A stretch of 43,999 bases of DNA. Origin: a virus. The notes beneath the pieces were generated by a model. The model was not told where the DNA came from. It did not search any database and worked only from the letters and a program-made list of their open reading frames with translations. This document shows, one piece after another, positions 1 through 43,999 of this stretch. How positions within the stretch are numbered: the stretch's first letter is position 1; each line of letters starts with the position of its first letter. The translations under genes and the position numbers were made by a program. The stretch lies in IMG/VR virus record IMGVR_UViG_3300028550_000711, positions 1 to 43,999 of that record; one strand, 5' to 3'.

Positions 1-864
1 TATGAGGCCAGCCGCGATAACGGCCACAGGCCGCATTTGGGTGGCTCACAGATAGGCAACCCGTGCGCTAGATCATTGTGGTATCAGTTTCGACACGCAA
101 GCACACAGAGCTTTGAGGGGCGTATGCTGCGTTTGTTTGAGACGGGTGACCGCGAGGAGGGTCGCATCGTGGCAAACCTTCGGGCGATTGGGGTTGAGGT
201 GTGGGAGGTCGATCCAGAGACAGGCCGACAGATTAATTACACGGCCTGCGGCGGTCACTTTGGATTGAGCCTAGACGGCATTGGCATTGGGTTTCCTGAG
301 AGTGAACAGCCGCACACGCTTGAGTTCAAGACAATGAACGATAAGAGCTTTGCCCAGACTAAAAATAAGGGCGTCAGGATTAGCAAGCCGATTTACTGGG
401 CGCAGTGTCAGGTTGGGATGCACTTGGCTAAGATCGACCGTTGTTTTTTCTTTGCGGTTAATAAGAATAACGACGAGATTTACGCAGAGCGGATCAGGCG
501 GGATCGGGCGGAGGGGGCCGCGCTAATCAGCAAGGCTGAGATGATTGTATTTGATGAGAAGCCACCGACTAGAATTGCGGATGATCCATCCAAATTTGCC
601 TGTAGATTTTGTTCCTACATTCCGATTTGCCACGGCGGTGAATTGCCAGAGGTTAATGATCGAACGGACGCGCACAGCACTCCAGAGCGGGACGGCACTT
701 GGAGCCGCAAGGAGGGCGCGGGGGGCCATCTCTTTAATCCGTTTATGACGCCTGACGATTGGGAGATCATAGACGCTGGCGATGATTTCGTGGAGTATCA
801 GACCCCACGGGGCGTCATTCGCAATCAGGATAACAGTCAGGAATTGAAAGAAAGGTTTTCGTGA
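1..864 (+). CDS. Cas4/RecB-like PD-(D/E)XK nuclease with Fe-S cluster, 5'-truncated by window edge
   Basis: The reading frame is open from base 1, and the residues before the TTG at 37 read as real protein, so the gene starts left of the window. Visible motifs: an N-terminal Cys in NPCARSLWY, an Asp in SLDG (near 274), EFK (319-330) as the Glu-x-Lys of the PD-(D/E)XK fold, a Gln in AQCQVGM, and a late CRFCSYIPIC. One early Cys plus a CxxCx5C group is the Cas4/AddB-type 4Fe-4S arrangement. Such enzymes are DNA exonucleases; in phages they probably serve recombination or host-DNA degradation. It overlaps the next gene by TGATG and leads the helicase/nuclease block. The fold is fairly sure, the exact role is not. 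Confidence 0.82.
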   Translation, partial: YEASRDNGHRPHLGGSQIGNPCARSLWYQFRHASTQSFEGRMLRLFETGDREEGRIVANLRAIGVEVWEVDPETGRQINYTACGGHFGLSLDGIGIGFPESEQPHTLEFKTMNDKSFAQTKNKGVRISKPIYWAQCQVGMHLAKIDRCFFFAVNKNNDEIYAERIRRDRAEGAALISKAEMIVFDEKPPTRIADDPSKFACRFCSYIPICHGGELPEVNDRTDAHSTPERDGTWSRKEGAGGHLFNPFMTPDDWEIIDAGDDFVEYQTPRGVIRNQDNSQELKERFS

Positions 865-1112
865 TGTTTTGGATGGATTCAATGTTTGAAGCCACAACGT
901 GCATAGATTGCGGTGAGAAATTTGCTGAGATGGTCGATGGTAAATGCTTTGATTGCGATGAGGTTGAGTATTCGCACGGACTAAGATTTGGGGGCGTTCA
1001 GAATATGATGCAGTCTGCAATGTCCAGCTTTGCACGGCCCACTGAGATCAAGCATGAAAGTGCAGAATATATTTCAATTTATCAAAAGTATTCGGGAACC
1101 AGAGATGACTGA
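864..1112 (+). CDS. Small zinc-ribbon-like protein
   Basis: An 82-residue protein; the ATG at 864 overlaps the upstream stop and lies 8 bases after GAAAGG, while a GTG at 861 is an alternative start. Residues 10-31 or so carry CIDCGEKF and GKCFDC, two CxxC knuckles about 13 residues apart, so a single zinc site is likely. The rest is low in recognisable motifs. It lies between a nuclease and an HNH gene, overlaps the latter by 8 bases, and is presumably co-transcribed with both. I do not recognise a family; a DNA- or protein-binding zinc ribbon is the limit of what can be said. Confidence 0.6.
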   Translation: MFWMDSMFEATTCIDCGEKFAEMVDGKCFDCDEVEYSHGLRFGGVQNMMQSAMSSFARPTEIKHESAEYISIYQKYSGTRDD

Positions 1113-1704
1113 AAATTGGTGGGAAGATTTGGGATTGATGCGGCGTCTGTTTCGCTATGATCCAGAGGCTGGATTGATTCACGCAAAGGATCGATCAGAG
1201 GAAGATTTTTACGACACTGGCGAGGGCAGTTCATTTGTCAGTGCTGCGGGTGCTGCGGCTAAATATAACAAAGAGCGCAGTGGCAAGATGGCTATGAACC
1301 GCAGGGTAAAGACTGAGAGATCGACGTGCTACTATTTATGTGGCGGCATTTCGTATCGCGGCCATAACAAGAAGATGCAGGCGCATCGCGTGGCTTTCTT
1401 TCTGCATCACGGCCACTATCCTATTTGGCCTAATTCTGTGGATCACATTAACAGAGATGGCTGCGATAACAGGATAGTAAACTTGCGAGAGGTCACAGCG
1501 CGTGAGCAGTCTGCGAACACTGGCATTGGCAAGGCCAATACGTCTGGCGTTAAGGGCGTCAGCTTTTTGAAAGACAAAGGAAAGTGGAGGGCGTCGATGA
1601 ATATTAATGGCAAAAAAACTAATCTTGGTACATTTTTTACGATGAACGAGGCCGTGACTGCAAGGCTACAAGCGGAAAAAAGAGTTCTGTCCCATGACCT
1701 TTGA
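1105..1704 (+). CDS. HNH endonuclease with C-terminal AP2-type DNA-binding domain
   Basis: A 199-residue protein read from the ATG at 1105 (MTENWW); an in-frame ATG at 1030 would lie deep in the upstream gene. The middle holds an HNH_3-type core: AHRVAFFLHHG, then VDHINRDGCDNRIVNLR, with the typical His, Asp-His and Asn positions. The C-terminal 50 residues (SGVKGVSFLKDKGKWRA, then LGTFFTMNEA) match the AP2 fold that many phage homing endonucleases use to bind DNA. It is a freestanding homing-type endonuclease expected to cut DNA. It overlaps the neighbours by 8 and 11 bases, so it is tightly built into the operon rather than loosely inserted. Confidence 0.85.
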   Translation: MTENWWEDLGLMRRLFRYDPEAGLIHAKDRSEEDFYDTGEGSSFVSAAGAAAKYNKERSGKMAMNRRVKTERSTCYYLCGGISYRGHNKKMQAHRVAFFLHHGHYPIWPNSVDHINRDGCDNRIVNLREVTAREQSANTGIGKANTSGVKGVSFLKDKGKWRASMNINGKKTNLGTFFTMNEAVTARLQAEKRVLSHDL

Positions 1705-3349
1705 ATTACGCGACTATCAGAAAGAAGCTGTCGATGGCTTGTACAACTACTGGGCAGGCAAGGCGGGTAATAATCCATTAATCGTGGCCCCCACTGGATC
1801 GGGAAAGACGGCTATCATAGCTCAAATAATTAAAGATGCGATGAGCTATCCTGACACTAAAGTTCTGGTTGTCACGCACGTCAAAGAGCTTCTGGAGCAG
1901 GGATCGAAGGGGCTGCTGGAATTGTACCCAGAGGCTGATTTCGGCATCTACAGTGCGGGACTGAAGCAGAAGGTCTTAGACCGCCCCATCACCTTTGCTG
2001 GCATCCAGTCGGTCTGGGAGAGGGCGTATGACATCGTGCCTGCGCCAGACTTGGTTCTGATTGATGAGGCGCACTTGTTGCCCAAGAATACTGAGACCAG
2101 ATACAATCGCTTTATTGCCGATCTGAAGGTGTGCAATCCAATGGTTAAAGTGGTGGGTCTGACAGCGACACCCTATCGATTAGATTCAGGCTTCTTGCAC
2201 AAAGGTGCATCCGCTCTGTTCGACGGTATCGCTTATGACATTCCAATCGATATGCTGATGGAGCAGGGCTACCTGTCGCCAGTCATATCGAAGGGCGGTC
2301 TGAACCAGATCGATCTGACCAACGTAAAGAAGCGGGGCGGCGAGTTTATTGAGAGCGACCTCGCCACGGCTGCATCTGATCCCGAACTGGTGCGAAAGAC
2401 GGTTGCTGAGATTGTGGAACTGAGCGCGGATCGCAAAAGCTGGCTGGTGTTTAGCAGCGGCGTAAATCACGCCCACATGCTGAAAGATGAATTTGAGGCC
2501 CACGACATTGATGTCGGTGTGGTGACGGGTAGTGACAGCAGCGCCGTTCGAGAGCAAACGATTGCCGACTTTAAGAGCGGCGAACTTAAATGCTTGATAA
2601 ATGTGAACGTGCTGACCACTGGATTTGATCATCCTGCTGTGGACGTTGTTTGTTTGTGCAGAGCAACCGCAAGTTGTGGCCTCTATATCCAAATGGTTGG
2701 GAGGGGTACGAGGGTAGCCGAAGGCAAGACTGATGCTCTCGTTTTGGACTTCGGCCAGAATGTTGAGCGGCATGGATTTATTGATAGGGTAAAACCAAAA
2801 GATCAATCTGCGGGGGCAGGCGAGGGGGAGGCACCCGTTAAAATGTGCGAGGCTTGCCAAGCCATGTGCCACTCTGCCTGCCTACAATGCCATGTGTGCG
2901 GCCATCAATTCCCGCCACCCACTTTGAACCACAATTCAAACAGCTATGCTGGTGCCATGCTGTCGGGCCAAGTAAGGCCCGAATGGGTTGACGTGGATAG
3001 CGTGATTTACAAAAGGCACAAAAAAGAAGGCAAGCCCGATTCGGTCAAGGTCACATACTACGCTGGGCTGCTATCTGTGAGCGAATGGCTCTGCCCCGAT
3101 CACGGGGGATACGCCGCCAGCAAGTATCAGGAACGTAGAACATTGCTGGCGTCTGGGGCTGACACAACTAACGAGGCTCTGGATGAATGTCATTTTTGGA
3201 ATTGGCCTAGCAGAATTAAGATCAAGCCAAGCACTTACGACCCGAAGTATCACGAAGTTGTTCAGTTCGATTACACAAAGGTGGAGAGAAAACATGAGGC
3301 GCAAGAAGGCCCATACGCTGATTTCAGTGGAGAAGATATCCCATTCTGA
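1694..3349 (+). CDS. DEAD/DEAH-box SF2 helicase with C-terminal Cys cluster
   Basis: A 551-residue superfamily 2 helicase. Seen: an N-terminal Q-like motif (ELRDYQKEAV), Walker A APTGSGKT at 32-39, Walker B DEAH at 124-127, a TATP motif near 156-160, and motif VI QMVGRGTR at about 333-340. This two-RecA layout matches the UvsW/RecQ-like or type III restriction-like helicases common in phages, which remodel forks or recombination intermediates. Near residues 385-404 there is a cluster of Cys and His (CEACQAMC, then CHVCGH) that likely binds zinc. The last 130 residues are not recognised. It starts inside the HNH gene and its end overlaps the VRR-NUC gene by 56 bases, so the three are probably co-translated. 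Confidence 0.92.
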   Translation: MTFELRDYQKEAVDGLYNYWAGKAGNNPLIVAPTGSGKTAIIAQIIKDAMSYPDTKVLVVTHVKELLEQGSKGLLELYPEADFGIYSAGLKQKVLDRPITFAGIQSVWERAYDIVPAPDLVLIDEAHLLPKNTETRYNRFIADLKVCNPMVKVVGLTATPYRLDSGFLHKGASALFDGIAYDIPIDMLMEQGYLSPVISKGGLNQIDLTNVKKRGGEFIESDLATAASDPELVRKTVAEIVELSADRKSWLVFSSGVNHAHMLKDEFEAHDIDVGVVTGSDSSAVREQTIADFKSGELKCLINVNVLTTGFDHPAVDVVCLCRATASCGLYIQMVGRGTRVAEGKTDALVLDFGQNVERHGFIDRVKPKDQSAGAGEGEAPVKMCEACQAMCHSACLQCHVCGHQFPPPTLNHNSNSYAGAMLSGQVRPEWVDVDSVIYKRHKKEGKPDSVKVTYYAGLLSVSEWLCPDHGGYAASKYQERRTLLASGADTTNEALDECHFWNWPSRIKIKPSTYDPKYHEVVQFDYTKVERKHEAQEGPYADFSGEDIPF

Positions 3350-3668
3350 GCATTCGGAGCAGGTGGGATTTGTTAATTGGTTTCGGGCAAAGTATCCGAA
3401 AGTTTTAATCTTTGCGATCCCAAACGGTGAGAAGCGTAGCATCAGCGTGGCGACACGTCTGAAGGCTGAGGGGGTAACACGGGGGATACCCGATCTTTAT
3501 ATCCCCTCCTGCAATCTGTGGGTGGAAATGAAGCGCGTGACGGGCGGCAGACTTTCCCCCGATCAGAAAAAAATCATTAGTTATTTGGAATCGGTGGGGC
3601 ATACTGTGATTGTCGGAAAGGGCGCTGGCGATGCGTCCAGACAAGTGTTGGAGTTTTTTGGTGGCTAA
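3294..3668 (+). CDS. VRR-NUC domain nuclease
   Basis: A 124-residue protein. The start at 3294 follows a GGTGGAG Shine-Dalgarno; a longer in-frame form from 3183 would overlap the helicase by far more. It shows the whole compact VRR-NUC pattern: an early Glu-Gln (EQVGFVNWF), IPNGEKRS, a GVTRGIPDLYIP stretch whose Asp is catalytic, WVEMKR with the Glu-x-Lys, and LSPDQKKIISYL plus a final Gly-rich helix. The family cleaves branched or structured DNA such as Holliday-like or flap intermediates. Next to an SF2 helicase and a Cas4-like nuclease this suggests recombination or replication-fork processing. Length fits stand-alone phage VRR-NUC proteins. Confidence 0.88.
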   Translation: MRRKKAHTLISVEKISHSEHSEQVGFVNWFRAKYPKVLIFAIPNGEKRSISVATRLKAEGVTRGIPDLYIPSCNLWVEMKRVTGGRLSPDQKKIISYLESVGHTVIVGKGAGDASRQVLEFFGG

Positions 3669-3684
3669 ATGGAGTTTAAAGGAC

Positions 3685-3828
3685 ATGATTAACCGGGAAG
3701 AATATGAGCGTGTGTGCGATGAGAACAGAGAGTTAAAAAAGTTGCTGATGGAGAAACATTATGACGGGCAGCGCAAGGCAGCATTTGCTGATTATTTAGA
3801 AAGAACACTGAAGCCAAGGGAGGAATAA
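3685..3828 (+). CDS. Small hypothetical protein, charged helical
   Basis: A 47-residue peptide from the ATG at 3685 (MINREEYERV). GGAG sits 10 bases ahead; an in-frame GTG at 3661 is also possible. It is rich in Glu, Lys and Arg and probably one long helix (ENRELKKLLMEK, then AAFADYLERTL). It lies between the VRR-NUC gene and another tiny gene, with the next ATG directly after its TAA, so it is likely part of the same transcript. No family recognised. Confidence 0.5.
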   Translation: MINREEYERVCDENRELKKLLMEKHYDGQRKAAFADYLERTLKPREE

Positions 3829-4017
3829 ATGAAAAGTTTAACGCCAGCGCAGGACGCTGAACTGAAGTTTTTACGAAGAGAGGTCGATATGTGGCAGGAC
3901 AAAGTCCACGAGAAGGGCGACACTGTTTTGCCAAACGCGCCAAATAATTTGTGGGTGGCGCGGGAGGAATTAGACAGATTTGTACGAAATTTGCGAATTA
4001 ACGATTATCACATCTGA
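3829..4017 (+). CDS. Small hypothetical protein
   Basis: A 62-residue protein with a strong GGGAGGA Shine-Dalgarno 6 bases before its ATG. The N-terminal part (LTPAQDAELKFLRREVDMWQ) looks like an amphipathic or coiled helix; the C-terminal part (AREELDRFVRNLRI) is another. It starts directly after the stop of the preceding tiny gene and is followed by another gene with a GAGGGAG ribosome site. No recognised domain, no membrane segment. Confidence 0.55.
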   Translation: MKSLTPAQDAELKFLRREVDMWQDKVHEKGDTVLPNAPNNLWVAREELDRFVRNLRINDYHI

Positions 4018-4029
4018 GGGAGAAAACAG

Positions 4030-4365
4030 ATGGCTTGGAAGTTACTAGAGTTCGAAAGATTACAGGCTAAAACAAAAGGGCCAGATGGTAAGCGGCTTCG
4101 GCCCACACTGCCCTGCGATATGGGAAAGCCACAGCCCCGCAAGATAAATACCAGCGCGTTCAAGCCGATCTTGGTAGCGTTAGAAACGCACGGGCCAATG
4201 ACCAGCAGAGACTTGGCGCGGCTGTTGAAAAAAAACAGCCACAATATTTGTGGGACAATTCGCCAAGCTATTGCGGCAGGCCTGATTGAGCAGACGCCTC
4301 ACGCTATTGAACGTGAGGATGCGAACGGCCACATGGATTGCTGGCTGTATCATATAGCTGCCTAA
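4030..4365 (+). CDS. Winged helix-turn-helix-like protein
   Basis: A 111-residue protein with GAGGGAG upstream of the ATG. Residues 43 to the end carry the signature of a small winged helix: PILVALETHGPMTSRDLARLL, then SHNICGTIRQAIAAGLIEQ as the recognition-helix region, followed by a short wing ending DCWLYHI. Small phage proteins of this type bind DNA and often regulate transcription. It is the last gene before a strong hairpin and a promoter-like element, a suitable place for a regulator of the early-to-late switch, though that is inference. The first 40 residues are basic and Pro-rich, probably flexible. Confidence 0.6.
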   Translation: MAWKLLEFERLQAKTKGPDGKRLRPTLPCDMGKPQPRKINTSAFKPILVALETHGPMTSRDLARLLKKNSHNICGTIRQAIAAGLIEQTPHAIEREDANGHMDCWLYHIAA

Positions 4366-4371
4366 AAAGTC

Positions 4372-4406
4372 ATCGGGGGAAAGTCGCCAATTTTATTTCC
4401 CCCGAT
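4372..4406 (+). terminator. Hairpin terminator after the left-arm operon
   Basis: A perfect 11-base inverted repeat: ATCGGGGGAAA at 4372-4382 and TTTCCCCCGAT at 4396-4406, with a 13-base loop. It lies 7 bases after the stop at 4365. No clean T-run follows on the plus strand, only AT-rich sequence, so termination efficiency is uncertain, but it clearly separates the upstream operon from the promoter downstream. Confidence 0.65.
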
Positions 4407-4467
4407 ATTAAATGTATTTAATTTGTATTTGCCTATTGTAACTCCAGATATATCTGTTATGTATAAT
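4407..4467 (+). promoter_or_regulatory. Promoter-like element, copy A of a repeated element
   Basis: TATAAT at 4462-4467 lies 29 bases before the ATG at 4497. The 47 bases at 4407-4453 match, with 42 identities and no gap, the minus-strand sequence at 23779-23733, and both copies keep exactly 8 bases between block and TATAAT. TTGTAA at 4436-4441 could be a -35 box, but the gap to TATAAT is 20 bases, longer than normal for sigma-70. The conserved upstream part may therefore bind an activator or phage-modified polymerase. Confidence 0.65.
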
Positions 4468-4496
4468 CGTATAGTTATTTAGAAAGGGACTTAGAA

Positions 4497-4994
4497 ATGC
4501 AAGACCAGATCAATAAAGCCTTCGCCGCACTTAACCAGCGCCTCCACACGTCTCACCAAGAGTTTGCAATTCACAAGCTGGATGGCCTTAAGGCATTTAT
4601 TGGCAATGCCAAAGCTGAATATGAAGATGGGTCCAATCAGTTTCGGGATGTGAACTGGCGGGGAGGCTCAAATTTTAATCACCACCTCGCAAACGTGGCT
4701 TGGTTTGGTAGCGCCTCAATGATGAATTTGCTTTGCGGACGTGGCCGCGCAGGCGCTCTTGAGGCTATGGAAAAAAACACTGATAGCGTAATTGCTAAAC
4801 GTGACGCGAACATCATCAAGGCTCTGGAGAAAAAAAGTGTTACCAGCATCCCAGATTTTGAGCTGATCGAATGTTCAGACGGAGTTGAAGGCGAGTTTCA
4901 TGTAGATGACCACATCGTAACGATCCGCACAATTTTAGCTGGCGGCTATAACATCCAATGCCTCCACCAGCGCACCCTCATAAAAGTAAAATAA
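4497..4994 (+). CDS. Hypothetical protein under its own promoter
   Basis: A 165-residue protein with AAAGGGA 7 bases before its ATG. The N-terminal half is mostly helical and charged (NKAFAALNQRL, IHKLDGLKAFIGNAK); the last 50 residues look beta-rich (FELIECSDGVEGEFHV, then HIVTIRTILAGGYNIQC). No signal peptide or membrane segment. It sits alone between a terminator and a short hairpin, and its promoter is the near-copy of the one ahead of the 79-aa gene at 23455-23694. Strong isolated expression suggests an early host-interaction or regulatory role, but no family is recognised and none should be assumed. Confidence 0.6.
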   Translation: MQDQINKAFAALNQRLHTSHQEFAIHKLDGLKAFIGNAKAEYEDGSNQFRDVNWRGGSNFNHHLANVAWFGSASMMNLLCGRGRAGALEAMEKNTDSVIAKRDANIIKALEKKSVTSIPDFELIECSDGVEGEFHVDDHIVTIRTILAGGYNIQCLHQRTLIKVK

Positions 4995-4999
4995 TCAAC

Positions 5000-5017
5000 G
5001 GGGGCCATAGCGCCCCC
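5000..5017 (+). other. Intergenic GC hairpin
   Basis: GGGGGC at 5000-5005 and GCCCCC at 5012-5017 form a 6-base stem with a 6-base loop, five bases after the stop of the upstream gene. There is no T-run, so it is more likely an RNA-stabilising or partial attenuator structure than a full terminator. The next gene follows with an AAGGAG site. Confidence 0.4.
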
Positions 5018-5037
5018 ACCAACCAAGGAGAGAAAAT

Positions 5038-5298
5038 ATGAAATACGACTGGGAAAAAGAAATTGATCTTGAGGGAATACTGAAGCGGATCAATGAGCCG
5101 CTTCCCCTTAATCTTTCTGTGATCGGCCTTGCAGTAGTTAACACAGACGCCTTCGAAGGGTGCCTGCAAATTGATGTTGACCACTGCCAAGTCTGGATCG
5201 GCAATAAATCTGTTGACGTGATGCAAGACATCAAGGGCGATGCCTCTACCGCCTATGAAGAATGCCGCAAACGCCCAGAGAAGGAGACAGGCCAATGA
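5038..5298 (+). CDS. Hypothetical protein
   Basis: An 86-residue protein with AAGGAGAG before its ATG. The middle looks like a small alpha/beta unit: LSVIGLAVVNTDAFEGCLQIDVDHCQVWIG. The C-terminus is charged. It follows the 165-aa gene after a short hairpin and overlaps the next gene by ATGA at 5295-5298, so the two are translationally coupled. No family recognised; no membrane or signal segment. Confidence 0.55.
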   Translation: MKYDWEKEIDLEGILKRINEPLPLNLSVIGLAVVNTDAFEGCLQIDVDHCQVWIGNKSVDVMQDIKGDASTAYEECRKRPEKETGQ

Positions 5299-5456
5299 TC
5301 CCCTGCCCAGAGTGCGACCACACAGATTACCACGGCAAGGTAGAGAAGGAAGTCCACCAGAGATTTGGTGGAACGCTGGAGCCTGTTGGACAGTGGGTTG
5401 ATTGCGACCACTGTGATGGAAGTGGAGAAGTTGAGGATGAAGAAGATGAAGAGTGA
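5295..5456 (+). CDS. Small DnaJ-type zinc-finger protein
   Basis: A 53-residue protein read from the ATG overlapping the upstream TGA. It has CPECDHTDYHGKV near the start and CDHCDGSGEVE near residue 40: two CxxC knuckles, the second followed by DGSG as in the DnaJ cysteine-rich region. It ends in an acidic tail. A single zinc site is likely. Such mini-proteins are common in phages and probably bind protein or RNA; the role here is unknown. Confidence 0.6.
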   Translation: MIPCPECDHTDYHGKVEKEVHQRFGGTLEPVGQWVDCDHCDGSGEVEDEEDEE

Positions 5457-5592
5457 TGAAACGGTGGTTAAATTTCCGCAATTATCGGAGGTTGACAAGC
5501 AGTTTGAAGAGCTTGAACGTCAGCGTGATTTAATAAAAGAGCAGGCTGATTTAATCAAAAACCATCGGACAAGCCCTTCAAAATATCCTTGA
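5437..5592 (+). CDS. Small coiled-coil-like hypothetical protein
   Basis: A 51-residue peptide starting at 5437, after GGAGAAG; an ATG at 5446 is equally possible. Residues 17-43 (VDKQFEELERQRDLIKEQ) form a charged helix with heptad-like Leu/Ile spacing. It overlaps the upstream gene by 20 bases and its last 38 bases overlap the 3' end of the convergent minus-strand gene, so it marks the meeting point of the two arms. No family recognised; the coding status is moderately supported by position and ribosome site. Confidence 0.45.
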   Translation: MKKMKSDETVVKFPQLSEVDKQFEELERQRDLIKEQADLIKNHRTSPSKYP

Positions 5593-5812
5593 GCGATGGC
5601 TTTTGTTTTGAGTTTGGCATGTAAAGGCATTCGAACGATTTGGGACATTCGCGGAAACTAAGCGTGGGGTAGTGATAGCCTAGCGTACCATTTTTTCCCG
5701 AATATAGGCATATGAGTTCAGTGCCGTTTGTTATGTATTTCCATCGATAACACGTCACATATTCTGGGTTGAGTAGTGATGACGCGAGGATGAGCGGTAT
5801 AATTGTATTCAT
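5555..5812 (-). CDS. Small exported or membrane-anchored Cys-containing protein
   Basis: An 85-residue protein, last gene of the late region. The first 14 residues (MNTIIPLILASSLL) are hydrophobic, like a short signal or anchor, with no lipobox Cys. Four Cys follow (VTCYRW, ELICLYSG, RECPKSFECLYM), suggesting disulfides outside the cytoplasm. It overlaps the upstream membrane-protein gene by ATGA. I recall similar short Cys-bearing exported proteins at this place in other marine phages. A role in the envelope or virion is likely; nothing more specific can be shown. Confidence 0.6.
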   Translation of the reverse strand: MNTIIPLILASSLLNPEYVTCYRWKYITNGTELICLYSGKNGTLGYHYPTLSFRECPKSFECLYMPNSKQKPSLKDILKGLSDGF

Positions 5813-6282
5813 GATACCAGTGTCACCAAATAAATGCCGCCGCCAAGAAACCCAATAATCAGAATAGATAATCCCAATATTGCCATATTGTTTTGAATTT
5901 GCCGCTTGGCCTCGTCTTGTGCAAAGGCTGTTTTTTCCCGTTCAGCCCTGATTTCTCGACGCATCTCCAGCATTTGGTCATAGGTTCCCCAGCCGAAACG
6001 CATGTTAATCATAGCAGCGATTTCTAATTCTCTCTCTTTTAACGTCTTTTGATGAATTAGTATTTGAAGGGCTTCCTCTTCTATAGACTGCCCTTGCGTA
6101 GCTTTTTCAAAGAACGTAGGCGCTTTTCTTTGTGCCTGCGCCCGATTTATATCAGCACATGCACCGTACCAAGACCCTAATTGTTTGGAAATGCCCTCCA
6201 GTTCCTGAGCATGTCCGATAACTTTTTTGATGCTGGTATAGGCCGTACTGGCTATGGCAAATGCGCTAACCGGGTCAATCAT
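5809..6282 (-). CDS. Virion-associated helical protein with C-terminal membrane segment
   Basis: A 157-residue protein with AGGGGG upstream. It opens DPVSAFAIASTAYTSIKKVI, has a long charged helical middle (for example LKERELEIAAMINMRF and MLEMRREIRAEREK) and ends with one clear membrane segment (IQNNMAILGLSILIIGFLGG). The layout fits small phage proteins found next to ejection-protein genes in marine podoviruses, as I recall them. It lies directly downstream of the 807-aa ejection-type gene after a 66-base gap and overlaps the 85-aa gene. It is probably virion- or envelope-associated; lysis is an alternative. Confidence 0.6.
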   Translation of the reverse strand: MIDPVSAFAIASTAYTSIKKVIGHAQELEGISKQLGSWYGACADINRAQAQRKAPTFFEKATQGQSIEEEALQILIHQKTLKERELEIAAMINMRFGWGTYDQMLEMRREIRAEREKTAFAQDEAKRQIQNNMAILGLSILIIGFLGGGIYLVTLVS

Positions 6283-6348
6283 TGTTCATGCCCCCTAAAA
6301 GTTTATTACGGCCACCATAGCGCGTCTGAGGGGCTGTGAACAGCTATC

Positions 6349-8772
6349 CTATTGTGCGGCCTGCTGGACTTTACTAGAGACAACCTTCTGTTCTTGGATG
6401 GCCCTTATGAGAGCCGCTGTGGCCCCCTCTGGGTCAATCTGCACTGTTGGCACACTGACACTGTCAAACGCCGCCTGTGCCTCTGGTGTGGCCGCTTCTG
6501 CTGGCCCCACACTGCTTTCATTTGTTGAAGACGCCAACAGTGCAGCCTCCAAGAACCCACGGCCATCACTAATATTGAGAGCATTCGCAAGCCGCTTAAA
6601 CGCAGGCGTTTTAATTGCAGCAACAATTTCTGGTTCAGACGCTGAGACGGCAAGTTTTTTGAACGTAGAGCTATTAAAGAAATCACCCGCCGCAGCAATT
6701 TTAACTTTGTCTTTTTTTGACAACAAAATCTCACCCAGAGTGTCCATAGCCATAGCCCCAGCTTGGCCCCCACCCACATAACCAACGCCAGCACGAACAA
6801 TTCTATTCCCCATAATTCTTTGGAAAACAGTTTTTACGGCTCCTTCGGCAGTAATCGCCTGCACCAGAGCTTGATTGGCTTTACCTGTCGGAATAACCGC
6901 CGCACGGCCCTGCGTGATGAGCTTGGAGATGTCATTAAGATCATTGAAGACCTTTTCCGTTTCGGGGCCAAGAATTTTAATCACCCGTTTATAAACATCA
7001 TTGTTTATTTTAAGCGCATTAAAAGTTGACGAAAATTTGGCAAAATCAAACGGCCCATCAAATGCCTGATTATCAGACCTAGATATTGCGCCAAGTGCAG
7101 TTGCCAATGCCTCTCTTTGCATTTCTTGGGGAACTAATTTTAAAATCCTGTTTAGATTTGTAATATCTCCCTTTTTTGATCCCTGTGACATTGCTGCTGT
7201 TAAAACGCTGGCTATACTTTTTTCGCCATCTTTAGCAAAGAAATTAACCATACGTTTTTCAAGAGCTTTTTGCTTCACCGTTGTTTGATTTGCCAAACGC
7301 AGTGTGGCTTTTACTTCGGCTCCTGTGCCGGGGTTTAATTTTTCGGCCACTCTTTGCGCCGTTGAAAGATAATCTTCGGTTAATGCTCTATATATACGTT
7401 TCGCAGTGCCAGTATCCATATCGGCAAATTCGCCTTCGCCCTTGTTTATGGCTTTACCAATGCTGGTTCTGAATTTTTTTAGTGCGGCATAAGTTAATGG
7501 TGTGTTTGGGTCTGTTAATTTATCGAAAAGCATTTTTTCTTTGCCTGCCAAACCACCTACGCCGCCAAGTTCTTCAAGCATTTTATTCAACAGCATAACA
7601 CTATTTTGTGGTTCAACCAGTGAGCTTGCGGGAACTGCTGCGTCAACCTCTTTGTACAATCCACCTGCGGCTCTTTCTAACTCTGCTCTCGTTTGCAAGA
7701 CAGTTGTTTTAATTCTTGCAGCGACTGTAGAAATGTCAGGTGTGGCATCCATTTCTGCCATTACTTCATTGGCGCGTCTAGATGCAGCCACAACAACATT
7801 TCTGAAATCTGCTTCGGCTTCAGACCCTGCAAGTGATCGGCTTAGACCAGCCGCACTTTTTAGCTGCGTGTCATTGCTTAAAATATCTGCTGGCACGTCA
7901 ATGCCAAGGCGCTCTGCCGCTGCCGCTGCGTCTGGGTTTACTTTAGCTGCCGCAGCTAGGGCTTCCGCTGCCTTCTGGGAACCTCTGCCGCCAGTGGATG
8001 CCACACGAATTAATTTGCCCAACGCATCTGGAGTTAGGGTGGGAGCCGCCTGTGCTGCGGTCTGTGCCGTGGGGGCCGCTGCAACGGGGGCAGGGGCTTG
8101 AACAGTACGCATTGCGGCAAGCTCGTCAGGGGTAAACTGTCTAGCCACCTTAGCCTCTGTTATGCCGCCCACACTTGGATTTAGCATTTGACGGCCACGC
8201 ATCAGAGAGCTTGGAGAACCCATAAATGCGTCTGGCATTGACATCATGTCATTTGCAAATCTTGTTGCGTTTCCTTCGCTCATGCCTGCCTTCATAAACA
8301 GGTCTGCAATGCCACCAATAACGTATCCAGCGCCCTCTGAGGCAGTTCCTGCCACGGTTAATCCTGCGTCACCAATAAGCTCTAGTGCAGATTGCACGGC
8401 TTGAGGTATGGTGATTGTGGGTCCATCTTTTAATGATGGGTCAGCAGCTTTCTGGGCATCGCTGTATCCGTACAGTAGAACCTCGTCAGGTACGTCAACA
8501 ATGCCGCCCTCACCAGATAGGTTTACACCTGTTGCTGCTTTTTCAGCCAGATCGCGGCCCTCTTTGGACATCTGCTGACGCAGTGGTACGGGGGTTCTTT
8601 TAGGTTGCACCTTGGCCGTGCCATCCTCAGCAACAGGAACTGGCATTGTGGATGTGGTTTCGGCTGCGGTGGTTTCGGCCTGATCTTTCTCTACTATCTT
8701 CAATGCCTCTAAAAGCAATATCTGCCTGTGCAATTCTTCTTTGCTCATGCTTTTTATGTTTTTTCCAGCCAT
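6349..8772 (-). CDS. Large internal virion / DNA-ejection-type protein
   Basis: An 807-residue Ala-rich, mostly helical protein. The first 100 residues are charged and low complexity. Near 130-165 there is a Gly/Ala-rich hydrophobic stretch (LIGDAGLTVAGTASEGAGYV). The middle is long helices; a second Gly-rich patch (VRAGVGYVGGGQAGA) lies near 660. The C-terminal tail holds ATPEAQAAFDSV. Membrane-seeking Gly/Ala patches in a large helical protein at the end of a podovirus late operon are typical of proteins ejected with DNA to form the trans-envelope channel. No transglycosylase motif is visible. It starts 4 bases after the preceding gene, with which it probably acts. Confidence 0.65.
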   Translation of the reverse strand: MAGKNIKSMSKEELHRQILLLEALKIVEKDQAETTAAETTSTMPVPVAEDGTAKVQPKRTPVPLRQQMSKEGRDLAEKAATGVNLSGEGGIVDVPDEVLLYGYSDAQKAADPSLKDGPTITIPQAVQSALELIGDAGLTVAGTASEGAGYVIGGIADLFMKAGMSEGNATRFANDMMSMPDAFMGSPSSLMRGRQMLNPSVGGITEAKVARQFTPDELAAMRTVQAPAPVAAAPTAQTAAQAAPTLTPDALGKLIRVASTGGRGSQKAAEALAAAAKVNPDAAAAAERLGIDVPADILSNDTQLKSAAGLSRSLAGSEAEADFRNVVVAASRRANEVMAEMDATPDISTVAARIKTTVLQTRAELERAAGGLYKEVDAAVPASSLVEPQNSVMLLNKMLEELGGVGGLAGKEKMLFDKLTDPNTPLTYAALKKFRTSIGKAINKGEGEFADMDTGTAKRIYRALTEDYLSTAQRVAEKLNPGTGAEVKATLRLANQTTVKQKALEKRMVNFFAKDGEKSIASVLTAAMSQGSKKGDITNLNRILKLVPQEMQREALATALGAISRSDNQAFDGPFDFAKFSSTFNALKINNDVYKRVIKILGPETEKVFNDLNDISKLITQGRAAVIPTGKANQALVQAITAEGAVKTVFQRIMGNRIVRAGVGYVGGGQAGAMAMDTLGEILLSKKDKVKIAAAGDFFNSSTFKKLAVSASEPEIVAAIKTPAFKRLANALNISDGRGFLEAALLASSTNESSVGPAEAATPEAQAAFDSVSVPTVQIDPEGATAALIRAIQEQKVVSSKVQQAAQ

Positions 8773-8776
8773 TTTA

Positions 8777-10339
8777 TTACCCTCCTATTCTTGCTAAATA
8801 TGCTTGCAATTCAGCCACTGTCATTGCCATTTTATCTTGAGGAGTAATTGCGCGAAAATCTGAATCTGTCATGTTTGTTATAACATCAGCCGCTCTTTGT
8901 GCCTCTTCACCCTGCTCAACTTCAAATCTATTTCTTTGGATTTCCACCCATTTAGAAATCCCACCACCCAGTGGATCAGTTAAGTATTCGGCAGCTTTTG
9001 CATAGTGTATTCTTAATTTTTCTTGCGCGACAACTTTATCAGAAATCCATTGTGAAAGCTCTTCCTCTTGCATTGTATTTGGAAGCGAAGTTGCCAGCGC
9101 AAGTTCTAATTCTCCCGCACTTAATGCCCCAAATGTATTCATGCCAACGACAGCCAAACCAAGTTCGTTTCGGAGAGTGTCTAAAGCAATAGATGACGCA
9201 AAAACGCTTGGAAACTTACTTTCAAGCCAACCAGTATTGGCTCCACCTGACGGCAAATCTACAAGCACCCTAGCTTTTTTCAAAAGCTCAATTGAGTTTG
9301 TTAGTTTCCCAATACTTTTCAGAGCTTCAACACCAATTTGAACAGCACTCTTGCCAGCCTCTGCGGCGGCAGAGCCTCTTAAAGTATCAGTAATACCAGC
9401 CTTACGGGCTTCATTCATTACTCTTTCAAAATCTGCTTGTGAAACAGGTTCGTTACTACCGCCCTCTCTTAAAACAGAGCCACTATCATATGTAGTTAAA
9501 GTTGTGCCGTTGCCGTAAATAACTGTTTTTCTTGAGTTGCCCAGACTTGTATCTACTGGGTCGATCAACGCACTATCAGTCGCCGCCAGTGGGTAAACAG
9601 GGTTGTTTGCGGTCATCCGTGCTTGGTATTCAGCAGGGCTTAACTGTATTATTTGCTCATTAACATTTTTTGTTGCAGGGTCATCTGTTCGTGATGGGTC
9701 TAAATATTTATTAAGACTTACTTTGCCTGCTGCCCCAGTTGACTTTTCAACACTTTTAAATCTTGCGCCTTGTTCTTGCAGATCGGCAAATCCTTTAGCT
9801 GTTAAGAAGTCACGATATGCTGGCTCATAAGCTCCAGTTGGTTCCCCTTTGTCATCCAAGACTGGAACTTCAATCATGTATTCTTTCGGATCGCGGTAGG
9901 TCGCCGCCTTCGGCTTTAAGCTAGGAGCGATCTGGAGGCCCAGAGCGGCCCGTGCCTGCTCTACCTTGTCTATCTCTGCTTTTTTTGCGTTCAGATAGTC
10001 TATGGGCGCTCCCACGGAGAGAGTGGTGGCACCAAGTAAGGTCTGGCCCGGTATCGATGAAACTTCAGACATTTTGCGGAAGAACTCAAACGCCGCCATG
10101 TAGGGGTCGGCCTCTTCGGGCATTGGCAAGGCTTGATTGACATATTGATTAACTAAGTCAGCATTGTTTCCACTTATTTTATTCAAAACGCCACGGGTAG
10201 GGTCAAGTTCCATTCCAGCCGCTGCGCCTAAATTATTACTTAAAGCCATCTTATTCTCCAATTCCGCATTCCGCAGATCGTCTTTCATCGTGCTTACGCT
10301 GCCCCCAATGTCTCTCAACAATTCAGACAGCGTTGCCAT
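8777..10339 (-). CDS. Internal virion / DNA-ejection-type protein
   Basis: A 520-residue protein, largely helical. A characteristic stretch near 395-430 (RNELGLAVVGMNTFGALS, then ELELALATSLP) resembles a segment I recall from phage internal virion proteins. The middle contains a Tyr/Pro-rich part (DPKEYMIEVPVLDDKG). It ends right before the 807-aa gene and starts one base after the 355-aa gene, forming a three-gene block like the ejection proteins of P22- and T7-like phages. Assignment rests on position and composition. Confidence 0.6.
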   Translation of the reverse strand: MATLSELLRDIGGSVSTMKDDLRNAELENKMALSNNLGAAAGMELDPTRGVLNKISGNNADLVNQYVNQALPMPEEADPYMAAFEFFRKMSEVSSIPGQTLLGATTLSVGAPIDYLNAKKAEIDKVEQARAALGLQIAPSLKPKAATYRDPKEYMIEVPVLDDKGEPTGAYEPAYRDFLTAKGFADLQEQGARFKSVEKSTGAAGKVSLNKYLDPSRTDDPATKNVNEQIIQLSPAEYQARMTANNPVYPLAATDSALIDPVDTSLGNSRKTVIYGNGTTLTTYDSGSVLREGGSNEPVSQADFERVMNEARKAGITDTLRGSAAAEAGKSAVQIGVEALKSIGKLTNSIELLKKARVLVDLPSGGANTGWLESKFPSVFASSIALDTLRNELGLAVVGMNTFGALSAGELELALATSLPNTMQEEELSQWISDKVVAQEKLRIHYAKAAEYLTDPLGGGISKWVEIQRNRFEVEQGEEAQRAADVITNMTDSDFRAITPQDKMAMTVAELQAYLARIGG

Positions 10340-11407
10340 TTATGTATTCGCGTACTTTAAAGCAGCCGCACCAATTTGACCAACTGCGCCAATTGTCTGC
10401 CCATACACAGATGGCTGCGCCTGATACTGCGATCCAGTGGTGTAGCCATAGCTGCTCTTGTTGTACGGGGTGCCAGACAAAGCGCCCAATGCAAAATTGA
10501 TGTTGTCAAACGGAGCTTGTTTTTCGTCTAAATAGGATGCGTAAGCAATATCAAGGGCTTGCTGATCCAGCTTTCGCTTCGCCTCGCCAGTCGTAATGAG
10601 ACCCTGCGCCGCTTGGTTTTGCAGGTTCATTATATCAACGCCCTGACCTTGGTAGGCACTCATTTGATTAATGCGGGAAGCCTCATCAGATTCATAGGCA
10701 GTACGGGCGGCATCTTCCGCACCAAATCGTGCGGATCGCTGATCATCAAATACTGTTTTTCTTCGGTCATAATCTGTATCAAAGCGATTGGCTGCGAATT
10801 GCAGACCCTCCCGTGCGGCTCCCGCTCTTAGGTCTCCTGCGGCCTGTGCGCCCCCTGTGGCGGCTTCTGCCTCCATAATGCCCAGACGTGACCCAAAGCC
10901 ACCACCGCCCCTTGCAGCGCGTGATCTGGCCTCGTTCTGTGCGCGAATTGTCTGCTCTTCGATTTCACGAACAGCGGGGTCCATTGCGCCCTGATAGATG
11001 TCCATAAAGGGCTGTGCGCCCTCAAGATTAAATGAGTCGCCAATTTGAAACTGATCGCCCATAAGCTCTTCGCGGGTCATACTGTCGTAGCCACCGCCAA
11101 GGGTGTCAGCAATATTTCCTGCCTTATCGTAAAACGGCTGATAGCTGCTTGCGCCGTCCCGTAAAATATCTCCACCCCTACGCTCATCTAAGGAGAGCGG
11201 GTTGCCACCCCTAGTGATGTTTCCTTCAGCATCATAGGAAGCCTGTTGAATGCCAGAGTATGGGTTGTATGGCTCGTTAGCCACTGTGGCAGCACTTTGA
11301 AATATTCTACGTCCAGCGGCGGCAACCCATGCTGGGATTTCCGTACCCTCAACTGTCTCAGATGAGGTTGGAAATTCTTCATATGTTGGTGTGCAAAAGC
11401 TGCCCAT
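10340..11407 (-). CDS. Internal virion-type protein, Gly/Gln-rich
   Basis: A 355-residue protein. The N-terminus carries a Tyr/Pro/Gly-rich section (NEPYNPYSGIQQASYD). The middle is an Arg/Ala/Glu-rich helix with RAARGGGGFGSR followed by repeated Ala. The C-terminus has GYTTGSQYQAQPSVYGQTIG and a short hydrophobic end. The Gly-Phe-Gly-Ser-Arg patch followed by long helices fits proteins at the start of the ejection block in marine podoviruses. It abuts the GNAT gene upstream (11408) and the 520-aa gene downstream. Function is inferred from context. Confidence 0.55.
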   Translation of the reverse strand: MGSFCTPTYEEFPTSSETVEGTEIPAWVAAAGRRIFQSAATVANEPYNPYSGIQQASYDAEGNITRGGNPLSLDERRGGDILRDGASSYQPFYDKAGNIADTLGGGYDSMTREELMGDQFQIGDSFNLEGAQPFMDIYQGAMDPAVREIEEQTIRAQNEARSRAARGGGGFGSRLGIMEAEAATGGAQAAGDLRAGAAREGLQFAANRFDTDYDRRKTVFDDQRSARFGAEDAARTAYESDEASRINQMSAYQGQGVDIMNLQNQAAQGLITTGEAKRKLDQQALDIAYASYLDEKQAPFDNINFALGALSGTPYNKSSYGYTTGSQYQAQPSVYGQTIGAVGQIGAAALKYANT

Positions 11408-11845
11408 TTAAGCCTCCATGTAGAGCGAACCTACCTTGGCTAAACCAAGTCGCTCATAAAATTTATCTTTTCGTTCGCCGTCACTACCGTAGACGTGACC
11501 CAGCTTGACCTTTATTCCAGCATCTCTACCAATTTCCATAAAGCTCTTGATCAGATTTACTGCAATTTTTGATTTCCTATGTTCTTCATATACGAAGAAG
11601 AATAGGTCACCTAAGTATTTCTCGTCTGACCACCAGTCGGATGTTTCCATGCCACCAATGCCCCCAACGATTTTACCGTCAACCTCCGCGATAATCACAA
11701 CGCCCCTGTGGAGGGCATTGCTAATTGCGTTGGTTAGTTTTTCAGAATTGATTGGCGATGTGCCAGACACTGTCTCTGAATGCATGACGTGTAGCATCAT
11801 GTAAATTTCAGACAGGTCTTCTACTGTCGCCAATCGCACCATCAC
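11408..11845 (-). CDS. GNAT-family N-acetyltransferase
   Basis: A 145-residue protein of full GNAT length. Seen: beta1-alpha1 (VRLATVEDLSEIYMML), the beta3-beta4 turn (VVIIAEVDGKIVGGIGG), LGDLFFFVYEEHRKSKIAVNLIKS carrying the V-x-x-x-x-R-x-x-x-I/A form of the acetyl-CoA loop, and a C-terminal KFYERLGLAKVGS strand-helix. It transfers an acetyl group to an amine; the target is unknown. It sits inside the virion block, between a Met/Pro-rich protein and ejection-type genes, overlapping the former by 4 bases. Phage GNATs at this place are known from T7-like marine phages, so a virion-linked role is possible. Confidence 0.82.
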   Translation of the reverse strand: MMVRLATVEDLSEIYMMLHVMHSETVSGTSPINSEKLTNAISNALHRGVVIIAEVDGKIVGGIGGMETSDWWSDEKYLGDLFFFVYEEHRKSKIAVNLIKSFMEIGRDAGIKVKLGHVYGSDGERKDKFYERLGLAKVGSLYMEA

Positions 11846-12222
11846 GCCATGCCACCCAGTGCGCCCATTGGTGGAGCCTGACGGGGGGCTGGAGCGGCTT
11901 GAGCCATCATTGCCTCCTCGTCTGGGCCAGTAACTTCTTCGATGGCCCCGATAAGCTCCGCAAGCTCTGGCAGGATCATTAGGAGAGCCTGCGCGGCCTC
12001 TGGGCTAATGGCACGATCAAGCATTTCAAGTTGCTCTTCTGTCATTGATCCCAGCCGCGCCATGATGACAGCACCGATTTCGGGGTCTGGCTGCATGACT
12101 GCCATTTTAACATCTTCGGGAATACCCTTGCCCATTCCTATATCGTCGCGGGGTTGCGGCCCCATATTCGCGCCAGCCATGTCGGGCATGGGTGGTCTTT
12201 GTCCGTTCATTCCTTCAGCCAT
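11842..12222 (-). CDS. Acidic Met/Pro-rich virion-module protein
   Basis: A 126-residue protein with AAAAGGAGG before its ATG. The N-terminal 35 residues are low complexity (Gly, Met, Pro, Asp). The middle is an acidic helical unit (EIGAVIMARLGSMTEEQLEM, then AAQALLMILPELAELIG). The tail is Ala/Pro/Met-rich. No Cys and no membrane segment. It overlaps the GNAT gene by 4 bases and follows the 327-aa gene by 18 bases. A small adaptor or chaperone for the ejection proteins would fit; not recognised. Confidence 0.55.
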   Translation of the reverse strand: MAEGMNGQRPPMPDMAGANMGPQPRDDIGMGKGIPEDVKMAVMQPDPEIGAVIMARLGSMTEEQLEMLDRAISPEAAQALLMILPELAELIGAIEEVTGPDEEAMMAQAAPAPRQAPPMGALGGMA

Positions 12223-12240
12223 GTTGGCCTCCTTTTATGT

Positions 12241-13224
12241 TTAACCGATGCCGAATAATTTTTCGAACTTTCGCCCTATTTTTTCAGCGACTTTTATAAC
12301 CTTGGGAGCTACCATTGCAGCAATATTACCAATCGTTTGGCTTCCTGTTAGTGCCGATACGCCCAGTCGTACAGCTTCTGTTTTTGCTGCACTTTTAATT
12401 GCTTGCTTTGGCTTTACCCCAAACGCCATTTGAGTGAGGGCGTTTGCGCCTCCAGCATACATAGACGTTGTGTAATTTATTCGGCCAGCACTACCCGCGT
12501 CACCAAGTGGGTTCAGTCGGTCAACGACCCTACTACCGTAACCCATGCTCCCTTTTCCAGATTGATCTGGCAAAAAGTCTTGGAATATATTTGGGTTTGT
12601 TCCAAGAAGTCGATCTTGATCTTTCACTAAGTCAGGTTTAAACCCACCTAGCCTAATCTGGTTTCTTGCACGTGCAAGATTTTGTCCTGCTGTTTGAAGG
12701 GCGTTTGGGTCTTTGCTTACTTCCTTGTTTTGTACTAATTTCCCTTGTGCATTTTTAGTTGACAAATCAAATGTTGGCGCTCCATCTGCGGTTTCATAAA
12801 CAGGCCGACCACCTTTTATTACTGGCCTACGCGCATCCTCTCCCAGAGCAAACGAACTTGAAAATGGAACCCCAGCAAGTAGATTTGTGCCTGACAAGCC
12901 TTCACTTGCTGCCGCAGCCGCACCAATTTGACCAGCCACTTGCCCAACAGTCGCCCCCGCGCCAGCGGCCAATTGCTCTGGCGTCATGCCCCCGCTGGGC
13001 ATGTCTAAGTCCATACCCTCTTTCTTTTCTGGTAAATCATCCTGCGGAGCAAACATGAAAGATTCATTTGGATTAAATTCAAAGAAGTTTTTAGCTTCGC
13101 CACGGGCGAAATTTACATAATCCTGCGCCGTTAACATTGGTGCCAATGCGCTTCTTTCTGTGGTGGTGATTTTATAGCGGCCATCACCTAAGTCTACAAT
13201 GTCGCCCAATGCGCCGTATGCCAT
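12241..13224 (-). CDS. Virion-module protein with C-terminal amphipathic helices
   Basis: A 327-residue protein. It opens with GALGDIVDLGDGRYKITT and an acidic linker; residues 80-115 are Ala/Gly-rich (GAGATVGQVAGQIGAAAA); a long Asn/Asp/Gly-rich middle follows; the C-terminal 80 residues are Ala/Lys-rich helices ending KVAEKIGRKFEKLFGIG, which looks like a membrane-active amphipathic helix. Its start overlaps the previous stop (TAATG). It lies between beta-rich tail proteins and the ejection block. An ejection or tail-tip role is likely but unproven. Confidence 0.55.
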   Translation of the reverse strand: MAYGALGDIVDLGDGRYKITTTERSALAPMLTAQDYVNFARGEAKNFFEFNPNESFMFAPQDDLPEKKEGMDLDMPSGGMTPEQLAAGAGATVGQVAGQIGAAAAASEGLSGTNLLAGVPFSSSFALGEDARRPVIKGGRPVYETADGAPTFDLSTKNAQGKLVQNKEVSKDPNALQTAGQNLARARNQIRLGGFKPDLVKDQDRLLGTNPNIFQDFLPDQSGKGSMGYGSRVVDRLNPLGDAGSAGRINYTTSMYAGGANALTQMAFGVKPKQAIKSAAKTEAVRLGVSALTGSQTIGNIAAMVAPKVIKVAEKIGRKFEKLFGIG

Positions 13225-13547
13225 TAACTTACCTCCAAGAATGAAGCCACAACGTGCAATCGATTTGCCGTGGCCGCTGTAACTTTTAGTATTTCGCCCT
13301 CCTCAACGACCAATGGGGCCGTCAGGAGTTCCACAGTAGTATTAGCAGCAACGGCCTTAACTTTGAAGAGGCTAAAAACGCCAGCGGCTGCGTCCGTAAT
13401 TGTGACCGTAATTGTGTCAGCATTGCCGCTATCTTCTGAAGCCAAGATCGATTTTACCAAGGAAGTAGTTGCCGCAGGGCAAGTGTACAGAGTAGTCACT
13501 GAAGTTGTTGTTAAGTCTAATTTAGCGTTTTTATAATTGTTGGGCAT
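13224..13547 (-). CDS. Small beta-rich virion protein
   Basis: A 107-residue all-beta-looking protein: KLDLTTTSVTTLYTCPAATT, then LVKSILASEDSGNADTITVT, VFSLFKVKAVAANTTVELL, PLVVEEGEILKVTAATANRL. The alternating pattern suggests a single beta-sandwich like tail or capsid accessory proteins. I recall close look-alikes in marine podoviruses near the tail hub gene. It is followed by the 327-aa gene with a one-base overlap and preceded by a 61-aa gene. It is probably a minor structural protein exposed on tail or head. Confidence 0.62.
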   Translation of the reverse strand: MPNNYKNAKLDLTTTSVTTLYTCPAATTSLVKSILASEDSGNADTITVTITDAAAGVFSLFKVKAVAANTTVELLTAPLVVEEGEILKVTAATANRLHVVASFLEVS

Positions 13548-13548
13548 C

Positions 13549-13734
13549 TTATGCTATAAACCACGCTGTTGCTTCGGCCTGCTCGACGGCATTGGTCAGG
13601 CCAACACTGGCGGCAAAGTATGTTGCCTGCTTTTCTAGCTCAAGAGTGTTGGTAAGTCGAGCCATATAGCCCTGCTGATAGTTTTCGGGTGGGTTGGGTA
13701 GCCGCAAGACGGCAAGGGGCGCTCCTTGGCTCAT
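13549..13734 (-). CDS. Small virion-module protein
   Basis: A 61-residue protein whose ATG overlaps the stop of the tail-hub gene (ATGA). It has a Pro-rich start (AVLRLPNPPENYQQGY) and then a helix (MARLTNTLELEKQATYFAAS) that could oligomerise. The tight coupling to both neighbours and the sensible composition support it as a real gene. I recall short proteins with an ARLxNTLE helix at this place in related phages. Function unknown, likely a minor structural part. Confidence 0.58.
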   Translation of the reverse strand: MSQGAPLAVLRLPNPPENYQQGYMARLTNTLELEKQATYFAASVGLTNAVEQAEATAWFIA

Positions 13735-15845
13735 CTTAGGCCGTCCTCTCTGACGTTTGCCCTAAAGTCGCCCAGCGTCCACTCATCCGTAGTGCCAGTG
13801 CTTTCAAACTTCAGCGCGATCTGCCTGCCCTTGGCGCGAGTGCTTACCTTTTCTGTCGATGACGTTATGGTAAACGGCCCCTTTACAGTTTCGGTTGAGT
13901 TGGGATATTTGCGCGTATTCATGTAGAGAAACAAATTTGTATTTGCGCCCATAGTTACGTCAGGCACAACTTTATCCACCATGTAGAGTTCTGTCCCATC
14001 TGCGGTAATCTCGCGGGGTGACCCCTCAATAAACGAAGTCATGGCCGCACCATCATCACTGGTTCCTGTTTCGTGATTATACAGGAAGCCGTCAGGATCA
14101 AATGCAAATGGCACTAACTTAGCTCCAAAGCTGTCGCTCCATACTGTCCGATCCATTGTTCCAACGGTCCACGCATTTTCAGCATAGTTGTATGTAACCA
14201 TGCTGTCGTTTTCGGGGTTAGTTGTCCCTGCTGTGTTGTCGTTTGAAACATACCACCAAGTGATTTCTTTGAACGCTTTATTATGTCCTACTACAACTTT
14301 ATCGATGTAGCGTTTTTGCATACGATCAAATACGAAATATTGGACAGAGCAGGGAAGCTCTTTTACCACGCCGTCATACCGGAAAAAATTGCGTTTACCC
14401 ATCCAAAAAACGTCACCATCGATTGAAATCATTGTATTGAGGCCAGCCGCTCCACAATCTGTTGCAAGCAATCTGAAGCTAAAAATAAAGGGTGACCCAA
14501 CAAAGGTCATGCCATAGATAGCCTCATCGCTGCTAATGATTGTTTCTTCACGGGCAGAAACCATTGCCACAATTTTAGTGCCGATCTGAAGTCTCTGATC
14601 GCCAGCGGTGTTGGTTGATGTGGGCGCAAACTTTGTGAAGTCTTCCTGCGTTGACCAGCGTATGAGCATATTATCGACATTGCCCGTGCTGTAGCTTGTC
14701 CCACCGCCCACAATAAAGTGTCGGTCTGGGAAGCTCACAATAGATGTTCTTGCAATTGTAGGGACGCTGTCAGCGCCTGTCAGGGAGGACACAAGGACGG
14801 CCCGATTAGTTGTCCCTGCTGACGTGTCCCAATAATAGATTGCGCCATTGCGAACCGTGGCAATTAAGTCTTCGCCCCACAGAGATAGGCTCCAAGAGCT
14901 ATTGTCTAAATTAACGTCAGATACTGATGAGCTTCGCGGTGTCCCCCAAGTGCTTTCGCTCCAGCCGCCAACGCCCCAGCCCAGTGCAGGGTCAGAGCTT
15001 TGTGCGCCCAAACTTGCCGCAGAGCCAATTAAATACTTAATAACCACCACAAGGCCACCGCCTGCTGACACGGTTGATGTCGCCGCAGATGGGACTGTAA
15101 TTGTGTATGTGTTGGCGGTCAGCACTGTGATTTGATAGCCGCCCATACTGTTTAGCGTGTCAGCCGTAACGCCGCCTGTAGCTGCCGCTCCAGATAGCAC
15201 AACCCAGTCACCCGTGGTTGCCCCATGCACTGTGTCAGTAATTGTGACTGTGGTGCTTTCATCAGCAGTAGTAATTGGATTGATTAATACTTGAGTAACG
15301 ACAGCGCCAGAATCGTGTGCAGCCGCTGTGGTGGAAGTAGTGCCTCTAGTGCAGCCCGTGAGGGTCAGGGTACTAATGCCAGTGTATGTGATGATTTCGG
15401 AGCCTATCTTAATGGCCCCAGCCGTCTTAAAGCCAGCCACGCTTGCCAGATCGATAGCGGTCTCGCTATTGTCCAGAGCTTCTGTTGTTGTTGTGGCAGC
15501 ATCTGTCTGATCGCGCAGAGGTGTAATATCGTATATGGCCCCATTTTCAATAATATAAAGATGATTGTGCGTCCCAACGGCCAGTCGATCTTCGCCATCT
15601 ACATCTGCCCTCCAGAACACCATGCGCCTGCCTATGCCTGTCAGACTGGTCGCTGTGCTGGTAATACTGCCAGCCGTGTCGAGGGCGTTTATTTGTTCTT
15701 TTTGCCAGCCTCCCAGCTTTTCTGGGTAGCCGTTTTTAAAACGGATTAGGTCTCCATCCACCCAAAACGGCCCCGCCTTACCCGCTGCATACTCCGTGAT
15801 GTCTTTCACAATGCCGGGGTTATACTTTAATAATGATAGTGGCAT
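13731..15845 (-). CDS. P22 gp10-like tail hub / packaged-DNA stabilisation protein
   Basis: A 704-residue protein. The N-terminus (GKAGPFWVDGDLIRFKNGYP, then EKLGGWQKE) and repeated Trp-rich beta motifs (LAVGTHNHLYIIENGAIYDI, GEDLIATVRNGAIYYWD, SDEAIYGMTFVGSPFIFSFR, DGDVFWMGKRNFFRYDG) look like propeller blades, the fold of P22 gp10-type tail hubs that close the portal after packaging. Between about 120 and 280 an inserted region carries GSEIITYTGIS, LTLTGCTRGTT and IG-like strands not found in the core. About 230 residues longer than P22 gp10 (472). It sits next to the endolysin gene and ahead of small tail proteins. Role by family resemblance and position. Confidence 0.7.
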   Translation of the reverse strand: MPLSLLKYNPGIVKDITEYAAGKAGPFWVDGDLIRFKNGYPEKLGGWQKEQINALDTAGSITSTATSLTGIGRRMVFWRADVDGEDRLAVGTHNHLYIIENGAIYDITPLRDQTDAATTTTEALDNSETAIDLASVAGFKTAGAIKIGSEIITYTGISTLTLTGCTRGTTSTTAAAHDSGAVVTQVLINPITTADESTTVTITDTVHGATTGDWVVLSGAAATGGVTADTLNSMGGYQITVLTANTYTITVPSAATSTVSAGGGLVVVIKYLIGSAASLGAQSSDPALGWGVGGWSESTWGTPRSSSVSDVNLDNSSWSLSLWGEDLIATVRNGAIYYWDTSAGTTNRAVLVSSLTGADSVPTIARTSIVSFPDRHFIVGGGTSYSTGNVDNMLIRWSTQEDFTKFAPTSTNTAGDQRLQIGTKIVAMVSAREETIISSDEAIYGMTFVGSPFIFSFRLLATDCGAAGLNTMISIDGDVFWMGKRNFFRYDGVVKELPCSVQYFVFDRMQKRYIDKVVVGHNKAFKEITWWYVSNDNTAGTTNPENDSMVTYNYAENAWTVGTMDRTVWSDSFGAKLVPFAFDPDGFLYNHETGTSDDGAAMTSFIEGSPREITADGTELYMVDKVVPDVTMGANTNLFLYMNTRKYPNSTETVKGPFTITSSTEKVSTRAKGRQIALKFESTGTTDEWTLGDFRANVREDGLR

Positions 15846-15855
15846 CTGGCATCTC

Positions 15856-16677
15856 TCACTTAATCATAGCGGCATATGTTTTGGGTCCAACAATACCGTC
15901 AGCGTTCAGTTTGTTTTCGTCCTGCCACGCTTCTACAGCAGCCTTGGTCATAAGTCCAAATATACCGTCAGCGTCCAAAGCAAGAGCCTCCTGCACTTTG
16001 GCGACCTCTGGGCCTGTAGACCCCACCTTGAGCAGCACAGGGGCTTTCTGTGGCTTGTATGAGCCATCTAAGATCGACATGGCGCGGTGGTAGTGATGCT
16101 CACGGTCAGCAAGGCCGTTATAGCCTCCATTAATCCGCTTGGTTGCGCCCTTAACATCGCCTTTGTCGCAATACTTATTTAAGTTGTTTGTATTCCAGAA
16201 CCAGCAGGCGCTTTCCAGCGCGCCCTCCTTTTGTTCTAGATAGTCAATTATTTGGGCTAGGGGTTTTCCAACATATTTAGAAAAGCGGGTGTAATTATCA
16301 CGCCCGGTAAGCTGGACAATTCCACGGCCTCTGTGCAGCCATCCGTCTCTTGAAAGCTCATCGCCATTGCCCATACGATTAGCATAGACCACAGAAGCGA
16401 TCCGCTCACTATCGCGGTGATACAGTTTTGCGTCACGTCCCGCTTTTTGGAAGTATTTCGGGAATACTGCATTGAGACCCTTTTCTGAATAATTCAGATT
16501 TTCTTCCAGAACTGTAAAATTTAGACTTTCGTGTCCACACTGTGCGAAAAACATTGAGATTCGCTCTGGTGTATTGATCTGATACTTAGCCAGCATTGTT
16601 TGCAAGGGTTTTACCCACTCTTGCCATTCTTTGTTGCCGTGCAGAAGCTGCTCAATTTGCCCAGATGATAAGATCAT
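15856..16677 (-). CDS. Endolysin: GH19 chitinase-like domain plus C-terminal peptidoglycan-binding domain
   Basis: A 273-residue lysin. Residues about 1-200 form a GH19-like lysozyme fold: FFAQCGHESLNFTVLEENLN includes the catalytic-type Glu, then GRGIVQLTGRDNYTRF is the hallmark of this family, and ESACWFWNTNNLN and ATKRINGGYNGL complete it. Residues about 213-273 are a PG_binding_1 module (LKVGSTGPEVAKVQEALALD, then GIFGLMTKAAVEAWQ). It cleaves the glycan strand of peptidoglycan at the end of infection. No signal peptide, so it needs a holin; the 3TM holin lies directly upstream with an ATGA overlap. Identification is solid. Confidence 0.93.
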   Translation of the reverse strand: MILSSGQIEQLLHGNKEWQEWVKPLQTMLAKYQINTPERISMFFAQCGHESLNFTVLEENLNYSEKGLNAVFPKYFQKAGRDAKLYHRDSERIASVVYANRMGNGDELSRDGWLHRGRGIVQLTGRDNYTRFSKYVGKPLAQIIDYLEQKEGALESACWFWNTNNLNKYCDKGDVKGATKRINGGYNGLADREHHYHRAMSILDGSYKPQKAPVLLKVGSTGPEVAKVQEALALDADGIFGLMTKAAVEAWQDENKLNADGIVGPKTYAAMIK

Positions 16678-17132
16678 TTTTTCCCTGCGTATTTACTGAT
16701 TGCGCGATTTCCAAACCAAAACGCTAAGACGGCAGAAAACAATCCAGATGTCTCGCCATCCCACATAAGATCAACTGCGGACATCCAGTCTCCACCAGCC
16801 TGCGTAACCTTGACCATGATAACTACTTTGGTGGCTACGAACAGTCCGAAAAAGGCATAAGTAATGACAGGACGAACAGAACCCCTGAGAGCGTTGACAA
16901 AGCCTCCAGCGTCAATAGATCGGTCATGTTCATACAATCCCTTTGTCTCTTCGATGTCAGCTTGCTTATCTAGTTCCACCAGCTTCATTTCGGATCGCCG
17001 CTGGGCAATCTCTGTCTCAAGCTGCATCATTTCCATGCGGTGTTTTTGCTGTTGATTGGCCTTGAAGTAATCAAGAACAGACGGCAGGAACGATGACCCG
17101 AAGCCCAGCAGACTTCCCAATAAAGCCATCAT
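16674..17132 (-). CDS. Holin, 3TM type as in gene-transfer agents
   Basis: A 152-residue protein with a hydrophobic N-terminus (LLGSLLGFGSSFLPSVLDYF), a long charged helix (QLETEIAQRRSEMKLVELDK), a membrane segment after LRGSVRPVITYAFFGLF, and a C-terminal LFSAVLAFWFGNRAISKY segment. VRPVITY and FWFGNR are the marks of the 3TM holin family (GTA_holin_3TM, as I recall) common in alphaproteobacterial phages and gene-transfer agents. It forms holes in the inner membrane for endolysin release. It overlaps both neighbours by 4 bases within the lysis cassette. Confidence 0.85.
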   Translation of the reverse strand: MMALLGSLLGFGSSFLPSVLDYFKANQQQKHRMEMMQLETEIAQRRSEMKLVELDKQADIEETKGLYEHDRSIDAGGFVNALRGSVRPVITYAFFGLFVATKVVIMVKVTQAGGDWMSAVDLMWDGETSGLFSAVLAFWFGNRAISKYAGKK

Positions 17133-17338
17133 GGCTTTTCACCATTGATGAAGATGCCAAAACAGCCAGTGAGTGCGCCCATACAGACGCTAACCAAACC
17201 CGCTTGGGCATTTGTTACAAGATCGGGTGGGATAGACATAAACCAGTGAACACTTTGATATGTAAGCACCGTGACAGCCAACATCATCAAACGAGGTAAT
17301 ATTTTTAATTTGTCAAAAGTCTCTGGCGTCATATTCAT
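17129..17338 (-). CDS. Small two-TM membrane protein of the lysis cassette
   Basis: A 69-residue protein with GGGGTGA before its ATG. Two membrane segments: ILPRLMMLAVTVLTYQSVHW at 13-32 and AGLVSVCMGALTGCFGIFIN at 46-65. The short size, two membrane passes and position between an XhlA-like gene and the 3TM holin point to a holin or antiholin partner. It overlaps the holin gene by ATGA. No enzymatic motif. Confidence 0.7.
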   Translation of the reverse strand: MNMTPETFDKLKILPRLMMLAVTVLTYQSVHWFMSIPPDLVTNAQAGLVSVCMGALTGCFGIFINGEKP

Positions 17339-17342
17339 TTTG

Positions 17343-17537
17343 TCACCCCATTTTGGTTAGAACCGCCAGCAGCATTAAGATAATAGCTCCACTGGCAGTT
17401 ATTAGGATCGCCTCCAGACGCTTCACTCTCGTAAAAAGCTCTTTGTGTTGTATGGTCACTTCTGTGCGGAGAGATGCAAAGGTGACGTTTAAATCATCAA
17501 TACGGCTGTGTGCGCTGCTGACGGTTCGTTTATCCAT
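17343..17537 (-). CDS. XhlA-like lysis-associated protein
   Basis: A 64-residue protein whose ATG overlaps the previous stop (TAATG). The first 42 residues are a coiled-coil-like helix (HSRIDDLNVTFASLRTEV, then HKELFTRVKRLEAIL) and the last 20 are one membrane segment (ITASGAIILMLLAVLTKMG). This coil-plus-C-terminal-anchor layout is that of haemolysin XhlA-type holin partners. It is part of the lysis cassette and probably works with the two downstream membrane proteins. Confidence 0.68.
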   Translation of the reverse strand: MDKRTVSSAHSRIDDLNVTFASLRTEVTIQHKELFTRVKRLEAILITASGAIILMLLAVLTKMG

Positions 17538-17755
17538 TAATCTTCCAATACTTCTTTCACGTCCAGCGAAGAGGTAAGCGTATTCATAAACGCCATACGG
17601 CCCATTTTTAGCTGGTCGATGTTAAAATTAGCAGAGGTTATTTTACGATCCAAATCAGCGACATGGTTTACCATTACCTTCTGGGTGTCGTTCAGTTGGT
17701 CTTCAGTATAAGATTTATCGTTGATTGTAATGGTGTTTGTTTTTTTCTCAGCCAT
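17537..17755 (-). CDS. Small conserved phage protein
   Basis: A 72-residue protein. It starts with a beta-hairpin-like stretch (NTITINDKSYTEDQLNDTQK) and continues as a helix (MVNHVADLDRKITSANFNID, then QLKMGRMAFMNTLTSSL). This pattern is familiar from cyanophage and marine phage proteins (a DUF6447-like family, from memory, not checked). It sits between tail fibre and lysis genes, coupled by TAATG to the next gene. Role unknown. Confidence 0.58.
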   Translation of the reverse strand: MAEKKTNTITINDKSYTEDQLNDTQKVMVNHVADLDRKITSANFNIDQLKMGRMAFMNTLTSSLDVKEVLED

Positions 17756-17770
17756 TGTTTATGCTTCCTT

Positions 17771-19735
17771 TTATCCGCAATACATTACGCAAGCCACAAG
17801 TTTTACACTTGTATCTGTGTTGCCTATTGTAACTTTGCCTATTGTTTTGCCACGTACAATGTCATCTGATTGTACTTTGGCTGTGCCATCACCGTTGCTC
17901 TCAAGAAGGTCACCACCAGCACAAGAACCTGTTACCTTAACACTCGCAATACCTACAGATATGACATTAACTTTTTCATTAGTTTCAAAGTTATCAACTA
18001 CTCCGTATACTCTGTTGTCTCCAACAGAATCTGATACTTTTACTTTAGCGTGGTTGGCTCTTGTTTGCCCTGCTTTAGGACTTGCCATCACGCCACCGTC
18101 ACTATCAGGCTGTGTATCAGGATAAACATCTAATTCATCTATAGTGCTAACAACAGTTCCGACTGCTGTATTTGTTGCAATGCCAGAGCTTTCGTGTCTT
18201 CCTGCAAAACCGTTGTATGATACGGTTGCACCACTTATAGATATAGTACCTTCGGCGGTATTTGCGTGGCGAAAATCAATTAAATTACCGTCAGATGATT
18301 GTCTATTTAGAAATAAAAGAGCATTTGCTCCATCGGTGTTAGTGTGAGCAATCCCTAAGTGAAAATGCGCCCCTGCGGTTGGAACAACATTAGCAAAGTA
18401 TGCACCATTAGTGGTAAGACCTGCCGTAGCTTTTCCAATCAAAACTTGATTAACGCCTGCATCAACTACAAGTGCATGTGCACTGCCGCTACTCTCAGCC
18501 CTAAAATTCATGTCAGCGCCACTGTCATTTACAACAACATCTGTGGTTGAAACTACAAACGCCTCAACATTTCCTGTAGTAAATTTTATAGTATTAGCTG
18601 ATGGAAACCCAAAGAAAGTATCTGCATCTCCTGCGTGAGAAATGTTAGCAGGCATAACTATGTCTCCGGCTGTGAGTGTAAGCCCGTTGCCTATGACTGT
18701 GCCGCCCGTAGACTGACCATTTATTGTTATTGTAGAGCCATCTAGTTTTAAATCAACGAATGCGTTTGCTGCATCATTTATTGCCTGAATAGAAGCATGA
18801 GTTTGTTGAGATATTCTGATATTATCATTTGTAGCGCACTTAATTAGGCATGTGCCTGTGGTCGTAATGCCAGCATTAAACGTAGCCGCACCTGCATTTT
18901 GCATATCAAGGGTGAGGGCAGTAGTAAAAACACCGCCATCGTTTCCTCTAAAGACCATATTTCCATCTGAAACTTCTGATACTATTTTAAATTCACCAGA
19001 ATTATTAACAAGAGAACCAAATAAAGTTCCAGCATCTTTTAATTTAATATCAGCACCATCAGCATCAAGGACAATATCGCCAGCAGAATCAATAGTAAAA
19101 TCACCTGTGGCTGTAAGGGTAGCTGCATCTAGTGTCATGGTATCTACCACCACACCAGCGTTGGCTGTGACTACACCTGTAGGTATAAATGTCCCATCAA
19201 CTGTGGAGTTACCATTGGAAGCAAACCCACCGTTGAAAACTGTGGCGGCAGTCGTTGTTAAAACTCCCGTAACAGTCAGATCGTCTTGAACCTTGAGATC
19301 AACCACGCTTAACGAGGCGAAGGCATCGACCACTTTGGCTCCAGAACCTGCTCCATCTAAGTATACAGCCTTTGTATCGCCCGGTGGAATAGTGATTGTA
19401 GCGCCAGAACCCTGCTTGATAATAATATTTTGAGAGCCTGACGTGCCGTTCTCAATAAAACAAACTTTGTTTACCGTGTTGGGCGCAATAGTAACTGTAC
19501 ACGCTGAGTCGAGCGTACCCGTATATTCAACGTACAAAGCCCTGACGGGGTCTGTAGCGCCGTCAGCGATGGTTGAGGTGTGCGTGTTAGCATTGGTTGT
19601 GATGCCCTCTGTGCCGTAGCCCAGCGCCTCGCCAATCAGTTCAAGGTTCGTATTCGTAACCGTTCCCCATGAGCCTGACTGATCGCCAGTGGCCATCTCA
19701 TTAAGGCGGAGGTCATTTACAAAGGTGCTAGTCAT
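17771..19735 (-). CDS. Tail fibre protein
   Basis: A 654-residue Gly/Thr/Ala/Asp-rich, almost wholly beta protein. The start (FVNDLRLNEMATGDQSGSWG) is the N-terminal motif seen in many marine phage fibres. A repetitive middle of short strands follows (DFTIDSAGDIVLDADGADIK, LFGSLVNNSGEFKIVSEVSD), as in triple-beta-helix shafts. The C-terminal 110 residues (GDLLESNGDGTAKVQSDDIV, then GKTIGKVTIGNTDTSVKLVA) resemble a trimerising head domain. Host receptor recognition is expected. Composition and length fit a single-fibre podovirus. It ends just before the small conserved gene and lysis cassette. Confidence 0.8.
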   Translation of the reverse strand: MTSTFVNDLRLNEMATGDQSGSWGTVTNTNLELIGEALGYGTEGITTNANTHTSTIADGATDPVRALYVEYTGTLDSACTVTIAPNTVNKVCFIENGTSGSQNIIIKQGSGATITIPPGDTKAVYLDGAGSGAKVVDAFASLSVVDLKVQDDLTVTGVLTTTAATVFNGGFASNGNSTVDGTFIPTGVVTANAGVVVDTMTLDAATLTATGDFTIDSAGDIVLDADGADIKLKDAGTLFGSLVNNSGEFKIVSEVSDGNMVFRGNDGGVFTTALTLDMQNAGAATFNAGITTTGTCLIKCATNDNIRISQQTHASIQAINDAANAFVDLKLDGSTITINGQSTGGTVIGNGLTLTAGDIVMPANISHAGDADTFFGFPSANTIKFTTGNVEAFVVSTTDVVVNDSGADMNFRAESSGSAHALVVDAGVNQVLIGKATAGLTTNGAYFANVVPTAGAHFHLGIAHTNTDGANALLFLNRQSSDGNLIDFRHANTAEGTISISGATVSYNGFAGRHESSGIATNTAVGTVVSTIDELDVYPDTQPDSDGGVMASPKAGQTRANHAKVKVSDSVGDNRVYGVVDNFETNEKVNVISVGIASVKVTGSCAGGDLLESNGDGTAKVQSDDIVRGKTIGKVTIGNTDTSVKLVACVMYCG

Positions 19736-19736
19736 A

Positions 19737-20177
19737 TCAATCGATCCTCACTATGGCGGTGTCTTTGGTGTTCGCAGGAAATACGATTTTAAACGTACCG
19801 CCACTGACGGTGAAGTCACCACCAAAGTCCAAAATTGCGATTGCGCCTCTTGCGTTTGAGGAGGCATCGCCCAGTGTCTTGTTGTAGATTAATGCGCCAC
19901 GGGCAGTAAATGTTGCGCTTGTCCACTCAGGATCGGCAGCATCAAATACACCGCTAGTGCTGTTTTCCCCTACTGTTTTGCTTCCCAGAGCCTCGCCGCC
20001 CGTGGTGTAACCGTTACCGTTAGCCACCTCATTGGCTGTTATGTAGCCGTCTGTGGTAGCGTTTAGTGTTGCCGAACTTGTGTAGAGCGCAATGTGCAGT
20101 GTATCGCTGTCGAGGTGCTGATCACCAAGCAACAGGTCTTTTTTAAATAGTGTACTCATCGCTTGTGTGATAGCCAT
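19737..20177 (-). CDS. Beta-rich virion structural protein
   Basis: A 146-residue protein directly upstream of the fibre gene and one base from it. It has a short helix start (AMSTLFKKDLLLGDQHLDSD), then strands (TLHIALYTSSATLNATTDGY, YTTGGEALGSKTV, ARGALIYNKTLGDASSNARG) and ends FKIVFPANTKDTAIVRID. The sequence LHIALYTSSA with Tyr-Thr-Gly-Gly turns is common in phage structural proteins I recall from marine phages. A fibre-attachment or tail-decoration role is likely; its start overlaps the adaptor gene stop. Confidence 0.65.
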   Translation of the reverse strand: MAITQAMSTLFKKDLLLGDQHLDSDTLHIALYTSSATLNATTDGYITANEVANGNGYTTGGEALGSKTVGENSTSGVFDAADPEWTSATFTARGALIYNKTLGDASSNARGAIAILDFGGDFTVSGGTFKIVFPANTKDTAIVRID

Positions 20178-20800
20178 TATATGCCTCCATTATATTCTGC
20201 CGCATAGTCGCGTTGCATTTCTTGAGCCAGCAGACCCGCTGCCTCATCGAATTGTGTTTTGTAGAGCGCCAATGTCTCTGGTGCCTTGAGAAAGGCTGAC
20301 GCCTCATACAGACACGCTGCTAATAACACATTTTCTGCGTTGTCGCCAACCCATGTGTTTGCGTTGCTAGAACTTAGCCCCGTCTCTGGGGCTATGAAGT
20401 CTACTCTATATGTGTCTGTCGAGTCTGGCGTTGGGGCGATTGTGATCGTGGTTCCAGAAGTTCCCGCGCTTTTTGTGCTATACATTCTGGGCTTTCCAGT
20501 GTTTGCAGTGTTGGGCCAATAGTCACGAACATATGAGTCAATCCTGTGATCTAAGTAAGACAAAACGCTAGAGCTTGTCACTGATACCTGACGTATCATT
20601 CGCGCAGATGCTACAATGTATTCAAAGTCACCGACAGTAAGGCTTGCGGAGGTTGTCTGCCGATAGCACGGCAGATTTGGCAGTCGCTGGAAGATAACGT
20701 CTTCGGCCTGACTTATGATTGTATCGATAGAGGCAACAAGTTCTGTGGAATCGTCTTCCAAGAAATTCTGGATGTTTGCTTTTAATGTTGTGTAATTCAT
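20177..20800 (-). CDS. Head-tail adaptor-like protein
   Basis: A 207-residue protein read from the ATG at 20800, which overlaps the previous TGA; a GTG 12 bases upstream is less likely. It opens NYTTLKANIQNFLEDDSTEL followed by SIDTIISQAEDVIFQRLPNL, a helical start familiar from podovirus tail-tube or adaptor proteins, then beta strands (SVLSYLDHRIDSYVRDYWPN, TITIAPTPDSTDTYRVDFIA) and a C-terminal helix (LLAACLYEASAFLKAPE). These features and the place between the gp4-like and fibre genes suggest a connector under the portal. Confidence 0.68.
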   Translation of the reverse strand: MNYTTLKANIQNFLEDDSTELVASIDTIISQAEDVIFQRLPNLPCYRQTTSASLTVGDFEYIVASARMIRQVSVTSSSVLSYLDHRIDSYVRDYWPNTANTGKPRMYSTKSAGTSGTTITIAPTPDSTDTYRVDFIAPETGLSSSNANTWVGDNAENVLLAACLYEASAFLKAPETLALYKTQFDEAAGLLAQEMQRDYAAEYNGGI

Positions 20801-21405
20801 CAGTCGCCCCACTCTGCTATACCAAAGCCTTCCTGACCCCAGCCAAGAACTTCGACGCTTTCAGAACCTACCGCGCCCGTGCCGCCAACACCAGCCTCAT
20901 CAATAGACAGGCTGAGAGCCTCCACACCAACGCCGCCCGTACCGCCTGCACCAGATACGCCCCTAACGCCTGTTGGCGTTATTGTGCCAACAGCACCCAC
21001 ACCAGCAACACCAGTTTCTGTCAGTGTAACCTCAAAGGCTTCAGTACCTATTTCGCCTTCGCCTGCCGCGCCTACTGCATCTGGGCCAGATGAAATTAAT
21101 ACGTCACCAACACTAGCAAATGCAGGAACACCAACGGGCGGCAGTAATCTGCGATCAATTGTCCAGTCTTGCGTGAAACCAATAAAGATTTCAACATTTT
21201 CTGGGTCGTTATCGGGCCGTGGATCAAATAAAGCCGTGGCATCGATAACATTTTTTGCTGGCGTTAGCTGCGGCTGCTTTGGCTCATAATCTTCTGGAGA
21301 TACGCGCAGGCCATCCCATGTGGTTTTGAGTTGGGTATAGGGAACCCGAAGGCCACTTATGTCGCTTATCGCCTGAGATTTTTTTCCTCTTGCGTACTTT
21401 GCCAT
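20800..21405 (-). CDS. Virion structural protein with Gly/Val repeats
   Basis: A 201-residue protein. The first 100 residues start KYARGKKSQAISDISGLRVP and carry VSPEDYEPKQPQLTP; the rest is a run of short Gly/Val/Ala/Thr repeats (VTLTETGVAGVGAVGTITPT, LSIDEAGVGGTGAVGSES) that would fold as stacked strands. The end is WGQEGFGIAEWGD. I recall the MAKYA...SGL...EPKQPQL head from many marine phages, always among head/tail connector genes. Likely a virion surface or neck protein. Genes on both sides overlap by 1-3 bases. Confidence 0.65.
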   Translation of the reverse strand: MAKYARGKKSQAISDISGLRVPYTQLKTTWDGLRVSPEDYEPKQPQLTPAKNVIDATALFDPRPDNDPENVEIFIGFTQDWTIDRRLLPPVGVPAFASVGDVLISSGPDAVGAAGEGEIGTEAFEVTLTETGVAGVGAVGTITPTGVRGVSGAGGTGGVGVEALSLSIDEAGVGGTGAVGSESVEVLGWGQEGFGIAEWGD

Positions 21406-22088
21406 TAATATAAATTCAGCGCAGTGGGCTGAACCCTCAGAGACACACCATCATTGTCAGAAGCCGCTGCGAAATCAAACGACCTCTCATACATTTCGTT
21501 TAGTATTGAAAACTTATCTGTCGCGTATTTTAGTGACAGCTTGCTTGCCAGCCCAGCGCAGATGCATTCGTTCCATCGATATGGAATGTCGGCGTTTTGA
21601 TCTGATGCTGTAATGTCTTGAAGTTGGGTTATTGCCCAGTACACAAGACTGTATGTTGTCCTGTCTGGTATTTGCCAGATGTACAGGATCGGCGTAATTT
21701 GCTTGTCCAGCATGTATTGGCTTGGCTTGCCGCTTGACGTTTTATTTGGCAGTTGATTGTAGTCAGAGATCGACACACGATTAATGATTTGATCGGACGT
21801 ATCTGTCCCAGAGCTATCGCGAACGACAGCGTCCAGAATGTCAATCGTACCTAAGTCTAGGGTGTAGGGCGTTGTTTGATCCTTAACTAAGGTCAAAGTT
21901 TTTTGCTCTAGCGTCCAGTAATTGATACCCCGATTGGCCCACTCAGAGAAGAGAAGGTTTAGGCTGCGCCGTGCTGACACGGCCCTGTCACCTGTTTGCG
22001 TTTGGGGATCAATTCCACAACGCTCAAATGCTTCAGCAATTATTTCCTCTACATCTGGTTTAAAAGCTACTGTGCCTGAGAGTGCCAT
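21405..22088 (-). CDS. P22 gp4-like head-completion / tail accessory protein
   Basis: A 227-residue protein. It begins FKPDVEEIIAEAFERCGIDP, then ARRSLNLLFSEWANRGINYW, the diagnostic helical core of the P22 tail accessory factor gp4 family that binds below the portal and prepares the tail. Strands and a helical C-terminal part (ASKLSLKYATDKFSILNEMY) follow. Length is comparable to, slightly longer than, P22 gp4 (166). It lies next to the adaptor gene, as expected. The family call is good; I cannot tell whether it has the muramidase activity reported for gp4. Confidence 0.78.
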   Translation of the reverse strand: MALSGTVAFKPDVEEIIAEAFERCGIDPQTQTGDRAVSARRSLNLLFSEWANRGINYWTLEQKTLTLVKDQTTPYTLDLGTIDILDAVVRDSSGTDTSDQIINRVSISDYNQLPNKTSSGKPSQYMLDKQITPILYIWQIPDRTTYSLVYWAITQLQDITASDQNADIPYRWNECICAGLASKLSLKYATDKFSILNEMYERSFDFAAASDNDGVSLRVQPTALNLY

Positions 22089-22097
22089 TTATTTCCC

Positions 22098-22703
22098 CTA
22101 CGCGAAGAACACATTCATTAGCACGACTGTGGCAACGGTATATTTTACAGATAAGCCAGCCTTAAACAACATGCCCTCATCTGGAATAGTATTGTCCAGA
22201 GTTAAGTTGTCTGTGCCGATTGTTTGTGCTTTGAATATAATAGTACCACTATCTGGCGTACCATTAAAGAAATCAACCAGCCCTGCTGTGCCTGCCGATA
22301 CAATGGAATAGCCTTTCAGCCTTGTACGACCACCACCAGCCACTGCACTGGCACACAGTGAGCCAGAGCCTACTGTAATGTTCGCAGCGTATTGGGCAGA
22401 ACATTCCACTGCACTAACTGTGACAAATAACTTAGCGCCTGCGACCGCTTCAGCAGACCCAGTTGAAGTTATTACTTCAGTGATAGAACTTCCGAAAACG
22501 TCAGTGCCAGTAATAGTACACGTCTTATTGTTGTCACCAGTTCCAGCCGTTGTGACAGTAACATTTCTAGCACCACCACCTAAAAAGGTTGTTGCTGCCA
22601 TTGTCGCTGATGTATTTGGTCGTGCTGCGGTTACCAGCCGATCAGGGTCTGCCGCATTCTCGTCGGCTATAAACCCGACCTGTACGTCTGTTTGTACGCT
22701 CAT
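22098..22703 (-). CDS. Beta-rich virion protein
   Basis: A 201-residue protein, beta and Thr/Gly-rich: RNVTVTTAGTGDNNKTCTIT, FGSSITEVITSTGSAEAVA, ITVGSGSLCASAVAGGGRTR. No long helix apart from the tail (AGLSVKYTVATVVLMNVFFA). It fits a capsid or head-fibre decoration protein. Its ribosome site (AGGAG) is partly inside a hairpin at 22704-22751, so its translation may be held back relative to the upstream gene. Not assigned to a named family. Confidence 0.55.
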   Translation of the reverse strand: MSVQTDVQVGFIADENAADPDRLVTAARPNTSATMAATTFLGGGARNVTVTTAGTGDNNKTCTITGTDVFGSSITEVITSTGSAEAVAGAKLFVTVSAVECSAQYAANITVGSGSLCASAVAGGGRTRLKGYSIVSAGTAGLVDFFNGTPDSGTIIFKAQTIGTDNLTLDNTIPDEGMLFKAGLSVKYTVATVVLMNVFFA

Positions 22704-22751
22704 ATTAATCTCCTAGATTGTAAAGTGGGGGTTGCCCCCCACCAGATTAAT
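22704..22751 (-). promoter_or_regulatory. Intergenic hairpin that can cover a ribosome site
   Basis: On the minus strand a 7-base stem with a GCAA loop (22725-22742) is flanked by an outer 8-base inverted repeat, ATTAATCT/AGATTAAT (22744-22751 and 22704-22711). The right outer arm overlaps the AGGAG region before the start at 22703. No clean U-run follows, so it may tune mRNA stability or translation of the downstream gene rather than stop transcription. Confidence 0.45.
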
Positions 22752-23299
22752 TACGCAATTTGAACATACTCAATGATGAACGTAAACGATCCTGCTGTTG
22801 TCGCATTCACTGTATTAGTGATGTTGCAGAAAATAGTTCTTTCGGCGTCTGTATATTGAACAGAAGCTGGGGCTGTTGTACCATCTTGCGTCTGAAGAAC
22901 TAATGCAGTCACTGTTACGTTGTGTACAACAACGGTTGTACCAGCATCCAAGATTTCGTCAGCTTGAGTAGCTACAATTTGTGCGCCTGAAGAAGATGTA
23001 CCTACTTCGTAACCAATATCACCTGATCCAATAACTGGAGCAACGTCACAAAAAATCTTAATGTCAGTGATAATTGTATTCGCTGGTTGTGTAAACTCGC
23101 CAATAGTTGGCGAGTCACCAGCAGTTGAGTTTACTGTTACGCCTGTGGCAAAGCCAACGTGCTTAACAAATTTATCGGTAACAATGCCCGTGGATGCAAT
23201 AGTTGCAATGTCTGTATAAACACCAGTTGTTGCATTTTTTGATACTACTTGGAAGCCGCCTTCGGAACGCACTGGTCCTGTGAATGTTGTATTAGCCAT
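22751..23299 (-). CDS. Head decoration or fibre-like beta-rich protein
   Basis: A 182-residue protein starting at 23299 (MANTTFTGPVRSEGGFQ) after AGGAG; the in-frame ATG at 23320 lacks a ribosome site as good. It is beta-rich with alternating Val/Thr/Ile stretches (TVNSTAGDSPTIGEFTQPAN, TVTALVLQTQDGTT). The FTGPVRSE...F opening is one I recall from small marine phage decoration or fibre proteins. It is the first gene after the terminators at 23389-23437, so it is the start of the second half of the late region. Probably a capsid or tail surface protein. Confidence 0.6.
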   Translation of the reverse strand: MANTTFTGPVRSEGGFQVVSKNATTGVYTDIATIASTGIVTDKFVKHVGFATGVTVNSTAGDSPTIGEFTQPANTIITDIKIFCDVAPVIGSGDIGYEVGTSSSGAQIVATQADEILDAGTTVVVHNVTVTALVLQTQDGTTAPASVQYTDAERTIFCNITNTVNATTAGSFTFIIEYVQIA

Positions 23300-23388
23300 G
23301 ATAATCTCCTGTCGTGGCAAATGTCAGCCACATTGTGCGGCTGTCAGGGATGCTGGCACAATACAACAGGTCTGAACAAAAAGAAAGG

Positions 23389-23406
23389 GGCGATCCGAAG
23401 ACCGCC
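23389..23406 (-). terminator. UUCG-loop terminator, second copy
   Basis: GGCGGTC-TTCG-GATCGCC on the minus strand, followed by CCTTTCTTTTT. It is the same hairpin as at 23787-23806. On the plus strand it is followed by TTTTTT, so it can act both ways. It lies 49 bases past the stop of the 79-aa gene. Confidence 0.75.
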
Positions 23407-23412
23407 TTTTTT

Positions 23413-23437
23413 GTAACGCTAACGGCGTTAGTGTTAC
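23413..23437 (-). other. Hairpin after the 79-aa gene
   Basis: An 11-base stem with one G-T mismatch pair: GTAACGCTAAC at 23413-23423 and GTTAGTGTTAC at 23427-23437, loop GGC. It lies between the 79-aa gene and the UUCG terminator and may add to it or protect the mRNA end. It is palindrome-like, so an operator site cannot be ruled out. Confidence 0.45.
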
Positions 23438-23454
23438 GTTTTGATTAGGCTTGG

Positions 23455-23694
23455 TTAATACTGTGGTCGGTATTGTACTTTCTGGACGCTTTGCTTAATT
23501 CCCTGCCAGCCTGTCTTGGCAATTGCTACAGCAGTTGCTGCCTGCGCTTTAGTTGCTTTGATTTCCCATTCATCAGCGGAAAACTCAACAGCGGCTTCAA
23601 ATGCGCGGCTCCAAGAAGCTGTGCCTTCGTAAGATGTCAAAGCTGCTTCGGCTAACGCTTGGATTTCCCATTCACTCATATATGCGTTTTTCAT
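23455..23694 (-). CDS. Small protein in a self-contained expression cassette (moron-like)
   Basis: A 79-residue protein, helical, with repeated Trp/Ala/Glu motifs: EWEIQALAEAALTSYEGTAS, SWSRAFEAAVEFSADEWEIK. The two EWEI segments suggest a weak internal duplication. GGGAGAG precedes its ATG. It has its own promoter (23719-23779) and is bracketed by two copies of one terminator hairpin, right after the capsid gene. This layout is that of a moron, a gene inserted with its own signals, whose role is often host modification or exclusion. The product is not recognised; function unknown. Confidence 0.6.
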   Translation of the reverse strand: MKNAYMSEWEIQALAEAALTSYEGTASWSRAFEAAVEFSADEWEIKATKAQAATAVAIAKTGWQGIKQSVQKVQYRPQY

Positions 23695-23718
23695 TTGATC
23701 TCTCCCTTGTTTCTATAA

Positions 23719-23779
23719 ATTATATATAGGGTATATATCAGGAGTTACAATAGCTAGATACAAATTAAATACATTTAAA
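23719..23779 (-). promoter_or_regulatory. Promoter-like element, copy B of a repeated element
   Basis: On the minus strand TATAAT lies at 23719-23724, 24 bases before the ATG at 23694. The 47 bases upstream at 23733-23779 match copy A (4407-4453) in 42 positions, and the 8-base gap to TATAAT is the same. The block includes ATTTGTATnnnGCTATTG-like sequence and TTGTAACTCC. Expected to drive only the 79-aa gene, since a terminator follows it. Confidence 0.68.
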
Positions 23780-23780
23780 T

Positions 23781-23806
23781 AAAAAAGGGCGATCCGAAGA
23801 CCGCCC
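23781..23806 (-). terminator. UUCG-loop terminator after the major capsid gene
   Basis: Minus strand: an 8-base stem (GGGCGGTC and GATCGCCC, one G-U pair) around a TTCG tetraloop at 23787-23806, followed directly by six T at 23786-23781. This is a textbook rho-independent terminator, 27 bases past the capsid stop. Confidence 0.85.
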
Positions 23807-23833
23807 CAATCAAACCAAAACTAGGTTTTTAGA

Positions 23834-24739
23834 TTATCCGCCTTCGGTGCCAAACACGCCACGCCAGTCGGTGACGCCAAAGCTGTAACGCTCTCGTACT
23901 TTATAGCGCACGTTTCCAGTTTCGAAGTCGCCTTCCATGCCTTTTTTCATGGCTGAACGCTGGAACATTTTCAGTCCGTCAGGCACGTCAGTCTGAACAA
24001 AGAACGCATCGCCATCTGTCAAACGGCGCATAATGTGATAGCCCTGTGGCAGATAGCCACCAGCCTTAATCGCATTAATGTCGTTGTCGGCAGTACCTGT
24101 GCGAAGCTGGCTTTCCAGCAGACGCTCTGCAACAAACTGATACGCAGTTGGGATGATTAACTGAGTACCCTGCGCTGCAATCCGAAGGCCACGATCATCT
24201 TTCATATCCGAAATTTGGATAAGAATTGACTCAAGTGATGTTTCGGACAGATCAGCCGCCGTGGCAAGCACGTTGGACTGAATGCCGTTCTGTGTTGGGT
24301 GCGATGCACTCAACAATACAACGCCGTCACCACCATTTACACCAGCGGTCTGTGCGTTATTCAAGACGTTTGCAGCCTTGATTTCTTTGGTCGATGCCAT
24401 CGACCGTGCCAGTGCCTTGGTGTACCGTGACGCCAAGCTACCATACTGACCATCCTCTTCAGCTTCCTCAGTGATTGAGAACGCCAAGGCGACAGTTTCG
24501 TGCTGGTAACGCGCAGTCCATTGCTGACCTGCTTGGTCGTAGGATACTGATCCACCTTCAGTTTTCGTTGGCGCTAGGCCAAATCCACTGAGAAGCAAAT
24601 CTTCTTCGTATGCCTTTTGCGAGGTATTCGATTCAAAGACAGCTTCGTATTCTGCTGGATAGCGGTCGTACTCAAGTCCAAAGAGAGTGTTCAGACCCGG
24701 CTCTAGTGTTTTCGCAAAACTTGCTCTATTCATTGCCAT
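23834..24739 (-). CDS. Major capsid protein, HK97-fold (Mu gpT-like)
   Basis: A 301-residue protein with AGGAGGGT before its ATG (24739). It begins MAMNRASFAKTLEPGLNTLF; has FESNTSQKAYEEDLLLSGFG, a Thr/Gly loop, SITEEAEEDGQYGSLASRYT, a long helix with Ala/Ser, LLSASHPTQNG, LIIPTAYQFVAERLLESQL, and ends VRERYSFGVTDWRGVFG. These are the typical marks of capsid proteins of the Mu gpT-like HK97-fold group. No N-terminal delta domain, so the separate scaffold is used instead. Position after decoration and scaffold genes and a strong terminator fits high expression. Confidence 0.85.
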   Translation of the reverse strand: MAMNRASFAKTLEPGLNTLFGLEYDRYPAEYEAVFESNTSQKAYEEDLLLSGFGLAPTKTEGGSVSYDQAGQQWTARYQHETVALAFSITEEAEEDGQYGSLASRYTKALARSMASTKEIKAANVLNNAQTAGVNGGDGVVLLSASHPTQNGIQSNVLATAADLSETSLESILIQISDMKDDRGLRIAAQGTQLIIPTAYQFVAERLLESQLRTGTADNDINAIKAGGYLPQGYHIMRRLTDGDAFFVQTDVPDGLKMFQRSAMKKGMEGDFETGNVRYKVRERYSFGVTDWRGVFGTEGG

Positions 24740-24753
24740 TGTTCATACCCTCC

Positions 24754-25308
24754 TTATATACCAGCGACATTGCTACCAAGGACATGCTCAGTAACTAGCA
24801 CCTCCAAGACTGCATTTGCGCCGAAGGCATTATCTGGAGTGTCATGTCGCGCAATGATTTTGCAGGTAGCAACACTTGCAGCCATTGTTCCGCTCAATTC
24901 AAAACCAGATTGGCCTGTTACAGTTGATCCTGCCCCAGCGACAACATCAGCACAGTTGCCGATATTTGTCTGAGCGGGAGTTCCCGCAGACTGTGCTTTA
25001 TACACAATCATTGGATCGTCGTAGATATACAGAATGATGTCAGTGGCTACTGTGCCTGACGGCCAATACTCACTGTAAACATATGACCCGTCTGCTGCGG
25101 TATACGATACCCCATCAAACACACCAATGTTATTAGTTTCTGTTGCAGTGTGAGGGGTTATCAAGCCTGTACTAATCAATACACAAAGATCACCCTTGAA
25201 GATGTTCTCAGCCAGTCCACTGGCGCATGTGTATCTATTCGTGCGAGGTATGTTACCGCTCATGTGACGAGTTGGGACGAACCCAAATGCGGCGTCTACA
25301 TTTGCCAT
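24754..25308 (-). CDS. Capsid decoration-like protein
   Basis: A 184-residue protein. The start, DAAFGFVPTRHMSGNIPRTN, is followed by beta stretches (LCVLISTGLITPHTATETNN, VFDGVSYTAADGSYVYSEYW, IILYIYDDPMIVYKAQSA). GFxP...G and the mostly beta content are those of capsid-stabilising or decoration proteins in phages with a gene order of scaffold, decoration, capsid. It lies 15 bases upstream of the capsid gene. Exact family not pinned down. Confidence 0.65.
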   Translation of the reverse strand: MANVDAAFGFVPTRHMSGNIPRTNRYTCASGLAENIFKGDLCVLISTGLITPHTATETNNIGVFDGVSYTAADGSYVYSEYWPSGTVATDIILYIYDDPMIVYKAQSAGTPAQTNIGNCADVVAGAGSTVTGQSGFELSGTMAASVATCKIIARHDTPDNAFGANAVLEVLVTEHVLGSNVAGI

Positions 25309-25332
25309 TTTTCGCTCCTATAGCGTAAAGTT

Positions 25333-25815
25333 TTAATCGCTCATGGCAGAAAGTGTTCTGCCGCGACTTGTTTCAGACTGTCGATCCTGATGGATCGGTA
25401 ATCCACTTTGCCGCCCAAGCGCATCAAGCTCACCCACAACTGATTCATTTTGCTCATCGCTCTTGTTAAGGTAGTACGCTTTCATGGAAGCGTGACGTTC
25501 CTTTGGCATTTCGCAGAGGAGCATACCCTCAATTCCGATTGATCCTGTCCACTGTCCGTGATTGATAGTCGGAAACAACTTACTTTTCACAGTTTCAGCA
25601 GAGCGCGGCTCCCATCCTTCCCGCATACGTTTATAGACATTGTCAGGTGTATCCTTGCCTTGGATGGATGTTGCGACCCACCTTTGGACATAGCCGGGAC
25701 GGGCTTCTGGTGCGTCCAAAAGTGATGGTGGTTTCCATGCTGCTTCTGGACGAACTTCGTCATCCCGCATGGAAGATCGTGATTGCTCTGCACGAACATT
25801 TCTTTTCTCAGACAT
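25333..25815 (-). CDS. Head-module protein, unrecognised
   Basis: A 160-residue hydrophilic protein. It has an Arg/Glu-rich N-terminus, then a conserved-looking core with Pro/Trp/Tyr (WKPPSLLDAPEARPGYVQRW, VYKRMREGWEPRSAETVKS, GIEGMLLCEMPKERHASMKA), then a charged tail. I recall the MREGWEPR block in marine phages next to scaffold and capsid genes. It lies 2 bases after the scaffold gene and before the decoration gene. Likely a head-assembly helper; no enzymatic motif seen. Confidence 0.55.
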   Translation of the reverse strand: MSEKRNVRAEQSRSSMRDDEVRPEAAWKPPSLLDAPEARPGYVQRWVATSIQGKDTPDNVYKRMREGWEPRSAETVKSKLFPTINHGQWTGSIGIEGMLLCEMPKERHASMKAYYLNKSDEQNESVVGELDALGRQSGLPIHQDRQSETSRGRTLSAMSD

Positions 25816-25817
25816 AA

Positions 25818-26717
25818 CTATTGATCCCTCTGTTGACGGCGAATTTCGGCTTCATATTTTTTGAGACCACGTTCATCGTTTATTCCAAGTTCCCTAGCCA
25901 TGCGAAGTTGTTCTTGCGTCATACGCACACGATTAGTCTTTGAAGCTGCTGACCCGCCTGTAGTTGGGGCGACCGGAGACCTACCTTTTGGACGCTGCTT
26001 AGGACTTGGACCTGAGTTTAGCTCAGGAAATACTTTTTGTAAACGACCATTAAGTTGCATATAATAATCGTCGCTGTTCTTGTCGAAGCCTTCCAGATCA
26101 AGCTGCACGTCAATTGCCCGTGCCGCCGCTGTTTCTCGCTCAAAGCCTTGGGCATTAAACCAGTCATTTTGCTTCCACCATCCCATAGCCTTTTCGGGTG
26201 GCTCTGCCTGCTGTTGGCGTTGCGGTTGCTGTTGTTGCGGTTGCCGCTGACGTTGCTGCTGTTGCTGCTGACGCCCCTGCTGCTGCGCCTGTGCCACGCG
26301 CATGGCCGCTCTCATGTCGGCCATTTGCTCTTGGAAATTAACTTGGGCTTCAGTATCGCCCTCCTCAACAGCCGTGTGCAGCGCCTGCTTGGTTTGAGCG
26401 TATCGATCATTAAACTGCTTTTCAGCAGATTGCTGTGATCCCTGCTCTAGCCGCTCCAATCGCTTTTGCAGTTGCGCGTTTTGCTCTTGGATTTGACGTG
26501 CCTGTATTTCAGCCTCCCTGCGCTGACCTACCAGCTTCTGGATGCGCTTCTGAACTTTGGGGCCGTAGTCTGGCTCCTCTTCAGCAACATCCACAGCCTC
26601 TTCCTTGGCTTCCTTAACGGGATCGTTAGAGATTTCTATTTCAAAATCTTCTGCATCCCCCTTGGCCGATTTGATTTCGGCCTCGATTTCTTCCATGATT
26701 TTGCCTTGTTCTGACAT
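25818..26717 (-). CDS. Scaffold protein, Gln-rich
   Basis: A 299-residue protein from the ATG at 26717 (MSEQGKIMEEIEAEI), close after GGGGTG and overlapping the GroES-like gene by 8 bases; an upstream in-frame start at 26753 is less likely. It is an acidic N-terminal helix, then a long Gln/Arg/Glu coiled-coil (VQKRIQKLVGQRREAEIQAR), a Gln/Arg-rich low-complexity tract at about 155-185, a conserved WWKQNDWFNAQGF segment, and a basic C-terminus (RMARELGINDERGLKKYEAE). Charge pattern and the place just ahead of the decoration and capsid genes are those of an assembly scaffold that is removed on maturation. Confidence 0.75.
   Translation of the reverse strand: MSEQGKIMEEIEAEIKSAKGDAEDFEIEISNDPVKEAKEEAVDVAEEEPDYGPKVQKRIQKLVGQRREAEIQARQIQEQNAQLQKRLERLEQGSQQSAEKQFNDRYAQTKQALHTAVEEGDTEAQVNFQEQMADMRAAMRVAQAQQQGRQQQQQQRQRQPQQQQPQRQQQAEPPEKAMGWWKQNDWFNAQGFERETAAARAIDVQLDLEGFDKNSDDYYMQLNGRLQKVFPELNSGPSPKQRPKGRSPVAPTTGGSAASKTNRVRMTQEQLRMARELGINDERGLKKYEAEIRRQQRDQ
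26207..26290 (-). repeat. CAG/CTG-type low-complexity tract in the scaffold gene
   Basis: Imperfect triplet repeats (TTGCTG and CTGTTG units on the plus strand) coding for Gln interrupted by Arg and Pro. Such tracts are prone to slippage, so the Gln-run length may differ between close relatives. Confidence 0.7.
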
Positions 26718-26721
26718 CTGT

Positions 26722-27126
26722 TCACCCCAGATAAGCGGCGACTTCAACACCATCTGGCAGAATTGACGTTAGTTCGTCATCATTCAGCAGAAGGAATTTC
26801 ACGCCTTTTACAACAATTTTCTGACCAGCATATTTACCGTAGGTCACGCGATCACCATTTTTTGGTAGGACGCCAGACTTCCAGCGTTCCCCCGTATCAC
26901 GATCACGATACGCAAGATCGCCCAGCGCACAGACAGTGCCGTGTGCGGTTAGGTATTCTTCGTTGTCTTTTGAGGTTTCGGGAAGCAGGATACCGCCTGC
27001 GGTCTTCATTTTAACCTGATTAGGTTGAACTAAGACCTTCCAATTCATGGGAATTGGTAATTGATGAGAGCCAATTGTTGCACTGGTTTCTTCATCCGTA
27101 TATATTGCATCATGTTGATGAGACAT
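26722..27126 (-). CDS. GroES-like co-chaperonin (Cpn10)
   Basis: A 134-residue protein read from the ATG at 27126 (MSHQHDAIYT), which follows AAAAGGA by about 8 bases. Residues about 28-125 match the GroES fold: PMNWKVLVQPNQVKMKTAGG with the mobile-loop-like GGILLPETSK, AHGTVCALGDLAY, VLPKNGDRVTYGKYAGQKIV, VKGVKFLLLNDDELTSIL. GroES rings cap GroEL; a phage version (as T4 gp31) lets the host chaperonin fold large capsid proteins. It sits right before the scaffold gene and overlaps it, so it is made with head proteins. The N-terminal 25 residues are extra. Confidence 0.85.
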   Translation of the reverse strand: MSHQHDAIYTDEETSATIGSHQLPIPMNWKVLVQPNQVKMKTAGGILLPETSKDNEEYLTAHGTVCALGDLAYRDRDTGERWKSGVLPKNGDRVTYGKYAGQKIVVKGVKFLLLNDDELTSILPDGVEVAAYLG

Positions 27127-27127
27127 G

Positions 27128-27325
27128 TCATACATCCTTTTCATTTAAGTCTTTTATTGTTTGTCGGATAATCTCTGACGCTTGCATTAAGCCTTCTGCG
27201 ATACCCACATTTCTTTGGTAAGCCTCAAAGTCGGACATCCGACCAGAGGCCATACCGTCAGCTATTTCCAGCCGTTTTATCTCCAGATTTTTTCTGATCT
27301 GCTGGAGCAGATCGCTGACTGTCAT
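27128..27325 (-). CDS. Small helical hypothetical protein
   Basis: A 65-residue mostly helical protein (VSDLLQQIRKNLEIKRLEIA, then YQRNVGIAEGLMQASEIIRQ). GGAGG precedes its ATG. It ends next to the GroES-like gene start and is partly overlapped by the 43-aa frame upstream. Found between the ejection-like 301-aa gene and the head genes. No family recognised; small phage proteins with a YxRxVGxxxGL motif are common before head-assembly genes. Confidence 0.58.
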   Translation of the reverse strand: MTVSDLLQQIRKNLEIKRLEIADGMASGRMSDFEAYQRNVGIAEGLMQASEIIRQTIKDLNEKDV

Positions 27326-27389
27326 TCTTCACGCCTCCTGACATAGCTACGCCAGTAACGTGAATTGTGACGTCTTTATTTTCTGGCAT
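27258..27389 (-). CDS. Very small hypothetical ORF
   Basis: A 43-residue frame, MPENKDVTIHVTGVA start, with GAGGGG 6 bases before the ATG, which overlaps the stop of the Lys-rich micro-gene (TAATG). It overlaps the next gene by 68 bases in another frame. The C-terminal part is low complexity and hydrophilic. The ribosome site and coupling support it, the strong overlap weakens it. Confidence 0.35.
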   Translation of the reverse strand: MPENKDVTIHVTGVAMSGGVKNDSQRSAPADQKKSGDKTAGNS

Positions 27390-27481
27390 TAATATCCCCT
27401 CTTCATTGCTTTCTTCTTAGTCTTCTTTACCATTTTCTTTTTCTTTACAACCTTTGCAGGTTTTTTTTTGCCATAATTCAT
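27389..27481 (-). CDS. Lys-rich micro-protein
   Basis: A 30-residue peptide, MNYGKKKPAKVVKKKKMVKK start and KRGY end, about half Lys. A perfect AAAGGAGG lies before its ATG. Such a basic peptide would bind DNA or RNA. It is one of several Lys-rich mini-genes in the late region and lies between the 301-aa gene and the head genes. Confidence 0.55.
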   Translation of the reverse strand: MNYGKKKPAKVVKKKKMVKKTKKKAMKRGY

Positions 27482-27518
27482 TGTCGATCCTCCTTTCAAG
27501 AGTGATGAGAAGCTGGCT

Positions 27519-28424
27519 CTATTCATTGTAAAAGACCGACATTCGCTGCGGTCTACTAATTTCGGGATTACGCTTTAATTCTTCCAAAGACATAACCCCC
27601 GCATCATCAAAAACATCAGCGGGGTTTTGCATTTCCATCAGCCTTGCGCGTTCTGAGGCTGTCATGGGCGACCCATAGATTAAGTCATCAAGCTGCTGGG
27701 CCGTTAGGGGCGTGTCTGCTTGTGATGGCATCGGCTTTTTTAAGACGCCCAAGGCACCAAGCGGATCAATATCAGCCCTTGGTGCGTCACTGCGGCCATA
27801 CTGCCGAAGGCTTGCTATGCTATTTGCCTTCATGTCATCCATGACCGATCCGCCGCCAAAAACCTTATTTTTAAAACGGCGCAAAAATGGACTGACGTAT
27901 GGATTTGTTCTTTTGGCTATTTTTATAGCCGTACCCAAAGCACCAGAACCAAGGGCGGTGAATACACCTTCATCAATCCCTTTTTGCATTCTGTCTTCAA
28001 AGCCTTCGCCTGTCGCTGCTCCATAAGCAAAGCCAACGCCACCACCAAGGGCTGTTGCCCCTACGGGGCTTTTAGATAAAACTTGAAAAGCGCGTGGCCC
28101 TGCCGCAAACATTGTCGGTATTGCTCCCGCAATTTCAGCACTTAAAGCTATACCGGGGTTTTCTTTAGAGAATTGATTTATTTCGCCTTGCACTTGGGTC
28201 AGGGCATCGTTGAAACTCACGCCGTCTTGCAATAGAGACCTGACCGCAGCCTCCACTTCATCGCCTGTGCCAAATGTCAGACCTTGTACTGCCGCCCTTG
28301 CGCCACCCTTCGTAAACAGTGGTCTTATGTCAATCGCGTCTGAATTGTAATCACTCATCATGCGATCCATGTCCTCGCGGGACAGGTTCGATAAATCAAA
28401 AGGTAAGTTATCCATTTCAGCCAT
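27519..28424 (-). CDS. Virion-type protein with Gly-zipper membrane patch
   Basis: A 301-residue protein. N-terminal FDLSNLSREDMDRMMSDYNS, then ARAAVQGLTFGTGDEVEAAV, a helix, NPGIALSAEIAGAIPTMFAA and GATALGGGVGFAYGAATGEG, a Gly-rich hydrophobic pair like those in ejection proteins. The second half is charged with RQYGRSDAPRA and a Pro-rich end. The LTFGxGDE...NP...AEIAG pattern is familiar from phage internal virion proteins. It follows the tagged gene cluster and may be ejected with it. Function inferred. Confidence 0.55.
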   Translation of the reverse strand: MAEMDNLPFDLSNLSREDMDRMMSDYNSDAIDIRPLFTKGGARAAVQGLTFGTGDEVEAAVRSLLQDGVSFNDALTQVQGEINQFSKENPGIALSAEIAGAIPTMFAAGPRAFQVLSKSPVGATALGGGVGFAYGAATGEGFEDRMQKGIDEGVFTALGSGALGTAIKIAKRTNPYVSPFLRRFKNKVFGGGSVMDDMKANSIASLRQYGRSDAPRADIDPLGALGVLKKPMPSQADTPLTAQQLDDLIYGSPMTASERARLMEMQNPADVFDDAGVMSLEELKRNPEISRPQRMSVFYNE

Positions 28425-28615
28425 CAGACCTGTCCTCCAGACAATTCACGCGCCAATATTTTTAGGGTATCAGCAAAGCCCTTGTCTAGTTCCTTTGCCG
28501 CCATGGCAAACTTGCGGGGCGATATATCGCTTGTCTTTAATCCGCGCCGCTCCAGAAAACTCTTGGCCGCTCTGATCTCAGCCTGCGCTACCTTTTTAAT
28601 TGCTGCTCTTGCCAT
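28424..28615 (-). CDS. Small basic helical protein
   Basis: A 63-residue protein, Ala/Lys/Arg-rich, helical throughout (IKKVAQAEIRAAKSFLERRG, then MAAKELDKGFADTLKILARE). Stop and start overlap by one base on both sides (TAATG with the ART-like gene upstream). No family recognised. The charge would suit nucleic-acid or virion-protein binding. Confidence 0.5.
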   Translation of the reverse strand: MARAAIKKVAQAEIRAAKSFLERRGLKTSDISPRKFAMAAKELDKGFADTLKILARELSGGQV

Positions 28616-29499
28616 TACATTCCCTCTTCTTTTTCTCTCAGTGCCGCAGCAAGTCCACTAAATCCTATAGTGCTAAGAATACTAGCAGATAAATTTGCTA
28701 AATTACGAAACTCTGGATCAAAACGGGCGAACTCAGAGCGAACTAAGTTAGGAGATAATCTAACGTCAACATTTGAAGGCTTGGAAAGCTCTTGTAAATA
28801 TTGCAAGCGCAAAGCCTCTTCTTCAGCAGGTGTATACCCTAAGTTTTTAAATTGAGTAGAATTAACCCCCGGCCCTGTGTCGTTAATGTTTTTGAACTGA
28901 ACACCACTTAGGCCAGCTTGTTTAGCGGCTTGCTCTATGTCGCGGGTAGAAGTTGACATTGATCCATCGCCAAAACTACTAAACCCATAGCTAACATCTA
29001 GTTCAGGATTGGATTTATTCACTTCATCAATATCAAATTGGTTCCAGTTTTTGCCTTTACCTTCAACAACTGCATCGCCAAGTTTGCTTCCAAGGCGCAA
29101 AGGGTAAATTTGGGCATCTGCGCTGCCCCTTGCATACGTGCTTGCTAAAGTTGGGTTGTCTGAAGTGAACACGCTTCCTTGAAAGCCAGATATATCTTCG
29201 TTTGTTCCGTGGTAGCCTTTTCTTGGGAACATCTCGTCAGCCCTAGTATCTCTTGATACTTTACTCATGTCTATTGGCGTGTTGGCATACATATACGGAT
29301 CGTCTGCCGCAGACATCATCTGCTCAGTGACTTCATCTGATCGACCAGCCTGACGCAAAACAAGAATGCGCTTTGCCATCTCTTCAGCCTCATTACGGGC
29401 ATCAGGTAACGCTCCAAACTTCCTGCCTAAGTAGTTGGCCAAGTCTTTGCCAACATCGCCAAAGACAGCCCTTCCAGCCTCGCCCATAAGATTTGCCAT
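28615..29499 (-). CDS. Tagged ADP-ribosyltransferase-like protein 1
   Basis: A 294-residue protein. Residues 1-32 are the shared tag (MANLMGEAGRAVFGDVGKDL). After a helical linker comes KGYHGTNEDISGF (YHGT at 96-99), then VFTSDNPTLASTYA and IYPLRLGS. YHGT, a fifth-strand TSDNP...A..YA, and a following strand are the order seen in ADP-ribosyltransferases of polyvalent phage proteins. The end has VDVRLSPNLVRSEFARFDP, then a hydrophobic stretch and an acidic tail. It would move ADP-ribose from NAD to a host target if active; the catalytic Glu could not be placed. First 87 bases nearly equal those of the next gene. A non-enzymatic ART relic is possible. Confidence 0.62.
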   Translation of the reverse strand: MANLMGEAGRAVFGDVGKDLANYLGRKFGALPDARNEAEEMAKRILVLRQAGRSDEVTEQMMSAADDPYMYANTPIDMSKVSRDTRADEMFPRKGYHGTNEDISGFQGSVFTSDNPTLASTYARGSADAQIYPLRLGSKLGDAVVEGKGKNWNQFDIDEVNKSNPELDVSYGFSSFGDGSMSTSTRDIEQAAKQAGLSGVQFKNINDTGPGVNSTQFKNLGYTPAEEEALRLQYLQELSKPSNVDVRLSPNLVRSEFARFDPEFRNLANLSASILSTIGFSGLAAALREKEEGM

Positions 29500-29501
29500 T
29501 A
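29415..29501 (-). repeat. Direct repeat copy 1 (tag-coding DNA)
   Basis: 87 bases matching 30554-30640 with 82 identities and no gap, covering the start codon and tag of two adjacent genes. It points to recent gene duplication or gene conversion, and makes recombination between the two genes possible. Confidence 0.85.
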
Positions 29502-30638
29502 CGCGATCCCTGTATTTTGAGCGCCAGCCAATGCGCCTGCGTCCGACATTATGTCATCACTGTCCCGCTTGTCTACGTCATAGGCTGCATTGGGCGATCT
29601 GATGTCAGAAGGATTTAGAATAATCATGCTGTCTGGCGAATATCGCTGCGTTTCCAAATCGTCACGCAAATCCATAAGTTGATTTTCACGGGTTATTTCC
29701 TCTGGTGTTCTAAAATTCATTGGAGAATTTTGCATATTATAATTAAGAAACGCCTGCACTCTCTTCTCTGCCTCTCCTCCAGCCAGTTGAGCGTCAGCAT
29801 CAGGTAATGTAGCTTCTGGTGGCCTTGCCGCCTCAAGTCGAGCATTTGCAACGTCACTTAAAGTCGCTAATTCTTTTTTTATCTCAGCGATCTTGGACCT
29901 TGCTTCTGGTAGGATTTCCCCCATGCCTCCTGACGTTGTTTCCACGATGTTTTTATACACAATGCCATCGTATCCAGCCTTTTGAATTTGTGTGTTAATT
30001 ATCTCAAGCAGTTCTCTGTTTTCCATGCTGTCGATCCAATCATCTGGATCACCATATTTACCAATGGGATCGCCCATCGCAATGTCATCGAAGGCTTCCA
30101 TTATTTCGTTTATATTTATACCAGAGCTTTGGTATTGTTGCTTTTCAAGTTCTTCAATTACTTTGGAACTGTTTTTCCAATTACCAACGTCAGGCATTCT
30201 AAGTGGATTATGTACGTTTATACGAACGGGCATGACCTTTGCGTCTGGTATGATTGGTGGGTTGTCGCTATCAAAATCACCATAACTTGGAATTTCTTTC
30301 TTGGCTCTCGCAACGGCCAGAAGGCGCTCATTTGCCTGTTCTGGTGTGCCAACGTGTACGCCCAGATCAAGCATATTTTGATCAAACTCTGAGAAGTCGC
30401 CACGGGTGCCGTGATAATACATATCTGGGCTAAACTCTTCAAAGAACGCCTGATCTTCTGGCGATCTACGCAGCGCACCTAACGCTGTTTGAGGAGAATT
30501 TGAAGCAGTCATCGGAGGCTCAATACGTTGAGCATCTAACTCTGGCAGCACACCAAACTTCCTGCCTAAGTAGTCGGCCAAGTCCTTGCCAACATCGCCA
30601 AAGACAGCCCTTCCAGCATCACCTATAAGATTTGCCAT
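29499..30638 (-). CDS. Tagged ADP-ribosyltransferase-like protein 2
   Basis: A 379-residue protein. The tag (MANLIGDAGRAVFGDVGKDL) is followed by a Pro-rich linker and DMYYHGTRGDFSEFD (YHGT at 75-78), LGVHVGTPEQANERL, MPVRINVHNPLRMPDVGNW, IQKAGYDGIVYKNIVE and MIILNPSDIRSPNAAYD. YHGT, HxGTxxxA and AGYDGIVYKN are hallmarks of the ART fold found in prophage polyvalent proteins. Charged tail at the end. It likely modifies a host protein after injection, as T4 Alt does, but this is inference and the acidic catalytic residue is uncertain. It overlaps both neighbours by one base. Confidence 0.68.
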   Translation of the reverse strand: MANLIGDAGRAVFGDVGKDLADYLGRKFGVLPELDAQRIEPPMTASNSPQTALGALRRSPEDQAFFEEFSPDMYYHGTRGDFSEFDQNMLDLGVHVGTPEQANERLLAVARAKKEIPSYGDFDSDNPPIIPDAKVMPVRINVHNPLRMPDVGNWKNSSKVIEELEKQQYQSSGININEIMEAFDDIAMGDPIGKYGDPDDWIDSMENRELLEIINTQIQKAGYDGIVYKNIVETTSGGMGEILPEARSKIAEIKKELATLSDVANARLEAARPPEATLPDADAQLAGGEAEKRVQAFLNYNMQNSPMNFRTPEEITRENQLMDLRDDLETQRYSPDSMIILNPSDIRSPNAAYDVDKRDSDDIMSDAGALAGAQNTGIA

Positions 30639-30640
30639 TA
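30554..30640 (-). repeat. Direct repeat copy 2 (tag-coding DNA)
   Basis: Partner of 29415-29501: 87 bases with 5 mismatches, over the start of the second ART-like gene. The gene upstream (30638-32092) carries the same tag at protein level but with clearly more DNA divergence. Confidence 0.85.
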
Positions 30641-32092
30641 CTGGGCCTCCTCGTCTTCATCTATCTGGCTTAACGCACCCAGACCAACTGCCACTGGGGC
30701 TGTTGCTGCCGTGAGGTTTGGTAGCTGCGATAGGCGCGGATCAAACATTGCATTCGGACTGCGTACTTTTTTGGGATCAAGCTCAACCCTGTGCGTGGCT
30801 CCCGCTGGGCCGAAGCCAAAAGTTGTTCCCGCCCTTGGCAAATCAATGGCGTCAAATCCTGCGTTTCGATAGACCTGATTTAAAATCTGGCCCGGCCCAG
30901 CTTGGTCGGGGTCATAGTAATTACTGTTGTAATTGGTTCTAAATATTCTTTCTAAATCTTCTGCGTCAATTTCGCCATAGTCATCAAGGTGCATATATAG
31001 TTCAGACCTAATATTGTCATATGCGTCAGTGCCATTATCTGGCAAGTTATCCAGCAAGTCATCAATAATATCAACCGCTGGCCCCTCGCGGTCAAAGCCA
31101 TAGCTGTCATCATTGGCAAGCTCTTCAGCGCGTTCTTGTACGGCCTCACGGTATTCTATCTTATCGGGGTATGCCGACTGATCGATTTCTTTCTCTGCAT
31201 CGTCAATGTAATCCGCTGGGTCTAGCTCCCTGCGTCCACCCTTAAAGACGGTGGCGTCTCTTCCCTCAATGATGACAGGGTTTTCAACGCGATCCACCAG
31301 CTTAACAACCTGACCGCCACCTCGCGTAATTCTGTACTCTGCCAGTGCCTGCATAAAGCCGGGTGGGAACGATCCTGACCTAACCGTACTGTCTGGGTCT
31401 GCGGTGCCAAAAACATCTTCAACAAATTCTTCAAATTCAATGCCGTCACCCGTTGAGAAATAATCACGGCTCATTAATTCATTGTAACGATCAACAACTT
31501 TCTGTGCATCCTTGGGATCGATGTTTGAATTTCTAATGGCCTGATGCTGCAATAGCTGGGGTATTAGCTGCACTTCAGCCTTGTTCATATCATCAAACAT
31601 AAAATTGGCGGCGTCATACAAATTACTGCTGTCAGTAATTCTATCAATCTCCATATTGACTTGATTTCTTACGTCTGGGCCTGTCAGGGACGCATAATTA
31701 TCGCCTGCGTCACTAGGGTCGGTGGATGTGTACAGACCGCCCCCACTGTGCGCCTGACCGCTGTATGTGCCGCTCTCTGTGCCTTCCAGCTTGGCCTGTG
31801 GGTTCATGTAAACGTCACTGGGGTCGGCCATGTATTCTATTTCATCAAAGCCGCCGTGATACCGATCTGCGTCGAAGTCAAAGCCACCCTCACGGCCACG
31901 CTCCAGCCTGCTTGCCGTATCAGTCGGCAGATCATAGTTCTCCACTAAAAACTGCTTGTCAGCGGCTGAATACATTTCGGGGGTGACCTCTGCGCCACGG
32001 CCCATGCCTAATAAGTCGAGAATTTTACGCGACACGTCTTTCCCGACATTTCCGAAAACCGCTCTACTTGCATCACCTATAAGATTTGCCAT
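30638..32092 (-). CDS. Tagged ADP-ribosyltransferase-like protein 3
   Basis: A 484-residue protein, the largest of the three. It opens MANLIGDASRAVFGNVGKDV, has DRYHGGFDEIEYM (YHGG at 78-81), HSGGGLYTSTDPSDAGDNYA, a helical middle, VVKLVDRVENPVII, a large acidic insertion (PADYIDDAEKEIDQSAYPDK), then VYRNAGFDAIDLPRAG and VELDPKKVRSPNAMFD, ending with a hydrophobic patch and acidic tail. This has the same order of elements as proteins 1 and 2, with an acidic extra domain of about 150 residues. It is probably a virion-carried effector. The first catalytic His is kept in a YHGG form. Confidence 0.62.
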   Translation of the reverse strand: MANLIGDASRAVFGNVGKDVSRKILDLLGMGRGAEVTPEMYSAADKQFLVENYDLPTDTASRLERGREGGFDFDADRYHGGFDEIEYMADPSDVYMNPQAKLEGTESGTYSGQAHSGGGLYTSTDPSDAGDNYASLTGPDVRNQVNMEIDRITDSSNLYDAANFMFDDMNKAEVQLIPQLLQHQAIRNSNIDPKDAQKVVDRYNELMSRDYFSTGDGIEFEEFVEDVFGTADPDSTVRSGSFPPGFMQALAEYRITRGGGQVVKLVDRVENPVIIEGRDATVFKGGRRELDPADYIDDAEKEIDQSAYPDKIEYREAVQERAEELANDDSYGFDREGPAVDIIDDLLDNLPDNGTDAYDNIRSELYMHLDDYGEIDAEDLERIFRTNYNSNYYDPDQAGPGQILNQVYRNAGFDAIDLPRAGTTFGFGPAGATHRVELDPKKVRSPNAMFDPRLSQLPNLTAATAPVAVGLGALSQIDEDEEAQ

Positions 32093-32093
32093 A

Positions 32094-32351
32094 TCACCAC
32101 GCCTTGCAAGACCAGTATCTGGCCTTAGTTTTGGGGCCGGGGTTATCGCAGTTGTGACGCGCCCTAAAATTAGATCGTCGGCCCTTTTGGTTTTTCTTAA
32201 TGGTCATGTTGGGATCGCCAAAGGTCACGCGCTTTACCCTATCGCCGTCCGTAACGTATACCACAGACTTCTTCTTGCCGTAAGAGGTTTCGCCCTTGGA
32301 AATGCGGCGGGGGTTGTTTAGCTTTACGCTCTTGCCCTTGTACGTTGCCAT
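32094..32351 (-). CDS. Small basic conserved phage protein
   Basis: An 85-residue basic protein: KSVKLNNPRRISKGE, VVYVTDGDRVKRVTFGDPNM, then a highly patterned C-terminus with RARHNCDNPGPKTKARYW and SCKAW. The RARHNCDxPGxKTxARYWSCxxW ending is one I recall from marine phages and giant viruses; two Cys and a His may bind metal. It lies directly upstream of ART-like gene 3 and overlaps the previous gene by one base. Probably a virion or DNA-binding structural protein. Confidence 0.65.
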   Translation of the reverse strand: MATYKGKSVKLNNPRRISKGETSYGKKKSVVYVTDGDRVKRVTFGDPNMTIKKNQKGRRSNFRARHNCDNPGPKTKARYWSCKAW

Positions 32352-33031
32352 TAGTCTGTGTCCTTTGGTATTAATGTGTCCAGAACATCGTCCAAAGTAG
32401 TGTTATGATCAACAATTAATTCTCCACCATGAAATCCACTAAACCCCGCCTGCCCGTGTTCTGTCGCCATAAAATCTCGTCGTGGAGAATAAGGCAGTTC
32501 GTGGTCGCTAATCCGAACATCTCCAGATGGTGTCTCAACATAATAGCTGCTTACATTGCCGTTTCTATCTGTTGATTTTTTCACGTTGTAACCTAACTTT
32601 CTGGCCTCACGGGCTGCAAATAAAAGATTGTCTTTTGTGGCAATTCTTGCCGCCTGTTCAGCTTCGGCTTTCATAATTCTATCAAGCATATTGTTGTGAT
32701 ATTCTAAATCTGCTGCGTTCTTTTGACCAATTACTGTCGGCGTTCTAAATTCTCTTGTTGCTGCGGCTGAAATCAAGGGGTCTGTGAAATTCGCGCCCTC
32801 TGCTCTTTGAGCCTTCAAGTCTCTAATTTGTCTAACTTGGTTCTGGCTAATATCAAGACCCTGCTCCCGTGCCGCACGGGCGGTTGCCTTTGGCGTGTAA
32901 GATTTTGCCGCAACCTCTGCCATAAATGGATTAGACGGCAACGCGCCAATCTTGCGGCTAAGGGTGTCAACAATATCTTGCCCAACACCCCTAAACAGTA
33001 CCTTGCCTAATGTCCCAATTGGGTTTGCCAT
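32351..33031 (-). CDS. Tagged protein 4
   Basis: A 226-residue protein. It starts MANPIGTLGKVLFRGVGQDI followed by DTLSRKIGALP, the tag in a more divergent form. The body is a helical middle (QVRQIRDLKAQRAEGANFTD) and a beta-like end: LGYNVKKSTDRNGNVSSYYV, ETPSGDVRISDHELP and GGELIVDHNTTLDDVLDTLI. The VETPSGDVRISDHELP segment is one I recall from polyvalent prophage proteins. Not an ART. It is coupled by single-base overlaps to both neighbours. Presumed virion passenger; role unknown. Confidence 0.55.
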   Translation of the reverse strand: MANPIGTLGKVLFRGVGQDIVDTLSRKIGALPSNPFMAEVAAKSYTPKATARAAREQGLDISQNQVRQIRDLKAQRAEGANFTDPLISAAATREFRTPTVIGQKNAADLEYHNNMLDRIMKAEAEQAARIATKDNLLFAAREARKLGYNVKKSTDRNGNVSSYYVETPSGDVRISDHELPYSPRRDFMATEHGQAGFSGFHGGELIVDHNTTLDDVLDTLIPKDTD

Positions 33032-33594
33032 TAGTCGCCGCCTCCAAACAAATCATCATACTCTTGATCAATAATTTTTTGCTCTGCTTCTGATCTTTGT
33101 GTTTTTTCTGTAGCCCGTCTTGCCGTTCGGCTTGGAGCAACAAATGGCATTTGCTCTAACCCGTCTGGGCCAAGTGCCGCTGTAAAAGACCCAACCTTAT
33201 CCGCTCTTTGTTCACTTAATCCAGTAACTGGATTGCTAATAGCTTGAAAGAAAACCTTTCCATTTGGTGCTTGTATTTCATAACCGTATAAATCTGGGTT
33301 GTGAATATCCCCCTTATAACCTATTACTTTATGTACTTCATGTGGGTAACCTTTTCTCCTAGCTACTTGGCCTCCTATTGGCATTAATTTAGTTCCCAGA
33401 GGAAGAGGTAGCTTGCCTTCAGAATTTAATTTTTTACCAATCTCATAAGGCAAATTCATCGTATAAGGCATATCTTCAAGTACACCCCTAACTTTGTCTA
33501 TAAATTTTTGTCTAGTAACCTCTGCGCCTGATGTAGAAAAATCAATTACATTCCCAAACAGTGCCCTGCCTAATCCTCCAATTGGGTTTGCCAT
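33031..33594 (-). CDS. Tagged protein 5
   Basis: A 187-residue protein beginning MANPIGGLGRALFGNVI, the tag shortened to about 17 residues, then a helix, and a beta-rich core (TKLMPIGGQVARRKGYPHEV, HKVIGYKGDIHNPDLYGYEI, QAPNGKVFFQAISNPVTG). The last 50 residues are charged (SRTARRATEKTQRSEAEQKI) with an acidic end. It looks like a small beta-barrel plus tails. It lies between tagged protein 4 and the 169-aa gene. No family recognised. Confidence 0.55.
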   Translation of the reverse strand: MANPIGGLGRALFGNVIDFSTSGAEVTRQKFIDKVRGVLEDMPYTMNLPYEIGKKLNSEGKLPLPLGTKLMPIGGQVARRKGYPHEVHKVIGYKGDIHNPDLYGYEIQAPNGKVFFQAISNPVTGLSEQRADKVGSFTAALGPDGLEQMPFVAPSRTARRATEKTQRSEAEQKIIDQEYDDLFGGGD

Positions 33595-34103
33595 TATTCG
33601 CCGCCCCTTATTAATCCCATCATAGCATCAATGACAGATTTCTGCTCATCCGTATAGTATTCTGGTTCCCATTGACCGACAGCATACCCGCGAATAAATG
33701 CGTCCTTGCGGGATACCTCGTTCCACTGTTCAAATGGCCTTTGCTCACCGCGCTCTTGCACATCATTAAAATACATTTCAACATCGTGCTGCAATTGATC
33801 TGGCGTTTTTAGGCTTTGCAGTATCTCACGCATTTCTGCGTATTCTGGACTGCGTCGAGGAGCTTCATGCAGATATTCGCCAATAATTGCCTGCTCTAGT
33901 TCTTCGCCTTGCAAGGAGGGATCAAAGACTTCGATCAATGGGCTGTTATACCTATCGTCGTAGGCTTCGGTAAACTCTAACTTTCGGCCATTCTGAATGC
34001 CTGAGTTTCGTTGATCAGAAACCTCAATGTCAGAGAACATAGGATATTGCTCTCTGATACCAGCCAGTGCGCCGATTTCCCCCCGTGCGTAATTGTCAGG
34101 CAT
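33594..34103 (-). CDS. Hypothetical protein of the tagged cluster, without tag
   Basis: A 169-residue protein with an acidic, mostly helical body: EQYPMFSDIEVSDQRNSGIQ, LIEVFDPSLQGEELEQAIIG, EYLHEAPRRSPEYAEMREIL, LQHDVEMYFNDVQERGEQRP and a C-terminal AFIRGYAVGQWEPEYYTDEQ. GEYLHEAP has E-x-x-H-E like a metal site but not a full HExxH, so peptidase activity is not claimed. The start overlaps the previous micro-gene's stop by TAATG. Possible partner or immunity-like protein for its neighbours; unproven. Confidence 0.5.
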   Translation of the reverse strand: MPDNYARGEIGALAGIREQYPMFSDIEVSDQRNSGIQNGRKLEFTEAYDDRYNSPLIEVFDPSLQGEELEQAIIGEYLHEAPRRSPEYAEMREILQSLKTPDQLQHDVEMYFNDVQERGEQRPFEQWNEVSRKDAFIRGYAVGQWEPEYYTDEQKSVIDAMMGLIRGGE

Positions 34104-34213
34104 TATTTTTTCTTCTTCTTTTCCTTCAGCCTTTTAAAGTCAGCCCCATTGATTTTATTTTTGGGCTTGGCCTGCTTGGCAATATTTTGCTGCGCCTTGT
34201 TTAGTTTTTTCAT
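34103..34213 (-). CDS. Lys-rich micro-protein
   Basis: A 36-residue peptide, MKKLNKAQQNIAKQAKPKNK start, ending in six Lys or Glu-Lys residues. Its ATG overlaps the previous stop (ATGA) and its stop overlaps the next ATG (TAATG), so it sits in the coupled chain. About 40 percent Lys; would bind nucleic acid or acidic protein surfaces. Too short for homology. Confidence 0.5.
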   Translation of the reverse strand: MKKLNKAQQNIAKQAKPKNKINGADFKRLKEKKKKK

Positions 34214-34383
34214 GCTTTTTTGGCCTTTTTCTTTGCGGTGTCCGACAGGTCTTTCATGTGGACTAAGAACTTACTGGACGCCGTGTGCTTTGCGCCAGAC
34301 ATAACCTTGCCCTTGGCATCCTTGTGGGTAGCGCCCTTATGCTCGACGCCGTTCTTAAAGTAGTGCTTTACGCCTTTAGCCAT
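34210..34383 (-). CDS. Small basic His/Lys-rich protein
   Basis: A 57-residue protein from the ATG at 34383 (MAKGVKHYFKNGVEHKG), with GGAG 6 bases ahead. It has THKDAKGKVMSGAKHTASSK and a helix-like LVHMKDLSDTAKKKAKKA end. A short beta-hairpin GVKHYFKNGVEHKGATH plus a basic tail is a form I have seen among marine phage small structural proteins. It overlaps both neighbours by a few bases. Probably a minor virion or DNA-bound protein. Confidence 0.58.
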   Translation of the reverse strand: MAKGVKHYFKNGVEHKGATHKDAKGKVMSGAKHTASSKFLVHMKDLSDTAKKKAKKA

Positions 34384-34519
34384 TATGATACTCCATTTCA
34401 ATTTCAGCGTCTTGACGCTTCATGTCTGCTTCAATCGCAGCATCTTCAATTGCTTCCTCTATAGCATCTTCTTCCCATTGCTCTTCAAAATCATCGGGAT
34501 CGTTATTTAAAATACCCAT
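34376..34519 (-). CDS. Small acidic protein
   Basis: A 47-residue peptide starting at 34519 (MGILNNDPDDFEEQWEEDAI), nearly half Asp and Glu; its ATG overlaps the stop of the previous gene. An acidic helix (EEAIEDAAIEADMKRQDAEI) makes it a good candidate for shielding or carrying one of the very basic neighbours. It overlaps the basic 57-aa gene by 8 bases, so they are coupled and may be made in equal amounts. Confidence 0.5.
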   Translation of the reverse strand: MGILNNDPDDFEEQWEEDAIEEAIEDAAIEADMKRQDAEIEMEYHNG

Positions 34520-34761
34520 TATTTCTTGCCTTTCCAGTTTACGCGCTTTGCAGATGTCTTGCGCTTTGATGCCGACTTGGCAGACTTGCTTTTGCATTGT
34601 GCCATTGTGGGGCGACAGGCGGGGTAACCTCTTTTGCTTTTAGCAGTTCTAGATTTACGGCCACAAGGCTTGCCTGTTTTGCAGTCAACCCAGCCCTTGC
34701 CTTTGTTCTGACCGAACCAGTCTTTCAGACTGTTGCCGCTACTTTTTTTTGCTTTTGCCAC
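34519..34761 (-). CDS. Cys/Lys-rich small protein
   Basis: An 80-residue protein with a GTG start at 34761. Core: SLKDWFGQNKGKGWVDCKTG, KPCGRKSRTAKSKRGYPACR, PTMAQCKSKSAK. Four Cys (VDCKTGKPCGRK and YPACRPTMAQC) could bind zinc. The LKDWF...GWVDCKTGKPCGR...YPACRPT pattern is a small family (DUF5872-like, from memory) common in marine phages and giant viruses. The basic C-terminus (SKRKTSAKRVNWKGKK) suggests DNA or RNA binding. Confidence 0.65.
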   Translation of the reverse strand: MAKAKKSSGNSLKDWFGQNKGKGWVDCKTGKPCGRKSRTAKSKRGYPACRPTMAQCKSKSAKSASKRKTSAKRVNWKGKK

Positions 34762-34915
34762 TTTTATTGCCCCAGTTTTTTGCGCCGACCTTGCGGCATT
34801 TCACTAAAGCGCCAGAGCCATAGGCTGACGGCCATGTCCCACCGTTGCGCGTATATCGCGCCTTGACCTTACTGTAGCAGGCGTCTCGCTTGGCTTTCTT
34901 TTTCTTTGCCGCCAT
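34739..34915 (-). CDS. Small basic conserved phage protein
   Basis: A 58-residue protein. It begins with KKKKAKRDACYSKVKARY, then GTWPSAYGSGALVKCRKVGA and KNWGNKS. The CYxKVKxRY...WPSAYxSGALVKCRKVGAxNWGN pattern is a highly conserved one in marine phages as I recall. Two Cys, many Lys; probably a virion structural or nucleic-acid-binding element. It starts 4 bases after the end of the 386-aa gene and overlaps the next gene by 23 bases. Confidence 0.68.
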   Translation of the reverse strand: MAAKKKKAKRDACYSKVKARYTRNGGTWPSAYGSGALVKCRKVGAKNWGNKSGKSKKK

Positions 34916-34919
34916 TAGG

Positions 34920-36080
34920 TCACTCCGATTGCTTCAAAGATTCAAGATACGCACTGATTTCGTCAACCATTTGCTGATCCACTCTTTGCCTGTTGTACGG
35001 CGACATCATAAACGATCTAGTGTCATCGCCTGTTTTTGCACCAGATGCCCTGCGTGACGCAAAGTAATCCCTCCAGACCATACCCCCCGGCACATCGTAT
35101 GGCAACGCGCCTGCATATTCACCAGCAACCTGATGACTATAAGTATCGTGAGGCGCAAAAATCAAGTTTCTAGGGTCGGTTGTATTCGCACCCCTTCTTG
35201 GCTTCACTTCTCTGGCGGGGCCATCCATAGTACCAATTGCACGGCCTGTGGCAAAAGTCGGTGTTGTTAAAAGCTCTCGCTCTGTAATGGCCGCTCTAAT
35301 GACCCCAACATTTGGAAACCCAACTTTTACATATTTATCTTTATCCATTTGCTGCCACAGCAAACGTCTTTTTGTACCCGTCATATTGTTATTTATATAA
35401 TCACGGGCGTTAGGGCTTAGAATACCGGGCCAATTTGGGTCGTTTGGCGAGTCTTTTCCTCCACCTTTTCTTACCCATTTATCATATTCGTTTGCAGCTT
35501 TTTTGGTAATTTTACTTTGCTCGATCATTCCCATTGTGGCGTTTGACATCATTTTGGAAAAGTCGCCAGATTGAGCAGCCATAGACGTGAACATCAATCG
35601 CACATCTTCTTTGTCTTCGTTTTGAAGAAATTCTGAGAATTTACCTTTTATAGTCATTGGGTCTTTTTCAGATGCCCATATGCCATCTCCAGCAGAGCGC
35701 ATAAATTGATTGCCGCCTTGCATATTAACAGGCTGGGAAAACGTAGTGTCTCCAATGCCCCTAAGAGCGCCCCCAGCATAGGTTCTGTCGCCATACGCTG
35801 GTATCAGCATTTTGCCTTGCAACGCGCCAATATTTAATTCTTTTCTGGGCTGCAAAGAACCATCTGGCACAAAGTCGTATTGAATATTTTCGACAAAATC
35901 TGGTAGCTTCACGCTTCCCAAACCAGCAGGATCAAGCATTTTTTTTGTAGGTCGTTTGAAGATTTCTGCAAGAACAGAATAATCACCAGCATCAATAAGT
36001 TTTTGCTGAACCTCAGTAACGCCAGCCTTGGCAAGTTCAAAGGCAAGCCTTCCAAATAATCCTACTGGGTTTATCCCCAT
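34920..36080 (-). CDS. Tagged protein 6, large unrecognised protein
   Basis: A 386-residue protein. N-terminus INPVGLFGRLAFELAKAG is a diverged tag (NP-x-G-L-x-G-R-x-x-F). It goes on with QYDFVPDGSLQPRKELNIGA, a Gly-rich patch, GDGIWASEKDPMTIKGKFSE, a helical part, NEYDKWVRKGGGKDSPNDPN, FPNVGVIRAAITERELLTTP, HQVAGEYAGALPYDVPGGMV and a C-terminal helix. FPNVGxxRxAxxD/E...P followed by GEYxGxLP is a pattern I recall from polyvalent phage proteins, but I cannot name the domain. No obvious catalytic motif. Likely a virion-carried protein; it starts one base after a micro-gene. Confidence 0.52.
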   Translation of the reverse strand: MGINPVGLFGRLAFELAKAGVTEVQQKLIDAGDYSVLAEIFKRPTKKMLDPAGLGSVKLPDFVENIQYDFVPDGSLQPRKELNIGALQGKMLIPAYGDRTYAGGALRGIGDTTFSQPVNMQGGNQFMRSAGDGIWASEKDPMTIKGKFSEFLQNEDKEDVRLMFTSMAAQSGDFSKMMSNATMGMIEQSKITKKAANEYDKWVRKGGGKDSPNDPNWPGILSPNARDYINNNMTGTKRRLLWQQMDKDKYVKVGFPNVGVIRAAITERELLTTPTFATGRAIGTMDGPAREVKPRRGANTTDPRNLIFAPHDTYSHQVAGEYAGALPYDVPGGMVWRDYFASRRASGAKTGDDTRSFMMSPYNRQRVDQQMVDEISAYLESLKQSE

Positions 36081-36215
36081 CTACTTGCCCTTTTTCTTCT
36101 TGCCGTATCCGCTGGCGTAGGCAGCACGGCCCTGCTTGGCAGCTTCGGCCTTGGTCTTATAGACCTTGCCCTTGCTGCCCCAGCGGTAGCCGCCCTTAAC
36201 CTTCATGACGGGCAT
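36081..36215 (-). CDS. Small basic conserved phage protein
   Basis: A 44-residue protein: MPVMKVKGGYRWGSKGKVYK then TKAEAAKQGRAAYASGYGKK. The KGGYRWGxxGKVYxTxAxAxKQxxAxYASG pattern is a familiar small phage structural family. Gly/Lys-rich with a beta-hairpin and one helix. Its ATG overlaps the stop of the acidic 100-aa gene (TAATG). Coupling is consistent with a real gene although no longer frame exists. Confidence 0.62.
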   Translation of the reverse strand: MPVMKVKGGYRWGSKGKVYKTKAEAAKQGRAAYASGYGKKKKGK

Positions 36216-36517
36216 TAGTGACCGCCAAGCAGCTTGTTCATCATTTCGTGGACATTGCCGCCATCAAGTTTCATAACTTTGACTTTAACGTCACCGCTTG
36301 GCACTTCCATCATTTCTTCCTCAACGTCTTCGTACATATCATCTTCGTACATGGCATCTTCGCTATCGACGCCCATCATGGTGTGGTGGCACAGCAGCAG
36401 GAAGTTCACCAACTGATCGTCGGACAGATCAAGGCCGTCTGCATTGTGTGGGAAGCCCATTTTTTCCATAAACAATTCAGCGTTTGCTTCCATGTTTTCT
36501 ACGTTTACTTCAGCCAT
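36215..36517 (-). CDS. Acidic Met-rich protein
   Basis: A 100-residue acidic protein. It contains MEANAELFMEKMGFPHNADG, LDLSDDQLVNFLLLCHHTMM and a low-complexity Asp/Glu/Met patch (DDMYEDVEEEMMEVPSGDVK), then a C-terminal helix (HEMMNKLLGGH). The strong negative charge next to a row of very basic mini-proteins suggests a partner or chaperone. AGGAGGCTG precedes its ATG. No family recognised. Confidence 0.52.
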   Translation of the reverse strand: MAEVNVENMEANAELFMEKMGFPHNADGLDLSDDQLVNFLLLCHHTMMGVDSEDAMYEDDMYEDVEEEMMEVPSGDVKVKVMKLDGGNVHEMMNKLLGGH

Positions 36518-36518
36518 A

Positions 36519-36872
36519 TCAGCCTCCTAAGTTATCTGGACGTAATCGTGGGCGAACCAGAGACATTGGATCGACCTGTACAGTGCTATTATAATTGCCT
36601 TGCAGGCTTGGCACGTTTGGCTCTGGCGGCTGAAAGACCTGCGATGACATATCCTTGGCATCGTTTAGGGCATTCATTTCGGCAGTTGCCTGTGCTGACT
36701 GGGGCATAGCGCCGACAACACTTCCAAACATTTCTCGTTCCTGATCAGTTAATGAGCCACCAGCTTGAATGCGTCTGCCAATCATCATTAACTGGTCAGA
36801 CGCCTCTGGCGACATATCACCGGGCGTAATTGATTGCAGATAACGCATTACTAAATCTAAATCTGGGTTCAT
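36519..36872 (-). CDS. Hypothetical virion-module protein
   Basis: A 117-residue protein. N-terminal helical part (LDLVMRYLQSITPGDMSPEA, then MIGRRIQAGGSLTDQEREMF), a central helix (GAMPQSAQATAEMNALNDAK), then a Pro/Asn/Val-rich tail (VFQPPEPNVPSLQGNYNSTV). It lies between the 564-aa repeat protein and the acidic protein. The tail looks unstructured, suitable for docking on a virion surface. Not recognised. Confidence 0.5.
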   Translation of the reverse strand: MNPDLDLVMRYLQSITPGDMSPEASDQLMMIGRRIQAGGSLTDQEREMFGSVVGAMPQSAQATAEMNALNDAKDMSSQVFQPPEPNVPSLQGNYNSTVQVDPMSLVRPRLRPDNLGG

Positions 36873-36884
36873 GTCGTGTGTTCC

Positions 36885-38579
36885 TTAAAGTGGGGTTCCA
36901 TCGTTGTTGTAAGATGTAACATTTCCAGAGGCGTCTGTCTCTGTATATCCGACAACGATTTCATTGCCTGTCTCAAGCCTTGATGTATCGCCTGTTGCCG
37001 CGCCTATAAAGGCATCTGCGTCATAGACTTCGCCCGTGGGCGTTATGTAATATTGCTTGCCGTCTTCCCCAGTGAATTGCCTAAACATATCATCAATGGT
37101 TTCGCCTGACATATACCGCTGCATATAAGATGGCAAATACGCCCCACTGCCGCCCTTGTATTTGCGTATATAGTCGCCCATTTCAGCGCCCATAATGTCT
37201 TCCCTGACTGCCCCAGATGTCGCGGGGTCATCATCACTGGAAGTGATTTCAGAAGCAGGCTGATCAGTGTTTAAATTGCCTAATACTTCATATTCTTGGT
37301 TAGTATTAGGATCAATAAAATCATTTATATTTACGTTTGCACCAACTTCTAACGTGTTGCCATCTGCGCCAGTAATTAAACCCGTATCACCACTGTAAGA
37401 AGACCCCTCATTACTAGCCAAGGTGTATTCAGTGGCCGTATCACCCCCCAGCATATAACTTGCTGGAACATCATTTATGCTATCATATTTAATAGGTTCG
37501 CCAGTGTCAGGATTTAACACTATTACTTTGCCCTTTAAATCAGCCGCCGTTAGATTTGTAATGCCCATACTGTTAGCTAAATTTGCGGTCCATTTGTTGT
37601 TTAACAAAAGCTCTCCAACTGCGGTGTTATCAAGAGCGCCACCAACAATATTTCCAATTGTTCCTAAAACACCTACGCCGCCAGTTAATTTATTTGTGAT
37701 AATTTTAGTTGGGTCTATTACGTCCGTAATAACGTCAAGCGCACCGCCCGATCCAAACAAACCAGCATTTTCGTTGTATGGCGTCACGGCTAACGTATTA
37801 GCAGTGCCAGCAACAATGTTAGATAAGGCACCATCACCCACAAAGGTATCCCCAGACGCTCCTGCGCCACCACCATCCACAAGATCAACTCCAGACGTAT
37901 ATAAATCGTCTGCGCTGCCCTCGCTTCCAAAAGTGCTATCAGACGTAACACCCAATGCACCGCCAACTAACGTATCTTCAAACTTTGTGCCAGTCAGGTT
38001 TTCATAAAGACCTTTGGTTGCTGCTGGCCCTTTGCTTGCCAATTCGGCTTCGGTTGCAGCCCTAGCAATTGATATGTCAGAAGCATTAGCTGCGGCTTGT
38101 GTTCGGTGAGAACTACCCGCCGAATCATAATAATATGTAGGGAGTGCGGCAGCGGCAGCAGCGGCAGCATTCCTAGCGACCATCGCAGCATAATCCATAT
38201 CCTCTGAGCTTCCACTGTTACCAGTATAACCACCGCCCGTAACAGCGTTGTAAGCGTTATCCAACGAACCTCCGCTTCCAAAAGTGCCGCCAGTATTAAC
38301 ACCTAATGCACCACCAAGTGCTGTGTCTTCAAACTTTGTGCCTGTAATACTTTCATACAAACCATAAACGGGAATGCCATCAGGACCGGGGATACCAGCG
38401 CCACCCATATCACGCAGCATTTGCTCTTCGGCTGGATTAATGTAGGCCAGCATGTGTGGCTGATCCATTAACTGCGCCTGCCGTGGCACCATGTTAGCAA
38501 ATGCGCCGTTCTGGCGGGGGGCCGAACCCTGACCGCCCTCAAGATAATCGTTCATCTGGCTCATGTAGCGATTGTTCAT
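36885..38579 (-). CDS. Gly-rich repeat-bearing virion-module protein
   Basis: A 564-residue protein rich in Gly, Asn, Asp and Thr. Two copies of a repeat, LYESITGTKFEDTALGGALG near residue 73 and LYENLTGTKFEDTLVGGALG near 190, each go on to TFGSxGSxD; a third partial LFGSGGALD occurs near 273. Between them is an Ala stretch and between 280 and 340 a Gly-rich helical part (KLTGGVGVLGTIGNIVGGAL). The C-terminal third has acidic and Tyr/Pro-rich parts. The Gly-zipper and repeats fit an internal virion or ejected protein. It ends 13 bases before the 117-aa gene. No family recognised. Confidence 0.55.
   Translation of the reverse strand: MNNRYMSQMNDYLEGGQGSAPRQNGAFANMVPRQAQLMDQPHMLAYINPAEEQMLRDMGGAGIPGPDGIPVYGLYESITGTKFEDTALGGALGVNTGGTFGSGGSLDNAYNAVTGGGYTGNSGSSEDMDYAAMVARNAAAAAAAALPTYYYDSAGSSHRTQAAANASDISIARAATEAELASKGPAATKGLYENLTGTKFEDTLVGGALGVTSDSTFGSEGSADDLYTSGVDLVDGGGAGASGDTFVGDGALSNIVAGTANTLAVTPYNENAGLFGSGGALDVITDVIDPTKIITNKLTGGVGVLGTIGNIVGGALDNTAVGELLLNNKWTANLANSMGITNLTAADLKGKVIVLNPDTGEPIKYDSINDVPASYMLGGDTATEYTLASNEGSSYSGDTGLITGADGNTLEVGANVNINDFIDPNTNQEYEVLGNLNTDQPASEITSSDDDPATSGAVREDIMGAEMGDYIRKYKGGSGAYLPSYMQRYMSGETIDDMFRQFTGEDGKQYYITPTGEVYDADAFIGAATGDTSRLETGNEIVVGYTETDASGNVTSYNNDGTPL
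37924..38012 (-). repeat. Degenerate direct repeat, copy 1
   Basis: An 89-base segment of the 564-aa gene that aligns without gaps with 38275-38363 and codes for the second LYExxTGTKFEDT...TFGSxGS unit. It reflects internal duplication. Confidence 0.75.
38275..38363 (-). repeat. Degenerate direct repeat, copy 2
   Basis: Partner of 37924-38012, coding for the first protein repeat unit. Longest shared runs include CTTCAAACTTTGTGCC (plus strand). Differences are mostly at third codon positions, so the protein repeat is kept under selection. Confidence 0.75.
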
Positions 38580-38581
38580 GG

Positions 38582-39127
38582 CTAAAAATCCATTCTGTAA
38601 TTAACTCTGTATGTTGGATCGCCTTTGTTTGTGTCAGATATTTCAAATCTGCCGCCATTACCAAAGTTCATTCCTACATTGCCAGTATAAATAGGGTCCA
38701 TACCAGTATACTTTTCTCTCTGTATTCCAGCATCAAGAGCGCCATATTTTGCAGCCATTCCCAGTTTTGTGAAAGTGCCGATATTGGAATTGCTAAAGTT
38801 AAATCCATCTGGGAAAGACACGTTTTGTTGTTGCCTTGTCCTGCTACCCATCACGTTGCCGCTTACATCAACTGGGCCTAGCGATGTTTGTCCATCAATC
38901 CCGATCCTTATGGTTCTGTTTTTATTATCGATCTCAACAGGGCCATCTTGGAAAGATGAAAATTCTTTCCCGTACCCAGCAAATGGAGTTATGGAACCTA
39001 ATTTACCATCAATTGTTTTGAAGAAATTAAGATCGGCAGAATAATTTCCAATACCTTTTGGCTGAATATTTAAATCACCAGAGAATGGTAGCTCATCAAG
39101 CCCCGTTAATGCTCCAATGTCAGCCAT
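38582..39127 (-). CDS. Possible beta-barrel protein
   Basis: A 181-residue protein with a run of alternating strands: NYSADLNFFKTIDGKLGSIT, RTIRIGIDGQTSLGPVDVSG, TFTKLGMAAKYGALDAGIQR, GNVGMNFGNGGRFEISDTNK and a terminal YRVNYRMDF. Strands of about 10 residues, Gly/Asn/Asp turns and a C-terminal aromatic Phe are like bacterial outer-membrane beta barrels. There is no signal peptide, so if it inserts in a membrane it is perhaps delivered from the virion. It may instead be a soluble beta-rich tail part. One base overlap with the Pro-rich gene upstream. Confidence 0.5.
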   Translation of the reverse strand: MADIGALTGLDELPFSGDLNIQPKGIGNYSADLNFFKTIDGKLGSITPFAGYGKEFSSFQDGPVEIDNKNRTIRIGIDGQTSLGPVDVSGNVMGSRTRQQQNVSFPDGFNFSNSNIGTFTKLGMAAKYGALDAGIQREKYTGMDPIYTGNVGMNFGNGGRFEISDTNKGDPTYRVNYRMDF

Positions 39128-39405
39128 TAGGCCATACCTCTTTGCTGTTCCTGCGCGGGTGGCTGCTGCGCGGGTGGCTGCATGGCACTAGCGATATTAC
39201 TTAACGCTCCCATATCGCCTGCGCCCATTCGCTGCCGAATCTCAGCAACCTTGTCTATTAAATATTTATTCATGTCCATCGGTGGCGGCTGACCCCCACT
39301 TGGGGAGGCAAGCGGGGGCGCACCCGGCTGCGGCGTTTCTTGCGGCAAGCCGCCGAACGCTGCGGGGTTTACAGGGGGCAAGTCATAGGATTGTGGGGGG
39401 AACAT
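39127..39405 (-). CDS. Pro-rich small protein
   Basis: A 92-residue protein with a Pro/Gln-rich N-terminus (SYDLPPVNPAAFGGLPQETP), a helical middle (MDMNKYLIDKVAEIRQRMGA) and a Pro/Gln repeat at the end (AMQPPAQQPPAQEQQRG). It overlaps the portal gene by 23 bases. Flexible Pro-rich ends plus one helix suggest a small docking protein for the portal or for internal proteins; not recognised. Confidence 0.52.
   Translation of the reverse strand: MFPPQSYDLPPVNPAAFGGLPQETPQPGAPPLASPSGGQPPPMDMNKYLIDKVAEIRQRMGAGDMGALSNIASAMQPPAQQPPAQEQQRGMA
39152..39181 (-). repeat. 15-base tandem repeat
   Basis: TGCGCGGGTGGCTGC is present twice in direct tandem (39152-39166, 39167-39181), coding for the PPAQQPPAQ part of the Pro-rich protein. 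Copy number may differ between relatives. Confidence 0.85.
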
Positions 39406-41866
39406 TCTTCATTGCCTCCATTTGAATTTTTGCGGCGTTCTTTTCTCGCTCTAGCTGCAATTCTGCCTCCAGCTTAGTAACCTTTGCCTGCAAGTCTGCC
39501 TGCGCCTTAGCTGCATCGATCTGCATGTCCTGACGCGCCTCTGCCTGCTTAATCTCAATACTGGACTTGGCCTTCGCCTGATCCGCTTGGATTTGCGCCT
39601 GCGTTCTGGCTTTAAGTGCCTCTGTCTCAAGCTGTGCAAGCTGCTGTGCGTATTGCAGCGGATTGCCCTGACCCTGCTGACCCTGCTGACCCATCATGCC
39701 ACGCATGGCCTCGATTTGCTTCATCTGCGGTGCGGCCTGCACAACCTCTGCCGCACGTTGGCTAATAACGCGATCAAGTTCTGGATCGACCTCTTCAAAC
39801 TTAAACTTGGGGTCTCTGAAGTTTGGCAGTGGCGGCAGTTCCATTGCCACGCCTGCCTGCATTCTAAGGCGATACAGCAGCGCGATATGCTCCGCGATAT
39901 GCGCGATTAGAATTGGCCCCATTGTCTTCTGTGCGGCTGGATTGCCTGCCAGAGAGGGGTCTTGCATGAACTGCATGTGAACCGCAATGTGGGCATCGTG
40001 ATCCTGCTCCAAGAATGCACGAATTGGCTTGCCATACATGACACTCATATTTTCATCGATGGGGTCCATTTGCACAGCCTGCTCTGGCTTTTGCAAGATT
40101 TCATCGATGTTGTTTATGCGTAGCGCCTCGTACATCCGCTTGTAGGCTTCGTAAAGATCGTGAAGCTGTGGCGCTGACTGCGCCATTTGCAGGACGGCCT
40201 GCGCCTGCGAGATGCGCTGTGCGGTGCTGAATATGTTGGGGTCCGACACTGGCACGATGTCAATTCGGTCATCAAAGTCAGCGGCGTAAACGATTTCCGC
40301 TGCACCAGCCACTGCGAAGGTAAATTCTTCTGGCAGGTTTTCTGCGTTTAGAGCCGCCAGCATTTTAAATTCTTGGCCCTGCGAGTAGTGCAGTCGCTTG
40401 TGAATTGCTGAGAACGACTTACTGCCCTGCTCAATTAGGGCGACCGTTGATCCAACTGGCGCGTTGGGATTTACGTCACCAACATTTAGATCGGCAGTGC
40501 TGGCAAAACGCTGGCCTGCCTCAACCATAAAGCCAAGCAGATTAAACAAAGAGCCTGACGGTTCCTTGAAGGGCAGGGGCATTATGGCTTTATTCACGTC
40601 ATCGACGGTACTGTCGAGATCAACAAATTCACCGGGACTGATCTGCATATCGCCGCCTTGAACACGGCCACGCAGCTTAAAGCCACCCTGCATATTGCTA
40701 AACGCTGCGGAATCTAAGAGAGCGCGGAGCGATCCCGTGGCTGCTTTGCCTAGTCCACCGATCATGTGATACAGGCCAAAGCCGTAGAAGCCCAAGCCCG
40801 GTAGGAACTTATAGCTCACAAACCAGTCGCGGCGTTTTTTTGTCTCATCGTCCTCGCGCCAATTGCGTCTGACGCTGACAACTTTCTGATTATCGTAATC
40901 GATGGTAATGACGTAGGGCAGCGCGACAGCGTTCTCGTCGGCCTCGTCCTCATCCATTTCTTGGCCGTCAATGCCGTCGAACAGATCATAGACGTGCATT
41001 TCCAGCAGTGTCATGGTGCCGTCTTCACTGCTGTCGCCGTACTCATCGACGCCCTCGATTTCGCCAATGGTATCGCCGCTGCCTGTTCCGATACCGTCTC
41101 CACCATCATATTCTGTCTGGAGATAGTAGCCGTTTTGAACGTACTTATTGTAATCGTTCTTTGGCATTCTAATGACGTGGGTATATCGGGGGGAGGTGTA
41201 GAGGTCTTTGGTCTCTGGTGCCACGCAGAAGTCTTCGGCCTTCACAAAGTCGCTGCACTGTCGATTTAGGTTTACGTTCCACCAAACCTTCTTGAACGTC
41301 TGACCTACCAGCGGCAGGTGAAACAGCATTTGATCCAAGTCTGGAAAGTATGAGACCATTTCGTTTTGGATTTGCCAGTTCATAAACTCGCGCACCCTAC
41401 GGCCCTGCTCCTCGATTTTTTCGTCGGGATCGCCAATAATGACGGTCTTAATTGGACCGCCTGACGGGTAAAGCTCTGCAATGGCCTTGGCATTAAACTG
41501 GGTTGCCGCTTCAGCGATTAGGGGGTGAACAACGATGGACAGTCCACGGGTGGCGCGTTCATCATCGCCCTGATCTAAACCACCATCTGGGTCTAAGGTA
41601 CGCAGCCCTGCCTTGTATCGTTCAAGCCATTCTGATCGGGAGGCTTCATCGTTTTCGTAAAAGCCGATTAGCTCTTGGCCTTTTCGGGCAAGCTCACGGG
41701 CATCGATTTCTTCTGCGAGGTTTTTGTCGAACTCTGCCTCACCGATTTCGTCTTGCATGTCTAGCTCTGGATCACCGATTAGAACGTCACCGTCTGGGAG
41801 TTCTTCGACCATCAGGTCATCTAGGGGCGATCCTTCAGCGAACGGAATAATATTTGGGTCAGCCAT
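39383..41866 (-). CDS. Portal protein
   Basis: An 827-residue protein of the size of large podovirus portals. After an acidic N-terminus come SRSEWLERYKAGLRTLDPDG, LIAEAATQFNAKAIAELYPS, LPLVGQTFKKVWWNVNLN, YKFLPGLGFYGFGLYHMIGG, NVGDVNPNAPVGSTVALIEQ, then helical clip and crown parts (YALR-type AYKRMYEALRINNIDEILQK). The last 170 residues are a Gln/Ala/Lys coiled coil (QAKAKSSIEIKQAEARQDMQ) that likely forms a long barrel entering the capsid, as in P22. It overlaps terL by 8 bases. It forms the 12-mer through which DNA enters and leaves. Confidence 0.88.
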   Translation of the reverse strand: MADPNIIPFAEGSPLDDLMVEELPDGDVLIGDPELDMQDEIGEAEFDKNLAEEIDARELARKGQELIGFYENDEASRSEWLERYKAGLRTLDPDGGLDQGDDERATRGLSIVVHPLIAEAATQFNAKAIAELYPSGGPIKTVIIGDPDEKIEEQGRRVREFMNWQIQNEMVSYFPDLDQMLFHLPLVGQTFKKVWWNVNLNRQCSDFVKAEDFCVAPETKDLYTSPRYTHVIRMPKNDYNKYVQNGYYLQTEYDGGDGIGTGSGDTIGEIEGVDEYGDSSEDGTMTLLEMHVYDLFDGIDGQEMDEDEADENAVALPYVITIDYDNQKVVSVRRNWREDDETKKRRDWFVSYKFLPGLGFYGFGLYHMIGGLGKAATGSLRALLDSAAFSNMQGGFKLRGRVQGGDMQISPGEFVDLDSTVDDVNKAIMPLPFKEPSGSLFNLLGFMVEAGQRFASTADLNVGDVNPNAPVGSTVALIEQGSKSFSAIHKRLHYSQGQEFKMLAALNAENLPEEFTFAVAGAAEIVYAADFDDRIDIVPVSDPNIFSTAQRISQAQAVLQMAQSAPQLHDLYEAYKRMYEALRINNIDEILQKPEQAVQMDPIDENMSVMYGKPIRAFLEQDHDAHIAVHMQFMQDPSLAGNPAAQKTMGPILIAHIAEHIALLYRLRMQAGVAMELPPLPNFRDPKFKFEEVDPELDRVISQRAAEVVQAAPQMKQIEAMRGMMGQQGQQGQGNPLQYAQQLAQLETEALKARTQAQIQADQAKAKSSIEIKQAEARQDMQIDAAKAQADLQAKVTKLEAELQLEREKNAAKIQMEAMKNVPPTIL

Positions 41867-43367
41867 AGAGCGTCATCCTTTGTGTCTCTGGAGCGTAGTC
41901 TTCTTCTGGGTCTTCAGTGTGACCAAGGAACCAGCCCTTGCGTAACCTTAACCACGCCTGAGTGCATGTGTCTACTATATCGTCATTTTTTGCAGCCGGG
42001 AAAGCCGCACATATTGAGATCAAATCTTCGGCCCATTTGCGTTTTGGGTAGTAAATCCTGCCGTCTTCTAGCAGGGCAGATGCCGCATGAGCACGGGCCA
42101 CCTTATCACGATCTGGGGAATATGCCAATACTGGCACCCCCGCCATGCGCAAATCAGCGAGAAGGCTTGCTCCGCTGGCCTTCTTCTCTATTAAAACTGC
42201 GTCTGGCTCCCAGTCATCGTATGCCTCCTGCGCTAACTTGCGTAGCTCTGGATAGTTGACTTTGTCATACCACGCTTCCAGCACGATCAAGCAGTCGTAG
42301 CCATCTTTCTTGAAGACGCCCCACGTTGTTCGTGCGCTGTAGCTTGAGCTTTCTTTTGTTTCAAAGGCGGTGTCCCAAGATTGGATTACATAAGACACTT
42401 CGGGTAGCTCCTCCTTTTCCCACGGCACCCACCATGACGCCTTCAGTATCCCGCCGCCCTTAGGGCTGGGTCGCTGCTGTAGCTGCCCAGCGGCAGCGTA
42501 GGAGCCAAGAGACCGCTCTAGGTTGGTGAGGGTCTTCTCATCCATCCTGTCGGGCCACAGCAGTTCGCCTTCCTCTGTGCGTGGGTCTGTGAAGCCAAGG
42601 GATGACCGCATTGGATTTGGCGCTCCAACTTCATACCGCGCAGGTAGCATTAAATGATCCCACTCTCCCTCAAGTTGATTTGCCAAAATATGGCCCGTCA
42701 GGTCTTGTTCGTGCAATCTTTGCATGATGATGATGAAGGCTCCAGTCTTTGGGTCGTTAAGGCGCGTCTGCATGGCCTGATCCCACCACTCCAGAACGCC
42801 CTCCCTAACTTTAGAACTATCTGCTTCTATCGAATTGTGGGGATCGTCAATTGCGATAATGTCTCCCCCATCCCCAGTCAAAGCGCCCCCGACACTGGTG
42901 GCGATCCTATAGCCTGTTTGATCATTTTCAAACCGCTGCTTCTGGTTTTGATCGTCGGTGAGCTTAAACTTGTCACCGAAGTGCGCCTTGTACCACGGGC
43001 TGTCGATCAGCCTTCGGCACTTAACGCTATCCCTGATCGACAGGGAGGCGGCGTATGACGCAAATAAGAATTTTTTAGACGGCTGCGATGCCCAAGTCCA
43101 CGCAGGCAGCGCAACGGCCACGCTGATGGACTTCATGTGTCGTGGCGGCACGTTGATGATCAGGCGCTTGATTTCGCCTTCTTTTACTGCTTGAAGATGT
43201 TCAGATACTGCTTGAAGATGCCAATTATCTTTGAACGGCACACCCGGTTCAATCGTCGGCCATGCGGCTTTTGTAAACTCATGCAGGCTTCGCTTATATT
43301 TCTCCGCTCTCACCTGTTCCAATGTCAAGCTGCCCAAAAGCTGCTTCAAGTGAACTGATTTGTTCAT
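41859..43367 (-). CDS. terL: Terminase large subunit
   Basis: A 502-residue protein with all expected parts. ATPase: VPPRHMKS at 73-80 as Walker A (a Met where Gly is usual), a SYAASLSIRDSVKCRRLI coupling region, Walker B IIAIDDP at 170-176, and QRLHEQDLTGHIL. Nuclease (RNase H fold): YVIQSWDTAFETK with the first Asp, LIVLEAWYDK, DAVLIEKKASGASLLADL and DIVDTCTQAWL with a later Asp. It packages DNA into proheads and cuts it. It overlaps terS by 74 bases, with GAGG before the ATG. Normal length; no sign of damage. Confidence 0.93.
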   Translation of the reverse strand: MNKSVHLKQLLGSLTLEQVRAEKYKRSLHEFTKAAWPTIEPGVPFKDNWHLQAVSEHLQAVKEGEIKRLIINVPPRHMKSISVAVALPAWTWASQPSKKFLFASYAASLSIRDSVKCRRLIDSPWYKAHFGDKFKLTDDQNQKQRFENDQTGYRIATSVGGALTGDGGDIIAIDDPHNSIEADSSKVREGVLEWWDQAMQTRLNDPKTGAFIIIMQRLHEQDLTGHILANQLEGEWDHLMLPARYEVGAPNPMRSSLGFTDPRTEEGELLWPDRMDEKTLTNLERSLGSYAAAGQLQQRPSPKGGGILKASWWVPWEKEELPEVSYVIQSWDTAFETKESSSYSARTTWGVFKKDGYDCLIVLEAWYDKVNYPELRKLAQEAYDDWEPDAVLIEKKASGASLLADLRMAGVPVLAYSPDRDKVARAHAASALLEDGRIYYPKRKWAEDLISICAAFPAAKNDDIVDTCTQAWLRLRKGWFLGHTEDPEEDYAPETQRMTLYG

Positions 43368-43743
43368 CGGATATCCTCGTAAGGTCTAATTGCGTTGTGT
43401 TTTTGTTTGTGTTGTCGGTGACAACTTTCTCGACCCACTCACCCTCGCCCCTATTTTTGAGCCAGAACAGCATTGAGACGTTGTCGCCCTCGACGGCTTT
43501 ATTGAACAGCGTATTGGTCACGGCCTCAATTCCTTGAACCCTCCCCCTTTTTAAGCTGTCCGATAAGTCCGAATTGTTGGCTTGATGAAGCATCAATGTG
43601 GACTTGCTAATGCCCAGCATTCTGGCGCACTGATCGACGTTTAGACCCTGCGACATATACCGTGTGGCGTTTGCCAACACTTCATCTGATACCTTAAACG
43701 GTGGCCTGCCCATTGGTTTTTTCTCAGTTGTTTTTTTCGCCAT
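43294..43743 (-). CDS. terS: Terminase small subunit
   Basis: A 149-residue protein with GGAGG 8 bases before its ATG. An Arg/Lys start (PMGRPPFKVSDEVLANATRY) is followed by a helix-turn-helix: GLNVDQCARMLGISKSTLML. A helical middle (LKRGRVQGIEAVTNTLFNKA, then VEGDNVSMLFWLKNRGEGEW) and an acidic tail follow. It recognises phage DNA and starts packaging together with TerL. First gene of the long late region. Confidence 0.88.
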   Translation of the reverse strand: MAKKTTEKKPMGRPPFKVSDEVLANATRYMSQGLNVDQCARMLGISKSTLMLHQANNSDLSDSLKRGRVQGIEAVTNTLFNKAVEGDNVSMLFWLKNRGEGEWVEKVVTDNTNKNTTQLDLTRISDEQISSLEAAFGQLDIGTGESGEI

Positions 43744-43810
43744 GATGCGGCCCTCCTGTTATTTCTATATAATGCAAAATTAAATTAAAAAAAAGGGTTG
43801 TCGTTCTTAT
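43744..43810 (-). promoter_or_regulatory. Probable late promoter region
   Basis: The AT-rich gap between the terminator and terS holds TATATA at 43766-43771 on the minus strand, about 22 bases before the start, within TTTAATTTAATTTTGCATTATATAG. No clear -35 is visible. It resembles the two repeated promoters only in being AT-rich with TTTAATTT, so it may be a different class. Located where a late promoter is needed. Confidence 0.4.
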
Positions 43811-43813
43811 GAT

Positions 43814-43836
43814 AAAAAAACCCCGCCTTGGCGGGG
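43814..43836 (-). terminator. Rho-independent terminator before terS
   Basis: CCCCGC-CAAG-GCGGGG on the minus strand (43821-43836) followed by seven T (43820-43814). It ends transcription of genes from the right edge, so the terS transcript starts afresh. Confidence 0.85.
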
Positions 43837-43867
43837 CTTGATGTCAACTCCCGTTAATTGCCATCGA

Positions 43868-43987
43868 TTAAAGGGAGAGCATTGCGATGGCGACAATTGC
43901 GACAAGGGTTGCGAAGGCAGCGCCTGCGATAATTTCTTTGCCCCAGCCGTCGGGCTTTGTGTTGTGAATGCTGACGTGGCCTCGCAT
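43868..43987 (-). CDS. Small membrane protein, start possibly beyond the window
   Basis: A 39-residue frame, HVSIHNTKPDGWGKEIIAGA start, with one membrane segment (IIAGAAFATLVAIVAIAMLS) at its C-terminus. The frame stays open to the window edge and no ribosome site is seen before the ATG, so the start may lie outside. It is followed 31 bases later by a terminator. Short tail-anchored phage proteins like this are often early host-membrane modifiers; unknown here. Confidence 0.5.
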   Translation of the reverse strand: MRGHVSIHNTKPDGWGKEIIAGAAFATLVAIVAIAMLSL

Positions 43988-43999
43988 ATTGATTGCGAT

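Follow-up and report, generated by a model that had tools for sequence, protein, structure and literature searches.

A moron is a promoter-gene-terminator unit between core genes, a definition (PMC6316719) that fits the locus described here with a predicted promoter, and the late region of SPP1 also has a segment bracketed by transcription signals (PMC6316719). The PeSL of T4-type phages are mobile cassettes of a promoter plus a stem-loop that, according to texts citing Arbiol 2010 and Comeau 2014 (PMC4503421, PMC3950731), presumably mediate recombinational gene shuffling. The phages considered here are of the CRP-901 type, a genus with reported high abundance in the ocean (PMC10149686). Terminators, promoters, hairpins and morons do not come up in the main text of the paper that describes them. 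Our analysis of one stretch of DNA from a virus of marine Roseobacter-type bacteria, 43,999 nucleotides long and hereafter called the window, makes it highly probable that a moron-type cassette occupies an accessory-gene hotspot of CRP-901-type roseophages, where cassettes are moved by recombination at short identical blocks.

The left flank of the site is the major capsid protein gene (23834..24739, minus strand), which is of the Mu gpT / PF25209 type (phrog_371, major head, E 1e-17; PF25209, E 2.5e-13). Hairpin 1 (HP1; 23786..23807, minus strand) is a predicted terminator 3' of this gene, with its core at 23788-23805 followed by a T tract. The cassette between the hairpins runs on the same strand as the capsid and tail genes and consists of an A+T-rich module, a ribosome-binding site, the 79-aa ORF and a 25-nt palindrome. 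A reading of the sequence places a promoter-like pair at 23723..23750 (minus strand), TTGTAA (23750-23745) and TATATA (23728-23723) separated by 16 nt. This pair is followed by a Shine-Dalgarno-like GGGAGAG (23700..23706, minus strand), the 79-aa gene that is the cargo (23455..23694, minus strand) and, at the right end of the cassette, the palindrome R (23413..23437, strand not assigned). Hairpin 2 (HP2; 23389..23406, minus strand) is a second exact copy, with an A tract on one side and a T-rich tract on the other. Beyond this terminator come a conserved motif, CCTGTTGTATTGTGCC (23355..23370, minus strand), which may be a promoter of the next gene, and the Mu-gpT-DE RNA (RF03012; 23297..23349, minus strand), a leader that includes the ribosome-binding site and start codon of that gene. 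The downstream gene itself forms the right flank (22751..23299, minus strand, with its ATG at 23299). An earlier note on this DNA had set the cassette between capsid and connector genes; the capsid flank is correct, but the connector flank is not, as the SU10-type adaptor lies two genes further on (22088..21405, minus strand). The palindrome and the Rfam RNA are additions to what that note described.

The duplication of the hairpin around the 79-aa gene, on which the earlier note was built, is borne out. The 18-nt hairpin GGCGGTC-TTCG-GATCGCC (GGCGATCCGAAGACCGCC on the plus strand) has exactly two copies in the window, at 23389-23406 and 23788-23805, compared to a mean of 0.02 copies by chance in shuffled sequences, and a search of the window that tolerated up to 3 mismatches gave no further copy. 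Both copies score as predicted intrinsic terminators on the minus strand, and in RNA folding both form a C(UUCG)G hairpin (-16.2 kcal/mol and z -4.4 for HP1, -12.8 kcal/mol and z -2.7 for HP2). With HP2 as a predicted terminator, the cassette has the terminator of its own that is expected of a moron. In some relatives HP1 and HP2 differ (GGCTGTC or GGCCGTC variants), so exact hairpin homology is not required in every case. The same 18-nt UUCG hairpin was also seen in L091, L140, L142, L182, L109, L147, L169 and other loci, with no related capsid gene found adjoining.

Comparison with close relatives defines the junctions. The nearest isolates, Roseobacter phages CRP-901 and CRP-902, have a single hairpin and lack the gene. 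So does the closest empty allele, L189, which relative to the window is 98.7% identical in the capsid protein (amino acids) and 100% in the adaptor. On DNA level, 913 of 934 nt are identical to the left of the hairpin, including the capsid gene, and 99 of the first 100 nt to its right. The window differs by a 399-bp insertion (23407..23805, minus strand) that equals one hairpin plus 381 bp and, because of the repeat, can equally be drawn as 23389-23787. The filled form was also found in a different contig, L199, whose cassette is identical to that of the window at 380 of 381 positions. Taken together, the L189 and L199 comparisons show that the window carries the filled version of a site that occurs elsewhere in an empty form, and that both junctions fall within the hairpin. 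The two hairpins might instead be independent convergent terminators whose repetition is meaningless, and the presence of the same hairpin in phages without this capsid adjoining suggests that it may be a favoured terminator sequence. We consider this explanation extremely unlikely, because from either side the window and L189 agree at almost every base as far as the hairpin. Since both junctions lie within the hairpin, recombination at the terminator, as the earlier note had proposed, fits best. It may have been a de novo insertion in the lineage of the window, but exchange of whole filled or empty alleles via the conserved flanks would look the same.

Occupancy of the site varies widely. We compared 40 distinct CRP-901-type loci that have this hairpin together with a capsid of at least 84% identity; the slot is empty in 18, filled in 21 and unassigned in 1. 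These calls rest on leader distance and cargo; the hairpin pattern missed copies preceded by GG. The sample consists of metagenomic contigs, part of which were retrieved by cassette or hairpin sequence, and about half of the loci retrieved by capsid similarity alone are filled. As expected of a moron, the gene is found in one genome and is missing from the corresponding site in close relatives. The empty form that the earlier note had predicted, one hairpin and no gene, occurs in L189 and 17 further distinct loci, and the contrary outcome named there, the gene in all relatives, is excluded.

Cargo at this slot comprises at least a dozen gene families in a nearly fixed order. Examples are the 79-aa gene, an HTH_39 winged-helix gene (PF14090), a 191-aa gene and many unknown genes; two others appear from their sequence motifs to be cysteine-protease-like and zinc-finger-like. 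The order is hairpin, promoter-like module, gene(s) often then a GGGGGCCACGCGCCCCC stem-loop, palindrome, sometimes the HTH_39 gene, hairpin, leader and next gene. In the window the first slot is filled and the second empty, in L093 and L210 both are filled, and in L157 the promoter-like module and HTH_39 gene are present with the first slot empty. The 191-aa cargo protein of L018 shares 68% identity with gp29 of CRP-901, located at the end of the non-virion block that this phage has on the opposite strand. This cargo protein, found 3' of the capsid gene in L018 and L119, also has relatives in phages of Vibrio, Rhizobium and Agrobacterium. In L145, the slot 3' of the capsid gene holds an array of at least 6 ORFs that extends past 1.6 kb with no leader in view. 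The site is a hotspot where roseophages exchange accessory genes: in close relatives of the window the slot is empty or carries quite different small genes. Near-identical backgrounds with empty and filled alleles and several cargoes provide a clean natural experiment, and the slot indicates a defined pool of small accessory genes that bring their expression unit with them.

Such a regular arrangement raises the question of a dedicated site-specific system, in which the hairpins, internal stem-loops and palindrome R would be recombinase targets in an integron-like array. The nearly fixed grammar would suit this explanation, as would the stem-loops after genes and the highly conserved palindrome confined to this locus: an exact-pattern scan gave 30 viral contigs with R, and all those with visible neighbouring genes have it at this locus. 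However, the palindrome lies within the cassette rather than at the outer edge, the hairpin contains both junctions of the window, and homologous blocks suffice for the exchanges. In addition, no recombinase was matched among the cargo proteins scanned, the remaining genome having been searched in part. We therefore judge a dedicated system to be very unlikely, also in the form of an integron-like array in which small genes directed at the host or at competitors would be exchanged at defined sites, the stem-loops and the conserved palindrome.

A tree of capsid DNA with 44 rows contains at least 10 occupancy changes and at least 19 cargo changes, among which gain cannot be separated from loss. 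For this reason, and given that loss between direct repeats of 18-19 bp is easy, the 79-aa gene could have long been a normal component of the capsid region, with the empty sites being deletions between direct hairpins. This history is very unlikely in view of the many unrelated genes in the slot, the empties scattered across the whole tree, and the pair L145 and L212, in which the capsid DNA is identical and the cargo different. These observations mean that gene replacement must occur too, and single empties such as L189 can still be explained by deletion.

Signs of exchange are also found within the cassettes. The left module is alike in 17 cassettes carrying different cargo genes. Between the window and L200, nucleotide identity reaches 97% in the gene, similarity in the left module is 74% and the right hairpins differ; as read from the DNA, this is a mosaic of the kind given by recombination at short shared blocks. 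DNA similarity of the 79-aa gene to phages outside the CRP-901 group covers the ORF only, and the cassette ends are common only to this locus. In CRP-901, a protein of the AAA_24 type adjoins a DUF669 gene, a pair that we take to resemble a phage annealing/recombination module; the early region of the window phage is incomplete.

We propose recombination at short identical blocks as the model for this locus. The hotspot lies between the capsid gene's UUCG terminator hairpin and the Mu-gpT-DE leader of the next gene, and cassettes would be gained, lost and exchanged when co-infecting phages recombine by a homologous or annealing-type mechanism. Comparison of loci shows the exchange itself, and the enzyme is presumed. 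The identical blocks used would include the hairpin (19 bp at each junction of the window) and the shared left module, along with stem-loops inside the cassettes, the palindrome at the right end and the genes on either flank. Because a cassette combines a promoter-like module, small gene(s) and a terminator, it could be expressed apart from the late operon. The capsid transcript would still terminate at HP1, and the next gene would retain its own signals.

The moron layout put forward in the earlier note is supported for the anatomy of gene and terminator, and the promoter is a prediction. A sigma-70 promoter scan found no match inside the cassette; the weak TTGTAA-16-TATATA pair keeps its position among cassettes with different cargo (17 left modules), and this conserved pair suggests that the cassette may have its own promoter. 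No other match to the CCTGTTGTATTGTGCC motif in the window comes close to the one at the position given above. A genome-wide set of phage promoters based on this motif was rejected, as a high score occurs only once in the window. The palindrome was rejected as a terminator of the 79-aa gene on the coding strand, where it is followed by A and not T.

The RNA leader at the right of the site is recognized by its Rfam covariance model (23349..23297, 73 bits versus a gathering threshold of 49), and Mu-gpT-DE was matched in 15 of 15 sources checked. In 37 of the 40 loci, the leader pattern is directly 5' of the downstream start codon, at distances from the capsid gene that range from 90 to about 1250 nt. 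Cassettes sit between the capsid gene and the leader, and none was seen between the leader and the next gene. Because Mu-gpT-DE stays with the next gene in filled sites, it looks like the leader of that gene and not like a 3' element of the capsid gene. In the outer stem of the Rfam structure, CCUG pairs with a CAGG that overlaps the Shine-Dalgarno region, and from this we infer a role in translation. The locus thereby offers a positional argument that the Mu-gpT-DE RNA controls the gene after it.

The 79-aa protein has three predicted helices (pLDDT 87), giving a predicted three-helix bundle. Its dN/dS is about 0.09-0.2 where computable, and this low ratio indicates purifying selection. No significant match was found in Pfam, PHROGs, PADLOC or PDB sequences, a fold search of the PDB with the predicted structure gave nothing below E 2.6, and a BFVD search returned two matches, both uncharacterised phage proteins. 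Relatives were found in 74 viral loci, none in 50,697 phage records, and none in a conserved-peptide scan of 84,980 bacterial/archaeal genomes. Most of those in unrelated marine phages lie within strings of small ORFs that are usually non-structural. Some are near terminases of several types, T7-type RNA polymerase, helicase, or Erf-like or SSB-like genes, names that come from reading the sequences and not from a family search. The homologues' neighbourhoods support, without proving, the earlier note's description of the gene as non-structural, and this family context suggests that the product would probably be a small accessory protein, not part of the virion, that targets the host or competing phages. 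A second lineage (L308, L315 and L331), whose capsid is 57% identical, has the 79-aa gene and other small genes at the same site on the opposite strand, which is an independent arrangement at the same locus. The gene also contains an 18-nt near-repeat (94%; 23555-23572 and 23657-23674) that encodes EWEIQA/EWEIKA.

The locus can be compared with several described systems. An integron-type cassette has an associated recombinase, for which the cargo scan gave no match. Like the morons of lambdoid and other tailed phages, the cassette is a small transcription unit between two core genes that is variably present in close relatives. Unlike in morons, the upstream gene's terminator is present in duplicate, with one copy on either side of the cassette, and the slot is multi-allelic, a hotspot whose gene arrays have stem-loops between them. 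The full match to Mu-gpT-DE adjoins the insertion here, and its position ties the RNA to the downstream gene, not to gpT as the name suggests. PeSL share with this locus a promoter-like and stem-loop module that is common to different cargo genes (17 left modules here, with a predicted promoter). However, the phage is not T4-like, its nearest isolates CRP-901 and CRP-902 forming a separate genus (PMC10149686), and there is a single hotspot in the virion gene block, with different sequences and an added palindrome and RNA leader. The locus works like a moron hotspot; it also resembles PeSL shuffling and works like a PeSL, but it is not a PeSL by membership.

Follow-up and report, generated by a model that had tools for sequence, protein, structure and literature searches.

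The internal head proteins of T4 (IPI-III), together with Alt and the core, are, like the modules described here, small Lys-rich phage proteins encoded with the late genes, and the lysines of the internal proteins contact packaged DNA (PMC3012670). Alt additionally has a parallel in the ART-like genes that lie beside our cluster. Among marine phages, the T4-GC119 (phrog_727) protein of cyanomyoviruses, S-SM2_109, located between gp16 and gp17, combines in one protein the C80 and DUF5872 modules that it shares with our locus, and Roseobacter phage CRP-6 gp55, one of the phrog_7595/XkdF-fused proteins, carries an HVA85 module 55% identical to ours.

Gene content of the locus

The window (the whole stretch of 43,999 nucleotides that we analysed) is a Roseobacter CRP-901-type phage contig, with a small-gene cluster lying between the portal and major capsid genes. 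The initial annotation had described five micro-genes at 34103-34915, and these are present as described, with their overlaps of 1-23 nt confirmed; the pair that it placed at 36081-36517 and the Lys-rich genes at 32094 and 27389 exist as well. All of these genes lie on the minus strand.

39383..41866, minus strand: portal protein (context; phrog_1216, E=1e-35)
36215..36517, minus strand: a100, acidic, 100 aa, net charge -19
36081..36215, minus strand: b44, basic, 44 aa, net charge +13, motif KGGYRWGSKGKVYKTKAEAxxQGRAA
34920..36080, minus strand: 386-aa protein, separating the two groups of small genes
34739..34915, minus strand: DUF5872-like, basic, 58 aa, net charge +18, DACYxKVKxRY...WPSAYGSGALVKCRKVGAxNWG
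34519..34761, minus strand: C80, Lys/Cys protein with four Cys, 80 aa, net charge +24, GTG start
34376..34519, minus strand: acid47, acidic, 47 aa, net charge -16
34210..34383, minus strand: HK57, 57 aa, net charge +11, 15 Lys, 0 Arg and 5 His
34103..34213, minus strand: K36, Lys-rich, 36 aa, net charge +13, 14 Lys, core PKNKINGADFKRLK
33594-34103, minus strand: 169-aa gene, directly after K36 with a 1-nt overlap
32094..32351, minus strand: HVA85, basic folded module, 85 aa, net charge +18 (FGDPNM...FRARHNCDNPGPKTKARYWSCKAW)
27389..27526, minus strand: K45, Lys-rich, 45 aa, net charge +17
23834..24739, minus strand: major head protein (context; phrog_371, E=1e-17)

Transcription of the cluster runs from the DUF5872-like gene through C80, acid47, HK57 and K36 to the 169-aa gene, with C80 overlapping its predecessor by 23 nt at this locus, acid47 by 1 nt, HK57 by 8 nt and K36 by 4 nt. 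A longer, TTG-started reading of HK57 to 34401 was set aside, its start not being conserved, and a Shine-Dalgarno AGGAGG lies upstream of a100. Lys far exceeds Arg in the modules of the window, with the exception of HVA85 (14 K, 9 R). The 386-aa protein found no family in profile searches and, at a median best-hit identity of 32%, is much less conserved than its small neighbours.

Selection on the small genes and their families

The minus strand is A-rich, so that moderately charged small ORFs on it are unremarkable: at |net charge|/length >= 0.17 we observed 10 small ORFs against a simulated null mean of ~6 and a 95th percentile of 10-11, and at >= 0.29 we observed 5 against a null mean of 0.17 and a maximum of 2 (200 simulations). 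Conservation (dN/dS) decides the matter, and for the basic genes codon-level selection rules out chance ORFs of an A-rich strand. Median pairwise dN/dS, taken only over pairs with 0.05<pS<0.6, was 0.055 for the HVA85 family, 0.09 for the DUF5872-like 58-aa family, 0.10 for C80, 0.12 for HK57, 0.14 for K36 and 0.17 for b44, with 0.13 for a100 and 0.43 for acid47, the last present in just 7 loci. The basic families are real genes under strong purifying selection, and the poor frame conservation that the initial annotation had held would count against it was seen in none of the basic genes tested (dN/dS 0.06-0.17).

For each family of basic genes searched, at least 500 viral contigs hold a member, while 84,980 bacterial and archaeal genomes yielded only 22 module loci, nearly all on MAG contigs; an NCBIfam search matched nothing. 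The 58-aa gene matched phrog_727 (E=3e-16) and, over the same residues, DUF5872 (PF19197) at 19.3 bits (E=0.0018) against a curated cut-off of 27.5 bits, and its family covers at least 516 viral contigs, with 184 records from cyanophage and other sources at E<=1e-5 besides CRP-901/902. C80 (at least 590 viral contigs) has a motif with four invariant Cys (GWVDCKTGKPCGR...YPACRPTMAQC), these being Cys26, 32, 48 and 55 in A1 numbering (27, 33, 49 and 56 in A8), without exception in sets of 25 and 51 sequences. Four invariant Cys are the conserved metal ligands looked for in a zinc-binding Cys4 protein, which C80 may be judging by its sequence; its AlphaFold2 model is poor (pLDDT 54), its PDB profile match to ZNF512 is weak (E=0.011), and a profile search for solved-structure relatives with five families returned none that was convincing.

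HVA85 matched phrog_7595 (E=1.1e-12; residues 3-85, profile positions 9-96 of 96) and gave a confident AlphaFold2 model (pLDDT 90.7), for which a fold search returned neither a PDB match at E<1 nor a VIA match at Z>=2. The CRP-901/902 orthologue of HVA85 carries the name Hva1_TUDOR. We rejected an 'HVA1 family'/Hva1_TUDOR (PF11160) identity for HVA85, which has no Pfam match; PF11160 occurs as a separate N-terminal domain on the HVA85-XkdF fusion L198, and the name on the orthologue therefore looks transferred.

Among the remaining families, b44 matched phrog_31267 (E=4.5e-9; residues 1-35, profile positions 1-36 of 56) and occurs in at least 504 viral contigs, with members also in Aeromonas, Streptomyces, Escherichia, Vibrio and other Roseobacter phages. 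The fetched loci held 40 homologues of a100, found among the isolate-phage collection in CRP-901/902 only, 35 of HK57 (isolates CRP-902 and CRP-207) and 19 of K36. K45 resembles the 44-aa CRP901_gp63 (MNRASFGKLMSKGEQKMMYGKKK...), and the matching stretch of CRP-902 has a K45-like unannotated gene.

Fused forms and genomic neighbourhood

Across phages, the same small Lys-rich modules are found singly, as overlapping genes or joined in one protein. The 58-aa and 80-aa genes overlap by 17, 20 or 23 nt in 53/78 loci, and elsewhere DUF5872 and C80 form a single gene of 113-146 aa, as seen in 80/80 fetched loci from 242 matched contigs. Nearly all of these fusion loci hold an HVA85-family ORF (79 ORFs), which stands immediately upstream in each of five loci inspected; in the one locus tested, the major head protein (phrog_1328) lies downstream. 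Longer proteins join C80 to DUF5872 (21 cases) or DUF5872 to HVA85 (6), one 307-aa protein combines all three, and L267/L268 pair HVA85 with a weak b44 match. Further, HVA85 is fused to the XkdF prohead protease (PF14550, E 7.9e-17 to 5e-19) in 24 ORFs by signature, no XkdF-type protease having been found within the window, and in other phages to cytidylyltransferase-like proteins, a family detected in the virions of S-SM1 and S-SZBM1 (PMC3037559, PMC9146016).

In other phages, the nameable neighbours are mostly portal, major head protein, scaffold and terminase genes. A head-related role would fit both the portal/major-capsid position and the XkdF prohead protease fusions. A CTS-like N-terminal start (the T4-type leader) was seen by a loose regex in 2/48 fused HVA85 proteins versus 3/428 others, which is no clear enrichment. 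In S-SZBM1, whose virion proteome can be checked, no module occurred in the ~160 kb searched of 178 kb; SSZBM1_195, an abundant 87-aa virion protein of this phage, was considered as module evidence and set aside as belonging to none of these families.

Candidate roles and relation to known systems

Our tentative preference, to which we give slightly less than even odds, is that the modules belong to a marine-phage set of small Lys-rich pieces of the virion head module with an interior, DNA-contacting role, and that the micro-genes represent, in split form, a set which marine phages share and shuffle. The modules would be made late and enter the prohead as core or internal proteins, where their lysines could contact the packaged DNA, organising or neutralising it, and perhaps exit with it; the Cys/His motifs may fold or bind metal, and the tight overlaps may hold products at similar levels, equivalent to fusion in one polypeptide. 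The broader proposal that shuffled Lys-rich, Cys-containing modules make up a cross-lineage capsid nucleoid, a phage chromatin for which gene clusters and fusions are interchangeable means of delivery, we put forward with considerable doubt.

Host-directed regulators would be a rather unlikely identity for the modules. As late, small, basic and perhaps metal-binding non-virion proteins, they would act on the DNA, ribosomes or RNA polymerase of the host, and the near-invariant residues of the Cys4 and Cys/His motifs do point to a target that is specific and conserved. Outside head operons, too, copies occur, adjoining an M15A peptidase in HTVC106P and ribonucleotide reductase genes in Kolga, in small-gene runs ahead of the terminase genes in CRP-3 and CRP-2, and near a DNA primase in an immuto phage. 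The prohead protease fusions and the recurrent siting beside genes for the major head protein and the portal argue against this. Similarly improbable, in our estimate, are factors for capsid cementing, decoration or assembly whose partner is the shell or portal and not DNA, their lysines serving to bind an acidic capsid surface; such a role would suit the neighbouring head genes, the compact predicted fold of HVA85, which is not a protamine-like tail, and the XkdF fusions that would put this module in the prohead, whereas the tails of K36, K45 and b44, extremely rich in K and probably disordered, resemble polyanion binders, and no link to a shell protein was found.

Considerably less probable is the model of the initial annotation, by which co-translated acidic and basic partners form neutral complexes that later serve as DNA-condensing nucleoid proteins. 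Its frames are real, overlapping and conserved, its opposite charges are strong, and overlaps of 1-23 nt permit coupling, but opposite-charge coupling as a general rule is rejected. The fast-evolving acid47 is missing from 14/21 distinct clusters, which have no acidic gene between the Cys4 and HK genes and in which C80 (once the DUF5872-like gene) runs directly into the HK57-type gene; among the remaining 7, the intervening gene is near-neutral (-3 to -5) in 3. Likewise, b44 has the acidic a100 in front in 48/76 distinct contexts and otherwise a neutral gene, HVA85, a basic gene or none, and the fused forms link basic modules with one another. The only fixed acidic/basic neighbour pair, limited to this phage's relatives, is a100/b44, with a100 directly upstream at a spacing of -1, 0 or +1 nt in 29/29 loci holding both, and in the CRP-901 group these two could form a specific complex. 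Mobile modules akin to NUMOD-type DNA-binding pieces, dispersed by recombination and lacking any one function, are very improbable given strong purifying selection, the recurrent head-module position and no endonuclease found adjoining the modules in the window, for all their wide shuffling across unrelated phages and the placement of T4-GC119 in what has been described as an endonuclease-bearing mobile cassette (PMC3037559).

In the marine phages examined here, few uncharacterised small genes are as widespread as those of the modules. Their fusions tie them to the prohead in a concrete way that can be tested. If the interior head reading holds, many unrelated ocean phages would have one Lys-rich interior protein set in common, bearing on how DNA is organised in the capsid and on what enters the host alongside it. 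Unlike T4 IPI-III, to which we found no sequence relation, the modules have no clear capsid-targeting leader, contain Cys, and are shuffled and fused across phage groups. S-SM2_109 differs in being a fused protein of 708 aa with additional DUF192 and DUF6321 domains, and CRP-6 gp55 in having its HVA85 module fused to the prohead protease where that of the window stands alone. Being tiny and overlapping, some modules are missed by annotation; in CRP-901 the DUF5872 and C80 genes are unannotated. CRP-902 lacks acid47, its C80 running directly into HK57, and CRP-901/902 carry the same late module as the window, with orthologues of DUF5872-like, C80, b44, a100, HVA85 and K45.

Small charged genes of the late region

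The window, an IMG/VR virus record of 43,999 bases, has its late genes on the minus strand in the order terminase large subunit, portal (phrog_1216), micro-gene region, GroES, scaffold-like gene and, last, major head protein (phrog_371). All micro-genes listed by the initial annotation were found there, with the overlaps that it had claimed:

34103-34915, minus strand: five-gene chain (58-aa, 80-aa, 47-aa acidic, His/Lys-rich and 36-aa genes), the first three overlaps being 23, 1 and 8 nt in order
34210-34383, minus strand: His/Lys-rich gene of the chain, correct extent 57 aa, overlapping the 36-aa gene by 4 nt
minus strand: 36-aa gene, sharing 1 nt with the larger gene that follows it

A 63-aa version of the His/Lys-rich gene was rejected, as its TTG is not a conserved start. 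Taken alone, the charge of small ORFs on this A-rich strand is only partly surprising. Compared with a Markov null, the count with |charge|/length of at least 0.17 fell near the 95th percentile; the five ORFs observed at 0.29 or above, versus a null mean of 0.17, are clearly unusual.

One search with the 80-aa protein as query revealed at least 590 related viral contigs, among which 80 loci were fetched for comparison, with genes called by a simple script rather than a gene finder. Because loci were selected via this protein, its counts are biased upwards, and since scans of the collection retain the best 80 loci, frequencies given here are not population estimates. In the fetched loci, the small basic genes are better conserved than the surrounding large genes, with median best identities of 76-89% for the 80-, 85-, 44- and 58-aa families; the 386-aa neighbour reaches 32% and a 564-aa protein 44%. 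Conservation of the frames across relatives, on which the initial annotation had made its proposal partly depend, was borne out for the basic genes, which together with the 100-aa acidic gene showed median dN/dS of 0.055-0.17 (47-aa acidic gene, 0.43). Of 78 loci, 53 have the 58-aa and 80-aa genes overlapping by 17, 20 or 23 nt, and another 12 have a 1-nt overlap between them. Orthologues of both exist, unannotated, in the published isolate genome of CRP-901 (OQ401623, 41109-41451).

Modules and their fusions

The 58-, 80- and 85-aa families (the last, HVA85, being a basic module) behave as modules. Another large phage group (242 contigs matched) has the 58- and 80-aa modules joined in a single gene of 113-146 aa, with order unchanged, in 80/80 fetched loci, nearly all of which also carry an HVA85-family ORF (79 ORFs), directly upstream of the fusion in all five loci inspected; the one locus tested has a major head protein downstream. 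All three modules are carried by one 307-aa protein (L254), HVA85 is fused to a weak 44-aa-family match in two loci (L267, L268), and cyanomyovirus S-SM2_109 (T4-GC119), between gp16 and gp17, contains the 80- and 58-aa modules. A DUF5872 scan found longer proteins combining 80- and 58-aa modules (n = 21) or 58- and 85-aa modules (n = 6).

The HVA85 AlphaFold2 model is compact and confident (pLDDT 90.7, pTM 0.75); Foldseek returned no PDB match and placed the module only in other phage proteins, mostly uncharacterised, with one named XkdF. The 80-aa protein modelled poorly, and its four cysteines are all invariant, making metal binding plausible from sequence. CRP-901 gp67 and CRP-902 gp67 are annotated as 'HVA1 family protein', and their window orthologue (HVA85) has no Hva1_TUDOR match. 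Because Hva1_TUDOR is a separate domain, fused ahead of HVA85 in some phages (L198), the name seems to have been transferred.

Acid-base pairing

The initial annotation had proposed that opposite-charge partners might form neutral complexes, a reading that proved not to be general. Among 21 distinct clusters with a His/Lys gene behind an 80-aa or 58-aa gene, the acidic slot before the His/Lys gene is empty in 14; where occupied, its gene is strongly acidic (-13 to -16) in four of seven and nearly neutral (-3 to -5) in three. The 100-aa acidic gene adjoins the 44-aa gene in all 29 loci with both, while elsewhere a neutral, HVA85 or basic gene precedes the 44-aa family. In Aeromonas, Streptomyces, Escherichia and other Roseobacter phages, the 44-aa family occurs with no 100-aa family member detected. 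Given these empty slots and unpartnered 44-aa genes, charge neutralisation is not the rule.

Association with the virion head

CRP-6 gp55 has HVA85 in front of an XkdF-type prohead protease (PF14550, E = 7e-18) and shares one gene run with the capsid gene. Later scans placed an XkdF C-terminal signature on 24 of 102 HVA85-bearing ORFs, with Pfam confirmation in 3/3 tested. Cytidylyltransferase-like proteins are another fusion partner; cyanophage cytidylyltransferases were found in S-SM1 and S-SZBM1 virions (PMC3037559, PMC9146016), although those particular ones are not known to carry HVA85. Among ten scanned neighbours of the 80-aa gene in other phages were major head proteins (L064, L067), a structural protein (L067) and a terminase (L016), the others having no match or matching unknown-function families; in P-SCSP2 its relative sits between scaffold and major capsid protein. 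Some copies are located outside head operons. Bacterial genomes almost lack the modules, with 22 loci in all, of which nearly every one is on a metagenome-assembled contig.

Beside the selection, modularity, fusion and gene neighbourhood observed, we propose that the modules would be located in the virion, would bind DNA and would perhaps be injected; alternatively, they may act as capsid cement or may have a host-directed role.

Marine phage XkdF proteases (L196, L192, L198) bear differing small N-terminal domains (ChaB, DUF5824, Hva1_TUDOR, HVA85), as if each phage added its own prohead module set. In the published virion proteome of cyanophage S-SZBM1, the 87-aa SSZBM1_195 (function unknown; L282/L283) ranks third by emPAI; its gene adjoins that of the terminase small subunit, and it showed no relation to the window's micro-gene families.

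Two sets of N-termini were also compared:

27389-27526, minus strand: 45-aa Lys-rich protein, MNRASFSSLLKGG
23834-24739, minus strand: major head protein, MAMNRASFAKTLEPG
CRP-901 gp63, similar to the 45-aa protein: MNRASFGKLMSKG
28615-29499, 29499-30638, 30638-32092, 32351-33031 and 33031-33594, minus strand: five larger proteins with common N-terminus MANLIGDAGRAVFGDVGKDL / MANPIGxLGRxLFGxV

A start common to the 45-aa and major head proteins could reflect a shared assembly contact. Two of the five larger proteins have weak ART-PolyVal ADP-ribosyltransferase matches that miss the Pfam cut-off (E = 4e-5 and 1.4e-3). The N-terminus common to all five looks like a targeting leader, and the proteins may be injected effectors resembling T4 Alt.
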